Origin: Prolixibacteraceae bacterium
GTDB lineage: Bacteria > Bacteroidota > Bacteroidia > Bacteroidales > Prolixibacteraceae
Direction: 5' to 3'
DNA length: 64,000 nt
Assembly: GCA_019163175.1 (NCBI GenBank)
Contig: JAFLKN010000005.1
Location: 1-64,000 of the forward strand
This document shows positions 1 through 64,000 of this stretch, piece after piece. Both the position numbers and the translations under genes were made by a program. The notes beneath the pieces are model-generated. The model worked only from the letters and a program-made list of their open reading frames with translations. It ran no database searches and was not told the origin of the DNA. Position 1 is the first letter of the stretch. Each line of letters begins with the position of its first letter.

Positions 1-2654
1 GCGACGAAAAGAAAACCGAACTCGAAATTATTGACGAAGAATATGCCAAAGGACGGCGCAACCGAAAAAAGGAAACGATTAAAAAACTGGCCGATAATTT
101 ACAGGCTTACCGAAATTGGCTGCTGCAAATTACCATTTGTGATCCGGCTTGCGGCAGCGGGGCTTTCCTGAACCAGGCACTCGAATTTTTAATGACCGAA
201 CATGCCTACATCGACGAGTTGCAAGCGCAGTTGTTTGGCGCCAGCATTGTTTTTCAGGACATCAGCAACCATATTTTGGAGCAGAATATTTTTGGGGTAG
301 ATATTAACGAAGAGAGTGTGGACATTGCCAAACTCTCGTTGTGGTTGCGCACCGCACAGCGCGGGCGGAAACTCACCACCCTGAACAACAACATAAAATG
401 CGGCAACTCGCTCATTGACGACCCTGCTGTGGCTGGCGATAAGGCGTTTAACTGGCAAAACGAATTTCCAAAGGTCTTTCAAAAGAAAGTTAAGAAGGCT
501 TGGCACGTTACCTGTGCCACGCACAATTCGAGGTACTCGCAGCGCATGTTCGACAATTACGTGAAACTCGGCGAACCGGTTTGGCTTTCGGCAAAAGAAG
601 AAATGATTGTGACCGAAACCATTGCCGAAATTGTAGAAAAAGATGGTCTGAATGTGCTGGCCTATAACATCTGCGGCGACCACATGCACCTGCTGCTGGT
701 GTGCGAAGACGAAGAACTGCCCCGAATCGTACAGAAGATAAAGTCGATGTCGGCTCGTGCGACGAATATCGCGATGGGCCGAACGAAGGGGCATGCCCCC
801 TCGGCAGATAGTACGATACCGGTATCGGGAACGTCGGGAACGATGGAGCATGCTCCATCGTCTATACCTCCCTCGTCTATATCTCTCTCGGAGTATAGTA
901 TCGGCGAGACTGCGATGGAATGGGTAAACGACGATGGAGACACCGGATACCGTGGTACTACACAGGCGCACCTGTGGACACAAAAGTTCGGACGCAATCT
1001 GATACGCTCCGACGAACAACTCTGGAATACGATCGCCTACATACGGAATAACCGCGCGAAACACGGCCTACCGGACGATGGAAACGATGGAGCATGCTCC
1101 ATCGCTTCCATCGTATCGGTCGTCTCCGTAGAACACGCGTTCCGTACCGAATATGCGGGTGGTTTCGATGTCGTAATCGGAAATCCGCCGTATGTGCAGC
1201 TCCAAACAATGGGCGAAATGAGCGATAAACTAAAAAGTTGTGGCTACGAATCGTTCGAAAAAGGAGCCGACCTGTATTGTATATTCACCGAACGCGGTTA
1301 CCAGTTGCTAAAGAAAGGTGGCTTGCAATCGTTCATTATGCCCAACAAATGGATGTTGGTTGAGTATGGCAAACCGCTGCGTAAATTTTTGTCGAAAACA
1401 GGTTTGAGGCAAGTGCTCAACTTTGGCGACATCCAATTTTTTGCTGAAGCTACGACCTATGTTTGCATTTTTGTTACGCAAAAAAGCATGCCATTCGAAA
1501 ACCTTGAAGTTTTGTCGTTCAATCAGAAAACCTATCACGGCGATTTTATGACCGAGGTTGGAAGCAATATTTACAACGATGCCGCATCAAAATTTGGAGA
1601 ATCGGAATGGAGCATTCAGCCACTGAATGATTCGCGCAAGTTGCAGCAAATGAAATTGAATGGCACCGAATTGAAAGATTTGCCAATAAGCATAAACTAC
1701 GGAATAAAAACAGGTTTTAATGATGCTTTCTTTGTTGACGAAGAAACACGCCAAAAGCTGATTGCAGCCGATGCCCGGAGTGCCGAACTCATCAAACCAA
1801 TGGCGCGTGGCCGTGATATTTCGGAGTATGAAATAAGTGGTTTTGAATATTTAGTTGGCACATTTCCAGCCTTGAAATTGGATATTGAAAATTATCCGGC
1901 CATTAAAGATCATTTGCTCTCGTTTGGGTTTGACCGGTTAAAACAAACTGGCGACAAAGACGCACGAAAAAAGACTAGCGGAAAGTGGTTTGAGACACAA
2001 GACAGCATCAACTATTACACGGAATTTGCCAAACCAAAAATCATGTATCCGAATATGACTTCGGTATTTCCGTTTATGTACGATGAAAGTGGAATGTTGA
2101 GCAACGATAAAAGTTTCATTCTTACGGCAAACGATGCTTCTGTTTCGTTACAGTTTCTTACAGCCGTATTCAATTCATCGTTGGCAAAACTTTGGATTTG
2201 GTACAATTGTCCCGAGTTGCAGGGAGGCACACGCGAAATACGTAAAATATATTTCGAGCATTTTCCGGTTCCGCAAGCAAACCCCGAACAGACGGCTACA
2301 CTTGCACAACATGCCACCAACCGCGCCCGGTTAACCGCCAGCTTGCAAACCCTAAGTTCGAAATTCCAGCGCAGCATTTTGCGTAAATTCCCTATACTAT
2401 CGACAAGGGAGCTTGCTCCCTTGTCGAACTTTTATCTTCTTTCGTATGCCGAATTTATCGCCGGGTTGGGTAAAAAGAAAGTAAAGTTATCGCTTACGGA
2501 AGAAGCCGAATGGGAAGAATATTTTCTACAGGAGAGTAAGAAAGCCCTCGAACTAAAAGCTGCAATCGATACCACCGACCGCGAAATAGACCGCATGGTT
2601 TATGCCCTCTATGGCCTAAGCGATGAGGAAATCCAGATCGTAGAACAAGCCTAA
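1..2654 (+). CDS. Type IIG (Eco57I-like) restriction-modification enzyme with internal RAYT-like domain, 5' partial
   Basis: The open frame enters from the left edge (first full codon at 3) and ends at TAA 2652-2654. The ATG at 192 is not the true start, because SAM-binding motif I (DPACGSGAF, 141-167) lies upstream in the same frame. N6-adenine methyltransferase motif IV NPPY is at 1182-1193. The C-terminal half has the pattern of a TaqI/Eco57I-type target recognition domain (GIKTGFNDAFFVD, then KPMARGRDI). In this family methylation and cleavage usually sit in one polypeptide, but the N-terminal nuclease part would lie outside the window. The sequences EFPKVF and GGFDVVIGNPPY, normally contiguous, are split by about 226 residues resembling a Y1 transposase. 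The frame is intact throughout, so the product may be functional, but activity is unproven. A convergent kinase gene ends 43 bp downstream. Confidence 0.88.
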   Translation, partial: DEKKTELEIIDEEYAKGRRNRKKETIKKLADNLQAYRNWLLQITICDPACGSGAFLNQALEFLMTEHAYIDELQAQLFGASIVFQDISNHILEQNIFGVDINEESVDIAKLSLWLRTAQRGRKLTTLNNNIKCGNSLIDDPAVAGDKAFNWQNEFPKVFQKKVKKAWHVTCATHNSRYSQRMFDNYVKLGEPVWLSAKEEMIVTETIAEIVEKDGLNVLAYNICGDHMHLLLVCEDEELPRIVQKIKSMSARATNIAMGRTKGHAPSADSTIPVSGTSGTMEHAPSSIPPSSISLSEYSIGETAMEWVNDDGDTGYRGTTQAHLWTQKFGRNLIRSDEQLWNTIAYIRNNRAKHGLPDDGNDGACSIASIVSVVSVEHAFRTEYAGGFDVVIGNPPYVQLQTMGEMSDKLKSCGYESFEKGADLYCIFTERGYQLLKKGGLQSFIMPNKWMLVEYGKPLRKFLSKTGLRQVLNFGDIQFFAEATTYVCIFVTQKSMPFENLEVLSFNQKTYHGDFMTEVGSNIYNDAASKFGESEWSIQPLNDSRKLQQMKLNGTELKDLPISINYGIKTGFNDAFFVDEETRQKLIAADARSAELIKPMARGRDISEYEISGFEYLVGTFPALKLDIENYPAIKDHLLSFGFDRLKQTGDKDARKKTSGKWFETQDSINYYTEFAKPKIMYPNMTSVFPFMYDESGMLSNDKSFILTANDASVSLQFLTAVFNSSLAKLWIWYNCPELQGGTREIRKIYFEHFPVPQANPEQTATLAQHATNRARLTASLQTLSSKFQRSILRKFPILSTRELAPLSNFYLLSYAEFIAGLGKKKVKLSLTEEAEWEEYFLQESKKALELKAAIDTTDREIDRMVYALYGLSDEEIQIVEQA
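784..803. repeat. REP-like palindrome 1
   Basis: The perfect 12-bp core GGGGCATGCCCC (788-799) is extended by three further pairs on each side of one mismatch. It lies in the linker of the RAYT-like domain and is translated (KGHAPS). Confidence 0.75.
814..827. repeat. Perfect 14-bp palindrome in the RAYT linker
   Basis: CGATACCGGTATCG is its own reverse complement. It lies between REP-like palindromes 1 and 2 and could be part of the same mosaic element. Confidence 0.55.
840..861. repeat. REP-like palindrome 2 (22 bp perfect)
   Basis: A perfect 22-bp palindrome with core GGAGCATGCTCC. Its central 20 bp are identical to the centre of palindrome 3 at 1085-1104. It is translated as MEHAPSS within the transposase-like insert. 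Confidence 0.85.
1075..1114. repeat. REP-like palindrome 3 (40 bp, one mismatch pair)
   Basis: The 20-bp core at 1085-1104 is identical to that of palindrome 2. Nine more pairs (ACGATGGAA / TTCCATCGT) extend it beyond a single mismatch (1084/1105). It lies just after the catalytic-tyrosine helix, at the boundary between the RAYT-like insert and the resumed methylase sequence. Confidence 0.85.
2400..2427. repeat. REP-like hairpin 4 in the specificity region
   Basis: Arms of 13 bp (CGACAAGGGAGC plus one closing T-A pair) flank a 2-nt TT centre. The core GGAGC-TT-GCTCC matches the family core GGRGC-WT-GCYCC of palindromes 1-3. It is translated in frame (STRELAPLS) near the C-terminal end of the recognition domain. 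Confidence 0.75.
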
Positions 2655-2697
2655 GTTCAACAACAGAATGCCTGGTTTTGTGATTTTAATCTTCGGT

Positions 2698-4323
2698 TCA
2701 GGATTTGTAAATACCAAAATCTTCGAGTTTTTTGATCAGGAAGTCTTTCTTAACGGGTTTGGTTATAAACTCATCGCAACCGGCTTTCATGGCCATTTTT
2801 TTGTCTTCCAGCTCGGAGTATGCGGTAATTGCAATTATGGGCAGATTGCTCCGGAAGGTTTTTATCTTCGTTGTGGCTTCAAATCCATCCATGTCGCGCA
2901 TGCGCAAATCCATCAGCACCAATTCAACTTCAGGATGTTCACGGCAGATAGCAATGGCTTCAATTCCGTTTGTTGCTCGCAAAATATCGATGGTGCTGTG
3001 CGATAAAAGTGCAACGAAATATTTGAAGTTGATATCGTCGTCTTCGGCAATAAGTATGGTTTGTTTATAACCCCTGGTTTTGGTTTCAACCGGTTTGTTT
3101 TCCTGATTTTGCGGGGTACTGTCAACATTGTATGGAATAGAAAAGTAAAAGTCGGAACCCAGCCCTTTTTCGGATTCGAGCCATATTTTACCACCCAAAA
3201 GTTTTACAAATCCTCTTGAAATAGTGAGCCCAAGTCCGCTGCCTTCATATTTGCGCGTAATCGCAAAATCTTCCTGAATAAAACTTTCAAATATGTGACT
3301 TTTGTTTTCGTCCGAAATTCCAATTCCGGTGTCGCACACGCTAAATTGGAGATTGTTATTTACGACTTCGTAAGCCACTTTTATGGTTCCCTGGTGTGTA
3401 AATTTTACGGCATTGTCGAGCAGTTGACAAAGGATTTTGATTACCAGATCATTGTCGGTAAACACCCGAATGTCATCAGCCTGCGGTGGAGCCTGAAGCG
3501 TAAGGCTAACATTTTTTTCTTCACATAAATCAGCGAATTTATTTACCACCTCAACAATCATACTCTCCAGCCGTACATTCTTTTTGTAGATTTTCTGGTT
3601 GCCCGAAGACAACAGTGAAATATCCATAAAGTTAGTAACTGTGTTGATTAAGCGGGCGCTACTTTCGTTTAATAATTTCAGGTACAAGGCTTTTTCGTCT
3701 TCCATAAGCTCTGTGTCGGTAAGTATTTGACCAAAGCCCAGAATGCCATTTAAAGGTGTTCTTATTTCGTGCGAAATGTTGTTTATGAACGAGGATTTAA
3801 GCCGGTCGCTGGCTTCTGCTTTTTCTTTAGCCAGGCTTAGTTCAATATTTCTTGTTTCAAGTTCTTCCGTACGTTCTTTCACCTTTTCTTCCAGATCGAA
3901 GTTCTGATTTTTTAATTTTTGGTGCAGAAAACTGGTATATAGTAAATTACGGATACGGAGTCCTACTTCAACCAAATCGAAGGGCTTGGTTAAAAAATCG
4001 CTTGCTCCGCCAGCCAGAGCGCGTTGTTTGGAAACCGGCGAAACATCGGCGGTAAGAACCAGAATGGGCAAAAAAGTATTGGGCGACATGGTTGATTTTA
4101 ACTGCTCCATGACTTCGAAGCCCGACATATAGGGCATCGACAGATCTAATAGAATTAAATCAGGATCGAATGTGGAGTAAAGATCCAAAACTTGTCGGGG
4201 ATCCTGGGTCGTTTTGATATTGATGTAACCCTGCATCTCAAGAAAACCTTCCAATACATCAATGTTGGCCTCCTGATCATCAACAATCAGTATGTTTGAA
4301 TTTTTTAAAGTCGGATCGATCAT
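2698..4323 (-). CDS. Receiver-kinase-receiver hybrid histidine kinase (541 aa)
   Basis: A soluble phosphorelay protein with no membrane segment. It has an N-terminal receiver (phosphoacceptor D60 in LILLDLSM), a coiled-coil linker at 135-175, a HisKA domain with H185 in NISHEIRTP, an HATPase with N box at N304 and G1 DTGIGI at 331-336, then a second receiver with D472 and switch lysine in ITKPV (about 522). Such proteins take phosphate from another kinase or integrate two inputs; no output domain is present. It is the last gene of the kinase block and converges with the restriction-modification gene. The 282-bp gap upstream is filled by two repeat elements, so it may be transcribed separately from the large PAS kinases. 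The input signal cannot be told from sequence. Confidence 0.92.
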   Translation of the reverse strand: MIDPTLKNSNILIVDDQEANIDVLEGFLEMQGYINIKTTQDPRQVLDLYSTFDPDLILLDLSMPYMSGFEVMEQLKSTMSPNTFLPILVLTADVSPVSKQRALAGGASDFLTKPFDLVEVGLRIRNLLYTSFLHQKLKNQNFDLEEKVKERTEELETRNIELSLAKEKAEASDRLKSSFINNISHEIRTPLNGILGFGQILTDTELMEDEKALYLKLLNESSARLINTVTNFMDISLLSSGNQKIYKKNVRLESMIVEVVNKFADLCEEKNVSLTLQAPPQADDIRVFTDNDLVIKILCQLLDNAVKFTHQGTIKVAYEVVNNNLQFSVCDTGIGISDENKSHIFESFIQEDFAITRKYEGSGLGLTISRGFVKLLGGKIWLESEKGLGSDFYFSIPYNVDSTPQNQENKPVETKTRGYKQTILIAEDDDINFKYFVALLSHSTIDILRATNGIEAIAICREHPEVELVLMDLRMRDMDGFEATTKIKTFRSNLPIIAITAYSELEDKKMAMKAGCDEFITKPVKKDFLIKKLEDFGIYKS

Positions 4324-4400
4324 GATTGGTATTTTATGCGTTTTATAATTTATTTATTGTCGTATTTCGAAAAGGTTTTAAGTTTTATTAAAAGAATGTT

Positions 4401-4437
4401 GAACCCCTGCCCGCGGCAGGCGGGCACTTCGGGGTTC
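4401..4437. repeat. Compound hairpin, possible REP-like element or terminator
   Basis: Outer arms GAACCCC (4401-4407) and GGGGTTC (4431-4437) enclose an inner 7-bp stem TGCCCGC / GCGGGCA with loop GGCAG. It is GC-rich in an AT-rich gap. Similar GC-rich hairpins are common dispersed repeats in Bacteroidota, and it may also stop transcription from the upstream kinase. Confidence 0.6.
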
Positions 4438-4463
4438 TATTTTTATTCAGTTTCTTATATTTC

Positions 4464-4550
4464 ACTCACCCCGAATCCCGATAAATCGGTCTTCCCCCCT
4501 CTCTTCATGAAGAGAGGGGGCAGAACACCAAAGGTGTGATGGGGGTGAGT
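4464..4550. repeat. 87-bp palindromic intergenic repeat (MITE/REP-like)
   Basis: Terminal inverted repeats ACTCACCCC (4464-4472) and GGGGTGAGT (4542-4550) bound an element whose centre is a perfect 26-bp palindrome at 4495-4520 (CCCCCTCTCTTCA and its complement). Two small side hairpins flank the centre (CGATAAATCG; ACACC-AAA-GGTGT). Non-coding elements of this general shape are dispersed in many Bacteroidota genomes (from memory). It is the only copy I saw in the window. Confidence 0.7.
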
Positions 4551-4605
4551 CCACATTTTAAATCAAATCATAGCACATTATTTGGTTTCAAAATCAAATT
4601 CAGTT

Positions 4606-7600
4606 TTAACTTACGATGTACATATCAATGGTTTTTAAGAAAAGCACCACATCAAGTGGCTTGGTCATGTATTTTTTAGCTCCACTTCCCATTAAACCTT
4701 CAATTTGCTGAGGCATTGCATCAGCGCTGATTACAATAACAGGGATATCCGTTGTCCTTTCATCTGCCAGAAGCAAGGTAAGTACATCTTTGCCATGAAT
4801 ATCGGGAAGATTGAGATCCAGCAATATTAAATCCGGCTTATGAAGTACGGCCAAATCCACAGCTGTTTTGCCATTCGTGGTAACGATAAGCTGAATGCCT
4901 GGGCGCTGACTCGAAAGAATCTGCTCAACCAGTTCGATATTGGATGCATTATCTTCGATACACAAAATTGTTCCGTTCTTACGTCCACTCTCAGAACCCG
5001 GATTTGCTGACAGATGTGTTTTTTCAGCATTTTTCAACTGACTTTCGACATGCTGCAATTCGATCCAGAAGGTACTTCCTACTCCAAATTTACTTTCCAG
5101 ACCAATCTCACCGTGCATAGCATCCATCAGTTTTTTCACTACAGTAAGTCCAAGGCCCGAACCTTCGGCGCCGGTAAATTCGGCACCAATGCGTTCAAAC
5201 GGCATAAAAAGTTTCGAAATATCTGTTTCGCGAATTCCAGTTCCAGTATCAGTTACCGAAATCCGGATATATTCCTTTTCATTTCGGACAGGCATTATTT
5301 CGGTTCGTATAGAAATTGATCCGCCTGGTCGGTTGTATTTTACTGCATTGTTAATCAGGTTCATCAATACTTGTTTCAACCGCTGACGGTCGGCTTTTAT
5401 ATATTCTGAATTAACTACTGAATCGATTAAAATTAGTTGTATCTGCCGTGTATTCGCCAGGGGCTGAATGGTATCAATCATTTCGAGGAGAACTTCGCTG
5501 AGTTTTACAGGTTCGGTAGAGAGCGAAAGTTTTCCGGCTTCGATACGCGAAATATCGAGTACTTCATTAATTAAATCGAGCAAATGTTTTCCACCTTGCA
5601 GAATGTGGTCAACTCCTTTTTTCTGTGGTGCATTGAGTTGTCCCATTTCAAGCAATTGGGCAAACCCAAGAATGGCATTCATAGGAGTCCGGAGTTCGTG
5701 GCTCATACGCGAAAGGAATTCACTTTTAGCCATATTGGCCTGTTCGGCTTCTTCCCTGGCTCTTTTGGCCTCTTCCTCGGCCTTAACACGTTCAGTAATA
5801 TCAATATTTACGGTAAGAACGCATCGCCTATCGCCAATGTAAAACGAATCTGCCGACAATAAACCGTTTTTTATATCTCCTGTTTTAGTCCGCATTTCCA
5901 TTTCCAATTTTTTGACCGGAATGTCGCGTGCTAATTTGCGTATAATCGCTCCTCTTAAATCTGGATCAACAAAAAGCCTCAGTTCTCTATTTGTTTTTCC
6001 TACAATCTCTTCGCGGCTGTAACCCATTGTTTCAAGAAACGCATTGTTGATGTCAACGTATTCGCCGCTGTCGAAGTACGAAATGGCCATCATAGCTGAA
6101 TTGGCATGGAAAGCTGTCGAGAATTTTTTCTCTGACAAGCTAATCTGAGAAATGTCTTTGCTTACACCAAATATGACCGGAACTCCATTCCAAAAGCCTG
6201 CTTTTACGCGTGTTTCAACCGGAATCGGAGTGCCCGATTTGGTGACGACCGGAACCGGACAAAATTCGCTTGTACCAGCCAGCATTTCGCCAACAATTCG
6301 GCCGGCTTCTTCTCTGCGTTCAGGAGGATGTACCATTAATACCGATTGATTTTGAAGCTCTTCATTCGAATACTCAAGTCGTTTTTTTACCGTATTGTTG
6401 GTGTGGATAATGTTTCCCTGCTCGTCGAGTACCCACAGAAAATCGTCGATGGTATTGAAGAATGTTTCATAATTCTGCCGGGTTTGTTCAAGTATACCTT
6501 CAGACCGTTTGTTATTGATCAGGCTCGAAAGCATACTGCTCCATACTTTCAGGATATTGATTTCTGAACTGTTGTACTCTTTCTTTTCATGAACTGAATC
6601 CAATCCAACAAAGCCAATGAGCTTATTTTCGGTTAACATCGGTATAGCAATCAGTGATTGAATTTCCTGGGGTTCGAGAATTTCACGTTCGGCCTTCCAG
6701 CTATCGGGTAAATCTTTTACTAAGGGTATCAAAACACAACCGTGTTTTTGAATGGTTTCCATCCACATGGGAAATACGGTAACCGGAACTTCCTTTAGGT
6801 TTTCAATTTCAGATTGGATGCCCTCGTTGCACCATTCGTAAGTATTGCTGAAAGTACTGCCATCTGAACTGAATTCAAAGATATACGACCTGTCGGCTCC
6901 AAGGAATTTACCTATTTTGCCTAATGCCATAGTAAGGGCTTTATCAATTTCCGAAACAGAGATACCTGTTAACCTTGATGATAATTGCAGCAATTCATCC
7001 TCAAACTCTTCGGCACGCATGCGTTCGGTAATGTCGCGGGCCGCGGCATAAATCAGGTTTCCGGCCGGAGAACTGTGCCACTCAATATACCGGTAACTGC
7101 CATCTTTGGCATGGTATCGATTTGTGAAGTTAATAACCGGATTTTGCTCACTCAATTCACTTATGGCATTCAGTGTGGTCTGCAAATCATCTGGATGAAC
7201 AAATTCAAGGAATTGCCTGTGCTCCAATTCGGAAGTGGTATAACCCAATAAGGTTTCCCATGCTTTATTCACCCGAATGAAGTTCCCGGATGTATCGGCA
7301 ATGCATAGTAAATCCAGAGCTACATTGAAGAAATTTTCGAGTTCAGCAGTTTTTACCTGCAAGGCTTCTGATATCTGCTGTCGTTCTTCAATTTCCCTGA
7401 TCAAATTGGCATTGGTCTCAGCCAGCGCCGCTGTTCTGTCGGCAATTTTGCGTTCCAGGCTAGCATTTAATTCCTTTATTTCCTGCTCGTCCTTTTTCCT
7501 TTGGGTGATATCTTGCTTTACAGCTATATAGTTCGTTATTTTTCCTGATTCATCGTGGATTGGCGCGATGGAGACACTTTCCCAATAGAGTTCACCATTT

Positions 7601-10368
7601 TTTTTCCGGTTGATCCATTCTCCCTCCCATTCTTTTCCAGCAGTAATGGTATTCCAAAGATCACGGTATACTGATTGCTCTGTTTGCCCGGATTTTAATA
7701 TCTGTGGATTTTTTCCTATTGCTTCCTCCTGTCTGTAACCGGTAACTGTAGTAAAAGCTTCGTTCACATATTCAATGGAGCCATTCAGGTCGGTAACAAC
7801 TACTAATACAGGGCTCTGCTCAATAGCCTGAGAAAGTTTCTTGATTTGAATATCTTTTTGTTTTCTATCGGTAATGTCACGGATGAAGCTTAATACCCTT
7901 TCATCTCCCAGAGGAGTCAATCTTGCTTCGAAAAACAAAAGTGCGTTTTCGTTAGGTAAGACATATTCGTAGGTGATCAGATTTTGCTGTTCAATACATT
8001 CGTTGATTTTTCGGATGTGCAAATCAGCGGTTTCTGCATCAAATAAATCTTTTACATTGGTGCCGATAATACGATCTTCAGGGGCAAGTAGTCTTTCCTG
8101 ATTTCTTGTATAATATTCCTGATAGGCTCCACTTTTGTCTACTACAAACATCAGGTCGGGCATGGCGCTGATTATGGCATTTAATCGCTCATTTTGCTGT
8201 TTTATTTCTTCTTCGGCCAGTTTCTTTTCTGTAATATCAATGCTTATTCCACTTAAGGCAACCAGCTCATTATCAACAAACCTTGGAACGATGTTGCTTT
8301 GTATCCATTTCATTTTTCCATCGGGCATGATCAGCCGGAAATACATGATCCCCATTGAGTGCGTTTCCAGGATTTCTGCTACTCTTAAATCAAACAAATC
8401 ACGATCATCAGGGTGAACCATCTTTTTTATTTCATCCAGAGACATTGGTAATTCTGATGGATCTTTGTCAAGAAGACGGTAGTAGTTTTTTGACCAGCTT
8501 ACCCCATTTGTTTTCACATTGAACTCCCAACTCCCCATGTTTGCAATTTCCTGTGCATAATTCAATACTTCCTCGCTATGGAGTAGGGCCTGTTCGTGCT
8601 GCTTAAGTTCAGTGATATCAATTGCTGTAGCCGACAAAAATTGCGGAACATTATTTGAATCCACAATAATCGAAGCATTCATCAGGCTGGGGAAAATGCT
8701 GCCATCTTTTCGTGTACGCCAAACCTCTTCCGCCGAGAATTTCCCATCTAATTTTAGTAATTCAATGGTTTCTTCCACCCTGACCATTTGCTCGGGATTG
8801 TGGAAAATACTGAGGTTTTTCCCTATAACTTCTTCAGGCTCTCGCTGGTGCATTCGGGCGAACTCCTGATTCACGTATATAATAATTCCATCGAGTGTTG
8901 ATATGGCTGATCCGTAATTGGCCTGATCGGTAATTGTGCGGAATTTGCTGACTTCCTGAATTGCCTTTTCGCGTTCTTTTTCTACTTCAATGGCTTCGAA
9001 TGCAAAACTTATATCACCTGCAACCTCTTCAAGCAATTTGATTTCTTCCAGATTGAAGAAATGTGCAACAGCTGAATAAATGTTGAAACTGGCAATTACC
9101 TTTCCGGATTGTTTAATTGGCAAAGCTATGGATGACCGGTATTCCCTTTTCAAGGCTTCCTCTTTCCAGGGAGCCATGTGTGGATCGTTTTCAATGTCGT
9201 TACACACAAAATAGGTACCTTCGCGCAAGGCAATTGCCGTAGGTCCCTGACCTTCAGGAGAGTCGGATGGCGAAATTTGTTTGATATGCGAAAGGTAGCC
9301 TTCTTCCCATCCTTTAAAGACAGCTGGTTTAACCGTTTTCGATTCTTCATCGAGCAATCCAATCCAGGCCATTCTGAATTTTCCAAAGTTAATGGCAATG
9401 GAACAAATTTGGTCCAATAATTTTTCCTTGTCCCTGGTATACACAATGGCCTGATTAACCTGACTGATTACAGCATACAGGCGATTGGCTTTTATGATCG
9501 ATTCTTCAGCCAGTTTTTGTTCGCTAATATCTTTTAAAGTACCAACCCTACTGATCAGTTTTCCTTCTTTGTGTATGCTGGTTGTAGATTTACTTAGCCA
9601 ACGGATTTCACCTGATTTGGTGATAAACCGGTATTCATGAATGCTTGATCCCTTAATTTCAGCAGAGGTCAACCTTTCGGCCAAAACAGGACGATCATCG
9701 GCATGAAGGATGTTGAAAGCACTTTGTCCAATAAGTTCTTTGGGTTGATAACCCAGAATTTTTTCAACAGAGGGGCTAATGTATTTTATAGTTCCATCGG
9801 CAGCAAATTCATAAATAATTTCACTGATGGTTTCGACCAGATTACGAAACCTCTCTTCGCTCTGCCTAAGAACAGAGTCCTTTTCATTTTTTTCAATGAA
9901 ATTGCCAATTCGCTCGGCTATTGAAAACAACAAATCAGTTTCTTCAATTAAGAAAATCTGTTGGGTAAATACCTGGTTATCCGGATAACAAACCTTAACA
10001 TGGCCAATAACATTTCCGTTGATTTTTATATCCTGAACCAGGGAGTGTTTGGAAGTATGGTAATTTGGAGTCTGAAAAGTTTGGTCGTAAACAACAACCA
10101 CGGCTTCAGCAATTTCGGGGAATTGCCAGCTTGGCGGAATAATCTGTACAATTTTCTCAATCACTTCAAAGGTTGAAAGCTTCGGATTGGCCATAAGTTT
10201 TGAGATCTGATTATGGCAATTCAGTTCTTTCAGTCTTTCCTGAAGCGCAAACTCAATTGATTTTCGGTCGTTTAACTCCTGATTAAACGACTGCTTCAGA
10301 GCGTTGAGTTCTTGTTTTAGTTCTTCCAACTGGTTAAGCTGGTCATCACTTTCGTCAATGTTCCCCAT
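4606..10368 (-). CDS. Multi-PAS/GAF hybrid histidine kinase with C-terminal receiver (1920 aa)
   Basis: A giant cytoplasmic sensor with no signal peptide or clear membrane segment. Order: coiled-coil start; an N-terminal sensory region (about 45-165, with PPSWQFPEIAEA and DIKINGNVIG); PAS; GAF; five more PAS; a second GAF; two more PAS (eight PAS, two GAF by my count); HisKA with H1557 in RMSHELRTP; HATPase with DTGTGI; and a receiver with D1851 (LILLDLNLPD). The receiver probably passes phosphate to an HPt protein or controls the kinase. Its N-terminus, last PAS modules and catalytic core closely resemble the 2976-residue protein encoded just upstream, so the two are tandem paralogues. They are 75 bp apart on one strand and probably co-transcribed. 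Ligands are unknown; no haem or flavin signature was identified. Confidence 0.93.
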   Translation of the reverse strand: MGNIDESDDQLNQLEELKQELNALKQSFNQELNDRKSIEFALQERLKELNCHNQISKLMANPKLSTFEVIEKIVQIIPPSWQFPEIAEAVVVVYDQTFQTPNYHTSKHSLVQDIKINGNVIGHVKVCYPDNQVFTQQIFLIEETDLLFSIAERIGNFIEKNEKDSVLRQSEERFRNLVETISEIIYEFAADGTIKYISPSVEKILGYQPKELIGQSAFNILHADDRPVLAERLTSAEIKGSSIHEYRFITKSGEIRWLSKSTTSIHKEGKLISRVGTLKDISEQKLAEESIIKANRLYAVISQVNQAIVYTRDKEKLLDQICSIAINFGKFRMAWIGLLDEESKTVKPAVFKGWEEGYLSHIKQISPSDSPEGQGPTAIALREGTYFVCNDIENDPHMAPWKEEALKREYRSSIALPIKQSGKVIASFNIYSAVAHFFNLEEIKLLEEVAGDISFAFEAIEVEKEREKAIQEVSKFRTITDQANYGSAISTLDGIIIYVNQEFARMHQREPEEVIGKNLSIFHNPEQMVRVEETIELLKLDGKFSAEEVWRTRKDGSIFPSLMNASIIVDSNNVPQFLSATAIDITELKQHEQALLHSEEVLNYAQEIANMGSWEFNVKTNGVSWSKNYYRLLDKDPSELPMSLDEIKKMVHPDDRDLFDLRVAEILETHSMGIMYFRLIMPDGKMKWIQSNIVPRFVDNELVALSGISIDITEKKLAEEEIKQQNERLNAIISAMPDLMFVVDKSGAYQEYYTRNQERLLAPEDRIIGTNVKDLFDAETADLHIRKINECIEQQNLITYEYVLPNENALLFFEARLTPLGDERVLSFIRDITDRKQKDIQIKKLSQAIEQSPVLVVVTDLNGSIEYVNEAFTTVTGYRQEEAIGKNPQILKSGQTEQSVYRDLWNTITAGKEWEGEWINRKKNGELYWESVSIAPIHDESGKITNYIAVKQDITQRKKDEQEIKELNASLERKIADRTAALAETNANLIREIEERQQISEALQVKTAELENFFNVALDLLCIADTSGNFIRVNKAWETLLGYTTSELEHRQFLEFVHPDDLQTTLNAISELSEQNPVINFTNRYHAKDGSYRYIEWHSSPAGNLIYAAARDITERMRAEEFEDELLQLSSRLTGISVSEIDKALTMALGKIGKFLGADRSYIFEFSSDGSTFSNTYEWCNEGIQSEIENLKEVPVTVFPMWMETIQKHGCVLIPLVKDLPDSWKAEREILEPQEIQSLIAIPMLTENKLIGFVGLDSVHEKKEYNSSEINILKVWSSMLSSLINNKRSEGILEQTRQNYETFFNTIDDFLWVLDEQGNIIHTNNTVKKRLEYSNEELQNQSVLMVHPPERREEAGRIVGEMLAGTSEFCPVPVVTKSGTPIPVETRVKAGFWNGVPVIFGVSKDISQISLSEKKFSTAFHANSAMMAISYFDSGEYVDINNAFLETMGYSREEIVGKTNRELRLFVDPDLRGAIIRKLARDIPVKKLEMEMRTKTGDIKNGLLSADSFYIGDRRCVLTVNIDITERVKAEEEAKRAREEAEQANMAKSEFLSRMSHELRTPMNAILGFAQLLEMGQLNAPQKKGVDHILQGGKHLLDLINEVLDISRIEAGKLSLSTEPVKLSEVLLEMIDTIQPLANTRQIQLILIDSVVNSEYIKADRQRLKQVLMNLINNAVKYNRPGGSISIRTEIMPVRNEKEYIRISVTDTGTGIRETDISKLFMPFERIGAEFTGAEGSGLGLTVVKKLMDAMHGEIGLESKFGVGSTFWIELQHVESQLKNAEKTHLSANPGSESGRKNGTILCIEDNASNIELVEQILSSQRPGIQLIVTTNGKTAVDLAVLHKPDLILLDLNLPDIHGKDVLTLLLADERTTDIPVIVISADAMPQQIEGLMGSGAKKYMTKPLDVVLFLKTIDMYIVS

Positions 10369-10404
10369 GAGTCAATGAATTATTGGGTGCTTAGTTTGTT
10401 GGTT

Positions 10405-10444
10405 CTTTTTTTGTGTCATTAAGATAAACTTTTTTTGTGTCATT
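10405..10444. repeat. Two 16-bp direct repeats between the paralogous kinases
   Basis: The 16-mer CTTTTTTTGTGTCATT occurs at 10405-10420 and again at 10429-10444, with an 8-bp spacer. The second copy touches the stop codon of the 2976-residue kinase. A slippage duplication is the simplest explanation; no function is evident. Confidence 0.6.
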
Positions 10445-13400
10445 TATTCCATTTGATGCGGAATATATTTATCAATCATCAGCAGAAACTCCTGAACATC
10501 GAGTGGTTTCGTCAGATAATCGCGGGCTCCCCCTTTTAATAAGCGTTCAAGCTGCTGTGGCATGGCGTCGGCGCTAATTACAACTACCGGAATGTTTTTT
10601 GTTTGTTCTTCGGCCAAAAGAAGACTCAGCACTTTACTTCCATGTAAATCGGGTAGGTTCAGATCAAGAAGAATTAAATCAGGTCGATAAGCAATGGCCA
10701 TTTGAACGGTTTCAGATCCGGTCATGTTGGAGATTAATTTAATTCTTGAACGTTGATTTGTAAGAATCTGCTCAACTAGTTCTATGTTCGAAGCGTTGTC
10801 TTCGATATACAAAATAGTTCCGCTCAGGTTGGCCAAATTGGGCTCCAATTCCTTTAATAAGCCCAATTTTTCAACGTGTTCAAGTGGACTTTCGCTGTTG
10901 GGCAGTTCAATCCAGAATGTGCTTCCGGTACCAATTTTACTTTCAACACCAAGCTTACCGGCCATTGCCTCAATCAGTTTTTTAACAACCGAAAGGCCAA
11001 GTCCGGTTCCTTCAGTAGCCGATTTTTCAGCTCCAATGCGCTCGAATGGATTGAATAGTTTAGGCAGGTCTTCTTCAGATATGCCCATTCCAGTATCGGT
11101 TATGGAGATTCGAACCATTCTAATACCCAACTCGTTCACAGGCCGTAGTTCTGTTTTAATCCAGATAGAGCCACTTTCCCGGTTGTATTTAATCGCGTTG
11201 TTCAGCAGGTTCAACAGTATCTGTTTCAGTCGTTGCCGGTCTGATCTGACAAACATTTGGTTTGATTCGGACTTAATTACCTCAATCCGGATTTGACGCT
11301 CGATGATTTGAGGTTTTACAATGTCAATCATTTCAGGAATTATTCCACTTAACTGAACAGGTTCGAGCGAAAGTGACAAGCGCCCAGCTTCAATCCGTGA
11401 AATATCCAATACCTCGTTGATGAGGTCGAGCAAATGTTTCCCGCTTTTCATGATATGATTCACCCCTTTGCTCTGGCGGGCGTTGAGTTCGCCCATTTCG
11501 AGCAATTGGGCAAATCCAAGTATCGAATTCATTGGCGTGCGAAGCTCATGGCTCATACGCGATAGAAATTCACTTTTGGCCAGGTTTGCTTTTTCGGCTT
11601 CATTTTTTGCATTCATCAACTCTAGTTTTGACTGTTTTTCTTCAGTTATATCTTCGAAGATGTAGAACCGACCGAAATACTGATCATCGAGACCCCGAAT
11701 CTGGGTGGTATACCGGTGAATTGTTCTGTTTTCTGAAAAAGGTATTTCGTCAGATAAGACGGTCCTGTTATTTTCGTCCTGCAACGGTTTGCATGATTCA
11801 GCAAAAGCTGGAATATCTACCAGAACAGGCAAGCAATAAGGAATTATGTCGTTATTTTTAAAATCGCCATTAAGCATTTGCTCTTCAATATTTTCTATGC
11901 CCCAAATCTGACAGAATCGTTTGTTGAAGTACAAAATTTCATCGGTACGGTTATCAACAACAAGAAATCCAAGTGGAGAAGAATTGGACATCATTTCGAG
12001 TAATGATTTGTTCCATTGCAATTGTTCCTGAGCTCGTTTCCGTTCTGTAATATTCACTGCAATCGACAAAATACAACGTTCCAATCCTACGTATATCTCT
12101 TCGGCTGATAATAAGAAAATAAACAATTCATGGGATTTTGAGTATGCATTAATCTCAATTTCCTTGATTGGAATTCCTTTTTCAATGAATGATTGTATCT
12201 TTTTCCCTTCATCAATTTCTTCGACAATGCCAAGTGAAGTCAGGGATTTACCCACGATTTCTTCACGTGAATACCCAAGCAGATTTATAAACGCATTATT
12301 GACATCCACAAATTGGTCATTATCAAACCGGGTAATTGTCATTACTGCCGAATTTGAATGGAAAGCGCTTGAGAATTTTTCTTCGGATATTTTAATTTGC
12401 GAAATGTCTTTGCTTACACCAAATATCACGGGTTTTCCGTTCCAAAAACCTCTTTTTAATCTGGTTTCAACCGGTATCTGTTTTCCTGATTTGGTTAAAA
12501 GAGGTATCGTACAATATGAAACCTGGTTGTTAAGAATATCTTCCATTACTTTCAATGCTTCTTCATGCCTATTTGCAGGACGAACAATTAATACAGATTG
12601 GTTGATAATTTCTTCCGTCTGGTATCCAAGCCTGTTGGTAACCGTTTTATTTACATCAACGATAGTTCCGTTTTCCTCAAAAATAAATAAGAAATCGTCG
12701 ATGGTATTGAAGAAGGTTTCGTAATTCTGTTGCGTTTGCATCATTAATTCCTCTGCCACCTTTCGATCGGTGATATCCATCAGGGTTCCATATGTTCCGA
12801 TAATTTCATCATTTTCGTTCATGCCCAGACGGGCGAATACTTCAACCCAGCGGAAACCTCCGTCTTTAGTCAAATACCTGACCTGATGACGGCAGTAGTC
12901 TTTTTTGCGCTGAATGAGTGGTTCAAACAATTCCCAGTTGCGGGCCCTGTCGTCCGGATGAACGTAATTGACAAAAAGTTGTCCTAATGATTCTTTAACA
13001 CTGAAGCCTGTCACCTCTTCCCATGATTTATTGAGGAAAACCCAAAGGCCGGTAGCATCAGTTTGGAAAATAATCTCATTCACATTTTCAACTACGGTAC
13101 GGTAACTTTTTTCGCTTTCTGCCAATGCCTGTTCCGTCAATCTGCGAACCGCAATTTCCGTAGTCAGGTTTTTATTAGTTTCTTCGAGTTCACAGGTGCG
13201 TTCCTGAATCCTTATTTCAAGTCTGGAGTTGAGCTCCATAATTTCCTGTTCGGCAAGTTTACGCTGGCTGATATCTTGCTTGATAGCCATGTAATTTACT
13301 ACTTCGCCTGCAGAATTGTGAATTGGACTAATAGAAATTTCTTCCCAATAGAACTCTCCGTTTTTCTTTCTATTGATCCACTCACCTTTCCATTCTTTAC

Positions 13401-16400
13401 CGTTCTCAATGGTTTTCCATAAATTCTGATAAACATGTTGTTCTGTTTTTCCTGACTTCAAAATACTTGTGTTTTTCCCTATAGCTTCGGCAGAGCTATA
13501 ACCAGATGTAGTCTCAAAGACTGGATTGACATAAATTATATTGGCATGCAGATCAGTAATTACGATGGATGCCGGACTTTGTTCAACAGCCTGCGATAAT
13601 TTAATTAATTCATTTTCTTTTTGTTTTTTGTCGGTAAAATCTCGCACAAACCGCAGAACTTTATCATTTCCAAGTGGTACTAATCTCGCCTCAAAATATT
13701 GAATCGCTCCGGTATTCGATGATGAATATTCGTATGTGATAAGTTGTTTTTGCTCTAAACACTCATTAATCATGCTGATATGCAAATTGGCGGTTTTTTC
13801 ATCAAAAACATCGCGGACAGTTGAGCCAATGAGTTTCTTCTCATCGTAGAGCAAACTCTGCGAACTGGCATTGTAAAATTCGAGATAAGTGCCTTCCTGG
13901 TCTGAAACGAAGAGAATATCGGGCAAAGCATTAATGATGGCAGCTAACCGGTCGTTTTGCTGCTTTATCTTTTCTTCATCTAATTTTTTGTCTGTAACAT
14001 CAATATTTACTCCTTTAATGGCCACCAGGCGGTCGTCTTCCAAAATTGGAATAATGTTATTCTGAATCCATTTGTATCCATTCTCTTTTAACTGTAGCCT
14101 GATGTCGTAGCTTACCGGTTTTTTTGTTTGTTTCAGTAAGTCAAAGTACTCGTCAACCAGGTGGCGGTCGTCGGGATGTACTCTTTCCAGAAAAAATTTG
14201 GTTTTCATTTCAGTGCCCAACGGGATTCCCATCATTTGATAGTAATTCTTTGACCAGGTGAGTTTTTCGGTTACCAGATTTAATTCCCAACTGCTCATTT
14301 TCGAAATCTCCTGAGCCTGGTTCAATGCGGTTTCATTTATTCGCAAGGCCTCTTCGGTTAGCTTCTTATATGTAATGTCAACATTTGTTCCGTTAAGCGT
14401 AACTAGTTGGTCTCCTTCAAAGCCCGGAATCATTGAATTTTGAATCCAGATTGATTTTCCCGATTTCAGGTTTATGCGCATTTCAAAAGTTACCTGCTTC
14501 CGGTCTCGAAGAATTTTCTCCATATATTCACCAATCAGGTGGCGGTCATCGGGATGAATTAATTCAAAAAAGAGATCTTGTGATGCCTTTTCTTTATCGG
14601 GATCTAAGTCGAAAATGCGATACATATTATCTGACCACTTCGAGGTGTTGGTGGCCAGGTTTATCTGCCAGCTTCCCATGCCTGCAATTTCCTGCGAAAA
14701 ATTGAGATCCCGTTCGCGTTGAAGCAATGCTTCTTCGGCTATTCTGCGATCAGTTATATCGTGGACAATGGAATATAATAGAGTTGAATCTCCAAATTTT
14801 AACGGGCAGGAATAAACTTCAACATCGCGGATTTCGCCATTACCCAGACGGTGTTTAAAGTAGAACTGAGTTCGTTTTTCTTCTTTAGCTTTTTGCAATT
14901 CTACTTTTATCTCTTTTCGGCTCAGTACATTAATTTCTGAAATATCTTTGGAACACATTTCATCATATGTCAACTTGTAGTATTCACATGCTGAAGTATT
15001 TACGTCTTTGATATAGCCGGTTTCGGGATCAATAATCATCATCACCGAATGATTATTTCGGAAAATCGATTTATAGCGTTCTTCACTTTGCCTCAGCTTT
15101 TCGAAGGCACTTTTTTGTAGGTTAATGTTTAGTGATGAGCCCCGGTAGCCTTGCACATTTCCTTCCGAATCGAAGTAAGGCATTCCATTGGTCATTACCC
15201 AGTTGATTTTTCCGTCATTGCCCTGAACAAGGCTTTCCATATTTCTGAATTGTTCGCCTTTCTGCACTTGTCTGAGACAGGCTTCCATAAATTCTTTTCT
15301 TCCGTCCTCCGGATGAATATCGAAAAAGCGCTTTTTACCTACCAAGTCATAAGCCTTTAATCCCCATGCAACTTCAGACGCCTGACTGACAAAAGTGTAT
15401 ACAGCTTCTGTATTTGTTTCCCAGATTACATTCTGGCTTTGCTCGGTAATTTCCCTGAAGCGGCTTTCGCTGTTAAACAGGTCTTCCTGAGTTTTTTTCC
15501 GCTCAGTAATATCTTCTTTTAATGCCAGGTAGTTAATTATTTTTCCATTTGCATCGGTAATCGGAGTTATCTGTGAAGATTCCCAGTATAGTTCACCGTT
15601 TTTTCGTTTGTTATGGAAAATGCCCTTCCAAATATTTCCGTTTGAGATCGATTTCCATAGGAACTGGTACTCATCTTGCGGAGTTTCACCAGATTTTAAA
15701 ACTCTTGGATTTTTGCCCTTAAGTTCATCCAATGAATAACCAGTGGTTTCGCAGGCCTGCGGATTCGCGTACTCAATATTTCCTTCCAAATCGGTAATTA
15801 CAATAGATACCGGGCTTTGTTCTACAGCCTGAGATAGTTTTCTAAGCTCATCTTCTTTTTGTTTGTATTCGGTGATGTCACGGTCGATCCCGATGGAATA
15901 TGATTTTCCATTCCATGTCACAGGTTTGGCAATGTATTCAACCGAATTGTCTTTTCCGTCAGGTCTGATCCATGAAAATGAACCATGATAGGCAAAATGC
16001 TCAGATATTCCTTTCAGTCGTGCTTCATTTGCATCTTCTTCAAGTGTTTTTGTAAGCATATAGGTATTTCCCAGTTCAAGTAATTCCTTTCGGCTTCGGC
16101 CAGCCATTGCAGCAAACTGCTCATTGCAATCAATCAGCGTTCTGTTCTGAGGATCAGGAGCTTCTTCAAATATACTGATTCCATCAAATACATTTTCAAA
16201 TACCATCCGAAAGCGTTCTTCCGATTCGCGCAGTTTTTGTTCCGATTCGCGTTGGGCAGAAATATCGAGCCAGCTGATAAATAAAACTCTGTTGCCCTCG
16301 TACTCAATAACCGAAAGTTCAATTCGGGCGAGGAATTCAGTTTCATCAATTCGTTTATGTACCCATTCAAATGAAACATTTCCTGTTTCAAATGCTTTAT

Positions 16401-19374
16401 TGGTTAGTTCTTCTGCATACTCAAAAGATTTCCTTCCATTTGGCTGGTATTCAGGTGAAATCTCGTCAGGAGATTTTCCAATGATATATGAACGGTCACC
16501 TCCAATAAGTGTTTCGGAAACTTTATTGCAATCAATAAATTTGCCATCTTTAATAATTAAATAGCCTAAAGGCGAATCGTAAAATAATGCTTTGTATTTC
16601 TGCTCACTTTGCTGAATTTGTTGTTCAGCCAGTTTTCTGTCTGATATGTCAATTCCCATGCACTGTATAGCACTTGGACCATTTTCATCAGAAAGGCATA
16701 CAAATTCCCACAAAGTTGTGTGTATAGTTCCATCTTTGGCCTGCTTATCGAGTTCAATTTTGATAATCTCGCCCGGATTGGCGATACATCTCGAAACGGT
16801 CTCAATGGTACGTTGGTGGTGATATCCACATATCGATTTTAACGAATATGCACCCCCTAATCCTTCTTCAGTATACATCCAGCCATATTCCTCTGCAAAT
16901 TTTTCATTCCAATAGATGTGCCTGCCTTCCAAATCAGTCCAGAGCACATAATTTGTTTGGGAGCTTATTAAGTATTTCAGCCGTTCCTCGCTTTGCTTGA
17001 GTTCGATTTCTGCATTTTTTTGATTGGTGATATCAGTTAATACACCTGATCTTCCAACCACTACACCATTCTCCAATAGCTTAGAAGGTAACGAGCGAAC
17101 CCATCGGATTTCTCCGTCTTTGCAAACAAACCGTAAATCGAATGGGAGTGGACTGTTTAAATCCATTGAGGACATTCTTTTCAGTAATTCTGGCATATCG
17201 TCAGCATATACAATCCTGAAAAAGTTTGTGCCATTCAGCTCTTCAGGGGTATAGCCGGTAATCTTATGAATTGCAGGACTCACATATTTTACCGTTCCAT
17301 CGGAGGCTATTTCGTAGATAACTTCACCAATGGTTTCAACTAAATGGCGGTAGGTTTCTTCGCTTTTTCTTAGTTTTTCTTCAGCTGTCCTACGGTCAGT
17401 AACATCAGTTAAAGTTCCTGTGGCCCCAATCATTACACCATCTTTGATGTTTGCAGTTGTAGATGACCGAACCCAACGAATAGTGCCATCTTTTCGTACA
17501 TATCTGTACTCCATGAAACTGTAGTCTCGGGATGCCAGACTTTTTAGCGAATTCATGATAGCCGGGACGTCTTCTGGTAAGATATATTCAAAAATGTTTC
17601 GGCCAATTACCTCATCTACTGTGTATCCCAGTATGTTTATCACCGAGTGACTGACAAACTTTATTTTCCCGATTGCATCAATTTCGTAAATAACATCGTT
17701 GACAGATTCGACCAGTTTACGATATTGCTCTTCACTTTTTTGTAATTTTTCTTCGGCCAGCTTCCGTTTGGTATTGTCGGTAAAGACTCCGTATGCACCA
17801 AGGTAATTCCCGTTTTTGTCGAATTTTGGAGTGGTACTTACCTGTAAAAATTTGGTGTTCCCTGCCCTTGTTACTATTTCAAGGTCGTAGTTATTTGAAT
17901 TACCACTTTTCCGGTTGCCTGTTTGAAGCATAACTTTTTCTTTTTCACCGGGTGCCAGAAAGTCGAAAAGTGAAACACCAATTAATTTGTCTGAATCGAT
18001 CTCGAAAATAGTTCCAGCGGCTAAATTGACAAATTCAAAGATTTCATCCTTATTTACAAACCCAATTCCTTCAGCTTGTGACTGGATAATTGCCTGGAAT
18101 TTCTGTTCACTCTCTTCGGCTTTTTCTTTCGCTAATTTTCGGTCAGAAATATCGCGAACAACAAAAACCATACTGGTAGGATTTCCTTCTGCATCGCGGA
18201 TAAACTCACCGTTTACTTCTATTTCAAAGGTCGATCCGTCAGCCTTGATGCCTAAATATTCTGTGGCTCCGCCAAATATTCCAGCGAACATTTGTCCTAT
18301 TGCTTCTTTGGCTTTGTTATGATCTTTCGGATCGAGGAAATCGAATAATGACTGGTTTAATGGGAATCCGGCATCTTCGAATCCAAACATTTTCAAAGCC
18401 ATTGGCGAAGTGAAAAGAACATTTCCCTCTAAATCAGCAATGATAATTGTGTCGGGTGATGCAGTCAGTATGGAGCGATAAAGTGATTCGCTTTTTTGGA
18501 GTTCAATTTCCACTCGTTTTGTTTCGGTAATATCGATCAGCGTTCCGGTAACTCCAATAAACTGACCTTCTTTGATTATAGCTTGTGATGAAAATCTTAT
18601 CCAATGTGGTTCTCCGGTTCTCGATGTGATAAGGTATTCATTCTGGAGTTTAAATTTTTTCTGGATCTCCTGAAATCTGTTTTGCAGATGCTCGCTACTT
18701 CCACCAACAAAATGAATAAAGTTTTGACCTATAACTTCTTCGGGTGTATAGCCAAGTAATTTGGTAATCGAAGGACTAATGAAGGTAATGTTTGCATGAT
18801 TGTCGGTTACATAAATAACATCATTAATATTTTCGAGCAAGTCAGTATATTTCTCACTACTTACTTTAAGAGCCAGTTCCTTATCTTTCTTTTCCAAATA
18901 ATTGCCCAGTTTTACTGCAATGGAAAATAACAAGCTGGATTCTTCGGGTGGAAATAGTTGATCGACATCTGGCACCTGATCGACCGGATAACACACTTCA
19001 ATCTGACCAACAATGGTCTGATTTACTTTGATATCCTGAATCATTGAATATTTAGAAGGCTTATAGCCAGGAGTGCTAAAAACCTGATCGGGGATTCGTA
19101 TTGAGGCTTCGGCAATTTCAGGAAATTGCATGCTTGGCGGCAGAATAGCCAAAGTTTTTTTGCAAACTTCATCAGTCAAAAGGTGAGGATTGCTCAATAC
19201 TTCAGATAACCGGTTGTGGCAATTCAGTTCTTTCAGTCGTTCGTTAAGAACACTTTCAATTTTATTACGATTGTTAATTTCATTGTTGTACAATACCTTT
19301 AAAGTATCGTTTTCCAGTATTTGGTTTTGTAACTCACTTATGAGTTCTTCCCTTAATTTATCCTGGTAATCCAT
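10444..19374 (-). CDS. Giant hybrid histidine kinase with about 19 PAS modules (2976 aa)
   Basis: One of the longest sensor kinases expected in a bacterium. After an N-terminal region shared with its 1920-residue neighbour (residues about 1-170), I count 19 PAS-type modules between about 175 and 2590, mean spacing near 127 residues. Each is recognisable by a C-terminal DIT(D/E)RK-like end and a linker containing SE-E-(K/R)(Y/F)(R/K). They are followed by HisKA (H2609 in RMSHELRTP), HATPase (NNAIKYN, DTGMGI, GTGLGL) and a receiver (D2904, LILLDLNLPD). There is no signal peptide or membrane segment, so it is probably cytosolic. Several PAS pairs look internally duplicated, for example the two LSQAVEQSP modules. 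The frame is unbroken over 8.9 kb. Phosphate flow is probably His to Asp and then to an external HPt. Signals unknown. Confidence 0.93.
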   Translation of the reverse strand: MDYQDKLREELISELQNQILENDTLKVLYNNEINNRNKIESVLNERLKELNCHNRLSEVLSNPHLLTDEVCKKTLAILPPSMQFPEIAEASIRIPDQVFSTPGYKPSKYSMIQDIKVNQTIVGQIEVCYPVDQVPDVDQLFPPEESSLLFSIAVKLGNYLEKKDKELALKVSSEKYTDLLENINDVIYVTDNHANITFISPSITKLLGYTPEEVIGQNFIHFVGGSSEHLQNRFQEIQKKFKLQNEYLITSRTGEPHWIRFSSQAIIKEGQFIGVTGTLIDITETKRVEIELQKSESLYRSILTASPDTIIIADLEGNVLFTSPMALKMFGFEDAGFPLNQSLFDFLDPKDHNKAKEAIGQMFAGIFGGATEYLGIKADGSTFEIEVNGEFIRDAEGNPTSMVFVVRDISDRKLAKEKAEESEQKFQAIIQSQAEGIGFVNKDEIFEFVNLAAGTIFEIDSDKLIGVSLFDFLAPGEKEKVMLQTGNRKSGNSNNYDLEIVTRAGNTKFLQVSTTPKFDKNGNYLGAYGVFTDNTKRKLAEEKLQKSEEQYRKLVESVNDVIYEIDAIGKIKFVSHSVINILGYTVDEVIGRNIFEYILPEDVPAIMNSLKSLASRDYSFMEYRYVRKDGTIRWVRSSTTANIKDGVMIGATGTLTDVTDRRTAEEKLRKSEETYRHLVETIGEVIYEIASDGTVKYVSPAIHKITGYTPEELNGTNFFRIVYADDMPELLKRMSSMDLNSPLPFDLRFVCKDGEIRWVRSLPSKLLENGVVVGRSGVLTDITNQKNAEIELKQSEERLKYLISSQTNYVLWTDLEGRHIYWNEKFAEEYGWMYTEEGLGGAYSLKSICGYHHQRTIETVSRCIANPGEIIKIELDKQAKDGTIHTTLWEFVCLSDENGPSAIQCMGIDISDRKLAEQQIQQSEQKYKALFYDSPLGYLIIKDGKFIDCNKVSETLIGGDRSYIIGKSPDEISPEYQPNGRKSFEYAEELTNKAFETGNVSFEWVHKRIDETEFLARIELSVIEYEGNRVLFISWLDISAQRESEQKLRESEERFRMVFENVFDGISIFEEAPDPQNRTLIDCNEQFAAMAGRSRKELLELGNTYMLTKTLEEDANEARLKGISEHFAYHGSFSWIRPDGKDNSVEYIAKPVTWNGKSYSIGIDRDITEYKQKEDELRKLSQAVEQSPVSIVITDLEGNIEYANPQACETTGYSLDELKGKNPRVLKSGETPQDEYQFLWKSISNGNIWKGIFHNKRKNGELYWESSQITPITDANGKIINYLALKEDITERKKTQEDLFNSESRFREITEQSQNVIWETNTEAVYTFVSQASEVAWGLKAYDLVGKKRFFDIHPEDGRKEFMEACLRQVQKGEQFRNMESLVQGNDGKINWVMTNGMPYFDSEGNVQGYRGSSLNINLQKSAFEKLRQSEERYKSIFRNNHSVMMIIDPETGYIKDVNTSACEYYKLTYDEMCSKDISEINVLSRKEIKVELQKAKEEKRTQFYFKHRLGNGEIRDVEVYSCPLKFGDSTLLYSIVHDITDRRIAEEALLQRERDLNFSQEIAGMGSWQINLATNTSKWSDNMYRIFDLDPDKEKASQDLFFELIHPDDRHLIGEYMEKILRDRKQVTFEMRINLKSGKSIWIQNSMIPGFEGDQLVTLNGTNVDITYKKLTEEALRINETALNQAQEISKMSSWELNLVTEKLTWSKNYYQMMGIPLGTEMKTKFFLERVHPDDRHLVDEYFDLLKQTKKPVSYDIRLQLKENGYKWIQNNIIPILEDDRLVAIKGVNIDVTDKKLDEEKIKQQNDRLAAIINALPDILFVSDQEGTYLEFYNASSQSLLYDEKKLIGSTVRDVFDEKTANLHISMINECLEQKQLITYEYSSSNTGAIQYFEARLVPLGNDKVLRFVRDFTDKKQKENELIKLSQAVEQSPASIVITDLHANIIYVNPVFETTSGYSSAEAIGKNTSILKSGKTEQHVYQNLWKTIENGKEWKGEWINRKKNGEFYWEEISISPIHNSAGEVVNYMAIKQDISQRKLAEQEIMELNSRLEIRIQERTCELEETNKNLTTEIAVRRLTEQALAESEKSYRTVVENVNEIIFQTDATGLWVFLNKSWEEVTGFSVKESLGQLFVNYVHPDDRARNWELFEPLIQRKKDYCRHQVRYLTKDGGFRWVEVFARLGMNENDEIIGTYGTLMDITDRKVAEELMMQTQQNYETFFNTIDDFLFIFEENGTIVDVNKTVTNRLGYQTEEIINQSVLIVRPANRHEEALKVMEDILNNQVSYCTIPLLTKSGKQIPVETRLKRGFWNGKPVIFGVSKDISQIKISEEKFSSAFHSNSAVMTITRFDNDQFVDVNNAFINLLGYSREEIVGKSLTSLGIVEEIDEGKKIQSFIEKGIPIKEIEINAYSKSHELFIFLLSAEEIYVGLERCILSIAVNITERKRAQEQLQWNKSLLEMMSNSSPLGFLVVDNRTDEILYFNKRFCQIWGIENIEEQMLNGDFKNNDIIPYCLPVLVDIPAFAESCKPLQDENNRTVLSDEIPFSENRTIHRYTTQIRGLDDQYFGRFYIFEDITEEKQSKLELMNAKNEAEKANLAKSEFLSRMSHELRTPMNSILGFAQLLEMGELNARQSKGVNHIMKSGKHLLDLINEVLDISRIEAGRLSLSLEPVQLSGIIPEMIDIVKPQIIERQIRIEVIKSESNQMFVRSDRQRLKQILLNLLNNAIKYNRESGSIWIKTELRPVNELGIRMVRISITDTGMGISEEDLPKLFNPFERIGAEKSATEGTGLGLSVVKKLIEAMAGKLGVESKIGTGSTFWIELPNSESPLEHVEKLGLLKELEPNLANLSGTILYIEDNASNIELVEQILTNQRSRIKLISNMTGSETVQMAIAYRPDLILLDLNLPDLHGSKVLSLLLAEEQTKNIPVVVISADAMPQQLERLLKGGARDYLTKPLDVQEFLLMIDKYIPHQME

Positions 19375-19553
19375 AAATCTTTGTATAAATGATTGTTGCC
19401 TGAAGCGAGGTTGCCTTTTTCAAGTTGAAATTTACTACTTTTTACTGTAACTTTTCTAATTTTCTAACTTTTCTAGAATTAATATCTGCAATTTAGAATT
19501 GACCAATTCACTGCGATTTCTTTTTGCAGGTATTTGAGGTTTCCTAATTCTTA

Positions 19554-19589
19554 ACGAATCATCAAATTAACTGCCTAAGTCTGATTCGT
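19554..19589. promoter_or_regulatory. Inverted repeat upstream of the MFS gene, possible operator
   Basis: ACGAATCA (19554-19561) and its exact complement TGATTCGT (19582-19589) are separated by 20 bp and end 13 bp before the -7 box. Two 8-bp arms with this spacing could bind a dimeric regulator, but chance is not excluded. Confidence 0.3.
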
Positions 19590-19602
19590 CATATGGTTTT
19601 CC

Positions 19603-19610
19603 TACTTTTG
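19603..19610 (+). promoter_or_regulatory. Bacteroidota -7 promoter element for the MFS gene
   Basis: TACTTTTG matches the TAnnTTTG consensus of the Bacteroidota primary sigma factor. It overlaps a GTG at 19610, so that GTG is unlikely to be the start codon; initiation at ATG 19637 leaves a leader of about 20 nt. A -33 TTG at normal spacing was not seen. Confidence 0.55.
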
Positions 19611-19636
19611 TGCCTGTAAATACAGTTCAGAAGCGC

Positions 19637-20830
19637 ATGATAGAAAATAGTTCTAACCTAACAGGGCAGACAGAAGTACAGGTAGATAAGAGTCGCATCA
19701 GGATTGCCGTTGCCCTTGTTTATTTCAGTCTGGGGCTTTGTTTCGCTTCCTGGGCCAGCCGGATTCCAGATATTAAAACGGCTTTGCATCTGAATGATGC
19801 CATGTTCGGGAGTATTTTGTTTGCACTACCAGTTGGTATTTTCCTGATGATGCCAATTTCCGGCCGGTTGGTTACCCGTTTTAGCAGTCGGAAAGTATTG
19901 CTGTTTGCTTTGCCCGGCTATACCATTTGCCTGAGCAATGTTGGGTTGGTTCGCGAAGGCTGGCAATTGGCCATCGCCTTGTTTATTTTTGGCGTATTCG
20001 GAAACATGTGCAACATTGCAATTAATACGCAGGGAGTTCTGACCGAACGGATATACGGGCGCCCAATTATGTCCTCTTTTCACGGGAGTTGGAGTCTGGC
20101 GGGTTTCACCGGTGCATTAATCGGACTTTTAATGATTAATCTGAATATGACCGTTTATTGGCATTTTGTAACCGTAGTGCTTTTGGTTTGGATCATCATT
20201 TGGATTAATTTTCCTTTTCTGGTGAAAACTTCATTAGCTCAACGTCTTGCTGAACCTAAACGAAAACTTTTCAGTAAACCAGATCGTGACTTGTTCCAGC
20301 TGGGAATCATTGCATTTTGCAGTATGGCCAGTGAAGGGATCATGTTCGACTGGAGCGGCATTTATTTTAAAGATATCGTAAAAGCGCCGCCATCCCTTGT
20401 AATTCTTGGGTACACCTCGTTTATGATTATGATGGCTTCAGGTAGGTTCATCGCTGATTATCTGATCGCAAAAATTGGAAAAAAATTGTTGATGCAAATC
20501 TGTGGAGTACTTATTTCTTCGGGATTATTCATGGCAGTATTAATGCCTTATCTGGTATCGAGTACCATTGCTTTTATGATGGTTGGTCTTGGCGTTTCAA
20601 GCATTGTACCTACCGTTTACAGTGCGGCAGGTCGGCATCCGATAATTCCTCCCGGTATCGCGATTGCAACTGTTTCAAGTGTAGGTTTTCTCGGCTTTTT
20701 AATGGGACCTCCTTTGATCGGACACATCTCCGAGGCTTTTGGTTTGCGTTATTCTTTTGCGGTTATCGGAGTATTTGGCATTGGAATCACCCTATTGGTT
20801 TCCAGAGTCAGGGCCTTGAATAAGGCCTAA
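19637..20830 (+). CDS. MFS permease (YbjJ/fucose-permease-like)
   Basis: A polytopic inner-membrane protein of 397 residues from ATG 19637, with about 12 hydrophobic segments. It has the A-like motif GRLVTRFSSRKVLL after the second segment, and the opening ALVYFSLGLCFASWASRIPDIK is typical of YbjJ-like major facilitator transporters. A frame extension to GTG 19610 exists but that codon sits in the -7 promoter box. It is the only plus-strand gene inside the kinase block and is flanked by convergent and divergent kinases, so it forms its own transcription unit. Substrate is unknown; sugar or metabolite export or uptake is possible from family membership only. Confidence 0.85.
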   Translation: MIENSSNLTGQTEVQVDKSRIRIAVALVYFSLGLCFASWASRIPDIKTALHLNDAMFGSILFALPVGIFLMMPISGRLVTRFSSRKVLLFALPGYTICLSNVGLVREGWQLAIALFIFGVFGNMCNIAINTQGVLTERIYGRPIMSSFHGSWSLAGFTGALIGLLMINLNMTVYWHFVTVVLLVWIIIWINFPFLVKTSLAQRLAEPKRKLFSKPDRDLFQLGIIAFCSMASEGIMFDWSGIYFKDIVKAPPSLVILGYTSFMIMMASGRFIADYLIAKIGKKLLMQICGVLISSGLFMAVLMPYLVSSTIAFMMVGLGVSSIVPTVYSAAGRHPIIPPGIAIATVSSVGFLGFLMGPPLIGHISEAFGLRYSFAVIGVFGIGITLLVSRVRALNKA

Positions 20831-20956
20831 TTGCCCGGTTGATTAATCGGGATAGTCTGGTTAATGACAAAAGAGTACTTCTGGCATATACTTTACCCTA
20901 GGAAATATTACAACTTTAAACCTGAAATATCGTGTGAAGTTTGGTTTAAATCAGTT

Positions 20957-23900
20957 TTAGATAGAAATCAGCGTTTTAATCAACTCCCATTCTGTTAGGA
21001 TATGGTCAAAAATTACCTGTTGTTTTTCTTGTCCTGAATCGGTTTCTGCTTCCATTTCCTTAACCAAATCGGCGAGTGTGGCGAAGCACATGTTTGATGC
21101 AGCACCTTTGATTGAATGGCTTAGTGACTTGATCTCACTTTGGTTTTCCTGTTTAATAGCTTCCTGAAGGGATTGGATATATTCAGGAAATTCAGTAACA
21201 ACAGAATCAATTAACTCTTTCCATAATTGATCATCATTGCCAAGTCTTTGGATCAGTAAATTTTTATCAAAATGGACGGCATTTGCATCTTGATTTGATT
21301 CATTTTTCTCAGGGATGTTAGTGTTAGGAACTAAGGTCAGGTATTTTTCGAGAACCTCATACAGATCGCCATGTACGATGGGTTTCGTCAGGAAATCATT
21401 CATGCCTGCATTTCTGCACTTTTCTTCCTCTCCTTTTATTGCTCCGGCAGTTAGGGCAATAATTGGTGTATAAGTGCCATTTACCCGATTCCATTTTCTT
21501 ATTTCTTCGGTTGTTTCTATTCCGTCCATTTCCGGCATTTGCACATCCATTAAAACAAGTGTTGGTTTTTCTGACATCACTAATTGAAGTGCATCCTTGC
21601 CATTTCTGGCTTCCAGTATTTTGGCGTTGGGCACCATTTGTTTTATTATTGTGGTAATCAGCAACATATTTAGGAAAACATCTTCGGCGATGAGAATAAC
21701 CGGGGCGATATGATCAAAATTCTTTAGCATGGGCACCGCTGGAGAATTAAGTTCACTAATTAACATCGGTATTTCGGGCTGGTTGTAGATGTTTGTCAGG
21801 TAATTTAACAGTTCGTACGATTTTACAGGTTTGGTGAGTTTGAAACGTACGTCGAGTTTTTTACATTCTTTATAAAGCTCGATATCATCTGAAGAGCTGT
21901 GCAGTAAAATTATTGGTAGCTGCTCGGCTGTCAGTTTTAGTTGATTTCTTATAATTTTTATTGTTTCAATACCATTCATTTGCGGCATATGGTAATCAAC
22001 AATTAACAGATCGAAAGGCTCTGATTGCTCAACGAGTTTGATCGCATCTGGTCCATTATCGACTCCGGTAAAGCTAATGCCCCAATTGTTAAATGTATGT
22101 TCCAGAATCGTCCTGTTGTTTACATTGTCATCAACCACCAGAATACGATTAATTTTTACCACTGCAAGCGAATTAATTTTTTCTCCAATTTCAAACTGGT
22201 TTTCAATGGTGAAGAAGAATTCAGAGCCTTTCCCTGGTTCGCTACTAATCTCGATGCGACTACCCATTTTTTCGGCAAGCATGTTTGATATTATGAGCCC
22301 AAGGCCGGTTCCTCCAAATTTTCGGGTTGTTGAAGTGTCGGCCTGCGAAAATGCCTTGAATAGTTTTGTTTGCTGTGTTTCGCTTATTCCAATACCGGTA
22401 TCGCGCACCGAGAAACGAAATTGACCTGTTGTTTCATCTTTTTGTGTAAAACTCAATTTCAGCTCAATTTCACCGACTTCGGTAAATTTGACCGCATTTC
22501 CCAGTAGATTGACCAAAATTTGTTTCAACCGCAAAGGATCAATCATGGTAAATCGCGGCATGTCAGGTTGAATATTCAGCAGCAATTCGAGCCCTTTGAG
22601 CGATGCGTGATATTTTATAATGTCAGAAGAATGCTCTGTAAGTTCAATGATATCGGCTTTGATGATGTCGAGTTCCATTTTCCCGGCTTCAATCTTCGAG
22701 AAGTCAAGAATGTCGTTAATAATTCCCAGCAAAGAATGTCCGGAAATACTTACATTTTCAACATATTGGTTTTGAGTTTTATTTAATGGAGTTTTAATCA
22801 ATAGATCGGTAAACCCGATAATTCCGTTGAGTGGCGTGCGTATTTCGTGGCTCATATTGGCCAAAAATTCGGATTTGGCCTGATTTGCAATTTCGGCTTC
22901 CTGCTTGGCTTTGAAAAGTGCTTCTTCGTTTTTCTTTTTATAAATAACACCAGCCAAAACGTTGGCAAATACTTTAAGTAGAATAATTACTTGTTCATTC
23001 CAATGTTTATGTGTTGATACGGAATCAAACCCGATGAATCCAATCAGAGATGGTCCATAGTACATGGGCACAGTTACCAGTGATTTTATTCCTTGAGGTT
23101 CCAGAATTTCTCTTTCGATATGCAAATGATCGGGTAAATCGCTCACCGAAGCTATATAGATATGTTCGTTTTTTAGGAAAGCCTCTTTCCAACGGGGTAT
23201 AAAAGAAAATGGGATGTTCTGTAGATTGTCTATTTCAGCAGTAACTCCGTCAGCGCACCATTCATAGGTGTTGTTTATTTCGTCTTTTTCCGGCTCTAAA
23301 TCAAAAATATAAGTTCGGTCTACTTTATTAAACTGACCTACTAATTCGAGGGCGCGGTTAATTTCATTGTCTAACTGATCTGAATCAGTTTGAATTAAAC
23401 GTTCGGATACTTTTGAGGCAATTGTATAAAAATCGTTTTGCAGCCGGATATCTTCTTCCAGCTTTTTACTTTCTGTAATGTCAATCATTACAGTCAGATA
23501 GTATTTGTCATTTTGATTCTCAATAATTTCTCCTGAAAATAAACCATTGAGAATTGTTCCTGATTTTGTTTTTATTTTCATCTCATGGTTATATGCAGAC
23601 CCATTTTTCTCCATGTCGAGGGCAATTTTATTTTGAACCTCAGGATGAATAAAGAGCCCGATCTCCAAAGATGTTTTTCCGATAACCTCTTCTTTGGTAT
23701 AGCCAGTTTTAGCCAGAAACGCATGATTTACTTCTGTGAATATCCGTTCAGGAAAGGAGCTAATTGCCATTAAAGCCGGATTATTGTCAAAAATTTTATT
23801 GAATTTCTGTAGCGATTCCTGTTCTGCACGGAGATCTTTCGAAAGGCCAAACATTGAATCTTTGCCATCCCATTTCCCAAACCACACCCTTGTTTCAACG

Positions 23901-25591
23901 GGCAATAAAGTCCCATCTTTTCTGACCATGGGAAAATGACACGATTCGCACCTTCCCTTTAAAATATCGTTGCAAACCTTTTCCAGTTCGAGTCTGCTGT
24001 CTTCTTCGTGCAAATCGATAAGTCTTTTGCCTTGTACTTCACTTAGCTCGTACCCCAGTTTAAGCGAAACAGAATTATTTGTATAGAATATCTCACCTTG
24101 TTCATTGGCAATAAAAATCATATCGTCCATGGTCTCGAAAAAAGTGCGGAAATTGGCTTCACTTTCCTTCAGCTTTTCTTCCACCACTCTTCGTTCCGTT
24201 ATGTCGTGCGTTACACCAACCAATCCTGTAATTTTACCATGCACATCGCGTAAAGGAACTTTTGAAACCAGAGTTGAATGAATTTTCCCATTTTTTTCGG
24301 TAATAGTGCTATCAATTCCTAAAATCGATTTACCCGATTGGAGGACCAACTGATCCTCCTTTGTAAAACGAATGGCTTCTTCTTCAGGATAAAGATCAAA
24401 GTCTGTTTTTCCGATAATATCCTGTTCCGAATTATTTCCTGAAAGTTGAACCTCGCGTGGATTGGCAAATATTTTTCTCCCTTCGCTATCTTTTACGAAA
24501 ACAGCATCTGGAATTAAATCGATGATGGTGCGAAGTAGAGTATGCTCATTGTAAAGTGCCTCTTCGGCCTTTTTGCGTTCGGTAATGTCGCGAATGATAA
24601 TTACACGGCTACCCGCATGATTTTTGATCTCCTGCTTTAAAATATTAAAAATCCTTACCTCATTACCTGTTTTGATTTCTATTTCCTGATTGTTTTCCTG
24701 ATCAATTGATGCTTTCATTAGCTCGGCACTGCTGGCTCCGGCTGATTCTGCTGCGTGCCCGATAATAGCTTTATTGGGGATTCCAAGAAAATTGAGCGCT
24801 GCTTCATTTATATCCTGAATTCTATTCAGACCATCAAGAGCAAGAATTCCATCTGACAGATTCTCGACTAATGTTTCCCGGGCCACTGGTGCCAGATCCA
24901 GAAGCCGAATGTACAAAATGCTGTAGGCCATTAATATTCCGCTTAAGATTATGCTTACAGGCACAATGTCGAGTCCGGGAACCGGATTAGTATTTGTAAG
25001 ATAGATAACGCTGGCAGACCATGGAAATAAACCTGCGATGAGAACAATGAGGCCTTGTTTTCGGAATGTTTTTGCCTGTTTAATGATGAAACTAAAAAGG
25101 AAAATCGTTGCTGTAAGCAACAGAACGTAGTTGTAAGCCATATAACCAACCCAAAACCATAGGCCGTGATAATATTCCATCATATTGGTATCCTTCGAGA
25201 CCTCAGAAAATCCGGACCAAAGTAATTGGTGTTTTTCGTTTGTTAAGGCTATAATAAACGTAATGAGCGGAATAATAAAAAGAAATAGCTTATTTTTTAG
25301 AAAGAGAAATTGATCTTTTCCTGTAAAACGAAATACAAAAAACAAATAAAATAAGGGAGTAGTTACTGCTCCGGAATAGGCAAGTTTTGCCCAAAAAATT
25401 TTATTTTCCATCGAAGATGTGGCCGTCTCGAAAATAAGTAAGAATGACCATAGCCCTGCGGCAAGCATGAGTTGGGTAAGTTCTTTGGCCGCTTTGACTG
25501 TTCGACGCTGCCATGCCAGAAAAGCCACAAAAAAGGAAACTAATGCTGTAGCAAGAAAAAACACGGAGTAGATGGTAAAAATCTGGTTCAT
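20957..25591 (-). CDS. 7TM membrane hybrid kinase with PAS, GAF, two receivers and HPt (1544 aa)
   Basis: A near-complete phosphorelay in one chain. Residues about 5-230 hold seven hydrophobic segments of the histidine-kinase 7TM type. Then come PAS modules at about 238-340, 353-468, 481-590 and 598-708; a GAF at about 725-885; HisKA with H915 (NMSHEIRTP); HATPase with N1032 region (GNAVKF) and DTGIGI at 1064-1069; a receiver with D1199; a second receiver with D1349 (LVLMDVQMPEMDG); and an HPt with H1492 (SLSHSIKGAASNM). It is the only HPt domain in the kinase block, so it may serve as the phosphate shuttle for neighbouring kinases that end in receivers (inference). The upstream neighbour is 144 bp away on the same strand. 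No DNA-binding output is present. Confidence 0.93.
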   Translation of the reverse strand: MNQIFTIYSVFFLATALVSFFVAFLAWQRRTVKAAKELTQLMLAAGLWSFLLIFETATSSMENKIFWAKLAYSGAVTTPLFYLFFVFRFTGKDQFLFLKNKLFLFIIPLITFIIALTNEKHQLLWSGFSEVSKDTNMMEYYHGLWFWVGYMAYNYVLLLTATIFLFSFIIKQAKTFRKQGLIVLIAGLFPWSASVIYLTNTNPVPGLDIVPVSIILSGILMAYSILYIRLLDLAPVARETLVENLSDGILALDGLNRIQDINEAALNFLGIPNKAIIGHAAESAGASSAELMKASIDQENNQEIEIKTGNEVRIFNILKQEIKNHAGSRVIIIRDITERKKAEEALYNEHTLLRTIIDLIPDAVFVKDSEGRKIFANPREVQLSGNNSEQDIIGKTDFDLYPEEEAIRFTKEDQLVLQSGKSILGIDSTITEKNGKIHSTLVSKVPLRDVHGKITGLVGVTHDITERRVVEEKLKESEANFRTFFETMDDMIFIANEQGEIFYTNNSVSLKLGYELSEVQGKRLIDLHEEDSRLELEKVCNDILKGRCESCHFPMVRKDGTLLPVETRVWFGKWDGKDSMFGLSKDLRAEQESLQKFNKIFDNNPALMAISSFPERIFTEVNHAFLAKTGYTKEEVIGKTSLEIGLFIHPEVQNKIALDMEKNGSAYNHEMKIKTKSGTILNGLFSGEIIENQNDKYYLTVMIDITESKKLEEDIRLQNDFYTIASKVSERLIQTDSDQLDNEINRALELVGQFNKVDRTYIFDLEPEKDEINNTYEWCADGVTAEIDNLQNIPFSFIPRWKEAFLKNEHIYIASVSDLPDHLHIEREILEPQGIKSLVTVPMYYGPSLIGFIGFDSVSTHKHWNEQVIILLKVFANVLAGVIYKKKNEEALFKAKQEAEIANQAKSEFLANMSHEIRTPLNGIIGFTDLLIKTPLNKTQNQYVENVSISGHSLLGIINDILDFSKIEAGKMELDIIKADIIELTEHSSDIIKYHASLKGLELLLNIQPDMPRFTMIDPLRLKQILVNLLGNAVKFTEVGEIELKLSFTQKDETTGQFRFSVRDTGIGISETQQTKLFKAFSQADTSTTRKFGGTGLGLIISNMLAEKMGSRIEISSEPGKGSEFFFTIENQFEIGEKINSLAVVKINRILVVDDNVNNRTILEHTFNNWGISFTGVDNGPDAIKLVEQSEPFDLLIVDYHMPQMNGIETIKIIRNQLKLTAEQLPIILLHSSSDDIELYKECKKLDVRFKLTKPVKSYELLNYLTNIYNQPEIPMLISELNSPAVPMLKNFDHIAPVILIAEDVFLNMLLITTIIKQMVPNAKILEARNGKDALQLVMSEKPTLVLMDVQMPEMDGIETTEEIRKWNRVNGTYTPIIALTAGAIKGEEEKCRNAGMNDFLTKPIVHGDLYEVLEKYLTLVPNTNIPEKNESNQDANAVHFDKNLLIQRLGNDDQLWKELIDSVVTEFPEYIQSLQEAIKQENQSEIKSLSHSIKGAASNMCFATLADLVKEMEAETDSGQEKQQVIFDHILTEWELIKTLISI

Positions 25592-25735
25592 CGGTTGCTC
25601 GATTTGCTGGATTTAAGCTTTGGAAAAACGCGTAAAAAACATATAATAAAATAATGTTATTTTAAGCGAAATCTACAAAAAAAAAACAATTTACCAAGCC
25701 TACTTTCAGTTTTCAATATGAACAGAAAAAATATT

Positions 25736-28700
25736 TTATCTTTTGTTAATAGATTCGATTTCTTGCGATTCTGATGTAAACTGATCAATCACATTAAGAA
25801 ATGCAAGTACATCCAAAGGTTTGGTCAGGTATTGGACTGCTCCCAAACGTTTTAGATTTTCCAGCTGCGAGGGCATAGCATCAGCACTTACAATAACAAC
25901 AGGAACTGCCTTGGTCAAAGGGTTTTCTTTTAATTGCTGAATAACTTCAGACCCATGAATATCGGGCAAGTTTAGGTCTAATAATATCAAGTTTGGTTTA
26001 AATTCTATGGCAAGTTTCAATGTTTCCATACCATGCATTGTAGTAACCAGCTTAATATTCGATCGCTGATACGTCAGAATTTGTTCAATTAAATCGATAT
26101 TCGGCTGATTGTCTTCAATGTAGAGGATTGTTCCTTTTACAACTTCCGCTTCAGAATGCAAAGAATCATACCGAAGTCCGGCTGTTTCCATCTGACCTTC
26201 TATTTGCGGCAAATCGATCCAAAATCGGCTGCCCTCATTTGGGGTACTTTCTATACCAATACGGCCATTCATAGCAGTGATCAGTTTTTTAACTACGGTT
26301 AAGCCCAAGCCAGATCCTTCAGCTCCTGTTATTTCAGCTCCTATTCGTTCAAATGGTTGGAAAAGTTTTGAGGTATCGTCAGGATGAATTCCCCGGCCCG
26401 TGTCGGTAACTGATATGCGAATATGTTTAGAATTATCATCTTGGGATGACACTAATTCTGTTTCGACGAGAACCGAACCTCCAACTTTATTGTATTTCAC
26501 TGCATTGTCAATCAGGTTGATTAAAATTTGCTTTAAACGTTGCTGATCGGATGATATAAAAAGACGATTTGTTGGTGAATCTTTTAAACTTACAGTAACC
26601 TGTTTTTGTGAAGCTTGAGGTCTGATACTCTCAATAATTTCAGCTATTACCGGGCCTGTTTGCACTGGTTCAACCGATAGCGATAGTCCTCCTGCCTCAA
26701 TCTTTGTAATGTCAAGAACTTCGTTTATAAGATGGAGCAAGTGTTTCCCTCCCTTCATAATGAGTTGAACACCTTTTTGCTGCGACTTATTTAGCTCACT
26801 CATTTCAAGTAATTGGGCAAAACCCAGAATGGAGTTCATTGGAGTTCGCAGTTCGTGGCTCATACGCGATAAAAATTCACTTTTTGCCAGGTTGGCTTGT
26901 TCTGCTTCGTTTTTTGCAATCTGCATTTCATTCTCTGCTCGTTTACGTTCTTCAATTTCATTTAGCAGTTTTTTATTCGAATAAATCAACAGTGATGTCC
27001 GTTCCGCGACTTTTGCTTCAAGGTTCGTATTCCATTCCCGAATTTCCATCTCAGCTTTTCTTCTTACGGTAATATCATTATCCGATCCCCTGTACCCTAG
27101 CAGATTTTGATTTTCATCCAGAATTGGAACTCCGTTGGTTTCCACCCAAACAGTCTCTCCATTTTTTGAAATGATAGGATTTTCAAGTTTGCTGAAAGGT
27201 TTTTTATTCTCGAATACGCTTAATGCGGCATTTTTAAATTTCTCCTGATTTTCAATTGGATGTAAATCGTAAAAATGCAATTTACCCACAAGTTCTTCGG
27301 GAGAATAACCCCACTCTGATTTTACTACAGGACTGATATACGTAAGTAATCCTTCTGCATCAACTTCCCAGATTATAGTTTGGCTTTGTTCAACTATTTG
27401 TCTGAATCGTTCTTCGTTTTGCTGTAATTTTTCTTCGGCAGCTTTTCGGTCCGAAACATCTCGGGTAACAAAAATCATCTTTTCGGGCGAGCCATTGATA
27501 TTCCTGATGAATTCTGCATTCACTTCAATATAAAATGTTTGACCATCAGATTTAATTCCTTTATACTCGGCGGCTCCGGTGAAGTTACCAGCGAACATCA
27601 GGTGAATATTTTTCATTGCTCTTTGATGGTCGGCAGGATGGATATACTTTAGTAAAGGCTGATGTAAAATCTCATCCGTATTGTAGTCAAATAGCTTTTT
27701 AGCCTGAGGAGAAACGAATTCAATATTTCCTTCCAAATCAGTAATAGTAATAGTATCAGGAGAGGCATTTAGTATCGATCTGTAAAGTTCTTCGCTTAAT
27801 GCCAATTCCGATTGTATCTTTTCCCGCTGCTTAATTTCCTTTTTCAGGCTTTTTGAATTTTGATAGAAAAAGTAGGTTAAAAGGCTTATGAGGGATAATA
27901 TTAACAGAAAAGTTGCAGATAGCTTCCATGGGAAAAAATAAGGGTGATTTGGATTTTTGTATAGCAAACCGTCTATTTTAAAATCTGAACTAATCAGGCC
28001 AATACTTTGATAGGCTAACTGTATTTTTTGCCACCTCTTGGGGTTTGAATAGCCAATCTCAAGCATTTCTTCCTGAATCAGGTCTATCATTTTTTTCATT
28101 TCATATTCCAAATGCTTCACGGAATGACGCTGACTGTATTTGTTGTAAATCAGAAAGATGATTTCATACGGATGATCCATGGCATAATGCCATCCCTTTA
28201 ATGATGCTAACCTGAAATTTTCAACCAATTCAGGATTTGCGTTGATCAACTGTTCGGATGTGAAAAGAACATCGCCGTAAAAATCAATTCCATTCTTTCG
28301 AGGCTCCAGAATGTTGTATTTGAATCCAATACTGTCGAGCATAAAAGGCTCGTCGGTTATATAAGCTGAAATAGCATCGGTTTTTTTATTTAAAAGCTGA
28401 ACAGCATCAAATTCAAGTGGTACGATTTCTTGGGGTTTAGGGAAGATCATTGATTTATTCAGGAAAGCAATGATTTCAACCGAATCAGATTCCAATGCAA
28501 TTGTTTTTCCTTTCAGTTGCGAGGCCTCTTTTATGCCGGATTCCTGAGGAGCAATAATTGCAAAAGGAGAATGCTGAAAGATGGAGGCAAGAACCACATT
28601 TTTTTTGTTTTGTGCCCGTGCAAGGAGAATATTCGATCCGGCTATACCAAAATCAGCTTTCCCTGAATTTACTGACTCAATGGAGTTTAGTAAGCTATCG

Positions 28701-28906
28701 GGTAAAAGTAATTCAAGGTCTATTCCTGCTTCTTTGTAGTATCCTTTTTCAATGGCAGCGTAGTACCCCGCAAATTCAAACTGGTGCATCCACTTCAGCT
28801 GAAGTTTAACTTTCTGCACCGAACTTTCAGTTATGCCAGCTTTTAGCGTTGTGCAGTTCAGAATAAATGAAAAAAGCAATACCAGTATGATAACAAGGCG
28901 TTTCAT
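25736..28906 (-). CDS. Hybrid kinase with periplasmic NMT1/THI5-like binding domain (1056 aa)
   Basis: Signal sequence (about 1-23), then a periplasmic ligand-binding domain at about 30-315 of the NMT1/THI5 (SsuA-like) type, recognised by KLQLKWMHQFEFAGYYAAIEKGYY and GKADFGIAG. One membrane helix (327-348) follows, then PAS at about 375-490 and 500-615, coiled coil, HisKA with H684 (RMSHELRTP), HATPase, and a receiver with D977. The binding fold is used by transporters for pyrimidine, sulfonate or other small molecules; here it is fused to a kinase and so senses rather than imports. Its HisKA-to-receiver half closely matches the giant PAS kinases, indicating shared descent of the catalytic module. 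Ligand unknown. Confidence 0.92.
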   Translation of the reverse strand: MKRLVIILVLLFSFILNCTTLKAGITESSVQKVKLQLKWMHQFEFAGYYAAIEKGYYKEAGIDLELLLPDSLLNSIESVNSGKADFGIAGSNILLARAQNKKNVVLASIFQHSPFAIIAPQESGIKEASQLKGKTIALESDSVEIIAFLNKSMIFPKPQEIVPLEFDAVQLLNKKTDAISAYITDEPFMLDSIGFKYNILEPRKNGIDFYGDVLFTSEQLINANPELVENFRLASLKGWHYAMDHPYEIIFLIYNKYSQRHSVKHLEYEMKKMIDLIQEEMLEIGYSNPKRWQKIQLAYQSIGLISSDFKIDGLLYKNPNHPYFFPWKLSATFLLILSLISLLTYFFYQNSKSLKKEIKQREKIQSELALSEELYRSILNASPDTITITDLEGNIEFVSPQAKKLFDYNTDEILHQPLLKYIHPADHQRAMKNIHLMFAGNFTGAAEYKGIKSDGQTFYIEVNAEFIRNINGSPEKMIFVTRDVSDRKAAEEKLQQNEERFRQIVEQSQTIIWEVDAEGLLTYISPVVKSEWGYSPEELVGKLHFYDLHPIENQEKFKNAALSVFENKKPFSKLENPIISKNGETVWVETNGVPILDENQNLLGYRGSDNDITVRRKAEMEIREWNTNLEAKVAERTSLLIYSNKKLLNEIEERKRAENEMQIAKNEAEQANLAKSEFLSRMSHELRTPMNSILGFAQLLEMSELNKSQQKGVQLIMKGGKHLLHLINEVLDITKIEAGGLSLSVEPVQTGPVIAEIIESIRPQASQKQVTVSLKDSPTNRLFISSDQQRLKQILINLIDNAVKYNKVGGSVLVETELVSSQDDNSKHIRISVTDTGRGIHPDDTSKLFQPFERIGAEITGAEGSGLGLTVVKKLITAMNGRIGIESTPNEGSRFWIDLPQIEGQMETAGLRYDSLHSEAEVVKGTILYIEDNQPNIDLIEQILTYQRSNIKLVTTMHGMETLKLAIEFKPNLILLDLNLPDIHGSEVIQQLKENPLTKAVPVVIVSADAMPSQLENLKRLGAVQYLTKPLDVLAFLNVIDQFTSESQEIESINKR

Positions 28907-29052
28907 GGTTCAATTTGTTGATTTCTGATGACATTTATTGCCGTTATAAACTGGCGCTTAAAATAAGCTGTATTAATTAACCTGAATTGAATTTTTGAGT
29001 GGACAAAACGTGGACAGGGCAAAAAAATAGCTTTTAACCTGGGAAATAAAAA

Positions 29053-29079
29053 AAATCCATGTTGGTCAAACATGGATTT
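29053..29079 (-). terminator. Rho-independent terminator
   Basis: Arms AAATCCATGTT and AACATGGATTT form an 11-bp stem with a 5-nt loop. Read on the minus strand it is followed by a run of T, and it lies 57 bp beyond the stop of the isomerase-like gene. Confidence 0.8.
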
Positions 29080-29135
29080 CTAGTTTATGATTTTAGTTCA
29101 GAAAAGCTTTGCCTGTTCGTGCAATCTGACTTTGA

Positions 29136-30131
29136 TTAGCTTAAGATTTTCCGGGCAAATTCAACACACTTACCCACTTCTTTTGCCGCGTCCGAATCGG
29201 CCGGAACTTCGTATTCAAGTTCGATATCCACATAAATCGGCCATTTTTCTTTTTTTAACAACAATAGTAAATCGGCTATTGGCATTTCGCCTTTACCCCA
29301 AACCTGATTGGTATTTGCCGGAGTAGATTTTGGTCCGGTTTTGTCTTTCATATGAATACTGAAAATACGGTCGTGCAGCCTTTTGATCAGGTCGTTCGGG
29401 TGCAAGCCGGTGCATCCGAAATAGTGTCCTGCATCAAAGTTTAACATGTTGTTTGGCGAATAAGCCAGGAATTTATCGAACGAAAATCCGGGTTCAGCGG
29501 GTTGCGAATGGTTGTGGAAAATGGCATACATTTTATGCTTTTCGGCAAATGGTCCAATACGCTTGCAGGCTTCTTCACCAATTTCGTTGGTAATACCCTT
29601 TGCACCCATCGCTTTCGTAGCTTTAAAGGCATATTCGATTTCTTCGTCAGTCCAGTTTGAAGGTGCAAATTTTACGATATGAATGTTAATACCTGCATCG
29701 TTAAACATCTTTCGGAGATCGGCATATTTTTCCATCGAAACCGAAAGCCTCCATTTGCGTTGAGCTTCGGTGGCTGCTGCTGCTGCTTTTTCATACGCGT
29801 CTTTTTGCTCTTGAGTTGGCGTTACGTCTCGTGGAAGTCTTGCCGGAGAAGGCGGAATACCGAGATAATCTTCGGCTACATTTCCCATAAGTTCCAGACT
29901 GCTTATGCCTGCCTGAATGCAATAATTAATAATATCTTTTGGTGTGCCCGGCATGCTGCGCCAGCTATAGGTTATGGCGCCAATCTGAACTCCGCCAAAT
30001 TTGGAATCTGGTTTTGCACCCATCACTCCACTGGCAAAACTTTTGAACCCATAGTTAAATGGCAAGGCTGCCATGGCTGTTGCTGCTGCGGCTGTATTTA
30101 GAAATTTGCGGCGCGATAATTTATTTTCCAT
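29136..30131 (-). CDS. Tat-exported sugar phosphate isomerase/epimerase-like TIM barrel
   Basis: The start is placed at ATG 30131, giving 331 residues. The longer frame to 30263 overlaps the upstream esterase gene, and only the shorter form puts a twin-arginine signal at the N-terminus (LSRRKFLNTAAAA). The mature part reads as the AP-endonuclease-2/xylose-isomerase-like barrel: GAITYSWRSMP, SLELMGN, HNHSQPAEP, NFDAGHYFGCTG and HMKDKTG supply likely metal-binding His, Glu and Asp residues. Exported members are common in Bacteroidota polysaccharide loci, with sugar isomerase or epimerase activity usually inferred. It follows the sialate esterase by 37 bp on the same strand and is likely co-transcribed with it. 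Exact substrate unknown. Confidence 0.85.
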   Translation of the reverse strand: MENKLSRRKFLNTAAAATAMAALPFNYGFKSFASGVMGAKPDSKFGGVQIGAITYSWRSMPGTPKDIINYCIQAGISSLELMGNVAEDYLGIPPSPARLPRDVTPTQEQKDAYEKAAAAATEAQRKWRLSVSMEKYADLRKMFNDAGINIHIVKFAPSNWTDEEIEYAFKATKAMGAKGITNEIGEEACKRIGPFAEKHKMYAIFHNHSQPAEPGFSFDKFLAYSPNNMLNFDAGHYFGCTGLHPNDLIKRLHDRIFSIHMKDKTGPKSTPANTNQVWGKGEMPIADLLLLLKKEKWPIYVDIELEYEVPADSDAAKEVGKCVEFARKILS

Positions 30132-30168
30132 GGTATTTATTTTTTTATGTATTTGCGAATATTGATTG

Positions 30169-31593
30169 TTATTTTTCTGGCTCCCATTCGTCAGTGCGGA
30201 ATGATGAAACTGGCAACCCGTCGGTATTGAATAAATCGCCCACAATAAAATCTTTGAAGGCATAGCGTACCGAAACTGGTTCGGCTACGGAAGGAGAAAA
30301 AACAGTGACTCCTGAGCCGGTGATGAAGGCTTTAGCCGGGAAGAAGCGCTTATTGGCTCCGGCTACTTCAAAACACGACAATTCTTTCCCGTATGAGGTT
30401 AGTCCATTTGCTGCATTGTCGAAGCTTAATTTTACCTGCGAACCTTCAATCTTGGTTTCTTTCACTACCGGGCTCATGCAGGCAATGCCTTTCATGCCAT
30501 AAGTTTGGGCAAGCGCTAACAGTGCAAGTCTTTTTGAACCTGTTTCTTTGGCAGCCGGATGGATACAGTCTTTTTCGCCAACGTCCATAATGCAAGCCAT
30601 TCCGGCATTTTTTGTGGCAGTTGAAGCTTTCAGCTGGGCTTCGCGCAAATAAGCCGAATTTAGTCCACTTGGGCCGTAATCGAAGGGCGCAATTTGTACA
30701 AAGTAGAATGGAAATTCGCCGATACCCCAAACTGAGCGCCAGTTTTCGATTAATCCGGGCATCAGTTTTTGATACTGTTTGGGTTCATTGCGGTTCGATT
30801 CGCCCTGATACCAGATAGCACCACGCATTCCGTAGCCCACAATCGGGTTAATCATTGCATTAAATAGTACGGTTGGCGTTTGAGGTGACAGGTTTTCAAC
30901 CGGTTTTTTCTCCGGAAGTTTTACCCATTCAAAATTTTTAATGCCAGCCTCGCTGATCCAGGGTTCGATGCGGGTTCCACCCCAGCTGGTATTGATAAGT
31001 CCTATCGGAACATCCAATGCTTTGTTCAGCATCAGTCCGAAGTAATAGGCAGTGGCGCTAAATTCATACACATTTTCAGGTGTACAGGTTTTCCAGTCAC
31101 CGCTAAAATTATCGAGTGGCTCAAGGCTGGTGGCTTTTTTTACAGTGAAGAGTCTGATGTTCGGATTGTTTGAAAGCGCAACAGCATCAGATGAACCCGT
31201 TATTGGCTGATTTCTGAAGCCTTTCATTGGCATTTCCATGTTCGATTGTCCTGAGCAAACCCAAACCTCGCCAATAAGTACGTTCTTTAATTTCAGCGCC
31301 TTCCCGTCGCTAACCGTGATTTCGTATGGACCGCCAGCTTTTGGGGTTGTTACTTTCAGTTTCCAGTTTCCATCGGCTGATGCCTGGGCGCTGTAGCTTT
31401 TGTTGTTCCACGATGTGGAAACTTTTACTGTTGCATTTTTGCTGGCTTTACCCCAAATGGCTGCTTCGGTTTGTTGCTGCATAACCATGTTGTCGCAAAA
31501 AACAGCTGGTAATTTTATCTCAGCAAATGCTTGATTTACTGAAAATACCATGACCAAAAGAATGGCCATCATTGAAAATACAGTTCGTCTCAT
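30169..31593 (-). CDS. Sialate O-acetylesterase family protein (SASA)
   Basis: A secreted SGNH-type esterase of 474 residues with a signal peptide (about 1-24). The block WVCSGQSNMEMP contains the likely nucleophile S117; GAIWYQGESNRNEP follows in the middle, and DCIHPAAKETGSKRLA carries the expected late Asp/His pair. An N-terminal beta-rich region precedes the catalytic part. The family removes acetyl groups from sialic acid or from plant or other polysaccharides. The neighbouring isomerase-like gene and nearby glycoside hydrolases favour polysaccharide deacetylation over sialic-acid use (inference). Length is slightly shorter than typical SASA proteins, but the key motifs are intact. Confidence 0.87.
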   Translation of the reverse strand: MRRTVFSMMAILLVMVFSVNQAFAEIKLPAVFCDNMVMQQQTEAAIWGKASKNATVKVSTSWNNKSYSAQASADGNWKLKVTTPKAGGPYEITVSDGKALKLKNVLIGEVWVCSGQSNMEMPMKGFRNQPITGSSDAVALSNNPNIRLFTVKKATSLEPLDNFSGDWKTCTPENVYEFSATAYYFGLMLNKALDVPIGLINTSWGGTRIEPWISEAGIKNFEWVKLPEKKPVENLSPQTPTVLFNAMINPIVGYGMRGAIWYQGESNRNEPKQYQKLMPGLIENWRSVWGIGEFPFYFVQIAPFDYGPSGLNSAYLREAQLKASTATKNAGMACIMDVGEKDCIHPAAKETGSKRLALLALAQTYGMKGIACMSPVVKETKIEGSQVKLSFDNAANGLTSYGKELSCFEVAGANKRFFPAKAFITGSGVTVFSPSVAEPVSVRYAFKDFIVGDLFNTDGLPVSSFRTDEWEPEK

Positions 31594-31730
31594 TTTTAGT
31601 TTGTAATAGATTAGTTATTTGTGTTCAGATCGTAAAATGAATTGCAAGGTAGAGTAAAATCAGCACCAACACAACACAATTACTGAATTCTCAAAGGCAA
31701 GCTTGATCAAAAGGCAAGTCAATTGACCAA

Positions 31731-32096
31731 TTATTTCCCGATTTTTTTGATTAGCAGGTGATAATGGATCGTGGAATCTGGTTTCATCACAGGCATATTC
31801 GACTGAAATCCAGGATTTGCTACCGGCATTCTGAAATTTGGATCGGCATACCGTAATGGCTTGTGATTGGGAACAACTGCCAGATTGGGAACCTGTATTT
31901 GTTTGTTGTTGGGGAAAACCAAACGAGGTTTCTCATTTCCATACAGGTTATTCAGATTCAATTGGTTTTGAAGCGGGGCATGAATGGTATCGATCTTAAA
32001 AAGAAGGGAGTCGGGCTTTAAAGATAGCTTTGATTGTGCTGAAATTGTTCCGGAAATCAGTAATCCGGCTATAAAAATAAATGCTGCTGTTTTCAT
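31731..32096 (-). CDS. Small secreted protein of unknown function (121 aa)
   Basis: Not recognised. It starts with a signal peptide (about 1-20, cleavage near ISAQ) followed by about 100 residues rich in Pro, Asn and Lys, with no cysteine and no repeats. Proline-rich segments (LVFPNNKQIQVPNLAVVPNH and later MPVANPGF) suggest an extended surface or periplasmic protein. It stands alone between the esterase and the SRPBCC gene, all on the minus strand but with gaps of 137 and 66 bp. Coding is supported by length, signal peptide and strand agreement only. Confidence 0.6.
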   Translation of the reverse strand: MKTAAFIFIAGLLISGTISAQSKLSLKPDSLLFKIDTIHAPLQNQLNLNNLYGNEKPRLVFPNNKQIQVPNLAVVPNHKPLRYADPNFRMPVANPGFQSNMPVMKPDSTIHYHLLIKKIGK

Positions 32097-32162
32097 GTTT
32101 CTGCTAATTTGAACACCTAAAATTATCTAAAAAACGATTAGCATGTTACCTGTTTTGCCTTT

Positions 32163-32705
32163 TTAACATTTCTCAAGCAGCACTTTCAGATTATTCAAGC
32201 TTATCTGCAAATCGTTACCCAACATTTTATCCATATTTAAAACCAAAAGCATCAGGTTCATGGGATAGGCCATTTGACTTTCAAATTTCCACTCCACCAA
32301 CGTATTGTTTTCCGAAATTGATTCGGTAGTCAGGTATGAATTTGCAACACCATGAAAAGGCTTTATAAATCGAATTTCTAAATCAATCTGTTTCTCCGGA
32401 TTAATTCTTTTGATTTCCTGTTCTCCTTTACCAACTTTGTTGTTGTCGCTTTCCCAGGCCGAAATAAAACCCACAGTTCCATCGGTTCCTTTGAATTCAC
32501 TTTTCATTAGAGGGTCTAACATGGCCCATTTGATAAATTGATTGTGATTCTTTAATTGTTTCAGATACTCAAAGACCAAATGTCTGGATTGGTTTATAAC
32601 TATTTCGCGTTTTATGGTGTATTCTTTTTTTACAAATGTGGCAATGATCAAAAGAATAACAACTGTACTGACAAGCGCGGCCAAGGTGGATAAAACTAAA
32701 TTCAT
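32163..32705 (-). CDS. Membrane-anchored SRPBCC-fold protein (180 aa)
   Basis: One N-terminal membrane helix (about 3-24, STLAALVSTVVILLIIATFV) is followed by a START/SRPBCC-like domain of about 150 residues. Matching features are the opening I(V)INQSRHLVFEYLKQLKNHNQFIKWAM, GTVGFISAWES and a long C-terminal amphipathic helix (LNMDKMLGNDLQISLNNLKVLLEK). Such proteins bind hydrophobic ligands or are annotated as polyketide cyclase-like; true roles are rarely known. The next gene upstream is divergent. Confidence 0.75.
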   Translation of the reverse strand: MNLVLSTLAALVSTVVILLIIATFVKKEYTIKREIVINQSRHLVFEYLKQLKNHNQFIKWAMLDPLMKSEFKGTDGTVGFISAWESDNNKVGKGEQEIKRINPEKQIDLEIRFIKPFHGVANSYLTTESISENNTLVEWKFESQMAYPMNLMLLVLNMDKMLGNDLQISLNNLKVLLEKC

Positions 32706-32864
32706 AGCATTGTATTTTTAGTGGTGTACTATGTAAGTATTTCAGTAACAAATAAAACTGGAGAAATGTTGAATGGGGGAAATTTAAAATTTCCACGTGT
32801 GACTTTTTTGTTATTATTCAATTATTAGCTTTCGGCATTGCCCGATAAGTTACTTGTTTGTGTC

Positions 32865-32872
32865 TATTTTTG
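32865..32872 (+). promoter_or_regulatory. -7 promoter element for the PanE-like gene
   Basis: TATTTTTG matches TAnnTTTG and lies 37 bp upstream of ATG 32910. No well-spaced -33 element was recognised. Confidence 0.45.
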
Positions 32873-32909
32873 TATGATTACAAGTTGTAATTTTTTTGAG
32901 CTTTAACTT

Positions 32910-33824
32910 ATGGCAATCAGATACGGAGTTGTTGGAACGGGTGCTTTGGGCGGATTTTATGGTGGAAAGTTGGTCAGGGCGGGGCAGGAGGTTCACTTTT
33001 TGTTCCGGAGCGATTTTGAGTTTGTCAAAAAAAACGGACTTCAGGTTGATTCGGTCAAAGGTGATTTTCATTTGCCTGAAATTAATGCTTACCACACGAC
33101 CCGGCAAATGCCTGTTTGCGACGTAATTTTGGTTTGCCTGAAAACTACAGGAAATCATTTACTCCCGGAGCTGATTAAGCCACTCCTTCATTCTGAAAGT
33201 ATAGTTGTTCTGCTTCAAAATGGACTGGGGCTGGAGGAAGATCTTTTTGCGCAATTGCCCGGAATTCAGATTGCCGGAGGATTGGCGTTCATCTGTTCCA
33301 ATAAAGTTGGGCCGGGGCATATCAATCATCTCGATTACGGAAAGCTGATTTTGGGTTCGTACAATGTAGCTCGGAATACTAATCTGGAACAGATTGTGCA
33401 TGATTTTCAGCAGGCTGATATTCATGCTGAACTTGCTCCCGATTTGAGCTTTGCGCGTTGGCAAAAACTGGTATGGAATATTCCTTTCAACGGAATGACA
33501 GTGGTGTTGAATACGACTACAGATAGGTTGATGGCCGATGAAAATACCCGTGAATTGTCGCGCGAACTGATGCTGGAAGTGATTCACGGCGCCAACCAAT
33601 GTGGAGTTCCGCTAAAAGAATCTCTGGCTCAGCAAATGATTGACATGACCATTAAAATGAAGCCTTACGCACCCAGCATGAAACTGGATTTCGATTTCCG
33701 CCGCCCCATGGAAATTGAATATATTTACTCGAAGCCGATCCAGACCGCCCGAGAAGCTGGTTTTGAAATGCACAAAGTTGCCATGCTCGAAAAGCAGTTG
33801 CGTTTTATTCAGGGAAACTGGTAA
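32910..33824 (+). CDS. panE: 2-dehydropantoate 2-reductase (ketopantoate reductase) family
   Basis: A cytosolic NADP-dependent oxidoreductase of 304 residues, the usual length for PanE/ApbA. The N-terminal Rossmann fold shows GVVGTGALGGFYGGKL, and the C-terminal helical domain carries WQKLVWNIPFNGMTVVLNTTT with the catalytic lysine, plus a late glutamate in MEIEYIYSKPI near the substrate site. PanE makes pantoate for coenzyme A synthesis. The gene is alone on its strand here with no other pantothenate genes, so it may be a paralogue acting on another 2-keto acid. Start at ATG 32910 fits the -7 box 37 bp upstream. Confidence 0.88.
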   Translation: MAIRYGVVGTGALGGFYGGKLVRAGQEVHFLFRSDFEFVKKNGLQVDSVKGDFHLPEINAYHTTRQMPVCDVILVCLKTTGNHLLPELIKPLLHSESIVVLLQNGLGLEEDLFAQLPGIQIAGGLAFICSNKVGPGHINHLDYGKLILGSYNVARNTNLEQIVHDFQQADIHAELAPDLSFARWQKLVWNIPFNGMTVVLNTTTDRLMADENTRELSRELMLEVIHGANQCGVPLKESLAQQMIDMTIKMKPYAPSMKLDFDFRRPMEIEYIYSKPIQTAREAGFEMHKVAMLEKQLRFIQGNW

Positions 33825-33856
33825 GCAATAAGTTGATCAGGATGAAAGCCTCCTGA

Positions 33857-33900
33857 CTCTGCATGGCCGGTAAACAATTGTTTACAATGAATTTGCAGAG
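33857..33900. terminator. Compound hairpin between convergent genes
   Basis: Outer arms CTCTGCA (33857-33863) and TGCAGAG (33894-33900) enclose a perfect 16-bp palindrome GTAAACAATTGTTTAC (33870-33885). It lies between the stops of the PanE-like and TPR genes, where a bidirectional terminator is expected, though strong U runs are missing. Confidence 0.5.
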
Positions 33901-33909
33901 GTGAAACTA

Positions 33910-35724
33910 TTATTTAGCACCAGCTTGCATAATTCCACTTTGCAGTCTTAGTAGTCCGTTAAAATAGTCTTGCGACACTTTTTCGCTCCTGGCAATGTTT
34001 AATGCTATCTGGATATATGAAGTTGCTGCCTCAACATTTCCAGTCATCGCATAGCCTAAGGCAAGGTTTTTTGAAACTGCGAGCAAGGTTTTCGGCGCGC
34101 TCGAAATATGAAAATATGCCCTTTCGGAGAATTCCAATCCTTCGGGAATATTTTGAAGATTAGGGTCGGGGCACGAAATCAACAGAGTGCCCAGCATTTC
34201 CATAAGAAAGCTTTCGTTGGGATGATATTCCACCGACTTTTTTAACAGACTCATAGCTTCGCTCCACTTCCGTTGTTCAATGTAAAACGTTCCCAGTTTT
34301 TTACTCATGTCCAAATCTGTCGGATCACTTTTAAGCGCGGCTTCATACATGGGTATTGCTGCATTTCGGTTACCTTCCATTTCGGCAATTATACCTGAAA
34401 ATTTAGGAACTTTTGGATTTGACGGTGAGGCTTGTCTGAGTTTTGCGAGGTAGGCTTTTGCATTTTCTCTATCGCCAATCTTAAGCATAAAATCAACTTC
34501 AATGGCAAGAATCGTTGGGTTATTCCTGTACTTTTCGTGGAGTTCGTTCATCAGATTCAGGGCAGAATCTTTTTTGTTAGCTTTCCAGTAGCACACTGCA
34601 AAATCTTTTACCAGATCGAATGATTCGGGTCTTAATCTTTTCGCCTGTACATAGTAAGGTATGGCTTCAGAATAATATCCTTTGATGTATAACAGACTGG
34701 CAATCTCACTCATCTCGTTGAAATCGTCCTTGAAATATGTGAGGTTTTCATTCAGGAATGGAAGCGATTTTTCTGCTTTATTCATCTGGAGGAAGAACTT
34801 GACAGCTTTGGTAATAATGTGTTTGTTATCGGTAAGATAAAGTAAAGCATGATCAAACAGGATGGAAGCCCATTCCGGGTTATTGCTTTTATTCGCCTCG
34901 TCAATTTGTTTCGGAAGATAGAGTTCTGATCTCGACAGCAGTGTAATCCGGTCGATCAGGGTGTCGTTTATTGTTGTTCCTTCAGCCAGATCCTTGGCCC
35001 GAACAATATATTTTTTGCTTAAAACAGAATCGCCTTTTGCACTGTACACATTTCCAAGTAACCTGTAAACAGGACCAATCGATTGATTTTCTTTTACCAC
35101 ATCCTTCAGCAATTTCTCTGCTTCGTCCACCCGATTGGTGTTCAGATACGTTCTGGCCAATTCAAATTTAGCACCGATCCAAAGAGGCGAGTAACTATAA
35201 CGAATAGATTTTCCCTGCAATTTATCTTCGGGCAGATTCGCAATTTTATTAAAAGCAGTTTCTGCCAAATCTCCAGCTCCCGTATTCCGATAGGCTTTAC
35301 CCAGGTAATACCAAACCATTTTCGCGTCAGGATTTTCCTTTAATACGGCATTAAAATCTTCAATAGCTGCTTTGGAATCGCCCATTTCCTGATTCAGATA
35401 GCCCAGGTAGTAATTCCATATCCATTTTGATTGATCCTTTTTTGTAGCGAGTTTATAGCACTGTTTTGCCTGATCGTAAAAAGCGCTGGAATGATAGGCC
35501 ATTCCCAGCTCTCCAATGTTCTCGCTGGTTGGGCTTTTGTATGCTTTTTCATGAGCAAGCGACAGTTGTTCTTTAACCGGTCCTGATAAAGAACTGAAAT
35601 CAGGAAGTTCAGGAATTTGTTTCTGGTAGGAAGTGTTGATAACGCTCTTTGTAACTAAAAACAGAACCACCAAAGCAACAACTGCTATTGAAATGAATAG
35701 GGCGAGTTTTTTTCTTTTGTTCAT
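33910..35724 (-). CDS. Membrane-anchored TPR protein (604 aa)
   Basis: An N-terminal membrane helix (about 7-26) anchors a long helical repeat protein. Tetratricopeptide units are clear: GELGMAYHSSAFYDQAKQCY, YYLGYLNQEMGDSKAAIEDF, YYLGKAYRNTGAGDLAETAF, YRLLGNVYSAKGDSVLSKKY, and several more towards the C-terminus including KKLGTFYIEQRKWSEAMSLL. I count at least ten. TPR arrays bind partner proteins, so this is likely a periplasmic scaffold. It begins 31 bp after the FG-GAP propeller gene on the same strand, so the two form an operon and probably interact or act together (inference). It has no catalytic motif. Confidence 0.88.
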   Translation of the reverse strand: MNKRKKLALFISIAVVALVVLFLVTKSVINTSYQKQIPELPDFSSLSGPVKEQLSLAHEKAYKSPTSENIGELGMAYHSSAFYDQAKQCYKLATKKDQSKWIWNYYLGYLNQEMGDSKAAIEDFNAVLKENPDAKMVWYYLGKAYRNTGAGDLAETAFNKIANLPEDKLQGKSIRYSYSPLWIGAKFELARTYLNTNRVDEAEKLLKDVVKENQSIGPVYRLLGNVYSAKGDSVLSKKYIVRAKDLAEGTTINDTLIDRITLLSRSELYLPKQIDEANKSNNPEWASILFDHALLYLTDNKHIITKAVKFFLQMNKAEKSLPFLNENLTYFKDDFNEMSEIASLLYIKGYYSEAIPYYVQAKRLRPESFDLVKDFAVCYWKANKKDSALNLMNELHEKYRNNPTILAIEVDFMLKIGDRENAKAYLAKLRQASPSNPKVPKFSGIIAEMEGNRNAAIPMYEAALKSDPTDLDMSKKLGTFYIEQRKWSEAMSLLKKSVEYHPNESFLMEMLGTLLISCPDPNLQNIPEGLEFSERAYFHISSAPKTLLAVSKNLALGYAMTGNVEAATSYIQIALNIARSEKVSQDYFNGLLRLQSGIMQAGAK

Positions 35725-35755
35725 ATCAGGAGATTAATTGACCAGGTTAAATGTG

Positions 35756-37153
35756 CTATTTTGTTTTAACTAAAGTCCCATTGTTTGTCCACAAAGTCAC
35801 TCTGGCCATTCGATCGAACGGTGGATAAACGTGCATACCACCGGTAACCATATCTGTTTGCCCATCATTGTTGAAATCTGCGAGTTCGAGAGTAAGCAGA
35901 TGGGTTGGTGAATAAGCGACAGGGTGCTTTTTAAATTGCATCTCACCAACATTTTCAAGCCATATGAGGCTTTCCGATTCGGGCTTGTCCCACAGATTAA
36001 ATCCGCTCACTGCAAAAATATCCATGTCGTTATCATGATCAATGTCGACAGCCCGCGCACTGAATGCGCCTGCAAAATTACATATCCGGTGAAGCTCAAA
36101 GGTCAGATTTCCTTTGTTTTCCAGCCATTGTACACCATGCCAGGGTCTTGGCATCGGCGGAACGTAATCGAAAGCATCGCCATTGGTATAAAGTATGTCA
36201 AGCTTACCATCCATATTTACATCAGATACGTCTATACCGCTTGACCCGAAATCTTCGTTGTTGGAACCCCATAACAATTTAGGCTGAAACTTGCCTTTCC
36301 CGTCGTTTACGAAACAGTAAATTTCTTCCCATTCCTGACTGACCAAGGAAAGAATATCCAAATCGCCGTCCTCATCCACATCAGCAAGTTCTACATTGAT
36401 CGGTCCTGAAATATTTTGCAGACTATGACTTTGAAATTTCCAGTTGCCCAGGTTTTCAATCCAGCGGGTTTCGCCATCATCGTAACCAAATTGAGCTGCA
36501 GCAAGATCCATGTCACCGTCACCATCCAAATCGCCGGCACGGGCATCCGAAACACGGGCTATTTTTTCAGCCACAATATGCTTTTTGAAGTTCTGTTTTC
36601 CGCCGTTTTCGAGCACAACTACCGATCCTATTTTGTCGTTGTTCGGGAATAACATACCCAAAACGGCAATCATCAGGTCATTATCGCCGTCGTGGTCAAA
36701 GTCGCGGACTTCAACATGAGCAGGTGCGATAAGATTATCAGCTAATACCGACTCGGTGAAAGTGCCCAGCGGATATTGTCTGATCCACGAAATGGTATTG
36801 TTTTTTGAATCACAAACGATAACGTCCATTAATTTATCACCGTCCAGATCGGCAGCTGCAAGGTTGGATACCTGCGGTTTATCCGTGAATTTGTTTCCGA
36901 TTGGCATCGGATTCACAAAGTCGATCTTGGCTCCGATAGAGTCTTTTGTCAGTTCGGCCGAAGCTTCTTCTTTCGAATCGGTAATTCTCACTTTTCGCTC
37001 AACGACTTCTTTTACACTCATTCCACTTTGTTTCGACTGATATTTCAGGAACAAAAGTGGAATACCTATAAAAAGGAATAAAACGATGCTGATAATTATG
37101 ATATTTTTAAAGCCTTTTGTTGGTTTTTTGCCGTCGATAGAGTGCTTTGCCAT
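35756..37153 (-). CDS. Seven-repeat FG-GAP/VCBS beta-propeller protein with N-terminal anchor (465 aa)
   Basis: After a single membrane helix (about 18-40) the protein carries seven DxDxDGxxD-type calcium-binding loops at roughly regular spacing: ADLDGDKLMD, RDFDHDGDND, GDLDGDGDMD, ADVDEDGDLD, SDVNMDGKLD, VDIDHDNDMD and ADFNNDGQTD. Seven FG-GAP repeats predict a closed seven-bladed propeller like integrin alpha heads. It is a binding or structural surface rather than an enzyme by sequence. It is the first gene of a two-gene operon with the TPR protein and is divergent from the cupredoxin-polyferredoxin gene, sharing a 115-bp promoter region with it. No type IX sorting domain is present. Confidence 0.9.
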   Translation of the reverse strand: MAKHSIDGKKPTKGFKNIIIISIVLFLFIGIPLLFLKYQSKQSGMSVKEVVERKVRITDSKEEASAELTKDSIGAKIDFVNPMPIGNKFTDKPQVSNLAAADLDGDKLMDVIVCDSKNNTISWIRQYPLGTFTESVLADNLIAPAHVEVRDFDHDGDNDLMIAVLGMLFPNNDKIGSVVVLENGGKQNFKKHIVAEKIARVSDARAGDLDGDGDMDLAAAQFGYDDGETRWIENLGNWKFQSHSLQNISGPINVELADVDEDGDLDILSLVSQEWEEIYCFVNDGKGKFQPKLLWGSNNEDFGSSGIDVSDVNMDGKLDILYTNGDAFDYVPPMPRPWHGVQWLENKGNLTFELHRICNFAGAFSARAVDIDHDNDMDIFAVSGFNLWDKPESESLIWLENVGEMQFKKHPVAYSPTHLLTLELADFNNDGQTDMVTGGMHVYPPFDRMARVTLWTNNGTLVKTK

Positions 37154-37177
37154 GATTTAATTGCATTTATTTAGTCA

Positions 37178-37185
37178 CAAAACTA
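37178..37185 (-). promoter_or_regulatory. -7 promoter element for the FG-GAP/TPR operon
   Basis: CAAAACTA on the plus strand reads TAGTTTTG on the minus strand, matching TAnnTTTG. It lies 25 bp upstream of the start at 37153, giving a leader of about 18 nt. Confidence 0.5.
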
Positions 37186-37268
37186 AACAAAAATTGAGAA
37201 TTGTGCAGTGCTTAAAAATTTATTAATTATCATTGAATCCCGAAGAAAATAAAGGATTGTAGTTCGTT

Positions 37269-39212
37269 ATGACTAGATTCAAAAAGCGGCTTTTTAGTTT
37301 CATCCTGATCATCAGTTTTGGCCTGATTCCGGCCATTACAATTCAGTTTTTTGCCAAGGAACCAACCGATAAAACTTTGCATATACGGAATTTCAGGTAT
37401 GGAAAAGACCCGTCGGTAATCAGGTGTAACCGGGGCGACAGGCTTCATCTTACATTTTCGACTGAAGATACCGGCCATTCCTTTTTCCTCGAAGAATTTG
37501 ACATGGATGTGAAAGTGAGTCCGGCCAGCGATGTGGTGTCGGTGTTTAAAACCAGCGACCCGACGAAAGAGCCGGAGATTACAAAAGAAGTGAGTTTTAC
37601 CGCTGAGCATCCGGGTTTACTGAATTACATTGTTTCGAAAAGCAACTACCGTTGTCATGTTTGGTGCGGCCCAATGCACGCCTTTGAGCAAGGCAAATTG
37701 GTTATTTTTCCGAATACGCTGCTCTTTTTTAGTTTGGGCTGCCTTATCGGTATCCTTTTTTTATGGCTGAGGTCTGTATTCAGGAATCCGGCCAGGAATC
37801 CGGCAGATTCAGAAAGTAGCAAAATGACTGATTTACTGGAGAAGTCCGGCTTTTTACGAAAGCTTATTTTATCTCGATGGCCACAGATTATCCTGACAAT
37901 TTTAGCCTTGGTCATGATGTATATGGTTATCATGATCTCGATTTTTGGGACGAAAGTATCCGGACGAAATCTGGGTGTTTTGATGATGTGGGCGGTTTGG
38001 CTGTTTCTGCTGGTTGCAATTTTAACCCCGCTTTTTGGGCGGTCGTGGTGCACCATTTGTCCCTTGCCATTTTTCGGAGATTGGATTCAGCGGCGCTCAC
38101 TTTTTTCTCCTGAAAGGGGACAAACAAAAGGCTACAACAATAGATTTTACGGCTTATTTCTGAAATGGCCCGATAAGTTGAAAAACAGCTGGCTTCGGCT
38201 AATCATTTTCCTTATTCTTTCCACTTTCTCAACAACTTTGGTTGCAAAACCATGGGTGTCAGGACTTGCTATTTTGATGCTACTGATAGTTCCAACACTA
38301 ATGTCATTCATTTGGGAATTGCGTTCATTCTGCCGGTATGTTTGTCCGGTTAGTGTTTTTGTTGCTCCTTTTTCAGAAATGAGTATGGTCACGCTGCGGA
38401 ATAAATCGCAATCGGTTTGCGACAAATGCAAGCCTCATTTTTGTCAGAAAGGAAGTCCGGGAGGATGGGCCTGCCCGTATGGGTTGAATGTGGGTGAAAT
38501 GAAAGATAATACCGATTGCGGTCTTTGCCTCGAATGTGTGAGAAGCTGTTCGTACAAAAATGTGTCTTTATTCCGCAGGCCTTTTGGTTCGGAAAGCGTT
38601 GTGCGTAGTTTAAGTGAAGCCTGGCTTACTATTGCCATTTTCACCATTGCTATTGTTTACAGTGTGCTTTATCTCGGAGTGTGGCCTGTTGTGCGCGACT
38701 ACGTTAACATTCTGGATAAGCAAAACTGGGACTTATTTGGCATTTATTTCGTATTTGTCTGGACTCTGGTTCTGGTAATCGTGCCGGGAATTCTGTATGC
38801 ATTGGCATCAATCGGTCAGCGATTGTCGAAAATTACAATTCCCACGAAAGAAGTGTTTCTGGCTTATACTGGAGTTTTACTGCCCTTAGGGCTTATGCTA
38901 TGGATTGCTTTTGTTATTCCGATGCTCTTTGTAAACATTACTTTCATCGCCCAATCAGCATCCGACCCCTTTGGTTGGGGTTGGGATTTTTTCGGCACTT
39001 CCAATATTCCCTGGCACCAGTTTTTACCTCAGTATGTTCCCTGGTTTCAGGCCATTTTTATTTTGTCAGGTATCTATTTTAGCTTAAAAAACCTCCGAAA
39101 AAAATGGTTGAGCTATCGGATGAATTCCAACCAATTATTCAGAATATCCCTTCCAATAGGCTTATTCCTTATCGCGGTGGCAGTGTTTATGCTGTTTTTC
39201 TTTACGAATTAA
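37269..39212 (+). CDS. Cupredoxin fused to NapH/NosR-like membrane polyferredoxin (647 aa)
   Basis: A signal-anchor (about 8-28) leads to a periplasmic cupredoxin domain (about 35-147) with H70 and the motif C129-x3-C133-x3-H137. This is the CuA pattern of cytochrome oxidase subunit II and N2O reductase, but the methionine expected three residues after the histidine is E140. Membrane helices then alternate with iron-sulfur motifs: CTICP (261-264), CRYVCP (355-359), a C384/C387/C392/C402 set, and the classic C417-x2-C420-x2-C423-x3-C427. The second half is like NapH/NosR/CcoG electron carriers. A role passing electrons between the quinone pool or FeS centres and a periplasmic copper site is inferred. 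The gene ends only 6 bp from the convergent outer-membrane protein gene. Confidence 0.85.
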   Translation: MTRFKKRLFSFILIISFGLIPAITIQFFAKEPTDKTLHIRNFRYGKDPSVIRCNRGDRLHLTFSTEDTGHSFFLEEFDMDVKVSPASDVVSVFKTSDPTKEPEITKEVSFTAEHPGLLNYIVSKSNYRCHVWCGPMHAFEQGKLVIFPNTLLFFSLGCLIGILFLWLRSVFRNPARNPADSESSKMTDLLEKSGFLRKLILSRWPQIILTILALVMMYMVIMISIFGTKVSGRNLGVLMMWAVWLFLLVAILTPLFGRSWCTICPLPFFGDWIQRRSLFSPERGQTKGYNNRFYGLFLKWPDKLKNSWLRLIIFLILSTFSTTLVAKPWVSGLAILMLLIVPTLMSFIWELRSFCRYVCPVSVFVAPFSEMSMVTLRNKSQSVCDKCKPHFCQKGSPGGWACPYGLNVGEMKDNTDCGLCLECVRSCSYKNVSLFRRPFGSESVVRSLSEAWLTIAIFTIAIVYSVLYLGVWPVVRDYVNILDKQNWDLFGIYFVFVWTLVLVIVPGILYALASIGQRLSKITIPTKEVFLAYTGVLLPLGLMLWIAFVIPMLFVNITFIAQSASDPFGWGWDFFGTSNIPWHQFLPQYVPWFQAIFILSGIYFSLKNLRKKWLSYRMNSNQLFRISLPIGLFLIAVAVFMLFFFTN

Positions 39213-39218
39213 GGCCAA

Positions 39219-40289
39219 TTAGAACGACTCGCCGAAAGAGATGTAAAATCCATCGTTTTTATCCTGTCCGATGGCGTAATCAAGCCGCAAAAAGGTGTTT
39301 TCGGTTTTGTCAACAAGGAAGCGAATGCCGAAACCGTAGTTGGTTTTGGTGTTTCCAAGGCTGAAATTTTTGGGTGCAGAGTAAATATTCGATAATCCAC
39401 CAAATGCAGCCAGATAGATTTTCCAGAATGCCGGAAATCTGAATTCGGATTGGAAAGAACTTAAATTGTTGTCGCGGTACCGGCCCAAATAGTATCCTCT
39501 CACAAATTTATCTCCACCTAAAAGAGCATTGTCGTAAAATGGCGGATGGCCTGTATTTAAATCGTTTATAAACCGGTTGGCCAGCGTAAATTTATCTTTC
39601 CAGGTTTTGTAATACCTCAGGTCAACAGTAAATTTCAGATAGTCACTCTTTGCGAAATGGTAGGTGCTGTTCAGGTAGGAATAAGACCCGCTGGTGGGGG
39701 TCAATAAATTGTTCCGTGTATCTTTCAGCAAAGAATAGCCAAGCCCAAATACCGACGATTCGGTCAACTCCGGATACCTCAGGTCATTGTTTTCTGCGTT
39801 TACGTTGGCATAGCTGGTGTATTTGATGTTAAATCCTGTAAATAATTTATACCCGATGTTTTTTAAGGCCGAAGCATCCAGAATAAAACGTCGGCTGTCG
39901 AAAGATAACTTGTTACTTTCCGCTGTATTTGAACCAATTCCGTAGTACAAATCCGGATATTTTGAATAATGAATTCTTCCTTTGGTGAACCATTTTTCTT
40001 CCCTGAAAAAATAGTTCCATTCGCTCTCCAGAATTACCTGCTTGTTCCAGGTATAGTTGACTTCAAACTTTGCGTTCGAGGTTCGTGTCACGGAATCCTG
40101 ATACATGTTGATGGTGAAAAGTGTAACCGCGCCCACATAAGTTTTTGTTTCAGGCGAATACCCGATTGCCGGGACCGGAAGGATTTTTATTTTTTTTACC
40201 CTGATGGAGTCTTGTCCAAAACTGCTGAGACTCATTAGAAAAAAAGCGGCAGCAAGCAGGGTCAGTTTAGTGCTTAATTTACTTCTCAT
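39219..40289 (-). CDS. POTRA-less Omp85/BamA-type outer-membrane barrel (356 aa)
   Basis: Signal peptide (about 1-25) followed directly by a beta-barrel: alternating strands such as SNAKFEVNYTWNKQVILESEWNYFF, a late LGGDKFVRGYYLGRYRD, which is the conserved RGY/F motif of Omp85 loop 6, and a terminal phenylalanine. At 356 residues there is no room for POTRA domains, so it is a barrel-only member of the surface antigen D15 superfamily. Barrel-only Omp85 proteins are known in Bacteroidota; their function is mostly open. Its ATG overlaps the last 11 nt of the cytochrome c gene, so translation of the two is probably coupled and they may act together at the outer membrane. Confidence 0.85.
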   Translation of the reverse strand: MRSKLSTKLTLLAAAFFLMSLSSFGQDSIRVKKIKILPVPAIGYSPETKTYVGAVTLFTINMYQDSVTRTSNAKFEVNYTWNKQVILESEWNYFFREEKWFTKGRIHYSKYPDLYYGIGSNTAESNKLSFDSRRFILDASALKNIGYKLFTGFNIKYTSYANVNAENNDLRYPELTESSVFGLGYSLLKDTRNNLLTPTSGSYSYLNSTYHFAKSDYLKFTVDLRYYKTWKDKFTLANRFINDLNTGHPPFYDNALLGGDKFVRGYYLGRYRDNNLSSFQSEFRFPAFWKIYLAAFGGLSNIYSAPKNFSLGNTKTNYGFGIRFLVDKTENTFLRLDYAIGQDKNDGFYISFGESF

Positions 40290-40686
40290 GGATTGAAATC
40301 AGGTAATCGGTTAGTTGGTTTATTTGGTCTTCTGTAAGTTCTGTTTTGGGCATTTTTCGTTTACTGAAGTTCAGTAATTTCTCGTATTCAGGGTTTTGAA
40401 TCGAGCGAAGGATGTACTCTCGGTCAACGGTCAGACTTACTTCTTTTCCATCGCGAATCACCCGGATTGATGTGTTGAGGATGTTATTCAGTGACGGGCC
40501 GTACATGGTTTCGCCGGTTAGCGAGTGGCATTGGGTGCAGCCAACAGAATGAAACAGTACGTCTCCCTTTTTCGCATTTTCTTTGGTAGTTGGCTTGCTG
40601 CTATTTGATGAATTACAGCCTGAAAACAAGGATAGTACAATAAAAAGCAGATAGATTATTTTGGAGAAACCGCTCATCTGATACAT
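40279..40686 (-). CDS. Class I cytochrome c lipoprotein (135 aa)
   Basis: A lipoprotein signal with lipobox LFSGC (C24) is followed by one haem-binding motif CTQCH (50-54) and a likely distal ligand M112 in KRKMPKTELT. The pattern GCTQCHSLTGETMYGPSLNNI, then VDREYILRSIQNP, then MP, closely resembles the cytochrome c domain fused to subunit II of caa3 oxidases. Here it is a separate lipid-anchored protein. It is the first gene of a pair and overlaps the Omp85-like gene by 11 nt. The adjacent cupredoxin with a CuA-like motif gives a plausible partner (inference). Start could be M1 at 40686 or M4 at 40677. Confidence 0.88.
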   Translation of the reverse strand: MYQMSGFSKIIYLLFIVLSLFSGCNSSNSSKPTTKENAKKGDVLFHSVGCTQCHSLTGETMYGPSLNNILNTSIRVIRDGKEVSLTVDREYILRSIQNPEYEKLLNFSKRKMPKTELTEDQINQLTDYLISIHEK

Positions 40687-40716
40687 GTATAGAATACGAA
40701 ATGAGCGGCTAAGATA

Positions 40717-42954
40717 TTACTGAATGCTCAGTTTCCGACAGATTGATCCATTTTTTGTATTTATTTCTACCAGATAATTTCCGGCTGGCAGAGCAATTCT
40801 TAAGGTAACCGTTTTCAAATCATTTCCGAATTTTCGCTGGTCAACCAACTGCCCGTTTGCATTCAGGATGCGAATTTTGGAGAATGCTTCATCATGGGTG
40901 ATCGTCACTGCATTTTTTGCCGGATTAGGAAAAATTCGAAGTTTTTCTGATTCGTTAAGTGTTGATCGATTCGTAGTTACCTGTTTCAGTCCGCCAATAA
41001 ACCGGAACGATTTCAGCTGAAAAAGTTTGGCCGTTCCATCACCTCTGAATTTCAGGTAAACATCGTGGTTACCGGTAACTTCGGGAAGATCAACCGTAAA
41101 TGTTTTGTAGGTACTCAAACTACCGGTTGAGCTTATCAGGCATTCGCCAATTTTCTTCCCTGTCTGAAGTGAATCGAGCCACACTTCGATCACTCCTGAA
41201 GAACTAACCGATGAGGCTGTTGCTTCGAACGAGCTAAGATGAACCGGATAATTCGGGTCTCCGAATTCAACTCCGGCATACATGGCCCAGTCGCCCGAGT
41301 GAATGTTATCGAGTATGCTAAGTCCTGCAGCTGGAGTGCTGCGCGTAGTTCCCGATTGATTGGCGTAACACTCGGCCATCACCGGATTAAAAGCTTCGCG
41401 GTAAATATACAGGTCGAAATCGGCCGATGCGCCTTTTACATACAGGCCCTGACGACTTCCGGTCCACGCATTGTAATCGGGCTGTTGAATATCCATAGTT
41501 TGTACATTGATGCTTTTACCGATAATTGTCCAGTCGAATCCGTTGGCGCTGAAATAGCCTGTCAAAACATGATTTACCCGAACAAGCTTCAGCCAAACAA
41601 TAGTACCGATTGTATTTGCAGCCTCATACGTAGTTGTTCCAAATGTGAACCGGATAACTTTTTCTCCCGAGCTGTTTGCCGAACTGTACAAACAGGCCGA
41701 TAAGTTCTGTAATCCTGTCATGATGCGGATTCCGGCTTCGTGAGTTGTGGCTTTGGGGTTGTGGTCGAGCCGGGTTATCAGCGAATAATTGTGTTCGGCA
41801 TCGGTTTTTATAACCGTGTTTTGCAGGTTTGAGGCTGTCAGTCTGAGCCATCCGGGCCTTGCTGTAAGCGTGTAGGGGATGGGCGATACAAAACCAAGCA
41901 AGGACCATTCCGGATTTAATTTGGTAGCATCGAAGAAATCGGAATGCGGAACCATCCACGGAATTCCTCCGGATGGCAATTTTGGGGCAATCATCGGCTC
42001 GTTGATCGGGTAATCGGCAGTAGGCTTTCCGGCGGCATTGTAGCGGACACGACTCAATAAACCTTGTCGCCCGATGCCTTCCCACTCGCGGCTGTTGGCC
42101 GTTAGGTACGAATGGTAAATAACCCACGAAGTACTGTCGTCGAGCATAATTACCGGAGAGCAATGGTTAGAACCCTGAAAGAGCGCCTGCGATTTCTTCG
42201 GATCGGCTTCGTTAAAGAAATCACCCATATTTTGCCACGAAGTTTTATCTGCAGTCAGTGTTTTACTCCGGAAGACTTTTTGTCCGCCACCGGCATTGAT
42301 GGCAAACGAATAGTAATAATATCCTTTGTATTTCCACATCACCGGACCTTCGGCCCACCCAAAAGGATACGATGGCGCAGGGTTAATCCAGTGCAAATCG
42401 AGAATTTTGCCTGATGGCTGCCCGTTGGTTCCGAGCTGTAGAATCCAGTTATTTTCTTGCCCGTTTTTGACCAGCATATACCACAACCCATCGTCGTCAA
42501 TAAAAATAGAATTGTCCATTCCCAAACCTGGTACTGAAGCCGGACAAGTCACGGCAACCGGCGTGCTCCACGGGCCTTCGGGTTTGGTGGCTGTGGTAAA
42601 ATACATGGTTCCCCAATGACCAAAAAAATCCCAGTATTTGTTGCCGTAATACACTAAATGACCTCCCCAGCAACCATCGCCTGTACTTTTGCCGTAGAGC
42701 GACCATGTTGCACTCACCGGTTGCGCAATGGCCCGCCAGTGAACCAAATCAGTTGAATGGTAAATTACCGGTGTGGGACTGAACGATGATCCTGTAGTAT
42801 AAAAATCTTTACCAATCCGTGTCAGAGTCGGGTCGGGATGATCGCCCGGAATAACCGGATTCATGAAGGTGGTAAAGGATGGATTTTGCGCCAGCAGGTT
42901 AATATTAATGGAAGATAGGAATAGAAAAAATATGATATATTTTGAATAGATCAT
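40717..42954 (-). CDS. Secreted GH43 glycosidase with CBM6-like and type IX sorting domains (745 aa)
   Basis: Signal peptide (about 1-22). The five-bladed GH43 domain shows the catalytic base D41 in PGDHPDPTL, a pKa-modulating Asp near 147 in GMDNSIFIDDDG, and the acid E202 in GWAEGPVMW. A beta-sandwich (about 345-530) of the kind that follows many GH43 xylosidases comes next, then a CBM6-like module (about 535-660, GVEFGDPNYPVHLSSFEATASS) and a type IX secretion C-terminal domain (about 670-745, RIFPNPAKNAVTI). Likely beta-xylosidase or alpha-L-arabinofuranosidase acting on hemicellulose outside the cell. It is separate from the main GH operon and divergent from a lipoprotein gene. Confidence 0.9.
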   Translation of the reverse strand: MIYSKYIIFFLFLSSININLLAQNPSFTTFMNPVIPGDHPDPTLTRIGKDFYTTGSSFSPTPVIYHSTDLVHWRAIAQPVSATWSLYGKSTGDGCWGGHLVYYGNKYWDFFGHWGTMYFTTATKPEGPWSTPVAVTCPASVPGLGMDNSIFIDDDGLWYMLVKNGQENNWILQLGTNGQPSGKILDLHWINPAPSYPFGWAEGPVMWKYKGYYYYSFAINAGGGQKVFRSKTLTADKTSWQNMGDFFNEADPKKSQALFQGSNHCSPVIMLDDSTSWVIYHSYLTANSREWEGIGRQGLLSRVRYNAAGKPTADYPINEPMIAPKLPSGGIPWMVPHSDFFDATKLNPEWSLLGFVSPIPYTLTARPGWLRLTASNLQNTVIKTDAEHNYSLITRLDHNPKATTHEAGIRIMTGLQNLSACLYSSANSSGEKVIRFTFGTTTYEAANTIGTIVWLKLVRVNHVLTGYFSANGFDWTIIGKSINVQTMDIQQPDYNAWTGSRQGLYVKGASADFDLYIYREAFNPVMAECYANQSGTTRSTPAAGLSILDNIHSGDWAMYAGVEFGDPNYPVHLSSFEATASSVSSSGVIEVWLDSLQTGKKIGECLISSTGSLSTYKTFTVDLPEVTGNHDVYLKFRGDGTAKLFQLKSFRFIGGLKQVTTNRSTLNESEKLRIFPNPAKNAVTITHDEAFSKIRILNANGQLVDQRKFGNDLKTVTLRIALPAGNYLVEINTKNGSICRKLSIQ

Positions 42955-43254
42955 GTTTGAATTTTAGTCGTTTGAATGGACAGATTTATCTTTTTTTAAA
43001 CTACCGAAAATACAATTAAAATGTGGTAAAACTGGGTTAGAGAGTGCTGAATAACTTTTAATTCGTTTCAAAATTCTATTTCATGCACATCTGTTTTTTT
43101 TGAAAAGTACGATTGGTTTTTCTTCTTTTTTCTTTTTATATTTATTTATGAATGTAACGATTTACTTTCCGTGTAATAATCAGAATCATGGCTTTATTTG
43201 AAATCGAATTCAAAATAGTATAAGCTAATCCTTAACCAATTAAACTGAAGAAAC
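42955..43254. other. 300-bp divergent intergenic region
   Basis: AT-rich region between the GH43 gene and the plus-strand lipoprotein gene. It contains ATGTAACG at 43152-43159 and, exactly 42 bp away towards GH43, GAAAAGTA (43102-43109), a one-mismatch minus-strand -7 box. The same spacing occurs upstream of the lamin-tail gene. The TCTTTCA-N4-TGAAAGA part is degenerate here. No small gene was recognised. Confidence 0.45.
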
Positions 43255-43662
43255 ATGAAATTCAGGGCATCAAAACCATTCTTTATTTTTCTCATGATTA
43301 CCATGTTTATGGTTTCGTGCAGAAAGGATAGTACAACAGAAAAACCAGTTGTTGAAACTGATAAGATTAAAGAACAGATTGTTGTTTTGGAAGAAACAAC
43401 AAAGAAAATTGAGAATTCGCTCAGCACTGGCGACCATGCAGCTTTTCTAGGCTTTTTTAGTCAGAAATATGCTGGTTTTTATAAAGATGTAGTCCAGAAA
43501 AATTCACAAAAACTGGTTCAGTTTAATGAAGTTTTTAAAAGCAGGAAATTGATGTCTTGCAATGGATTTTTCGCTGTTTATCAGGTTACTTACCAAGGCA
43601 AACCATACGAAATTACCATGTTCCTGGATGATGATGGAAAATGGAAATTGAAGGACATGTAA
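43255..43662 (+). CDS. Small lipoprotein, SnoaL/DUF4440-like size, function unknown (135 aa)
   Basis: Signal peptide with lipobox MVSC (C22), then about 110 residues. An early helix (KIKEQIVVLEETTKKIENSLSTGDHAAFLGFFS) leads into a beta-rich end (NGFFAVYQVTYQGKPYEITMFLDDDGKWKLKDM). This helix-then-sheet order with a terminal DDDGKWKLKDM is typical of NTF2-like (SnoaL/DUF3828-type) proteins, so an NTF2-like fold is likely. It is 11 bp upstream of the zinc-phospholipase-like gene on the same strand, forming a two-gene operon. No catalytic residues identified. Confidence 0.75.
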   Translation: MKFRASKPFFIFLMITMFMVSCRKDSTTEKPVVETDKIKEQIVVLEETTKKIENSLSTGDHAAFLGFFSQKYAGFYKDVVQKNSQKLVQFNEVFKSRKLMSCNGFFAVYQVTYQGKPYEITMFLDDDGKWKLKDM

Positions 43663-43673
43663 TCTGCAATGCT

Positions 43674-45521
43674 ATGAAAAAAATAAAGCTAACCCTCATA
43701 ATTCTTCTGGCAATTACAAGTATTGCCAGAAGTTACGACAATAAAACAACGCATCGCGATTTTAATGATGCTATTGTTGCAAAATTTAAAACAGCAGTTC
43801 CTGAATGGAATGAGTTTAAGAATTATGCCTTTGGTTTTGACCTTGTAAGAGTTGCAGGTCCTGCAGTTACTGCAAGTGGCAAGATTAACATTACGACTGA
43901 AGCTAAAAGTTTTAACCTGACAGAATGGATAAAAGAAGGTGGTTACAGTGCTGATGAGCCTGAAGCGCCAGCAGCCTACCGCCATTTTTATGATCCGGTT
44001 TCGAATGATGGTAAATCTTTTTTAACTGATATTAATTTGGCAGGAGCTCAGTTTAATCCAGATGTTGATGCTGTTTTCTGGCATTTTATGGGAAACGATG
44101 TGAATGGCAACAACGAATGGTCGTGGTATAAAGGAAGGGATTATATGACCAAAGCCATTGCTGAGGGCGACGAAAAGATTAGGGCCGAATATTTGGCCAA
44201 AGCATTTCGTTCATTGGGTGAAGTATTACACAATACCGCTGATATGGGATGCCCACCGCATGTTCGTAACGATGCACACGGAGGGTTTGGTTTGGGAGGA
44301 AGTGATCCGTTTGAAGGTGGTTTTCAACCGGAGTGGATTAGAAGTTTCGCTGGAAATAAGTGCGACGCGGGGCTAACCAGTTTGTTTAAATCAGCTACAA
44401 GTGCCATGAACGTCAATAAAGAGCTGGCTAAATTTACCAACAAGTATTTCTTTTCAGACGAAACTATATCCGGAATTGGTGTTGAAGAATACTCATCACG
44501 CAACGGTAAAAAGAATTATTCCAGCCCTAAAATTGACAAACTTCAATACCAAACTGAAACTTTCAACTACATACAAGCATTCATCAGTGGCCGGACAGTG
44601 CAGATGTGCAACGATCAGTCGGTATTGCTTGGTTTCCTTACTCAGGATTTCAGATCCTATCCGCGTGTTACCCTGAAAAACTGCGAATCACAAGCCAGCG
44701 AGCTGGTTCCGGCCATTATTGAAGCGGGCAGTTATGTGATGCGCCATTTTTTTCCGGTTTTGCCCGTTTCAATGGAAGTGAAGCCTGCCGATAAAAAGAT
44801 TGAAGGCACCATAGGTCATAAAGCAACCAACGAATATCCCAACACAATCAGATACAATGGAAAGGTTAGTTTTTTGGTTGATGGTAAAATATCTGGTACC
44901 ACAGTTTTAGCTTCCAATGGTACGTTTTCAGTAACCGAGACAGATAAAAAATTCCCTGGAGCAAAAAAAATCGTTGCCTATATAGAGTTGGCTGGAATCA
45001 TGATTAAATCGGATGAATTTGGGTTGGACGATGTGCCAAAATTTAATATGTTCGATTTAAGTTACGGGGTGCCTGTTAAAGGAGTAAAAACAAATTTGGT
45101 AACCAAGGAAGTTATTATCCAACCTGTATTTGTCGATGCTTTTGCGTTTTCAGAGCCGGTGAGCCTTGTCAATAATCAGTATGTCGGCAGTTGGAGCATA
45201 GCGAACATAAATCCCAAAAGAGAAGGATCTGCAAAAATAATTATTGATGGGGAAAAAAGTGCGACAATTGAATTGACTGAAACCTACACCTTTACTTCAG
45301 GAGAGACGCATAAATACAACATTGTAACCAAAGCTATTCCATTCTTTCGGAAAAACACAGGATATATAACTTTTGACACTCATGAAGCCTACAAATATAC
45401 AAGTTCATATAGCCACACTGTGCTTCGCCCTGGTGTCGAGAAATATGAATATACTTCTCCGCTTGAGAAAGATGGTGAAGGACAGACCGGTGAAATAGTT
45501 TTAACCTTGTACGTGAAGTAA
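43674..45521 (+). CDS. Secreted protein with zinc phospholipase C/S1-P1-like metal motif (615 aa)
   Basis: The start is set at ATG 43674, because the longer frame runs back into the upstream lipoprotein gene and this ATG begins a signal peptide (MKKIKLTLIILLAITSIARS). The motif HNTADMGCPPH (H186-x3-D190-x5-H196) matches the zinc-binding H-x3-D-x5-H of bacterial phospholipase C and S1/P1 nucleases. Other conserved-looking histidines occur earlier (THRDF, RHFYDP, FWHFMG). The C-terminal half (about 365-615) is beta-rich and may be a binding or Ig-like region. A phosphoesterase role is inferred from the motif alone; substrate unknown. It ends at a bidirectional terminator shared with the GH39 gene. 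Confidence 0.75.
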   Translation: MKKIKLTLIILLAITSIARSYDNKTTHRDFNDAIVAKFKTAVPEWNEFKNYAFGFDLVRVAGPAVTASGKINITTEAKSFNLTEWIKEGGYSADEPEAPAAYRHFYDPVSNDGKSFLTDINLAGAQFNPDVDAVFWHFMGNDVNGNNEWSWYKGRDYMTKAIAEGDEKIRAEYLAKAFRSLGEVLHNTADMGCPPHVRNDAHGGFGLGGSDPFEGGFQPEWIRSFAGNKCDAGLTSLFKSATSAMNVNKELAKFTNKYFFSDETISGIGVEEYSSRNGKKNYSSPKIDKLQYQTETFNYIQAFISGRTVQMCNDQSVLLGFLTQDFRSYPRVTLKNCESQASELVPAIIEAGSYVMRHFFPVLPVSMEVKPADKKIEGTIGHKATNEYPNTIRYNGKVSFLVDGKISGTTVLASNGTFSVTETDKKFPGAKKIVAYIELAGIMIKSDEFGLDDVPKFNMFDLSYGVPVKGVKTNLVTKEVIIQPVFVDAFAFSEPVSLVNNQYVGSWSIANINPKREGSAKIIIDGEKSATIELTETYTFTSGETHKYNIVTKAIPFFRKNTGYITFDTHEAYKYTSSYSHTVLRPGVEKYEYTSPLEKDGEGQTGEIVLTLYVK

Positions 45522-45535
45522 AAGCAATTGTAAAT

Positions 45536-45575
45536 AGTATTGCGCTAAGCAATTAAAACTACTTAGCGCAATACT
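45536..45575. terminator. Bidirectional terminator between convergent genes
   Basis: A perfect 14-bp stem AGTATTGCGCTAAG / CTTAGCGCAATACT with a 12-nt loop fills the 56-bp gap between the phospholipase-like and GH39 genes. A T-rich stretch follows on the plus strand. Confidence 0.8.
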
Positions 45576-45577
45576 CA

Positions 45578-47173
45578 CTATTTTCTGATTAAATTCAAAA
45601 GGTAAACATCGTTTTCGTTGATGCTGATATTCTTCGTAAAGTTTCCGTTCGAACCAATTTTGACGGGTTCAGTAGAAACTGGTGCGCCGCTATTTTTCTC
45701 TTTGATTTCGTTGACTTGCTGAATGGTGAGCTGGCTGGGCTTTTTCATTCCAAGATAGGTGGTGTAGGCGTCGTTTTTATTGTATCCAACTTTGTAAATC
45801 TCCAGCTGATACTTGCCTTTGGGTAAACCTGACAACTCAATTTTGGCAGTTCCTTTTGGTTTTGAAGGCAAATTCCGGATGTAATACGACTGGTTATTTA
45901 CTGTATCGCCGGGATGTGTGTGGGTAAAATCCCAGAACAGCAATTGCATTCCGCCACTCGAATTTTTGCAGGCCCATGACCGTTTATCCTGATTTTGCAA
46001 CTCGGTTTCTCCCAGTTTATTCAGCAAATAGTAGGAATAATAAGCAGGTTTCTTGATTCCCTGGTAATTTAATAATCCGAAACCACCGTGGAAAGGGGTA
46101 AAACGCACTCCGGCTTCTTCAAAAATATCGGTAAAAACCCAGTACGACATGGAGTTGGCAGCGTTGCCCACCTGTTTCAGTTTTTCCAGAATATAAGCTG
46201 CCTGATGGTAACTGTCGTGAACAGGGTCGGCTGGAGTGTATGAAGAACTCCATTCGGTATAATGCAATTCAAGATTTGGTTTAGTGGAATTCGAAATCTG
46301 CTTGCGCGAATTGAGCACATCGCCGCTCACTGCCCACTCGTTTTTATCGAGAATGGTTCCTGTGGTTCCGTATTCGTCAAGAAAACCTTGTTTAACTCCA
46401 TAGGTGTGCGTCGAGATAAAGTCGATCGGAACCGAATTTTTCTCGCAAAACTGAATGGTTTCAGGCACCCAGGCAGCTCCGGCAGTTGCAGGTCCGCCAA
46501 CTTTGTATTCTTTGTTCACACTTTTGATGGCTTTCGCTGCATAGTCGTACAATTTAAAATATTCTGCCTGCGTTCCCGACCAAAATCCCGGCGACAGGTT
46601 GGGTTCGTTCCAAACCTCGAAATACCATGATTTTACTTCCTGTTCACCATAGCGTTCGGTCCAGTGCTGGGTAAGATTGCGGATCAGCGCTTCCCATTTT
46701 TCGTAGTCCCGTGGTGGTGTAACGTTCCCACGCCACCAAAAAATGGTTTGAGGTCCGCTGGCCATCGCCGATGGCATAAATCCCAGTTCAACAAAAGGTT
46801 TCATGCCTATGCTGAGAATAAAGTCGTACAGCACGTCAATATATTGGTAATTGTATTCCGGCTTGCCGTTCTTGTCTTCTTTGTAAACACCCATATCATC
46901 GGTGAGCAATCCGTGCATCCGGATGTATTTAAAATCGCACTCTTTTTTAACCAACGCCAACTGCTGCTGCCAATCGGCCCGCAAACCTTCGTTGGCACGG
47001 CCGGCCCCGATACACTCTTTAAACATGGTGTTGAGCTTTCCGGCGGCTTGGTTGTAATCAAGCCTTATTTGCCGTTCCTCATTGCCTGATTGTTGAGCGT
47101 TTGATTTTTGAGTAGTCAATGGAAAAATAAAAATGACAATCAGTAAAGTCAATAAAAATTGATTGCGTTTCAT
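45578..47173 (-). CDS. Secreted GH39 glycosidase (531 aa)
   Basis: Signal peptide (about 1-26). A GH39-type TIM barrel is shown by YIRMHGLLTDDMGVY, GMKPFVELGFMP, the acid/base E190 in WYFEVWNEPNL and the likely nucleophile E307 in LELHYTEWSS; a beta-sandwich C-terminal part follows. GH39 enzymes are mostly beta-xylosidases or alpha-L-iduronidases; in this context a beta-xylosidase-like exo-enzyme is most likely. It is the last gene of the long GH operon, 10 bp after a GH26 gene, and ends at the bidirectional terminator. No type IX sorting domain is visible, so it may remain periplasmic. Confidence 0.88.
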   Translation of the reverse strand: MKRNQFLLTLLIVIFIFPLTTQKSNAQQSGNEERQIRLDYNQAAGKLNTMFKECIGAGRANEGLRADWQQQLALVKKECDFKYIRMHGLLTDDMGVYKEDKNGKPEYNYQYIDVLYDFILSIGMKPFVELGFMPSAMASGPQTIFWWRGNVTPPRDYEKWEALIRNLTQHWTERYGEQEVKSWYFEVWNEPNLSPGFWSGTQAEYFKLYDYAAKAIKSVNKEYKVGGPATAGAAWVPETIQFCEKNSVPIDFISTHTYGVKQGFLDEYGTTGTILDKNEWAVSGDVLNSRKQISNSTKPNLELHYTEWSSSYTPADPVHDSYHQAAYILEKLKQVGNAANSMSYWVFTDIFEEAGVRFTPFHGGFGLLNYQGIKKPAYYSYYLLNKLGETELQNQDKRSWACKNSSGGMQLLFWDFTHTHPGDTVNNQSYYIRNLPSKPKGTAKIELSGLPKGKYQLEIYKVGYNKNDAYTTYLGMKKPSQLTIQQVNEIKEKNSGAPVSTEPVKIGSNGNFTKNISINENDVYLLNLIRK

Positions 47174-47183
47174 CGTGTGTTTT

Positions 47184-48284
47184 TTATTTTAGTAGAATAT
47201 CCTTCAGAAATAGTGTTTTCGGATCGTTGTAAAATTTCACGAAATCCAGCTCACTCGGACACCCTTTGTATGGACCAAAAGCCACATGGGCAGGCTGATT
47301 GAACGGATTTCGCCAAACTAAAACATACGATAATTTGTAGGGACGAATCGATTCCAATAAAGTTTTGGTCCACCATTCTGGATTCTTGGAGATTGGGCCG
47401 CCAGCTTCACTTACGGCTGCAATTTTACCTTTAGCGGCGCCAATTTTGGAAACCAGTTTGGCGCAATTGCTTAGCGTGGCCGAATATTCAGGTCCGCGAT
47501 CGTATAAATCAAAAGCAACCATGTCAATCAGGTCGTCACCCGGATAGCGTTCCAGGTATTCTTCTTCAGTGTCAAAACGGTCGGTCGAATATCCATAAAG
47601 CAAATGGTGAATGTTCTTTTCGTTCCGGAGATAATTTACCGTAAAGCGCCATAAAGCTTTGTACTCGTCAACTGTACAAAGGTTTTTTCCCCACCAGAAC
47701 CAACTTCCGGTATGTTCGTGAAATGGGCGGAAAAGAATGGGAATTAAAGTGCCTTTTTCGGTTTTCAGGCTAAGCATAAATGCGGCCAGTTTATCGAGGT
47801 ACTGCAAATACTGCTGGTGTTTTTCACCGTTCGGAAGCATGGATGCAACAGTCTTTTTTGAAGTGACATCCCAGGAAGAACCTCCAGTGAGAACATTCCG
47901 GAAATGCCAGCTGATGGTGTTTATTGCACCCAAATTATACGCATATTGAACGCCTTTACGGATATTGTCAAAAAATACAGAATCAAGGCTGTATTTATCT
48001 CCAAGTTCAAGATGGCCAAGCTCCCAACCGATAATAGCCGGGTGATCGCTGCAAACATCTTTCACATCCGAGCGGCCTTCGGTGGCATACCAGCTTGTTC
48101 CATAGGCAAATGCATCCTGATGACCAAACATCAATCCTTTATCCTGAAGACTGAGCATTTTCTGGAACAATTTCACGGCTTCCGGAGTAGCTTTGGGGTC
48201 GGAGGGAATCGGGTTGGCTGCAAAGCTTGCCATACTTGCGATAGCGAGTAAAATAGTTAGGAGCTTTTTCATTTCTATAGTCAT
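47184..48284 (-). CDS. GH26 beta-mannanase (366 aa)
   Basis: A compact single-domain GH26. A signal peptide follows M5 (MKKLLTILLAIASMASFA), so initiation could be at 48284 or, more naturally, at 48272. Catalytic acid/base E190 is in LFRPFHEHTGSWFWWG and nucleophile E293 in AVSEAGG; FGHQDAFAYGTSW and ISWHF also fit the family. It hydrolyses internal beta-1,4-mannosidic bonds in mannan or glucomannan. It has no carbohydrate-binding or type IX domain, unlike the larger GH26 protein three genes upstream, and may act in the periplasm on oligosaccharides. A 17-bp direct repeat overlaps its upstream start region. Confidence 0.9.
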   Translation of the reverse strand: MTIEMKKLLTILLAIASMASFAANPIPSDPKATPEAVKLFQKMLSLQDKGLMFGHQDAFAYGTSWYATEGRSDVKDVCSDHPAIIGWELGHLELGDKYSLDSVFFDNIRKGVQYAYNLGAINTISWHFRNVLTGGSSWDVTSKKTVASMLPNGEKHQQYLQYLDKLAAFMLSLKTEKGTLIPILFRPFHEHTGSWFWWGKNLCTVDEYKALWRFTVNYLRNEKNIHHLLYGYSTDRFDTEEEYLERYPGDDLIDMVAFDLYDRGPEYSATLSNCAKLVSKIGAAKGKIAAVSEAGGPISKNPEWWTKTLLESIRPYKLSYVLVWRNPFNQPAHVAFGPYKGCPSELDFVKFYNDPKTLFLKDILLK

Positions 48285-48321
48285 TTAGTTGTCATTAGTT
48301 TCACGTCATTTAGTTGTCATT
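48280..48321. repeat. 17-bp direct repeat at the GH26 start
   Basis: GTCATTTAGTTGTCATT occurs at 48280-48296 and 48305-48321. The first copy includes the ATG at 48284, so this ATG may be a by-product of the repeat, favouring initiation at 48272. Confidence 0.55.
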
Positions 48322-48396
48322 TTTATCATTCACCTCGTGTCATTCTTTGGAATGTTTATTTTTCAAGTAATGACTATAATTGACAAGTTAGTTCCA

Positions 48397-49710
48397 TCAG
48401 TTATTGAACACAAATGTATTCACCGATTGCGCTTTTACCTGAAATTCAGTTTTGCCATTCTTTGTTTTGGTTATGCCTTTCAGTATTTCCCAGTTGTTGG
48501 CTTCGGTAGTCGAAGTTACATCAATCTGTTGAGATTCGAAGCCTGAAACATCAACGCTAACTGCTTCTTTTTTCATGTTGATGAGCTGCAGCACGCGTTT
48601 ACCATCGGCACTAATACCGCCAATAACCAATATCTCAGGATCGGAACTTGTGGAATGCACAACTTGTGTGCCGGTATTCATGTATTCGGTTTGGTGGCGG
48701 GTAATGTAATACGACGGGTATTTGGTCTTGGTGTCGGCCGACATGATGGCATAATTGTCTTGCCAGGTCCAGTAAAGCGAAACTTCTACTTCAGCGTATT
48801 TCATCATGCGGTGCGAAATTTTGGCGAACCGAAGCGCATAATCCCAGCTTTTGTTCATGTCTTTGATTTTCCAGGCCATGGCATCAAAACCCAGTTCGGC
48901 GCACCATACTTCCTTATTCCAAGCTTTCCCGAAACCGGCAATTCGCTCAAATTCGCTATCCGGAATATTTTCCGACCACCAACAATGAAAACTTAAAGGA
49001 CCAATGTATTTCCAGATGGTGGCATCGGCCATAATTCGGCTTGCGAATTCAACCGTTCCTTTGGTTTGTGCGGTATCGGCCAGCAGAAATTTGGTTTTTA
49101 ACCCAGATTCGGCCCATTTCATCCCGGCTTTTTTCACAAATGCAATGGTCGCTTCCGGCGAAAAAATGATCTGATAACCGCCGTCTGACTCATTAAACGA
49201 GAATTGATCAACTTCAACGCCGTATTCATTTTTGGCTTTCAGGAAGAAATCAGTGAGCAATTGTATGAGTTCGTCGTACGCTTCGGGTTTTACAACCCGT
49301 TGTGCTTTTTGCGATGGATCGACAATGAATTCGTCGGGCAAATCCCACACTGAAATGGTGAAGTTTTTAACTCCAAATTCGTTTTTCATGCGTTTTAATT
49401 CGTCCAGAACTTCGATGACTAATGGCTGTTTGGTATAATTGGTGCCACGATAATCTTCATATTTCATATTCCGGAGTCGAACAGGCAGGGCAACCCGAAC
49501 GTGAGAAGGATGGAACTCGCGCAAAGTTTCGTTTCCAATGGCATCGGCTGCGTGGGCCGAGTAGTTTGCCTGGCAATAGTTTCCGCCAATGGATTGAATG
49601 AGCTGTTTTTTGATTTCAGGATAAATTTTGACTGTTGCTTTTTGAGCAAACAGTATTCCGGAAAAACAAGAGATTAGGACGAATAAAAGGATTGAAGATT
49701 TGATTCTCAT
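48397..49710 (-). CDS. GH30 family glycoside hydrolase (437 aa)
   Basis: Signal peptide (about 1-22). The (beta/alpha)8 barrel with fused beta-sandwich typical of GH30 is shown by QSIGGNY near residue 40, acid/base E174 in FSFNESDGGY, nucleophile E272 in VWCAELGFD, and the sandwich end ILVIGGISADGKRVLQLINM. GH30 members cut beta-glucans, glucuronoxylan or beta-1,6-glucan or galactan; subfamily cannot be fixed here. It sits between two GH26 genes in the operon. No type IX signal. Confidence 0.87.
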   Translation of the reverse strand: MRIKSSILLFVLISCFSGILFAQKATVKIYPEIKKQLIQSIGGNYCQANYSAHAADAIGNETLREFHPSHVRVALPVRLRNMKYEDYRGTNYTKQPLVIEVLDELKRMKNEFGVKNFTISVWDLPDEFIVDPSQKAQRVVKPEAYDELIQLLTDFFLKAKNEYGVEVDQFSFNESDGGYQIIFSPEATIAFVKKAGMKWAESGLKTKFLLADTAQTKGTVEFASRIMADATIWKYIGPLSFHCWWSENIPDSEFERIAGFGKAWNKEVWCAELGFDAMAWKIKDMNKSWDYALRFAKISHRMMKYAEVEVSLYWTWQDNYAIMSADTKTKYPSYYITRHQTEYMNTGTQVVHSTSSDPEILVIGGISADGKRVLQLINMKKEAVSVDVSGFESQQIDVTSTTEANNWEILKGITKTKNGKTEFQVKAQSVNTFVFNN

Positions 49711-49783
49711 TTAGTTTTATGGTTTATCAGGCATTTCTGTTTATATCTTTTGAAAACTGACAATTGAGACTGATCACTTTAAT

Positions 49784-51394
49784 TCAGCGTTTAAATACTT
49801 TCACGGACAAATTATTCTCTGATTTTATAAAATACATTCCTGATGAAAATCCGGCCAATGAGATTACTAAATTACCTGTTTCCGGTTTTAACGATTTAAC
49901 GCAAATTCCGAGCTGATTGTAAACCGAAATCGATCCTGTTTTTTCTTCAGTTTGAACATGCAGCTGTTCATCAAATAAAGTAGGGAATACTTTAAAATTA
50001 TTCTTGTCAGGGTTGACCATTCCGGTAATTGGCGGAGTGACATAGGTTTTCAGATTAGGCATTTCATCGAGTGTCAGCACATAATCACTGGCGAACATCT
50101 TCTTCCACAAATCGAGCGAATTGTATTTGGCTGAACGGGTAAAATCACCATTCCAGGGCATAAACCATGACCAGCCAGCTCCATCCTTGATCAGATTATC
50201 TACATCAGGGAACGAACCACTTTCGCTGATAGTGACCATTTTTTTCCCCCCATACCGGCTGGTCATGTCATTAAACTCAAGTATTTGTGAACTATGATCC
50301 CCTTCCTTGTAAATGTCGCGCCCAACAATATCCACATATTCATCGCCAGGGTACCATTCGTCGTCGTTGGGTTCGCGAGTCCATACCCAAATCAGGTTTT
50401 TAAGTCCATGATAATTGACCATTCGGTCGAACATTACCTGCCACAACTTTTTGCAAGGCGCAGCACCTTTGGCACCCCACCAGAACCAGCCGCCCGCAGC
50501 TTCGTGCAAAGGCCGCCAGAGGATAGGTATTTTGTTGTCCTGAAATCTCATCAATAAGTTAGCTGTGTAGTCAATATCTGCAATCATGGCTTTGTATTCA
50601 GCCGAATTGACATCAGTTATTTTGGAGATATCGAAAGTCGTTTTGTCGGTGTAGAATTCTTCGGTTTTACGTGATGGATCTCGCCAGTGCCAGCTAAAAG
50701 CCGGTATTCCGTTTTTATCGTACAAAGCTTTGACTTCGTTGTATGGTTTGTTTTCGTCGTACCAGGAGTAATTGCGTCCACAAAATAAAAAGTCGAATCC
50801 CACCAGCGCCGGACTTTTGCCTGTGTTTGTTTTCAACCAGTTCGATTCGGGCATATCCATCACTCCGGAAATGATTTTTTTGCCGTAGTTATCGTACAAA
50901 AACTGGTACAATTTGCCTGCTTCGGTGGTTGGATTGGGAGTTACCATAGCTTTGTTGATGCTGAATTTGGTTGACGGATCGACCTTCTCAAATTCAATAT
51001 AATCAATGTTGATCCATCCCCATGATTTGGTGATTTCGATTTTGTGGGCTCCGGCCGCCAACTTCACGAAACTAACCAATTTGAGTTTGATGTAGCTGGC
51101 ATTCTGATTGGTAGCAAATGTTATTGATGTGCCATCAACAACAAAGTTATTGGCTTTATATCCGTTTGGCGCGGCCACCTGAATGTAAATGTTGTAGGAA
51201 GCTTCGGTGGCAAAATTCAGGTTAAAGGTGAGATTACCTTCCTTCTGCTCTACGATAAAACTTCCTGAAGCAGAAGCCAGAGCTGTTTTAATTGCTCCTC
51301 CGGAAAGGGTTGCCGATTCTGCCTCGAACTTTTGGCTGAAACCGACTGAAGCTATGAAAAGAAAGATGACCAGAATAGTTAGTGTTTTTTGCAT
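49784..51394 (-). CDS. Secreted GH26 beta-mannanase with N-terminal CBM and type IX sorting domain (536 aa)
   Basis: Signal peptide (about 1-20), then a CBM35/CBM6-like module at about 22-137 (FEAESATLSGG at the start and WINIDYIEFEK at the end), a GH26 barrel at about 155-455 with acid/base E298 (LWRPLHEAAGGWFWWG) and nucleophile E391 (TISESGS), and a C-terminal type IX domain at about 465-536 (FKVFPTLFDEQLHV). It is the extracellular mannanase of the locus: the binding module holds mannan while the enzyme cuts internal bonds. The pair of GH26 enzymes suggests surface and periplasmic steps (inference). Confidence 0.9.
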   Translation of the reverse strand: MQKTLTILVIFLFIASVGFSQKFEAESATLSGGAIKTALASASGSFIVEQKEGNLTFNLNFATEASYNIYIQVAAPNGYKANNFVVDGTSITFATNQNASYIKLKLVSFVKLAAGAHKIEITKSWGWINIDYIEFEKVDPSTKFSINKAMVTPNPTTEAGKLYQFLYDNYGKKIISGVMDMPESNWLKTNTGKSPALVGFDFLFCGRNYSWYDENKPYNEVKALYDKNGIPAFSWHWRDPSRKTEEFYTDKTTFDISKITDVNSAEYKAMIADIDYTANLLMRFQDNKIPILWRPLHEAAGGWFWWGAKGAAPCKKLWQVMFDRMVNYHGLKNLIWVWTREPNDDEWYPGDEYVDIVGRDIYKEGDHSSQILEFNDMTSRYGGKKMVTISESGSFPDVDNLIKDGAGWSWFMPWNGDFTRSAKYNSLDLWKKMFASDYVLTLDEMPNLKTYVTPPITGMVNPDKNNFKVFPTLFDEQLHVQTEEKTGSISVYNQLGICVKSLKPETGNLVISLAGFSSGMYFIKSENNLSVKVFKR

Positions 51395-51476
51395 ATAGTT
51401 TGATGGATTGGCCTTCGACTGTGCTGAGGCACCGCCGATGTATTATTTTTTACTGGTTATTGAAACTGAAAACTGA

Positions 51477-52157
51477 TCACTTCATTATTGAAATATCTTT
51501 AAATACTGCCCTAGCTGTTTCCTTTGTGTTGTGCGATGTAACAGCCAAACCCAGATATACTTTTTTCGATAGTTCCATGCTGAAGGTCGTGAAGGTTTTC
51601 CAGATTTTGCCATCTGTACTGTAATAGCCTGTGAATTCGCTTCCGGTGCGCTTCAGTCTGATCCAAGTGTTGGGATAGCTTACAGGAAATTCAGGAGTTC
51701 CGTCAAACTTAGCCGGATATATGGCCTTCATTTCTCCGGCCTGATCTTTCCGGTATTGAAACTCGTATCCGCCATTGTTTTTGTTTCGCGGATTGTTGTT
51801 GGGGAAAACCTGAAAAAAGATGTGACGGCTGTTGTCCGAAAGTTGTTCGCGTGCCATCAGTCCGGCTTTCGTATAAAGATGAGGAGCAGTGAGGCTTTCA
51901 ATTCGGGCTGCCAGATCAAAATCGCCGTTTTTTTCAAAATACGAAAATCCGAATTCATCTTTTACACCCCAAACATCAGCACCACCTGCTGTCAGGCTGA
52001 TACCTTCTTCGGTAATGTTTGTCGATCCGGCAAGGGCAGGATTGCCAATGTCAGCAAATTTTAGCTTCTTAATCTGTACTGCCTTTCCTTTTGCAGATGC
52101 TGATAATCCAAGTGCAACGATAATTATCAGGAATAAAGTAATATTTAGTTTTCTCAT
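51477..52157 (-). CDS. DUF1349/concanavalin-like secreted protein (226 aa)
   Basis: Signal peptide (about 1-23) followed by one beta-sandwich of the DUF1349 type: GISLTAGGADVWGVKDEFGFSY, DFDLAARIESL, KAGLMARE, IRLKRTGSEFTGYYSTDGK and VYLGLAVTSHN. Such domains often follow or accompany GH enzymes and are thought to bind carbohydrate; no catalytic residues are apparent. It lies 5 bp after the GH5 gene, so the two are almost certainly co-translated. It may bind the GH5 substrate or product. Confidence 0.82.
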   Translation of the reverse strand: MRKLNITLFLIIIVALGLSASAKGKAVQIKKLKFADIGNPALAGSTNITEEGISLTAGGADVWGVKDEFGFSYFEKNGDFDLAARIESLTAPHLYTKAGLMAREQLSDNSRHIFFQVFPNNNPRNKNNGGYEFQYRKDQAGEMKAIYPAKFDGTPEFPVSYPNTWIRLKRTGSEFTGYYSTDGKIWKTFTTFSMELSKKVYLGLAVTSHNTKETARAVFKDISIMK

Positions 52158-52162
52158 TTTCC

Positions 52163-53128
52163 TTAATTGCTTTTTTCTGCCTGTTTCCTTAATAATTCAC
52201 GGGTTTTTATACCCGATTCTTTCATGTCTGCTTCTTTCCAGTTTCCTTCGGAAGACGCTTTAGGGGTGAGCATCGAACAGGTTTCGTTTTTATCGGCAAT
52301 CGACCACGAAATCAAGCTGATTTTGTTGCTCTCGCACCAGTCGATCCAGTTCTGCCACTCGGTATAATTGATCGGGCCGTTTCCTGAAGCTTCCATGCCC
52401 GCTGATTCGGAAATGAAAATGGGGCAGCCTTTTTTGATGGCGTAATCGCAACGGTCGCGCAGAGATTTACCATGGGTTCCGGCGTAAAAATGACAGGTGT
52501 ACATGATGTTACTGAAGCCAACAATCGGATCGTCGGCTACCAAATGAATATCCTGATCCCAATGTGGACTTCCAACCAAAATAACGTTATCCGGATCGAT
52601 GGCACGAATGGTTTTGATCAGCTCGATGGAATAGTCTTTTACCTGTTGCCAGCTATCCTTAACTGGTTCGTTGTATAACTCGTATATCACATGTGGATTT
52701 TTACCGTATTTGGTAGCCATTTCCGCAAAGAATACTTTGGCTTCGGCCAGTTTGAGACCATGACTATGCCAGTCGATTAAAACATAAATGTCACTTTCGA
52801 TAGCGCCATCGATAACTGCTTCTATCTTTTCTTTCGACCAGTCGGGTTTGCTGATGTAACCACCATTGGGTTCAATACCCATGGCAGCGCGCACTGCCGA
52901 GCATTTCCAGTCGGTAGCCAGCCATTTCACTGATTCTTTGTTGTAAAAGCGGGGCCACCAGTTGTGCCAGCCGTAACTTATTCCATTTAAAACGGTGGCA
53001 TTTCCATGTTCATCAGTTAATTGAGTTCCTTTGACTGAAAGGTTGCCATGTTTTTTTACTGGCTGTGCCTGAAGATTCAAGATTAAAAATAGGCCTAGAA
53101 ATAAGCTGGAAATAAGTTTAAGGTTCAT
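52163..53128 (-). CDS. GH5 endo-beta-glucanase, single domain (321 aa)
   Basis: Signal peptide (about 1-22). GH5 motifs: NGISYGWHNWW, VLIDWHSHG, acid/base E154 in YELYNEPVKDSW, catalytic-site HFYAGTHG and nucleophile E241 in IFISESAGM. The pattern resembles subfamily GH5_2, usually endo-1,4-beta-glucanase. It lacks binding modules and a type IX signal. It is 19 bp downstream of the GH44 gene and 5 bp upstream of the DUF1349 gene within the operon. Subfamily assignment is by eye. Confidence 0.87.
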   Translation of the reverse strand: MNLKLISSLFLGLFLILNLQAQPVKKHGNLSVKGTQLTDEHGNATVLNGISYGWHNWWPRFYNKESVKWLATDWKCSAVRAAMGIEPNGGYISKPDWSKEKIEAVIDGAIESDIYVLIDWHSHGLKLAEAKVFFAEMATKYGKNPHVIYELYNEPVKDSWQQVKDYSIELIKTIRAIDPDNVILVGSPHWDQDIHLVADDPIVGFSNIMYTCHFYAGTHGKSLRDRCDYAIKKGCPIFISESAGMEASGNGPINYTEWQNWIDWCESNKISLISWSIADKNETCSMLTPKASSEGNWKEADMKESGIKTRELLRKQAEKSN

Positions 53129-53147
53129 TGTTTATGTATTTAGTAGG

Positions 53148-55064
53148 TTAGTTTTTTATCAGTTTAACCGTTTGGTTGTCGTTGCCCGATCTAAATTTAA
53201 TCAGGTAAATTCCTGACGAAAGATTGCCCGTATTTAAATCAATCTGATGGTCACCTGCATCAAAAATCTGATCGCTGACGGTATTTAATAGTACGCCGTT
53301 TGTTTGGTACAATTCGATCGTCAATTTCCGTTTTTCAGGAATTGAAAAAGCGATATTAACCTGATCGGTAGCTGGATTCGGGTATAGGACAGTTTTTAGT
53401 TTGCCATTCAGTAACTTAGTTTCTGCCGAAGTTGGTGCAGCTTTTAAGATGATACTGTTGACGGAAAGTGGCGCCAGTTCAACTGTGATCTGGTTTAATG
53501 CAGCCGTAACATCCGTTTTTACCAATTTGTTATTCGAATGTGAAACAAATGTTTCGGTGGCAGGAAGGCCAGATAGGGAATACATGCTGTAGGTGCGGTT
53601 TTGAAGAAGATATCCGGCAAAGTTTAGATTAACTGTGCTTTTTGCCGTCTGCGAACGGTTTACGAGGACAACAGTCATCGAATCGGCTGCCTCGTTTACG
53701 GTAGGGTAGGCCGAAACCAATGTTTCATTTTGCGAAGTAGCCTGCACATAGTTTCCTTTGTTGTAGCGGCTGAACAGGTGTAGTGCCTCCCACATACCCA
53801 CTTTCCAGCTCCATGGAGTAAATATCTCGACACCATTTTTCATAAATTCCCCCATCGTCGACGCATACCAAACGGCCAGAATATTGGCATTTGATGAAGC
53901 AATGTCAGTTTCAGTAACTGCTAAACCAACGCCATGATTTGCACCTTTGTATTTGATAAGCCAGTCGGAGCAACGCCCCAAAATGTACTCTTTAGTAATG
54001 CTGGTGTCCCATCCCCCGGTAGTGGTTCTGACGCCATTAGCTCCCGGATAAACGTAGTTTCGGTCAAAATAGACTCTGTGAAGATTAACACTGTTGGTGG
54101 CATCAGATTCGCCAGGATAAAAATGGATATCAAGCACGTCCAGCAGTTTAATGCCTGAAGCTTTTTCTTCCTCAGAAATCCGTTTGATAAAAAATTCGAG
54201 CCATGGATAATGAACTCCGTTTATTTTGCTGCCTCCGCTCCAGTTATACCATTGCCATTCGTTGGCCGGAACTGGCCCTAATAGTTTAATTTCAGGATAT
54301 TTGGCACGTGCAGCTTTGGCCACTTTGAAATACAATTGCATAAATTCTTCGGCGGTGCATTGGGTCTTCATTACATCGTCATGTGTTCCTGACCAGATTT
54401 CAGGTTCATTGTCCATACTCCAGTAACGGAGGCGGCTTTTATCGTATCCAAGTCCCTTTGTGCCAAACCATTTGTCGAGAATGCCAACAGTTGAATCCGC
54501 AGTCCAGGTCATGGTATAAAGGTCAGGATTACCTTCAACCGATGCTTTACCTGTATTTGCGCCTGAAGTATTGGGTTGTCCTCCACCGGCTAAATTCTGA
54601 CCCGTTCCTGCCCACCACTGAGATTGGTTGTATGTCCAGTCAGGAAAATTATTTTTTGTATTGGCTGCTGCTTTTCCCAAAAGTTGAAATGACCACATGC
54701 CATGTACTCCCGGCATTTTATCGAACAGGTTTTTGGCCGCAGCATCCCAGTCGTTGGTGTAAACATTGTTGTACCAGTCTGGGTGACTAGATAGTTTTAA
54801 TCTCCAGTTGTATTTGGTACTGTTATTTCCTCCGCCCTGCCGCACAAAACGAACACCAGCTTCTCGTGATTTGGTGATGTCAGCAGTAGTGCCCGAGTTT
54901 AAAAATGTGCTAGGCAAAACGTTGTTTTTTCCGTAAATGAATGGTGAAACCGGTTTTTTGCCTTTGGCCACGTCAATGTCAATACGCACAGGTGTTTGTG
55001 CAATGGTTAAGTTTGATGCTATTACTAGCAGTAAAACTATTTTAATTACTGATGTAAATCTCAT
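53148..55064 (-). CDS. GH44 endoglucanase/xyloglucanase with type IX sorting domain (638 aa)
   Basis: Signal peptide (about 1-22). GH44 is recognised from SPFIYGKNN, RQGGGNNSTKYNWRLK (the family NRxTxYNWE-like block), SHPDWY, acid/base E220 in YWSMDNEPEIW, LDIHFYP and nucleophile E386 in LAVTETD. A beta-sandwich follows the barrel, then a type IX domain at about 560-638 (VLYPNPATDQVNI). GH44 enzymes cut beta-1,4-glucan, xyloglucan and related polymers. GH44 is a fairly uncommon family in Bacteroidota. It starts 3 bp after the upstream GH5 stop, so the genes form one operon. Confidence 0.9.
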   Translation of the reverse strand: MRFTSVIKIVLLLVIASNLTIAQTPVRIDIDVAKGKKPVSPFIYGKNNVLPSTFLNSGTTADITKSREAGVRFVRQGGGNNSTKYNWRLKLSSHPDWYNNVYTNDWDAAAKNLFDKMPGVHGMWSFQLLGKAAANTKNNFPDWTYNQSQWWAGTGQNLAGGGQPNTSGANTGKASVEGNPDLYTMTWTADSTVGILDKWFGTKGLGYDKSRLRYWSMDNEPEIWSGTHDDVMKTQCTAEEFMQLYFKVAKAARAKYPEIKLLGPVPANEWQWYNWSGGSKINGVHYPWLEFFIKRISEEEKASGIKLLDVLDIHFYPGESDATNSVNLHRVYFDRNYVYPGANGVRTTTGGWDTSITKEYILGRCSDWLIKYKGANHGVGLAVTETDIASSNANILAVWYASTMGEFMKNGVEIFTPWSWKVGMWEALHLFSRYNKGNYVQATSQNETLVSAYPTVNEAADSMTVVLVNRSQTAKSTVNLNFAGYLLQNRTYSMYSLSGLPATETFVSHSNNKLVKTDVTAALNQITVELAPLSVNSIILKAAPTSAETKLLNGKLKTVLYPNPATDQVNIAFSIPEKRKLTIELYQTNGVLLNTVSDQIFDAGDHQIDLNTGNLSSGIYLIKFRSGNDNQTVKLIKN

Positions 55065-55067
55065 ATT

Positions 55068-57071
55068 TTACTGAATTACGATTTTTTGACTCTGTTCGTG
55101 ATTTTCCGAAATAAGCTGAACGATATACACTCCGGGGTGCATTCCTTGTGTCGAAATCCTGAAATCTGGGTCAGAGATTTTCATATTTTTTACCACAGAA
55201 CCCAGAATATTGTAAATTCTCAAAGTTTCAACCGATCGATTTGATTCCCGATTGAAAATAAGTTCCTGATCATGCTGATAAACTGTGAAACCATTGTTTG
55301 AAAGCGTTGATAATCCGGCAGGAATGACTCTTTTGAAGTCAATGAAATCGATATAAAACAATGGTTTTTCGATAAATGTAAGACGCATAATTTGGGTGCC
55401 AGCCTCAAGGTTCATCGAGAAATTAGCCATTTTTGTGGTAACCCAACTACTCGTTGCCGGAGCTTTAATAACTTCTGATTCAGTTGTGCCAATTTTTATG
55501 CTAAAAGTTCCGCCACCTACAACGGCTGCAATACTTGCACTAATGTCGTAAAGTCCTTTTTGAGCTACATTTATGGTATATTCGAGCCATTCACCGGGAT
55601 AATTGTCGATAACATAGTATTTGCTGCTTCCTAAATCGTAAATGTCAATGGGTTCATTTGGTCGCAAGTCTCCGGTTACATTTTTCAAGTCCGAGTCGTG
55701 GTAAGTCATACCATCTTCACCAATATCAAAATTTTCAGCCTCAATCTTCCCGGGTATTGCGAGTGTCTGACCGGTAAACAATTGCCTAAGAACCGGAGGT
55801 TTTGGAACGTAAATTGGCAAATAAATCTTTTGCGGATATGAATACAAATCAGTATTGCTGTTGTAATGGGCAATTACCCTGTAAATGTATTCCTTGTCTT
55901 GTGGTAGTTTGGGGTCGTTGTAGGTAATCGCATTTCCTTTAAGAGCTGCAATTTTTTTGTAAGCCGATGTAGCCGATATTTTTCTTTCGATATATATGCT
56001 GTCGTAATCTGCGGCAAGATTGGTCCAGTCTAGTTTAATTATAGTATCTTGAAATAGTGATAATCGTGGCATTTTTGGTGAAAGCAACGACGAATGTGTG
56101 ATGATGTCTTTTATGTCATCATCCCATGTTTTGGCAGCACGATTCATTATTCTGAAATCTCCTCCGTCATCCCACGCTGCGGGAGCAAAACCAAAGGTTT
56201 CTGATAGCTCCATGTAGGTTTTGTAGTGTTTCATCCTCGAATTGTAATCACATTTTTTAAGTGATCCGAATTCGCCCAGAAAAACAGGAATATTATTTTT
56301 ATCTGACCAGTCTTTTACTTTCTGAAATTTGGCCCTCAGCGCACTGATATCGGAAGTTGTTCCCCAGGTTCCCTGACCTTCAAGCCCAAATAAATATGGA
56401 TCGTAGGAATGGAATGAACCAATAATGTATGGATCGTTGGGAATGGCCGCATTGATCAACGCATCCGAGCCACCCCAGTCAATCCCCTGAAAAATGATCA
56501 GTCGGGTAGGGTTGGTTTTCCTGATTACTTTGATTGCTTTTTGGTGCATTTCATCGTTTTGAGCCTTGGTCATTGGAGAAACGGGCTCGTTGGCAACTTC
56601 GAATATGAGTTTTTCTGATTTGTTTTTAAAGCGGGTGGCAACCTGGCTCCATAAGCTGTCGAACCGTGCCTGATTTACCGGATTGGCATAATTTTCCTTT
56701 ATCCAGCCATCATGGTGCGAGTTTACGACCATGTAAAGTCCTTTTGACAGGCCCCAGTCCAAAATTTGTTCTACCCGATTTAGCCAAGCCTGATCAATTT
56801 TAAAAGGGCTGGTGGTTGACATGTGTTTGTCCCATCGAACAGGCACACGAACGAAATTGAAGCCTTCTTTTTTGTACATGTCGAACATGTATTCCTGGGT
56901 TGATGGATTACCCCATTCTCCCTCATTGGGTGGTTCGAGTGTATTGCCCAGGTTTATGCCATGCCTCATTTGGCTGATTGCGTCTTTCGGGCTTAATTGA
57001 GCCGATGCAAATACTGGGATCAGAATAAATAAGGAGACTAATATCTGAATGGTAAGTTTGGTTTTGATCAT
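55068..57071 (-). CDS. Multidomain secreted GH5 with Fn3-like, CBM and type IX domains (667 aa)
   Basis: Signal peptide (about 1-24). A GH5 barrel (about 28-330) shows RHGINLGNTLEPP, NSHHDGW, acid/base E162 in FEVANEPVSP, HSYDPY and nucleophile E267 in FLGEFGS. A fibronectin-III-like region (about 335-420), a CBM6/35-like module (about 438-590, IEAENFDIGEDG and FYIDFIDFKR) and a type IX domain (about 598-667) follow. It is probably an endo-acting beta-glucanase, xyloglucanase or mannanase. It is first in the GH operon and has its own -7 box and conserved upstream motif. Confidence 0.9.
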   Translation of the reverse strand: MIKTKLTIQILVSLFILIPVFASAQLSPKDAISQMRHGINLGNTLEPPNEGEWGNPSTQEYMFDMYKKEGFNFVRVPVRWDKHMSTTSPFKIDQAWLNRVEQILDWGLSKGLYMVVNSHHDGWIKENYANPVNQARFDSLWSQVATRFKNKSEKLIFEVANEPVSPMTKAQNDEMHQKAIKVIRKTNPTRLIIFQGIDWGGSDALINAAIPNDPYIIGSFHSYDPYLFGLEGQGTWGTTSDISALRAKFQKVKDWSDKNNIPVFLGEFGSLKKCDYNSRMKHYKTYMELSETFGFAPAAWDDGGDFRIMNRAAKTWDDDIKDIITHSSLLSPKMPRLSLFQDTIIKLDWTNLAADYDSIYIERKISATSAYKKIAALKGNAITYNDPKLPQDKEYIYRVIAHYNSNTDLYSYPQKIYLPIYVPKPPVLRQLFTGQTLAIPGKIEAENFDIGEDGMTYHDSDLKNVTGDLRPNEPIDIYDLGSSKYYVIDNYPGEWLEYTINVAQKGLYDISASIAAVVGGGTFSIKIGTTESEVIKAPATSSWVTTKMANFSMNLEAGTQIMRLTFIEKPLFYIDFIDFKRVIPAGLSTLSNNGFTVYQHDQELIFNRESNRSVETLRIYNILGSVVKNMKISDPDFRISTQGMHPGVYIVQLISENHEQSQKIVIQ

Positions 57072-57087
57072 GGTTAATAATTTTATT

Positions 57088-57095
57088 CAAAATTA
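57088..57095 (-). promoter_or_regulatory. -7 promoter element of the GH operon
   Basis: CAAAATTA reads TAATTTTG on the minus strand (TAnnTTTG) and lies 17 bp before ATG 57071. TTAATGA follows 5 bp further upstream, at exactly the same offset as in the lamin-tail gene promoter. Confidence 0.65.
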
Positions 57096-57136
57096 CTTTC
57101 TTAATGATTTGTAGCTGATTTATTGAGCCATTAAGA

Positions 57137-57164
57137 ATGTAACGTTTCTTTCAAGAGTGAAAGA
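57137..57164 (-). promoter_or_regulatory. Conserved 28-bp operator-like motif upstream of the GH operon
   Basis: ATGTAACG, 2 bp, then the inverted repeat TCTTTCA-N4-TGAAAGA. The same sequence and internal spacing recur at 61219-61246. It starts 41 bp beyond the -7 box, a position fitting an activator. Confidence 0.7.
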
Positions 57165-57256
57165 ATTCAACCATGTGGTGACTTATTTTCTATAAAGTCA
57201 GTCAATTAGGAATATTTTACGCCTGATTGCTCTACAAGTATGATTTTTGGACAAAA

Positions 57257-57286
57257 AAATAAGGGCCCTGTTAGAGGCCCTTATTT
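57257..57286 (-). terminator. Rho-independent terminator of the lamin-tail gene
   Basis: An 11-bp stem AAATAAGGGCC / GGCCCTTATTT with an 8-nt loop, followed on the minus strand by a run of T, lies 20 bp after the stop codon at 57306. Confidence 0.85.
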
Positions 57287-57305
57287 ATCTAATTATTTTG
57301 ATTGC

Positions 57306-60300
57306 TTATTTCTTTACAATCTTCTGGATATTGATGTGTTGTTCTCCGTTAGAAATTACAAACACATAAATACCTGCAGGTTGAGCTGAAAGGTTTACAT
57401 ACTCAGTTGTATTGTCAACTGTTACGTCACGAAGAGTAACGCCAACTGCATTGAATACACGAACACGGTTACCAACAGTAAGACCATTGATTACAACTCT
57501 GTCAGTAGTTGGATTTGGATACATTTTGATAGCCGACTCGATTGGGTCAACTGATGTAGCAAATTCAATTTTGTAGGTAGCAGTTGTTGAATTATCAGCA
57601 GCTGTTACCAACAGTTTGTCGTAAGAAGCTAACTTGGTAAGTGTAGTTGCAGCTCCGTTTTTGTCAATGACAGAAAGTTTTGCACCGAATGATGGATACA
57701 GTTTGGCAAAGAATGTTGCAATGTCAAGGCCTGTTGCAGGAACTTTAATGACAAGTTTAATCTGATCAATTACATAATCATCAGAGATTACGTAGGCCAG
57801 ATATTTGTTTACATTGAAGTTCAACATTGAGAAATAATAAGCCTTGGTTACTTTACCATCAGCAGAAGTTACAATGAGCTTATCGTCTTTGTAAATATTA
57901 CCAATTGTACGAGATAAACCAGCTTTGTCAAAAATTTGTAAGGTAGCTCCGGCACAAGGCGAAACGTTAGCCAACAAACTCTGAACAGCAGTTCCGGCAG
58001 GTACAAACTGAATCAATGAAGCGAACTGGTCAACACTGTAAACATCAGATGTTACATACGCATCACTTGCACTAACATTTGGTTTCAATTGATAAGTTAT
58101 CTTTGTCAGACCATCTTCAGCAATTACAACAAAATTGACTTTATCAGTAGCAATTGAGCTAACATAGGCTGAATCATAGTTTAGTTTCATTAATGACATG
58201 TAAGCATCGTTAGCATCAGTAATGGTAAGGGTAGCTCCGGCAGGAACTACTACTGCTGAGAATACATTTTTCAACAATTCTCTTTGTTTGATTCCAGCAA
58301 TTGTACCGGTTGTACCTGTCACATTAACTGTGTATTTGGTTGAAGTTAACAGTGCATTGGTGCTTAATCCGCTTGTAGTTACATCAAGAATATATTTTGA
58401 TGTATTTGTGCTGTCAGCTGAAAGAACGATCAAAGAGTCACCTTTAGTGATAGCATCAGCAGCAGCTAAAATTTTGTTTCCAGATTTTACTGTCAATGTC
58501 TGGTCTGCATTAGCTTTCAGAATATTGGCATAGAATCCGGTTACAGTAGTTCCAGTGGTTAAACCTCTAATGGTTTCTTTCTTGGAGTATCCTTCACTAA
58601 CTTTGTAAATTTTAGAAGCAACAGTTGAACGGTACATGGTTACATCGTCCATGATGTGTGAACCAATACCATCACAAATTGACATGATATTCAATGGCCA
58701 GCCATAATGCAATGCATTAAAGTAAGCATCATCTTTCATTGTCCATTCGCTTTCAGCCCAAGTTTTTCCCAAAGAACCCTGAACTTCAGTATTTCCTTTG
58801 TAGATACCTGGTTTACGAGTGTAGGCGGTAAGCTGATTGATGGCTTTTCCTCCAACAGTTATGTTGCTACCATTTTCCATACCGAATACATCAACCAATT
58901 CAAAGTCAGTAACGTCAATTGCAGGTTTCAATCCATTAACAACTGAATCATTCAGGATTTTGTACATGTAATACGTTGTACCCATCCAATCGTGGATTGC
59001 ATTGTTCCAAGGCATACTGTAACCCCATGGATTTTTTCCGGTAGCAAAGTTAACATCTACTTCTTTTCCATAAATATTTAAAGCGTTACCTCCACCATGC
59101 TGTGTCATAACAAACACATCACCTGGGTAAACAATGGCATTAACGGCCAAATCTGGTTCCAGAATACGTGGCTGTACAGCCCAACTTGCTGCATCCTGCC
59201 ATTTCTTGCCAGGAACATATTTGCGCCAAGGACCGTTTGCATAATCAGTTCCAACAGCATTGAAAGCGTCAAAAGCAGTTGCACGTCCGGCATAGTTACA
59301 GAAGATCATGTAGCGGCTCAAATCCAAAATTTCGGTTCCAGGATTTACTACTTCAATCCATGGATTGCCCCACCATTCCTGGAATACAATCTGAGAGAAG
59401 AATGGTTCGCCTATCCAAGGTTGAACTTTTGAAGGATCTTTTTCTTTTTCGAAACGCACAGTGTAAACGTTTTTAGTAGAATCGTTCTGTGCAAGAACAG
59501 TATATGTTACAGTGCGGTCTTCTGCAGTACCTGCTAATGTTTTAGCACGGGTGACAGTTACCTTAGAGTTAAGATTCCGTTTTGTAAATACTAAAGCTGG
59601 AATTCCGTCATATTCCATAGGTATTTTAACAACATAGTTGTTTTTCGAATAGATAAAGCCAGGAATAGTATCACCAGCCCATCCGTAAGATTCAGCAACA
59701 TCACCTTTAAAATAAGAAGGCATGTCAGGCCATGTAATTGATGAAAGTTCAGCATTTGCACTTGGTACAAATTTCTGAAGTTTCAGGAAGTACTCTTTTA
59801 ACTTACCACTTTCTGAAGTAACCTGAAGTTTATCTCCATATTTAAGGTCAGGACGAACAACACCGTCGACAAATGAAATCTTCCAAGTTGCTTTAGCTGG
59901 TTTTTCCAGATATTTATACAAGGTATCAATACGAGTTGCATAAGGAACCTGGCTGATTGTATCAATAGTTTTGACACCGTCAGTAACGCGGTAACCCCAT
60001 GCTCCAGGAAGTTGAGCTCCATAACGTTCTGTAAGGAAATTGGCTGCTCTTTTATAGATTACGATGTTATCATCAGCAGTCGGTTCTTTAACGATAATAT
60101 TAAATTCTTTAATTGTAGCTTCATCGCCGCAAACATAAAGAGTAAGTACGTCACCTGTACGCATTGAAATATAGGCAGAATCTTCATAATTTTTAGACAA
60201 GCCATAAGCCCAGGCTAAACCAGGTTTCCGGTTGAACTGGTACATAATGGAGTCATTTCTTCTGATTCCCCAAGGAACTGTAATTTCTGCTTTATCCAGA

Positions 60301-61136
60301 TCAACTTTTATTTTGCCCGGAGTTTTTGAAACCAGTGTATTGGCATCTAATTTTGCACCTACAGCCTGATTTCCGGCAGTCCAGAATACAGCACGCCAGT
60401 CGTAAATGCTAAGCATTTTTACTGGAATCCATTCAGAGTCAGCAAGGTCAAGTCCTCTGCCAGCGTTGAAATCAACGTTCCCAGTCTTTACAGATGCTTT
60501 ACGGATAAGTACGCTGTTTCCGGTAGCGTTTAATACGCCGGCAACGTCATAAGAACCGTCTTTATTTCTACCACCGGTTTGATCAAATACACCACCAACC
60601 TGATCAACAACAACCGAGTCTTTGGCGCCGGCTTCGTTAACAAAGTGATGTCTTACATACCAACATTCGCGACCATTCCAAGCATCTAAGGTGCCGTAGT
60701 AAGGAGTTACAGTGTCGGCAGCAGTTGAATTGGCTTCACGGAAATAAAGCAATTGGTCAGCAATTTTAAGCATCTCAGGTTTAGTAATCCTTTCAGAATA
60801 ATTCACCGGATCTTTCAGCCACATTTTTGGCCCAAAAACTTGAGCTCCAGAAATTAGGTACGATTTTCCAGGAGCCAAATTCTTTTTTGGAAGTCTGAAA
60901 AAAGAATTTGCATCCGGTTTGTAAGCATCATTCCAGGGAGTAATTTTACCGAGCTCAAAATTCGAAAGATCGATAGTTTCCGTACCCATGTTGGTTAACT
61001 CCACATAGTTGTCCGGTGATGAAGCTGTCAAAGCTTCAGTAATAATCAAGTTGTTGTAAGGTTTTGTCGTCTGCGCCTGGAGCACAACACCACAACTTAC
61101 AACAAACAGAAAGAAAAGTAAAAGTTTTAATCTCAT
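57306..61136 (-). CDS. Large lamin-tail-domain surface protein with repeats and type IX sorting domain (1276 aa)
   Basis: Signal peptide (about 1-22), a lamin-tail domain (about 25-160, LIITEALTASSPDNYVELTNMG), a second one in the middle (FSQIVFQEWWGNPWIEVVNPGTE), and in the C-terminal third repeats of about 90-100 residues. The best pair starts near 1026 (AYVTSDVYSVDQ) and 1114 (AYVISDDYVIDQ), with weaker copies near 855 and 924. A type IX domain occupies about 1200-1276 (IKMYPNPTTDRVVI). No catalytic motif was seen, so a cell-surface binding or scaffold role is likely (inference). It has its own promoter and terminator, and its promoter carries the same 28-bp motif as the GH operon, tying it to glycan use. 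Confidence 0.88.
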   Translation of the reverse strand: MRLKLLLFFLFVVSCGVVLQAQTTKPYNNLIITEALTASSPDNYVELTNMGTETIDLSNFELGKITPWNDAYKPDANSFFRLPKKNLAPGKSYLISGAQVFGPKMWLKDPVNYSERITKPEMLKIADQLLYFREANSTAADTVTPYYGTLDAWNGRECWYVRHHFVNEAGAKDSVVVDQVGGVFDQTGGRNKDGSYDVAGVLNATGNSVLIRKASVKTGNVDFNAGRGLDLADSEWIPVKMLSIYDWRAVFWTAGNQAVGAKLDANTLVSKTPGKIKVDLDKAEITVPWGIRRNDSIMYQFNRKPGLAWAYGLSKNYEDSAYISMRTGDVLTLYVCGDEATIKEFNIIVKEPTADDNIVIYKRAANFLTERYGAQLPGAWGYRVTDGVKTIDTISQVPYATRIDTLYKYLEKPAKATWKISFVDGVVRPDLKYGDKLQVTSESGKLKEYFLKLQKFVPSANAELSSITWPDMPSYFKGDVAESYGWAGDTIPGFIYSKNNYVVKIPMEYDGIPALVFTKRNLNSKVTVTRAKTLAGTAEDRTVTYTVLAQNDSTKNVYTVRFEKEKDPSKVQPWIGEPFFSQIVFQEWWGNPWIEVVNPGTEILDLSRYMIFCNYAGRATAFDAFNAVGTDYANGPWRKYVPGKKWQDAASWAVQPRILEPDLAVNAIVYPGDVFVMTQHGGGNALNIYGKEVDVNFATGKNPWGYSMPWNNAIHDWMGTTYYMYKILNDSVVNGLKPAIDVTDFELVDVFGMENGSNITVGGKAINQLTAYTRKPGIYKGNTEVQGSLGKTWAESEWTMKDDAYFNALHYGWPLNIMSICDGIGSHIMDDVTMYRSTVASKIYKVSEGYSKKETIRGLTTGTTVTGFYANILKANADQTLTVKSGNKILAAADAITKGDSLIVLSADSTNTSKYILDVTTSGLSTNALLTSTKYTVNVTGTTGTIAGIKQRELLKNVFSAVVVPAGATLTITDANDAYMSLMKLNYDSAYVSSIATDKVNFVVIAEDGLTKITYQLKPNVSASDAYVTSDVYSVDQFASLIQFVPAGTAVQSLLANVSPCAGATLQIFDKAGLSRTIGNIYKDDKLIVTSADGKVTKAYYFSMLNFNVNKYLAYVISDDYVIDQIKLVIKVPATGLDIATFFAKLYPSFGAKLSVIDKNGAATTLTKLASYDKLLVTAADNSTTATYKIEFATSVDPIESAIKMYPNPTTDRVVINGLTVGNRVRVFNAVGVTLRDVTVDNTTEYVNLSAQPAGIYVFVISNGEQHINIQKIVKK

Positions 61137-61168
61137 AATGTTTGATTTTAAAATTAAGTGGTTCTTCT

Positions 61169-61176
61169 CAAAAGTA
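61169..61176 (-). promoter_or_regulatory. -7 promoter element of the lamin-tail gene
   Basis: CAAAAGTA reads TACTTTTG on the minus strand (TAnnTTTG), 33 bp before ATG 61136. TTAATGA lies 5 bp beyond it, as in the GH operon promoter. Confidence 0.65.
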
Positions 61177-61218
61177 GGTATTTAATGACTTCTTTGTCTA
61201 GATTATTGTGAAGGAAGT

Positions 61219-61246
61219 ATGTAACGAATCTTTCAAAGATGAAAGA
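61219..61246 (-). promoter_or_regulatory. Conserved 28-bp operator-like motif upstream of the lamin-tail gene
   Basis: ATGTAACG, 2 bp, TCTTTCA-N4-TGAAAGA, matching 57137-57164 at all 22 motif positions; only the spacer bases differ. It starts 42 bp beyond the -7 box. Confidence 0.7.
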
Positions 61247-61476
61247 AATCATACATGCAAGTGCTGTTTTGTTGTACCAAGAATAGGAAGAATTGATCAA
61301 AAAGATACTTCACGTTTGAATTTTTTTAAGAAAAATTTCAATATTTAAAATTTATTTGTCTGATATAAAGGTGTTTATATTTTTAAGGATTTGTAGTTGC
61401 TATAATTTAATCTAAAGAAGCAAGTAATAATCTCTTTTTTATTTCCGAAATAGTTTTTTTGCATTTCAAAGAGCTC

Positions 61477-61484
61477 TATTTTTG
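61477..61484 (+). promoter_or_regulatory. Possible -7 element of the hybrid two-component regulator
   Basis: TATTTTTG fits TAnnTTTG, but would give a leader of about 130 nt and has no clear -33 partner. Confidence 0.3.
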
Positions 61485-61622
61485 TGCACTGATTCTTTAT
61501 ATTGTACTATTTACAGAATTAAGGTTTCATATATTCATTTCTTAATTAAAATGTGATTTTTTGTTTTTCTTTTTATACCTTGAACCCCTTTAAGAATCTG
61601 ATGTTTGACCGACTAACTAATT

Positions 61623-64000
61623 ATGAAAAAGGTACTGATTTTTGTATTCTTATTTATTTTTTCATTTCCACATTTAAGCTGGAGTGTTGACTTTAGATAC
61701 CTGCGCACCAATGAAGGATTGTACAATGGCGAAATTAATGCAATTGCACAGGATCAAACGGGCAAAATGTGGTTTGCTACCTGGACCGGTCTAGCAAATT
61801 ACAACGGATTTGATTTCAGATTTTTTAAACCGGAATTGGGTAACCCTAAAAGTCTGCCTGATAAAAAAACTCACCGCATATTAATTGGTGCAGATAATAA
61901 TCTCTGGTTGGCATCGCTTTCCGGCATTTCTGTATACGACAGAAGCACCGACACTTTTTATCCTGTTGCCATGGAAGGGTATCCGACCAATGATTACTAT
62001 GTGAACAACATTTACGAATCAAAAGGTTTTATTCTCATTCATACAAGCAGAGGTATATTTTTGGTCGATCCTAAAAATAAATTCAAGCCTGGTTTATCAG
62101 CAAAAAGGATTTTTCTCTTCGAAAATAACATCAGAGTTGATGATTATGCACATTATGTAAATTTGTTTGAGGACAAGATATTTATTGCCTCTGATAAAGA
62201 TGTCTATAATCCAGATAGAATTCTGATTGCAGAAATAGCATTAACTCAAACCGACACGATTTTGAATGTTATTAGTCGGCAGATTTTCAATCGCAACATC
62301 AAAAAGGTTACTTATTCAAACGCTGAAAAAAAGATATTTATCGGTACCGTTGATGGTATCTCGGTATGCGAAACTGATAAGAATTACAGAATTGCTGATC
62401 AGGTTTATTTCAAGGGACGCGGTATTACTCAGCTTATTTGTGCCAGCGATCATCGTTTGTATTGTTCAGGTTCAGTTCCGGAGTTATTATGGGTTGATTT
62501 AAATACTGGAAATACTGGGAAATATTTACCAGATCCGCTAAAGTTTGGCGCGTTGCTCGACAATAATATAACCTGTTTGTTTGAAGATTATTCAGGAAAT
62601 TTGTGGGTTGGGCATCAGGGTTTAGGTTTAAGTATCTTGAATTTGTACCGGAAAGCCTTTTATTCCTATCAGCGTGATCCGTCAAATCCTAAGTCACTCA
62701 GTGAAAATATAGTGATGTGTTTTAATGGATCTGCGACAGAAACTCTCATTGGTTTGCGGCAGGAAGGTATAAATGTTGCGACAAATCAGGCCTTGAAATC
62801 AGGCTTGCCAGACTTCAAATCAGTTAGCTACAGTAATCAGCCTTTATCTTCTCCGAGTTTCAATACAGTTTGGGATATTGCCAAAGAATCGGAGTCTGTA
62901 TATTGGGTTTCATCTGATGCAGGCGTAGCCAAATTGAAAAGAACATCCAATGGGTGGATTTATGGCGGGACAGGAGAAGAACCTCTATACACAGGAGGAA
63001 CAGTGCGGAAGGTGTTGATTGATAAGGATGGTAATTTATGGGTAGGTTCACTTAGTGAAGGATTATTGTTTTTTCCTGCATTAAAAAATAATCCTGAGAA
63101 AAAGTACTTTGTCTATTCCGTTGATCCTTCAGACAAGGAAAGTCTTACAGACCGCACTATTCTTACGATGAAAATAGACAGTAAACAGCGTTTTTGGATT
63201 GGAACCAATAACGGTTTGAACTTGCTGAAAACTCCATACAACAAGCTTGATTTAAGTGGAAAGACAAAACCTGATCTGCGTTTTACTCAGTTCGTTGCAG
63301 TGAAGCCAGATAAAAACTACCTCAATGCCAATGAGATAAATTGCATTTATGAGAATGCCGATGGTAAATTGTGGGTTGCTACGCAAGGAGGTGGAATAAG
63401 TATTATTGATCCGGAGACGATGACCTTTTCGAGCATGACTATTGATAGCGGCTTACCGGGAAATGATATTCAGGGGATATTGAGTGATGAGTCGGGCTTA
63501 AAATGGATTAGTTCGAATAAAGGTATTGTAGCCTATGATCAAAAAAATGATACGAAACATTTTACTTATTATAAAGGCACTGATGGTCTGCAGGGCGAAA
63601 CCTTCAAAGTCAATTCCTATTACCAATCTGCCGATGGGCAAATGTTCTTTGGTGGCGACAATGGATTCACAACATTTTACCCCGGAAATATAAAGTTAAA
63701 CCCAGTTCCTCCCAAAATTGGATTGACGAGTTTTCGGATTGATAATATAGTTTTAAACGTTGGCGACACTATTAGTAAAGGCAATATTTTCTCCCAAACT
63801 ATTGATGGGATAAAGGAAATTGAACTTCCGTACAATAAAAACTCGTTCAGTGTGGGAGTTGGCATTAATCATTTTCAGTACCCCGAAGGAAACAAAATAA
63901 CCTATAAACTTGATGGTTTTTACGACTATTGGATCACAATCCCGGCATCGAACAGGTTTGCTTATTTTTCTAAAATTCCTCCGGGAAAATATACTTTGCA
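61623..64000 (+). CDS. Hybrid two-component system regulator, periplasmic beta-propeller part (3' partial)
   Basis: The frame is open from ATG 61623 to the window end (792 codons). A signal peptide (MKKVLIFVFLFIFSFPHLSW) is followed by many two-component-regulator propeller repeats: INAIAQDQTGKMWFATWTGLANYNG, LFEDYSGNLWVGHQGLGLSIL, VLIDKDGNLWVGSLSEGLLFF, MKIDSKQRFWIGTNNGLNLL, IYENADGKLWVATQGGGISII and others. The start of a Y_Y_Y domain (LPYNKNSFSVGVGINHFQYPEGNKITYKLDGF) follows. In this family the propeller binds an oligosaccharide, and a cytosolic kinase, receiver and AraC-type DNA-binding part follow, here outside the window. It probably controls the adjacent GH operon and lamin-tail gene. 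Confidence 0.9.
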   Translation, partial: MKKVLIFVFLFIFSFPHLSWSVDFRYLRTNEGLYNGEINAIAQDQTGKMWFATWTGLANYNGFDFRFFKPELGNPKSLPDKKTHRILIGADNNLWLASLSGISVYDRSTDTFYPVAMEGYPTNDYYVNNIYESKGFILIHTSRGIFLVDPKNKFKPGLSAKRIFLFENNIRVDDYAHYVNLFEDKIFIASDKDVYNPDRILIAEIALTQTDTILNVISRQIFNRNIKKVTYSNAEKKIFIGTVDGISVCETDKNYRIADQVYFKGRGITQLICASDHRLYCSGSVPELLWVDLNTGNTGKYLPDPLKFGALLDNNITCLFEDYSGNLWVGHQGLGLSILNLYRKAFYSYQRDPSNPKSLSENIVMCFNGSATETLIGLRQEGINVATNQALKSGLPDFKSVSYSNQPLSSPSFNTVWDIAKESESVYWVSSDAGVAKLKRTSNGWIYGGTGEEPLYTGGTVRKVLIDKDGNLWVGSLSEGLLFFPALKNNPEKKYFVYSVDPSDKESLTDRTILTMKIDSKQRFWIGTNNGLNLLKTPYNKLDLSGKTKPDLRFTQFVAVKPDKNYLNANEINCIYENADGKLWVATQGGGISIIDPETMTFSSMTIDSGLPGNDIQGILSDESGLKWISSNKGIVAYDQKNDTKHFTYYKGTDGLQGETFKVNSYYQSADGQMFFGGDNGFTTFYPGNIKLNPVPPKIGLTSFRIDNIVLNVGDTISKGNIFSQTIDGIKEIELPYNKNSFSVGVGINHFQYPEGNKITYKLDGFYDYWITIPASNRFAYFSKIPPGKYTL

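What the first reader, a model, noticed from the sequence alone, without database searches (positions are those of the whole stretch)
480..1157. HUH/Y1 transposase-like domain embedded in a type IIG restriction-modification enzyme
A RAYT-like domain with HMH (H164, H166) and a Y283 helix interrupts the methylase exactly between EFPKVF and GGFDVVIGNPPY, and the frame stays open on both sides. A restriction-modification enzyme carrying a single-strand nicking/strand-transfer domain near its catalytic motif IV could be a domesticated defence fusion, a way for the RAYT to travel with a selfish R-M gene, or an intein-like tolerated insertion. I do not know of a description of this exact architecture.
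Basis: partly seen in the sequence, partly recalled or inferred. Interest (0 to 1): 0.85.

Follow-up and report, generated by a model that had tools for sequence, protein, structure and literature searches.

The report
Transposase domain inside a restriction enzyme
A bacterial restriction enzyme carries an intact-looking transposase domain inside its DNA-methylating half, and short palindromes that appear to belong to that domain sit almost only inside the same gene, so it looks like a mobile-repeat system living within one defence gene.

The parts
3..2654 (+). Type IIG restriction-modification gene, 5' end cut by the contig end
   Evidence: Open frame; Eco57I, MmeI_Mtase, TaqI_C; PADLOC REase_MTase_IIG, best E 7.6e-142
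141..161 (+). Methylase motif I, DPACGSG
   Evidence: Sequence; invariant in 58 of 58 rows of A2
480..1157 (+). RAYT-like HUH/Y1 domain inserted between EFPKVF and GGFDVVIGNPPY
   Evidence: Y1_Tnp; homologues without it; fold
678..689 (+). HUH motif D226-H227-M228-H229
   Evidence: DHxH in 81 of 81 frames; D, H, H invariant in 71 of 71 rows of A3
786..962 (+). Linker between the HUH and tyrosine halves, predicted disordered, holding palindromes
   Evidence: pLDDT under 50 at residues 262-320; palindromes
1038..1040 (+). Catalytic tyrosine Y346 in YIRNNR
   Evidence: Invariant in A2 and A3
788..799 (+). Palindrome GGGGCATGCCCC
840..861 (+). 22-nt palindrome with core GGAGCATGCTCC
1085..1104 (+). 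20-nt palindrome with core GGAGCATGCTCC, after the tyrosine helix
2400..2427 (+). 28-nt palindrome (13-bp stem, 2-nt loop) in the C-terminal part, outside the insert
1182..1193 (+). Methylase motif IV, NPPY, just after the insert
   Evidence: Sequence
1800..2270 (+). TaqI_C target-recognition region
   Evidence: Pfam residues 600-756

Best explanation
The insert is an intact-looking RAYT-like HUH/Y1 single-strand nuclease domain that lives in a permissive loop before motif IV of type IIG restriction enzymes and passes between such genes. Its likely partner is a palindromic unit of about 24 nt (eight codons) kept almost only in the same gene: in the RAYT linkers, in the loop before the IELK motif of the N-terminal nuclease part, in a loop before the methylase, and in C-terminal spacers. 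Most likely mechanism: the domain recognises the palindrome as a single-stranded hairpin, nicks beside it with the tyrosine and moves copies, mainly in cis into its own gene and sometimes into other type IIG genes; copies persist where they keep the frame in a flexible loop. Shown here: architecture, predicted fold, constraint, fixed site, enrichment, agreement of palindrome type within a gene and with the RAYT sequence, in-frame length changes between close relatives. Inferred: the chemistry, the cis preference, and that the gain is mainly the element's own persistence.
Against: 12 of 71 fused genes have no palindrome by the criterion. Homologues without the domain sometimes carry them, one in a genome without a RAYT match (G020). 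The GT[AG]G foot of studied REPs is mostly absent: 14 of 154 against about 6% at random places. Linker changes can also come from slippage or recombination between repeats. N part and C part also predict palindrome type somewhat (p 0.02 and 0.03). No movement was observed and no chemistry tested.
Confidence: 0.6

Rival explanations
1. Domesticated defence part: the HUH domain adds nicking or binding of single-stranded or hairpin DNA to the restriction enzyme and is kept because it helps against phages or plasmids.
For: It sits in a defence gene and its catalytic residues are conserved.
Against: Close homologues lack it and keep the rest of the enzyme; RAYTs survive without the methylase in L116, L122 and L081; a defence role does not explain palindromes confined to the gene.
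Confidence: 0.15
2. Self-regulation: the palindromes are hairpins in the gene or its mRNA that the domain binds to control expression of the restriction enzyme; they are kept by selection for regulation.
For: Palindromes confined to the gene and of a type that follows the RAYT; linker changes or breaks could switch the enzyme (G048 frame broken in the linker).
Against: Number and place vary widely, from 0 to 7 per gene, and 12 of 77 have none; most lie in protein linkers and not near the start. mRNA binding was not tested.
Confidence: 0.15
3. The RAYT drives shuffling of N- and C-terminal halves and so of restriction specificity.
For: The insert sits where window similarity changes partner: N part like L054, C part most like L055 among five genes compared; N, RAYT and C distances are nearly unlinked.
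Against: Homologues without the domain are shuffled as much: N-C correlation 0.22 (pairs above 50% N identity; 0.03 over all pairs) against 0.19 in fused genes; of pairs with N identity of 75% or more, C identity is 60% or more in 12 of 71 without and 12 of 128 with the domain.
Confidence: 0.05
4. Inert passenger: a dead transposase domain tolerated in a loop, with palindromes that spread by slippage or gene conversion only.
For: Tandem-like changes in linkers; the same site also takes a coiled-coil-like insert of about 75 residues.
Against: Catalytic residues invariant while the RAYT core averages 59% identity over 52 genes; dN/dS 0.11; copies of matching type in loops far apart.
Confidence: 0.05

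Closest known systems
RAYT / TnpAREP and REPtrons, above all subclass 2.4 of Quentin et al. 2018 (PMC6006769; passages seen)
   Same: HUH/Y1 domain; variable linker between the HUH and tyrosine halves into which palindromes are inserted without breaking the frame; found in Bacteroidetes.
   Different: Here the domain is nested in a restriction enzyme; motifs differ (DHxH, W[TA][QE], YIxNNR against NH[IFV]H, WQ, YIxNNP); most palindromes lack the GT[AG]G foot; copies are nearly confined to the host gene family. Those authors say they discarded unexpectedly long proteins as fusions or annotation errors.
Type IIG restriction-modification enzymes (Eco57I / MmeI / BpuSI kind)
   Same: One chain with N-terminal nuclease part, adenine methylase and target-recognition part; PADLOC and Pfam models match; structures of CamA, BrxX, MmeI and BpuSI align.
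   Different: A transposase-type domain splits the methylase between motif I and motif IV.
Rickettsia palindromic elements (RPE), known to me from recall and from passages of PMC3733652
   Same: Short palindromes inserted in frame in protein-coding genes.
   Different: Those lie in many genes; here copies cluster in the gene that encodes the likely mobilising domain.
IS200/IS605 TnpA
   Different: No element ends were found around the insert, and it sits in frame in another gene.

Membership tests
Y1_Tnp / TnpAY1 HUH superfamily | Y1_Tnp profile above the curated cut-off, HUH motif and downstream tyrosine | tested here: met
   31.7 bits against 23; 58 of 58 members matched at E 0.001; DHxH and tyrosine in 81 of 81
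Y1_Tnp / TnpAY1 HUH superfamily | HUH fold | tested here: met
Y1_Tnp / TnpAY1 HUH superfamily | Single-strand cleavage and strand transfer | not testable with these tools
   Needs protein
RAYT equivalog (NCBIfam NF047646) | Score above the curated cut-off of 80 bits | tested here: not met
   43.5 bits for the frame, 49.3 for the insert; the linker splits the match
RAYT subclass 2.4 (Quentin et al.) | Motifs NH[IFV]H, WQ, YIxNNP (their Table 1, passages) | tested here: not met
   Here DHxH, W[TA][QE], YIxNNR or YIxTNR in most
RAYT subclass 2.4 (Quentin et al.) | Palindromes inserted in frame between HUH and Y | tested here: met
   Linker 1 holds 11.3 palindromes per kb at stem 7 or more; insert 1.85 per kb at stem 8
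REP elements | GT[AG]G tetranucleotide 5' of the hairpin | tested here: not met
   14 of 154 palindromes against 5.9% at random places; both feet in 6
REP elements | High copy number, mostly between genes | tested here: not met
   21 places in 36 genomes, 1 of them intergenic
Type IIG restriction-modification enzyme | Nuclease part, methylase and target-recognition part in one chain | tested here: met
   PADLOC REase_MTase_IIG: relative L059 1050.7 bits for PDLC03609; Pfam. The window's own N part lies on contig C60
Type IIG restriction-modification enzyme | Cleavage and methylation activity | not testable with these tools
   Needs protein or a methylome
Intein | Intein (Hint) splicing domain | tested here: not met
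   No intein family among Pfam hits of the insert at E 1
IS200/IS605 insertion sequence | Element with subterminal hairpin ends, several copies | tested here: inconclusive
   The domain profile finds one place in the own genome; element ends were not searched for systematically

The most novel reading that the evidence does not exclude
A transposase domain and its repeats form a mobile-repeat system confined to restriction-modification genes: it seeds in-frame palindromes in cis in its own gene and in trans in other type IIG genes (in genome G076 all 8 places of the 12-nt palindrome pattern fall in type IIG-like genes, 5 of them without the domain), and the resulting linker and loop variation tunes or switches the restriction enzyme.
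Probability: 0.25. Interest if true: 0.92.

Novelty: new variant of a known kind. Interest (0 to 1): 0.8.

Why it matters
RAYTs are described as domesticated transposases, and how they spread their repeats has been hard to catch. Here the likely enzyme and its repeats share one gene, so movement could be scored by sequencing one locus and tested with point mutants. It also shows a defence gene that hosts a mobile-repeat system inside its catalytic half, which bears on how restriction genes gain loops, break, vary and recombine.

Tried and rejected
Specificity shuffling by the RAYT: exchange of N and C parts is as strong without the domain, so it is not claimed. One ancient insertion with simple descent: on the N-part tree (93 rows, quick method) the fused label changes 11 times, at least 7 forced by starred branches; such counts cannot tell gain from loss. 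Carriage by phages or plasmids: no match for the insert at E 1e-5 in 50,697 phage and 72,556 plasmid records; in viral contigs 62 stretches matched a pattern and none encoded a relative. Kinship with the genome's other seven Y1_Tnp places (L001-L007): a motif search found no frame with the RAYT-type tyrosine motif; not tested further. In print: eight searches of the open PMC library (only the listed rows were looked at) showed no paper on this architecture; preprints and most subscription papers are not held, and REBASE could not be consulted.

Uninformative: searches used palindrome patterns with wrong spacing (0 of 28 and 1 of 12 genomes). One search named a hit id that did not exist. The second structure job (domain alone, alignment A3) was unfinished, so the domain was judged only within the 883-residue model.

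Limits of the samples: the 80 loci are the best 80 of 153, and one of the two peptide patterns (EYxGGFDVV) spans the joint between domain and methylase, so they favour fusions and give no prevalence. One search is the better guide: 19 of 140 genomes of the family at E 1e-20. In one search, 68 of 395 genomes of the class matched at E 0.001, but only 5 (the own genome included) with 150 bits or more in a frame over 800 residues. One search used 52 of 81 frames; 29 were dropped for missing motifs or length. A2 holds the window and 57 of the 71 loci; A3 the window and 70 of 80. Phylum names come from titles of mostly metagenome-assembled records, where binning errors are possible.

Full report
What is there. 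The frame 3-2654 (+) encodes a type IIG restriction-modification enzyme (Pfam Eco57I, MmeI_Mtase, TaqI_C; PADLOC REase_MTase_IIG) with a Y1_Tnp domain at 31.7 bits, cut-off 23. The insert runs from 480 to 1157, between EFPKVF and GGFDVVIGNPPY. The window starts at base 1 of contig C7. Contig C60 of the same genome ends in 55 identical nt and carries an N-terminal half of such a gene; joined, the frame has 1338 codons from stop to stop with none inside. The join is inferred from the overlap.

A family. The scan of genome contigs confirmed 153 relatives and kept 80, in records titled Bacteroidota, Chlorobiota, Ignavibacteria, Cloacimonadota and Neomarinimicrobiota, among them Tangfeifania diversioriginum DSM 27063 and Flavobacterium branchiophilum NBRC 15030. 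In 71 of 80, methylase motif I and NPPY lie in one frame with the domain. Of the other nine, L079, L080, L091 and L123 are cut by contig ends, L067 runs into masked letters, L065 has NPLY and then a stop, L116 and L122 are stand-alone RAYTs in two related records, and L081 has a gene start resembling the enzyme's (MSLFQ) and the RAYT but no methylase. In the window's family 19 of 140 genomes carry the domain at E 1e-20.

The site. Homologues without the domain have 4-25 residues there, or 74-79 residues rich in Lys, Ala and Glu. The N part of the window's gene is 97% identical in protein over 418 columns to L054 of the same genus, which lacks the domain. In DNA the match is 88.7% over 1714 columns and stops within 6 nt of EFPKVF; the C part is most like L055 (also without the domain) of five genes compared, 78.9% over 1221 nt. 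On the N-part tree (72 fused, 11 with the 75-residue insert, 10 with neither) the fused label needs 11 changes, at least 7 forced by starred branches. Over 52 fused genes distances correlate weakly: N-RAYT 0.12, RAYT-C 0.10, N-C 0.19. Since N and C are as unlinked in 34 homologues without the domain (0.22 for pairs above 50% N identity, 0.03 over all pairs), the shuffling does not need the RAYT.

The palindromes. The window has four of one kind in this gene, at 788-799, 840-861, 1085-1104 and 2400-2427, and the end of C60 has two more, one of them imperfect. In the 5.9-Mb genome GGRGCATGCYCC occurs at 3 places and GGGAGCWWGCTCCC at 2; all 5 fall in this gene if C60 and C7 adjoin. By one criterion (stem 8 or more, loop 0 or 2, G+C-rich) there are 146 in 266,547 nt of 77 RAYT-bearing genes, L081, L116 and L122 left out, against 8 in 490,477 nt of their flanks. 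In 35 frames of 34 loci without the domain there are 6 in 113,238 nt, and 3 in 109,792 nt of flanks. Within 71 fused genes the density is 1.85 per kb in the insert, 0.34 in the N part and 0.14 in the C part; 12 of the 71 have none. The consensus over 154 copies is AACAAGGGRGCATGCYCCCTTGTC, 24 nt, conservation falling off on both sides. It is read in all three frames (123, 29 and 2 copies), each open, so the conservation is of nucleic acid and not only of peptide.

Genome-wide. GGRGCATGCYCC: 38 places in 16 genomes, of which I place 24 in fused genes, 6 in type IIG-like genes without the domain and 8 elsewhere, five of these eight not symmetric (stretches read). ACAAGGRNNNNNNNNYCCTTGT: 22 places in 28 genomes, 17 in RAYT-bearing genes (3 of them in or beside the stand-alone kind or in a fetched stretch recognised by its linker sequence), 1 in a type IIG gene without the domain, 2 outside long frames in G031, and 2 without a palindromic centre in genomes without a RAYT match. 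AAGGGRRCATGYYCCCTT: 21 places in 36 genomes, 15 in fused genes, 1 in the stand-alone RAYT of L116, 4 in type IIG-like genes without the domain (3 in G076, 1 in G020), 1 outside any frame of 150 residues or more in G497; none in 12 control genomes. Genes were assigned by comparing coordinates, and for some places by reading the stretch. G020 has no RAYT match, so a palindrome can outlast or lack the domain.

Link between domain and palindrome. In 31 genes with palindromes inside and outside the insert, type agrees in 68% of pairs against 26% when genes are shuffled; none of 2000 shuffles reached it. Over 42 genes the nearest neighbour shares the type in 60% by RAYT core, 45% by N part and 43% by C part, chance 26-27%; all three exceed chance (p 0.0005, 0.02, 0.03), the RAYT most. 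Close relatives differ by in-frame steps in the linker: 66 nt between L116 and L122, 87 nt between L100 and L128. In L062 and L068 pairs of palindromes 45 nt apart occur both in N-terminal loops and in the RAYT linker. In L120 and L128 the C-terminal copy also shares flanking sequence with linker copies.

How it most likely works. Studied RAYTs bind single-stranded REP hairpins and cleave and join beside them (PMC8266576, passages). The simplest reading is that this domain does the same with its own palindromes, mostly within its own gene, and that copies survive where eight extra codons are tolerated in a flexible loop. Chemistry, cis preference and benefit are inferred. The rarity of the GT[AG]G foot (14 of 154, about 6% expected) means that, if it cleaves, it reads a different guide.

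Relation to the known. Subclass 2.4 of Quentin et al. has repeats inserted in frame between HUH and Y of stand-alone RAYTs; the authors discarded unexpectedly long proteins as fusions or annotation errors (PMC6006769, passages). The domain here behaves in that way but differs in motifs, so I do not file it there. New are the nesting in a restriction enzyme, the recurrent site, and the near-confinement of the repeats to the host gene family.

Noticed in passing
L017, L019, L023, L030, L032, L034, L053, L056 (site equivalent to window 480): Homologues with a different insert of about 75 residues (Lys/Ala/Glu-rich, coiled-coil-like by eye) at the same site.
   Followed up: partly
L081:5971-6729: A frame that starts like the enzyme (MSLFQES) and then holds the RAYT domain with palindromes and no methylase, as if the methylase had been lost from a fusion.
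   Followed up: no
L041 (G048): The fused gene is split into two overlapping frames within the palindrome-rich linker, which suggests that repeat changes can break the enzyme.
   Followed up: partly
L021/L075 (G076:C8): The frame of this fused gene begins only at the nuclease-loop palindrome (QQGGHAPLKAIGVIELKST), so the N-terminal part is out of frame or missing.
   Followed up: no
L185, L187, L190, L191 (G076): Type IIG-like genes without the domain that carry the same palindromes, in a genome that also has a fused gene.
   Followed up: partly
L210:2014 and L211:1962 (G031): Palindromes ACAAGGGGTTGYAACCCCTTGT outside long frames, with the same outer stem as the in-gene palindromes; possibly terminators.
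   Followed up: no
flanks of L058 and L127: Another palindrome, CCGAGTACTCGG with extended stems, occurs 3 times in flanks of two loci.
   Followed up: no
window 4606-10368 (-): A 1920-residue frame that by eye looks like a sensor histidine kinase with many PAS-type repeats; no family search made.
   Followed up: no
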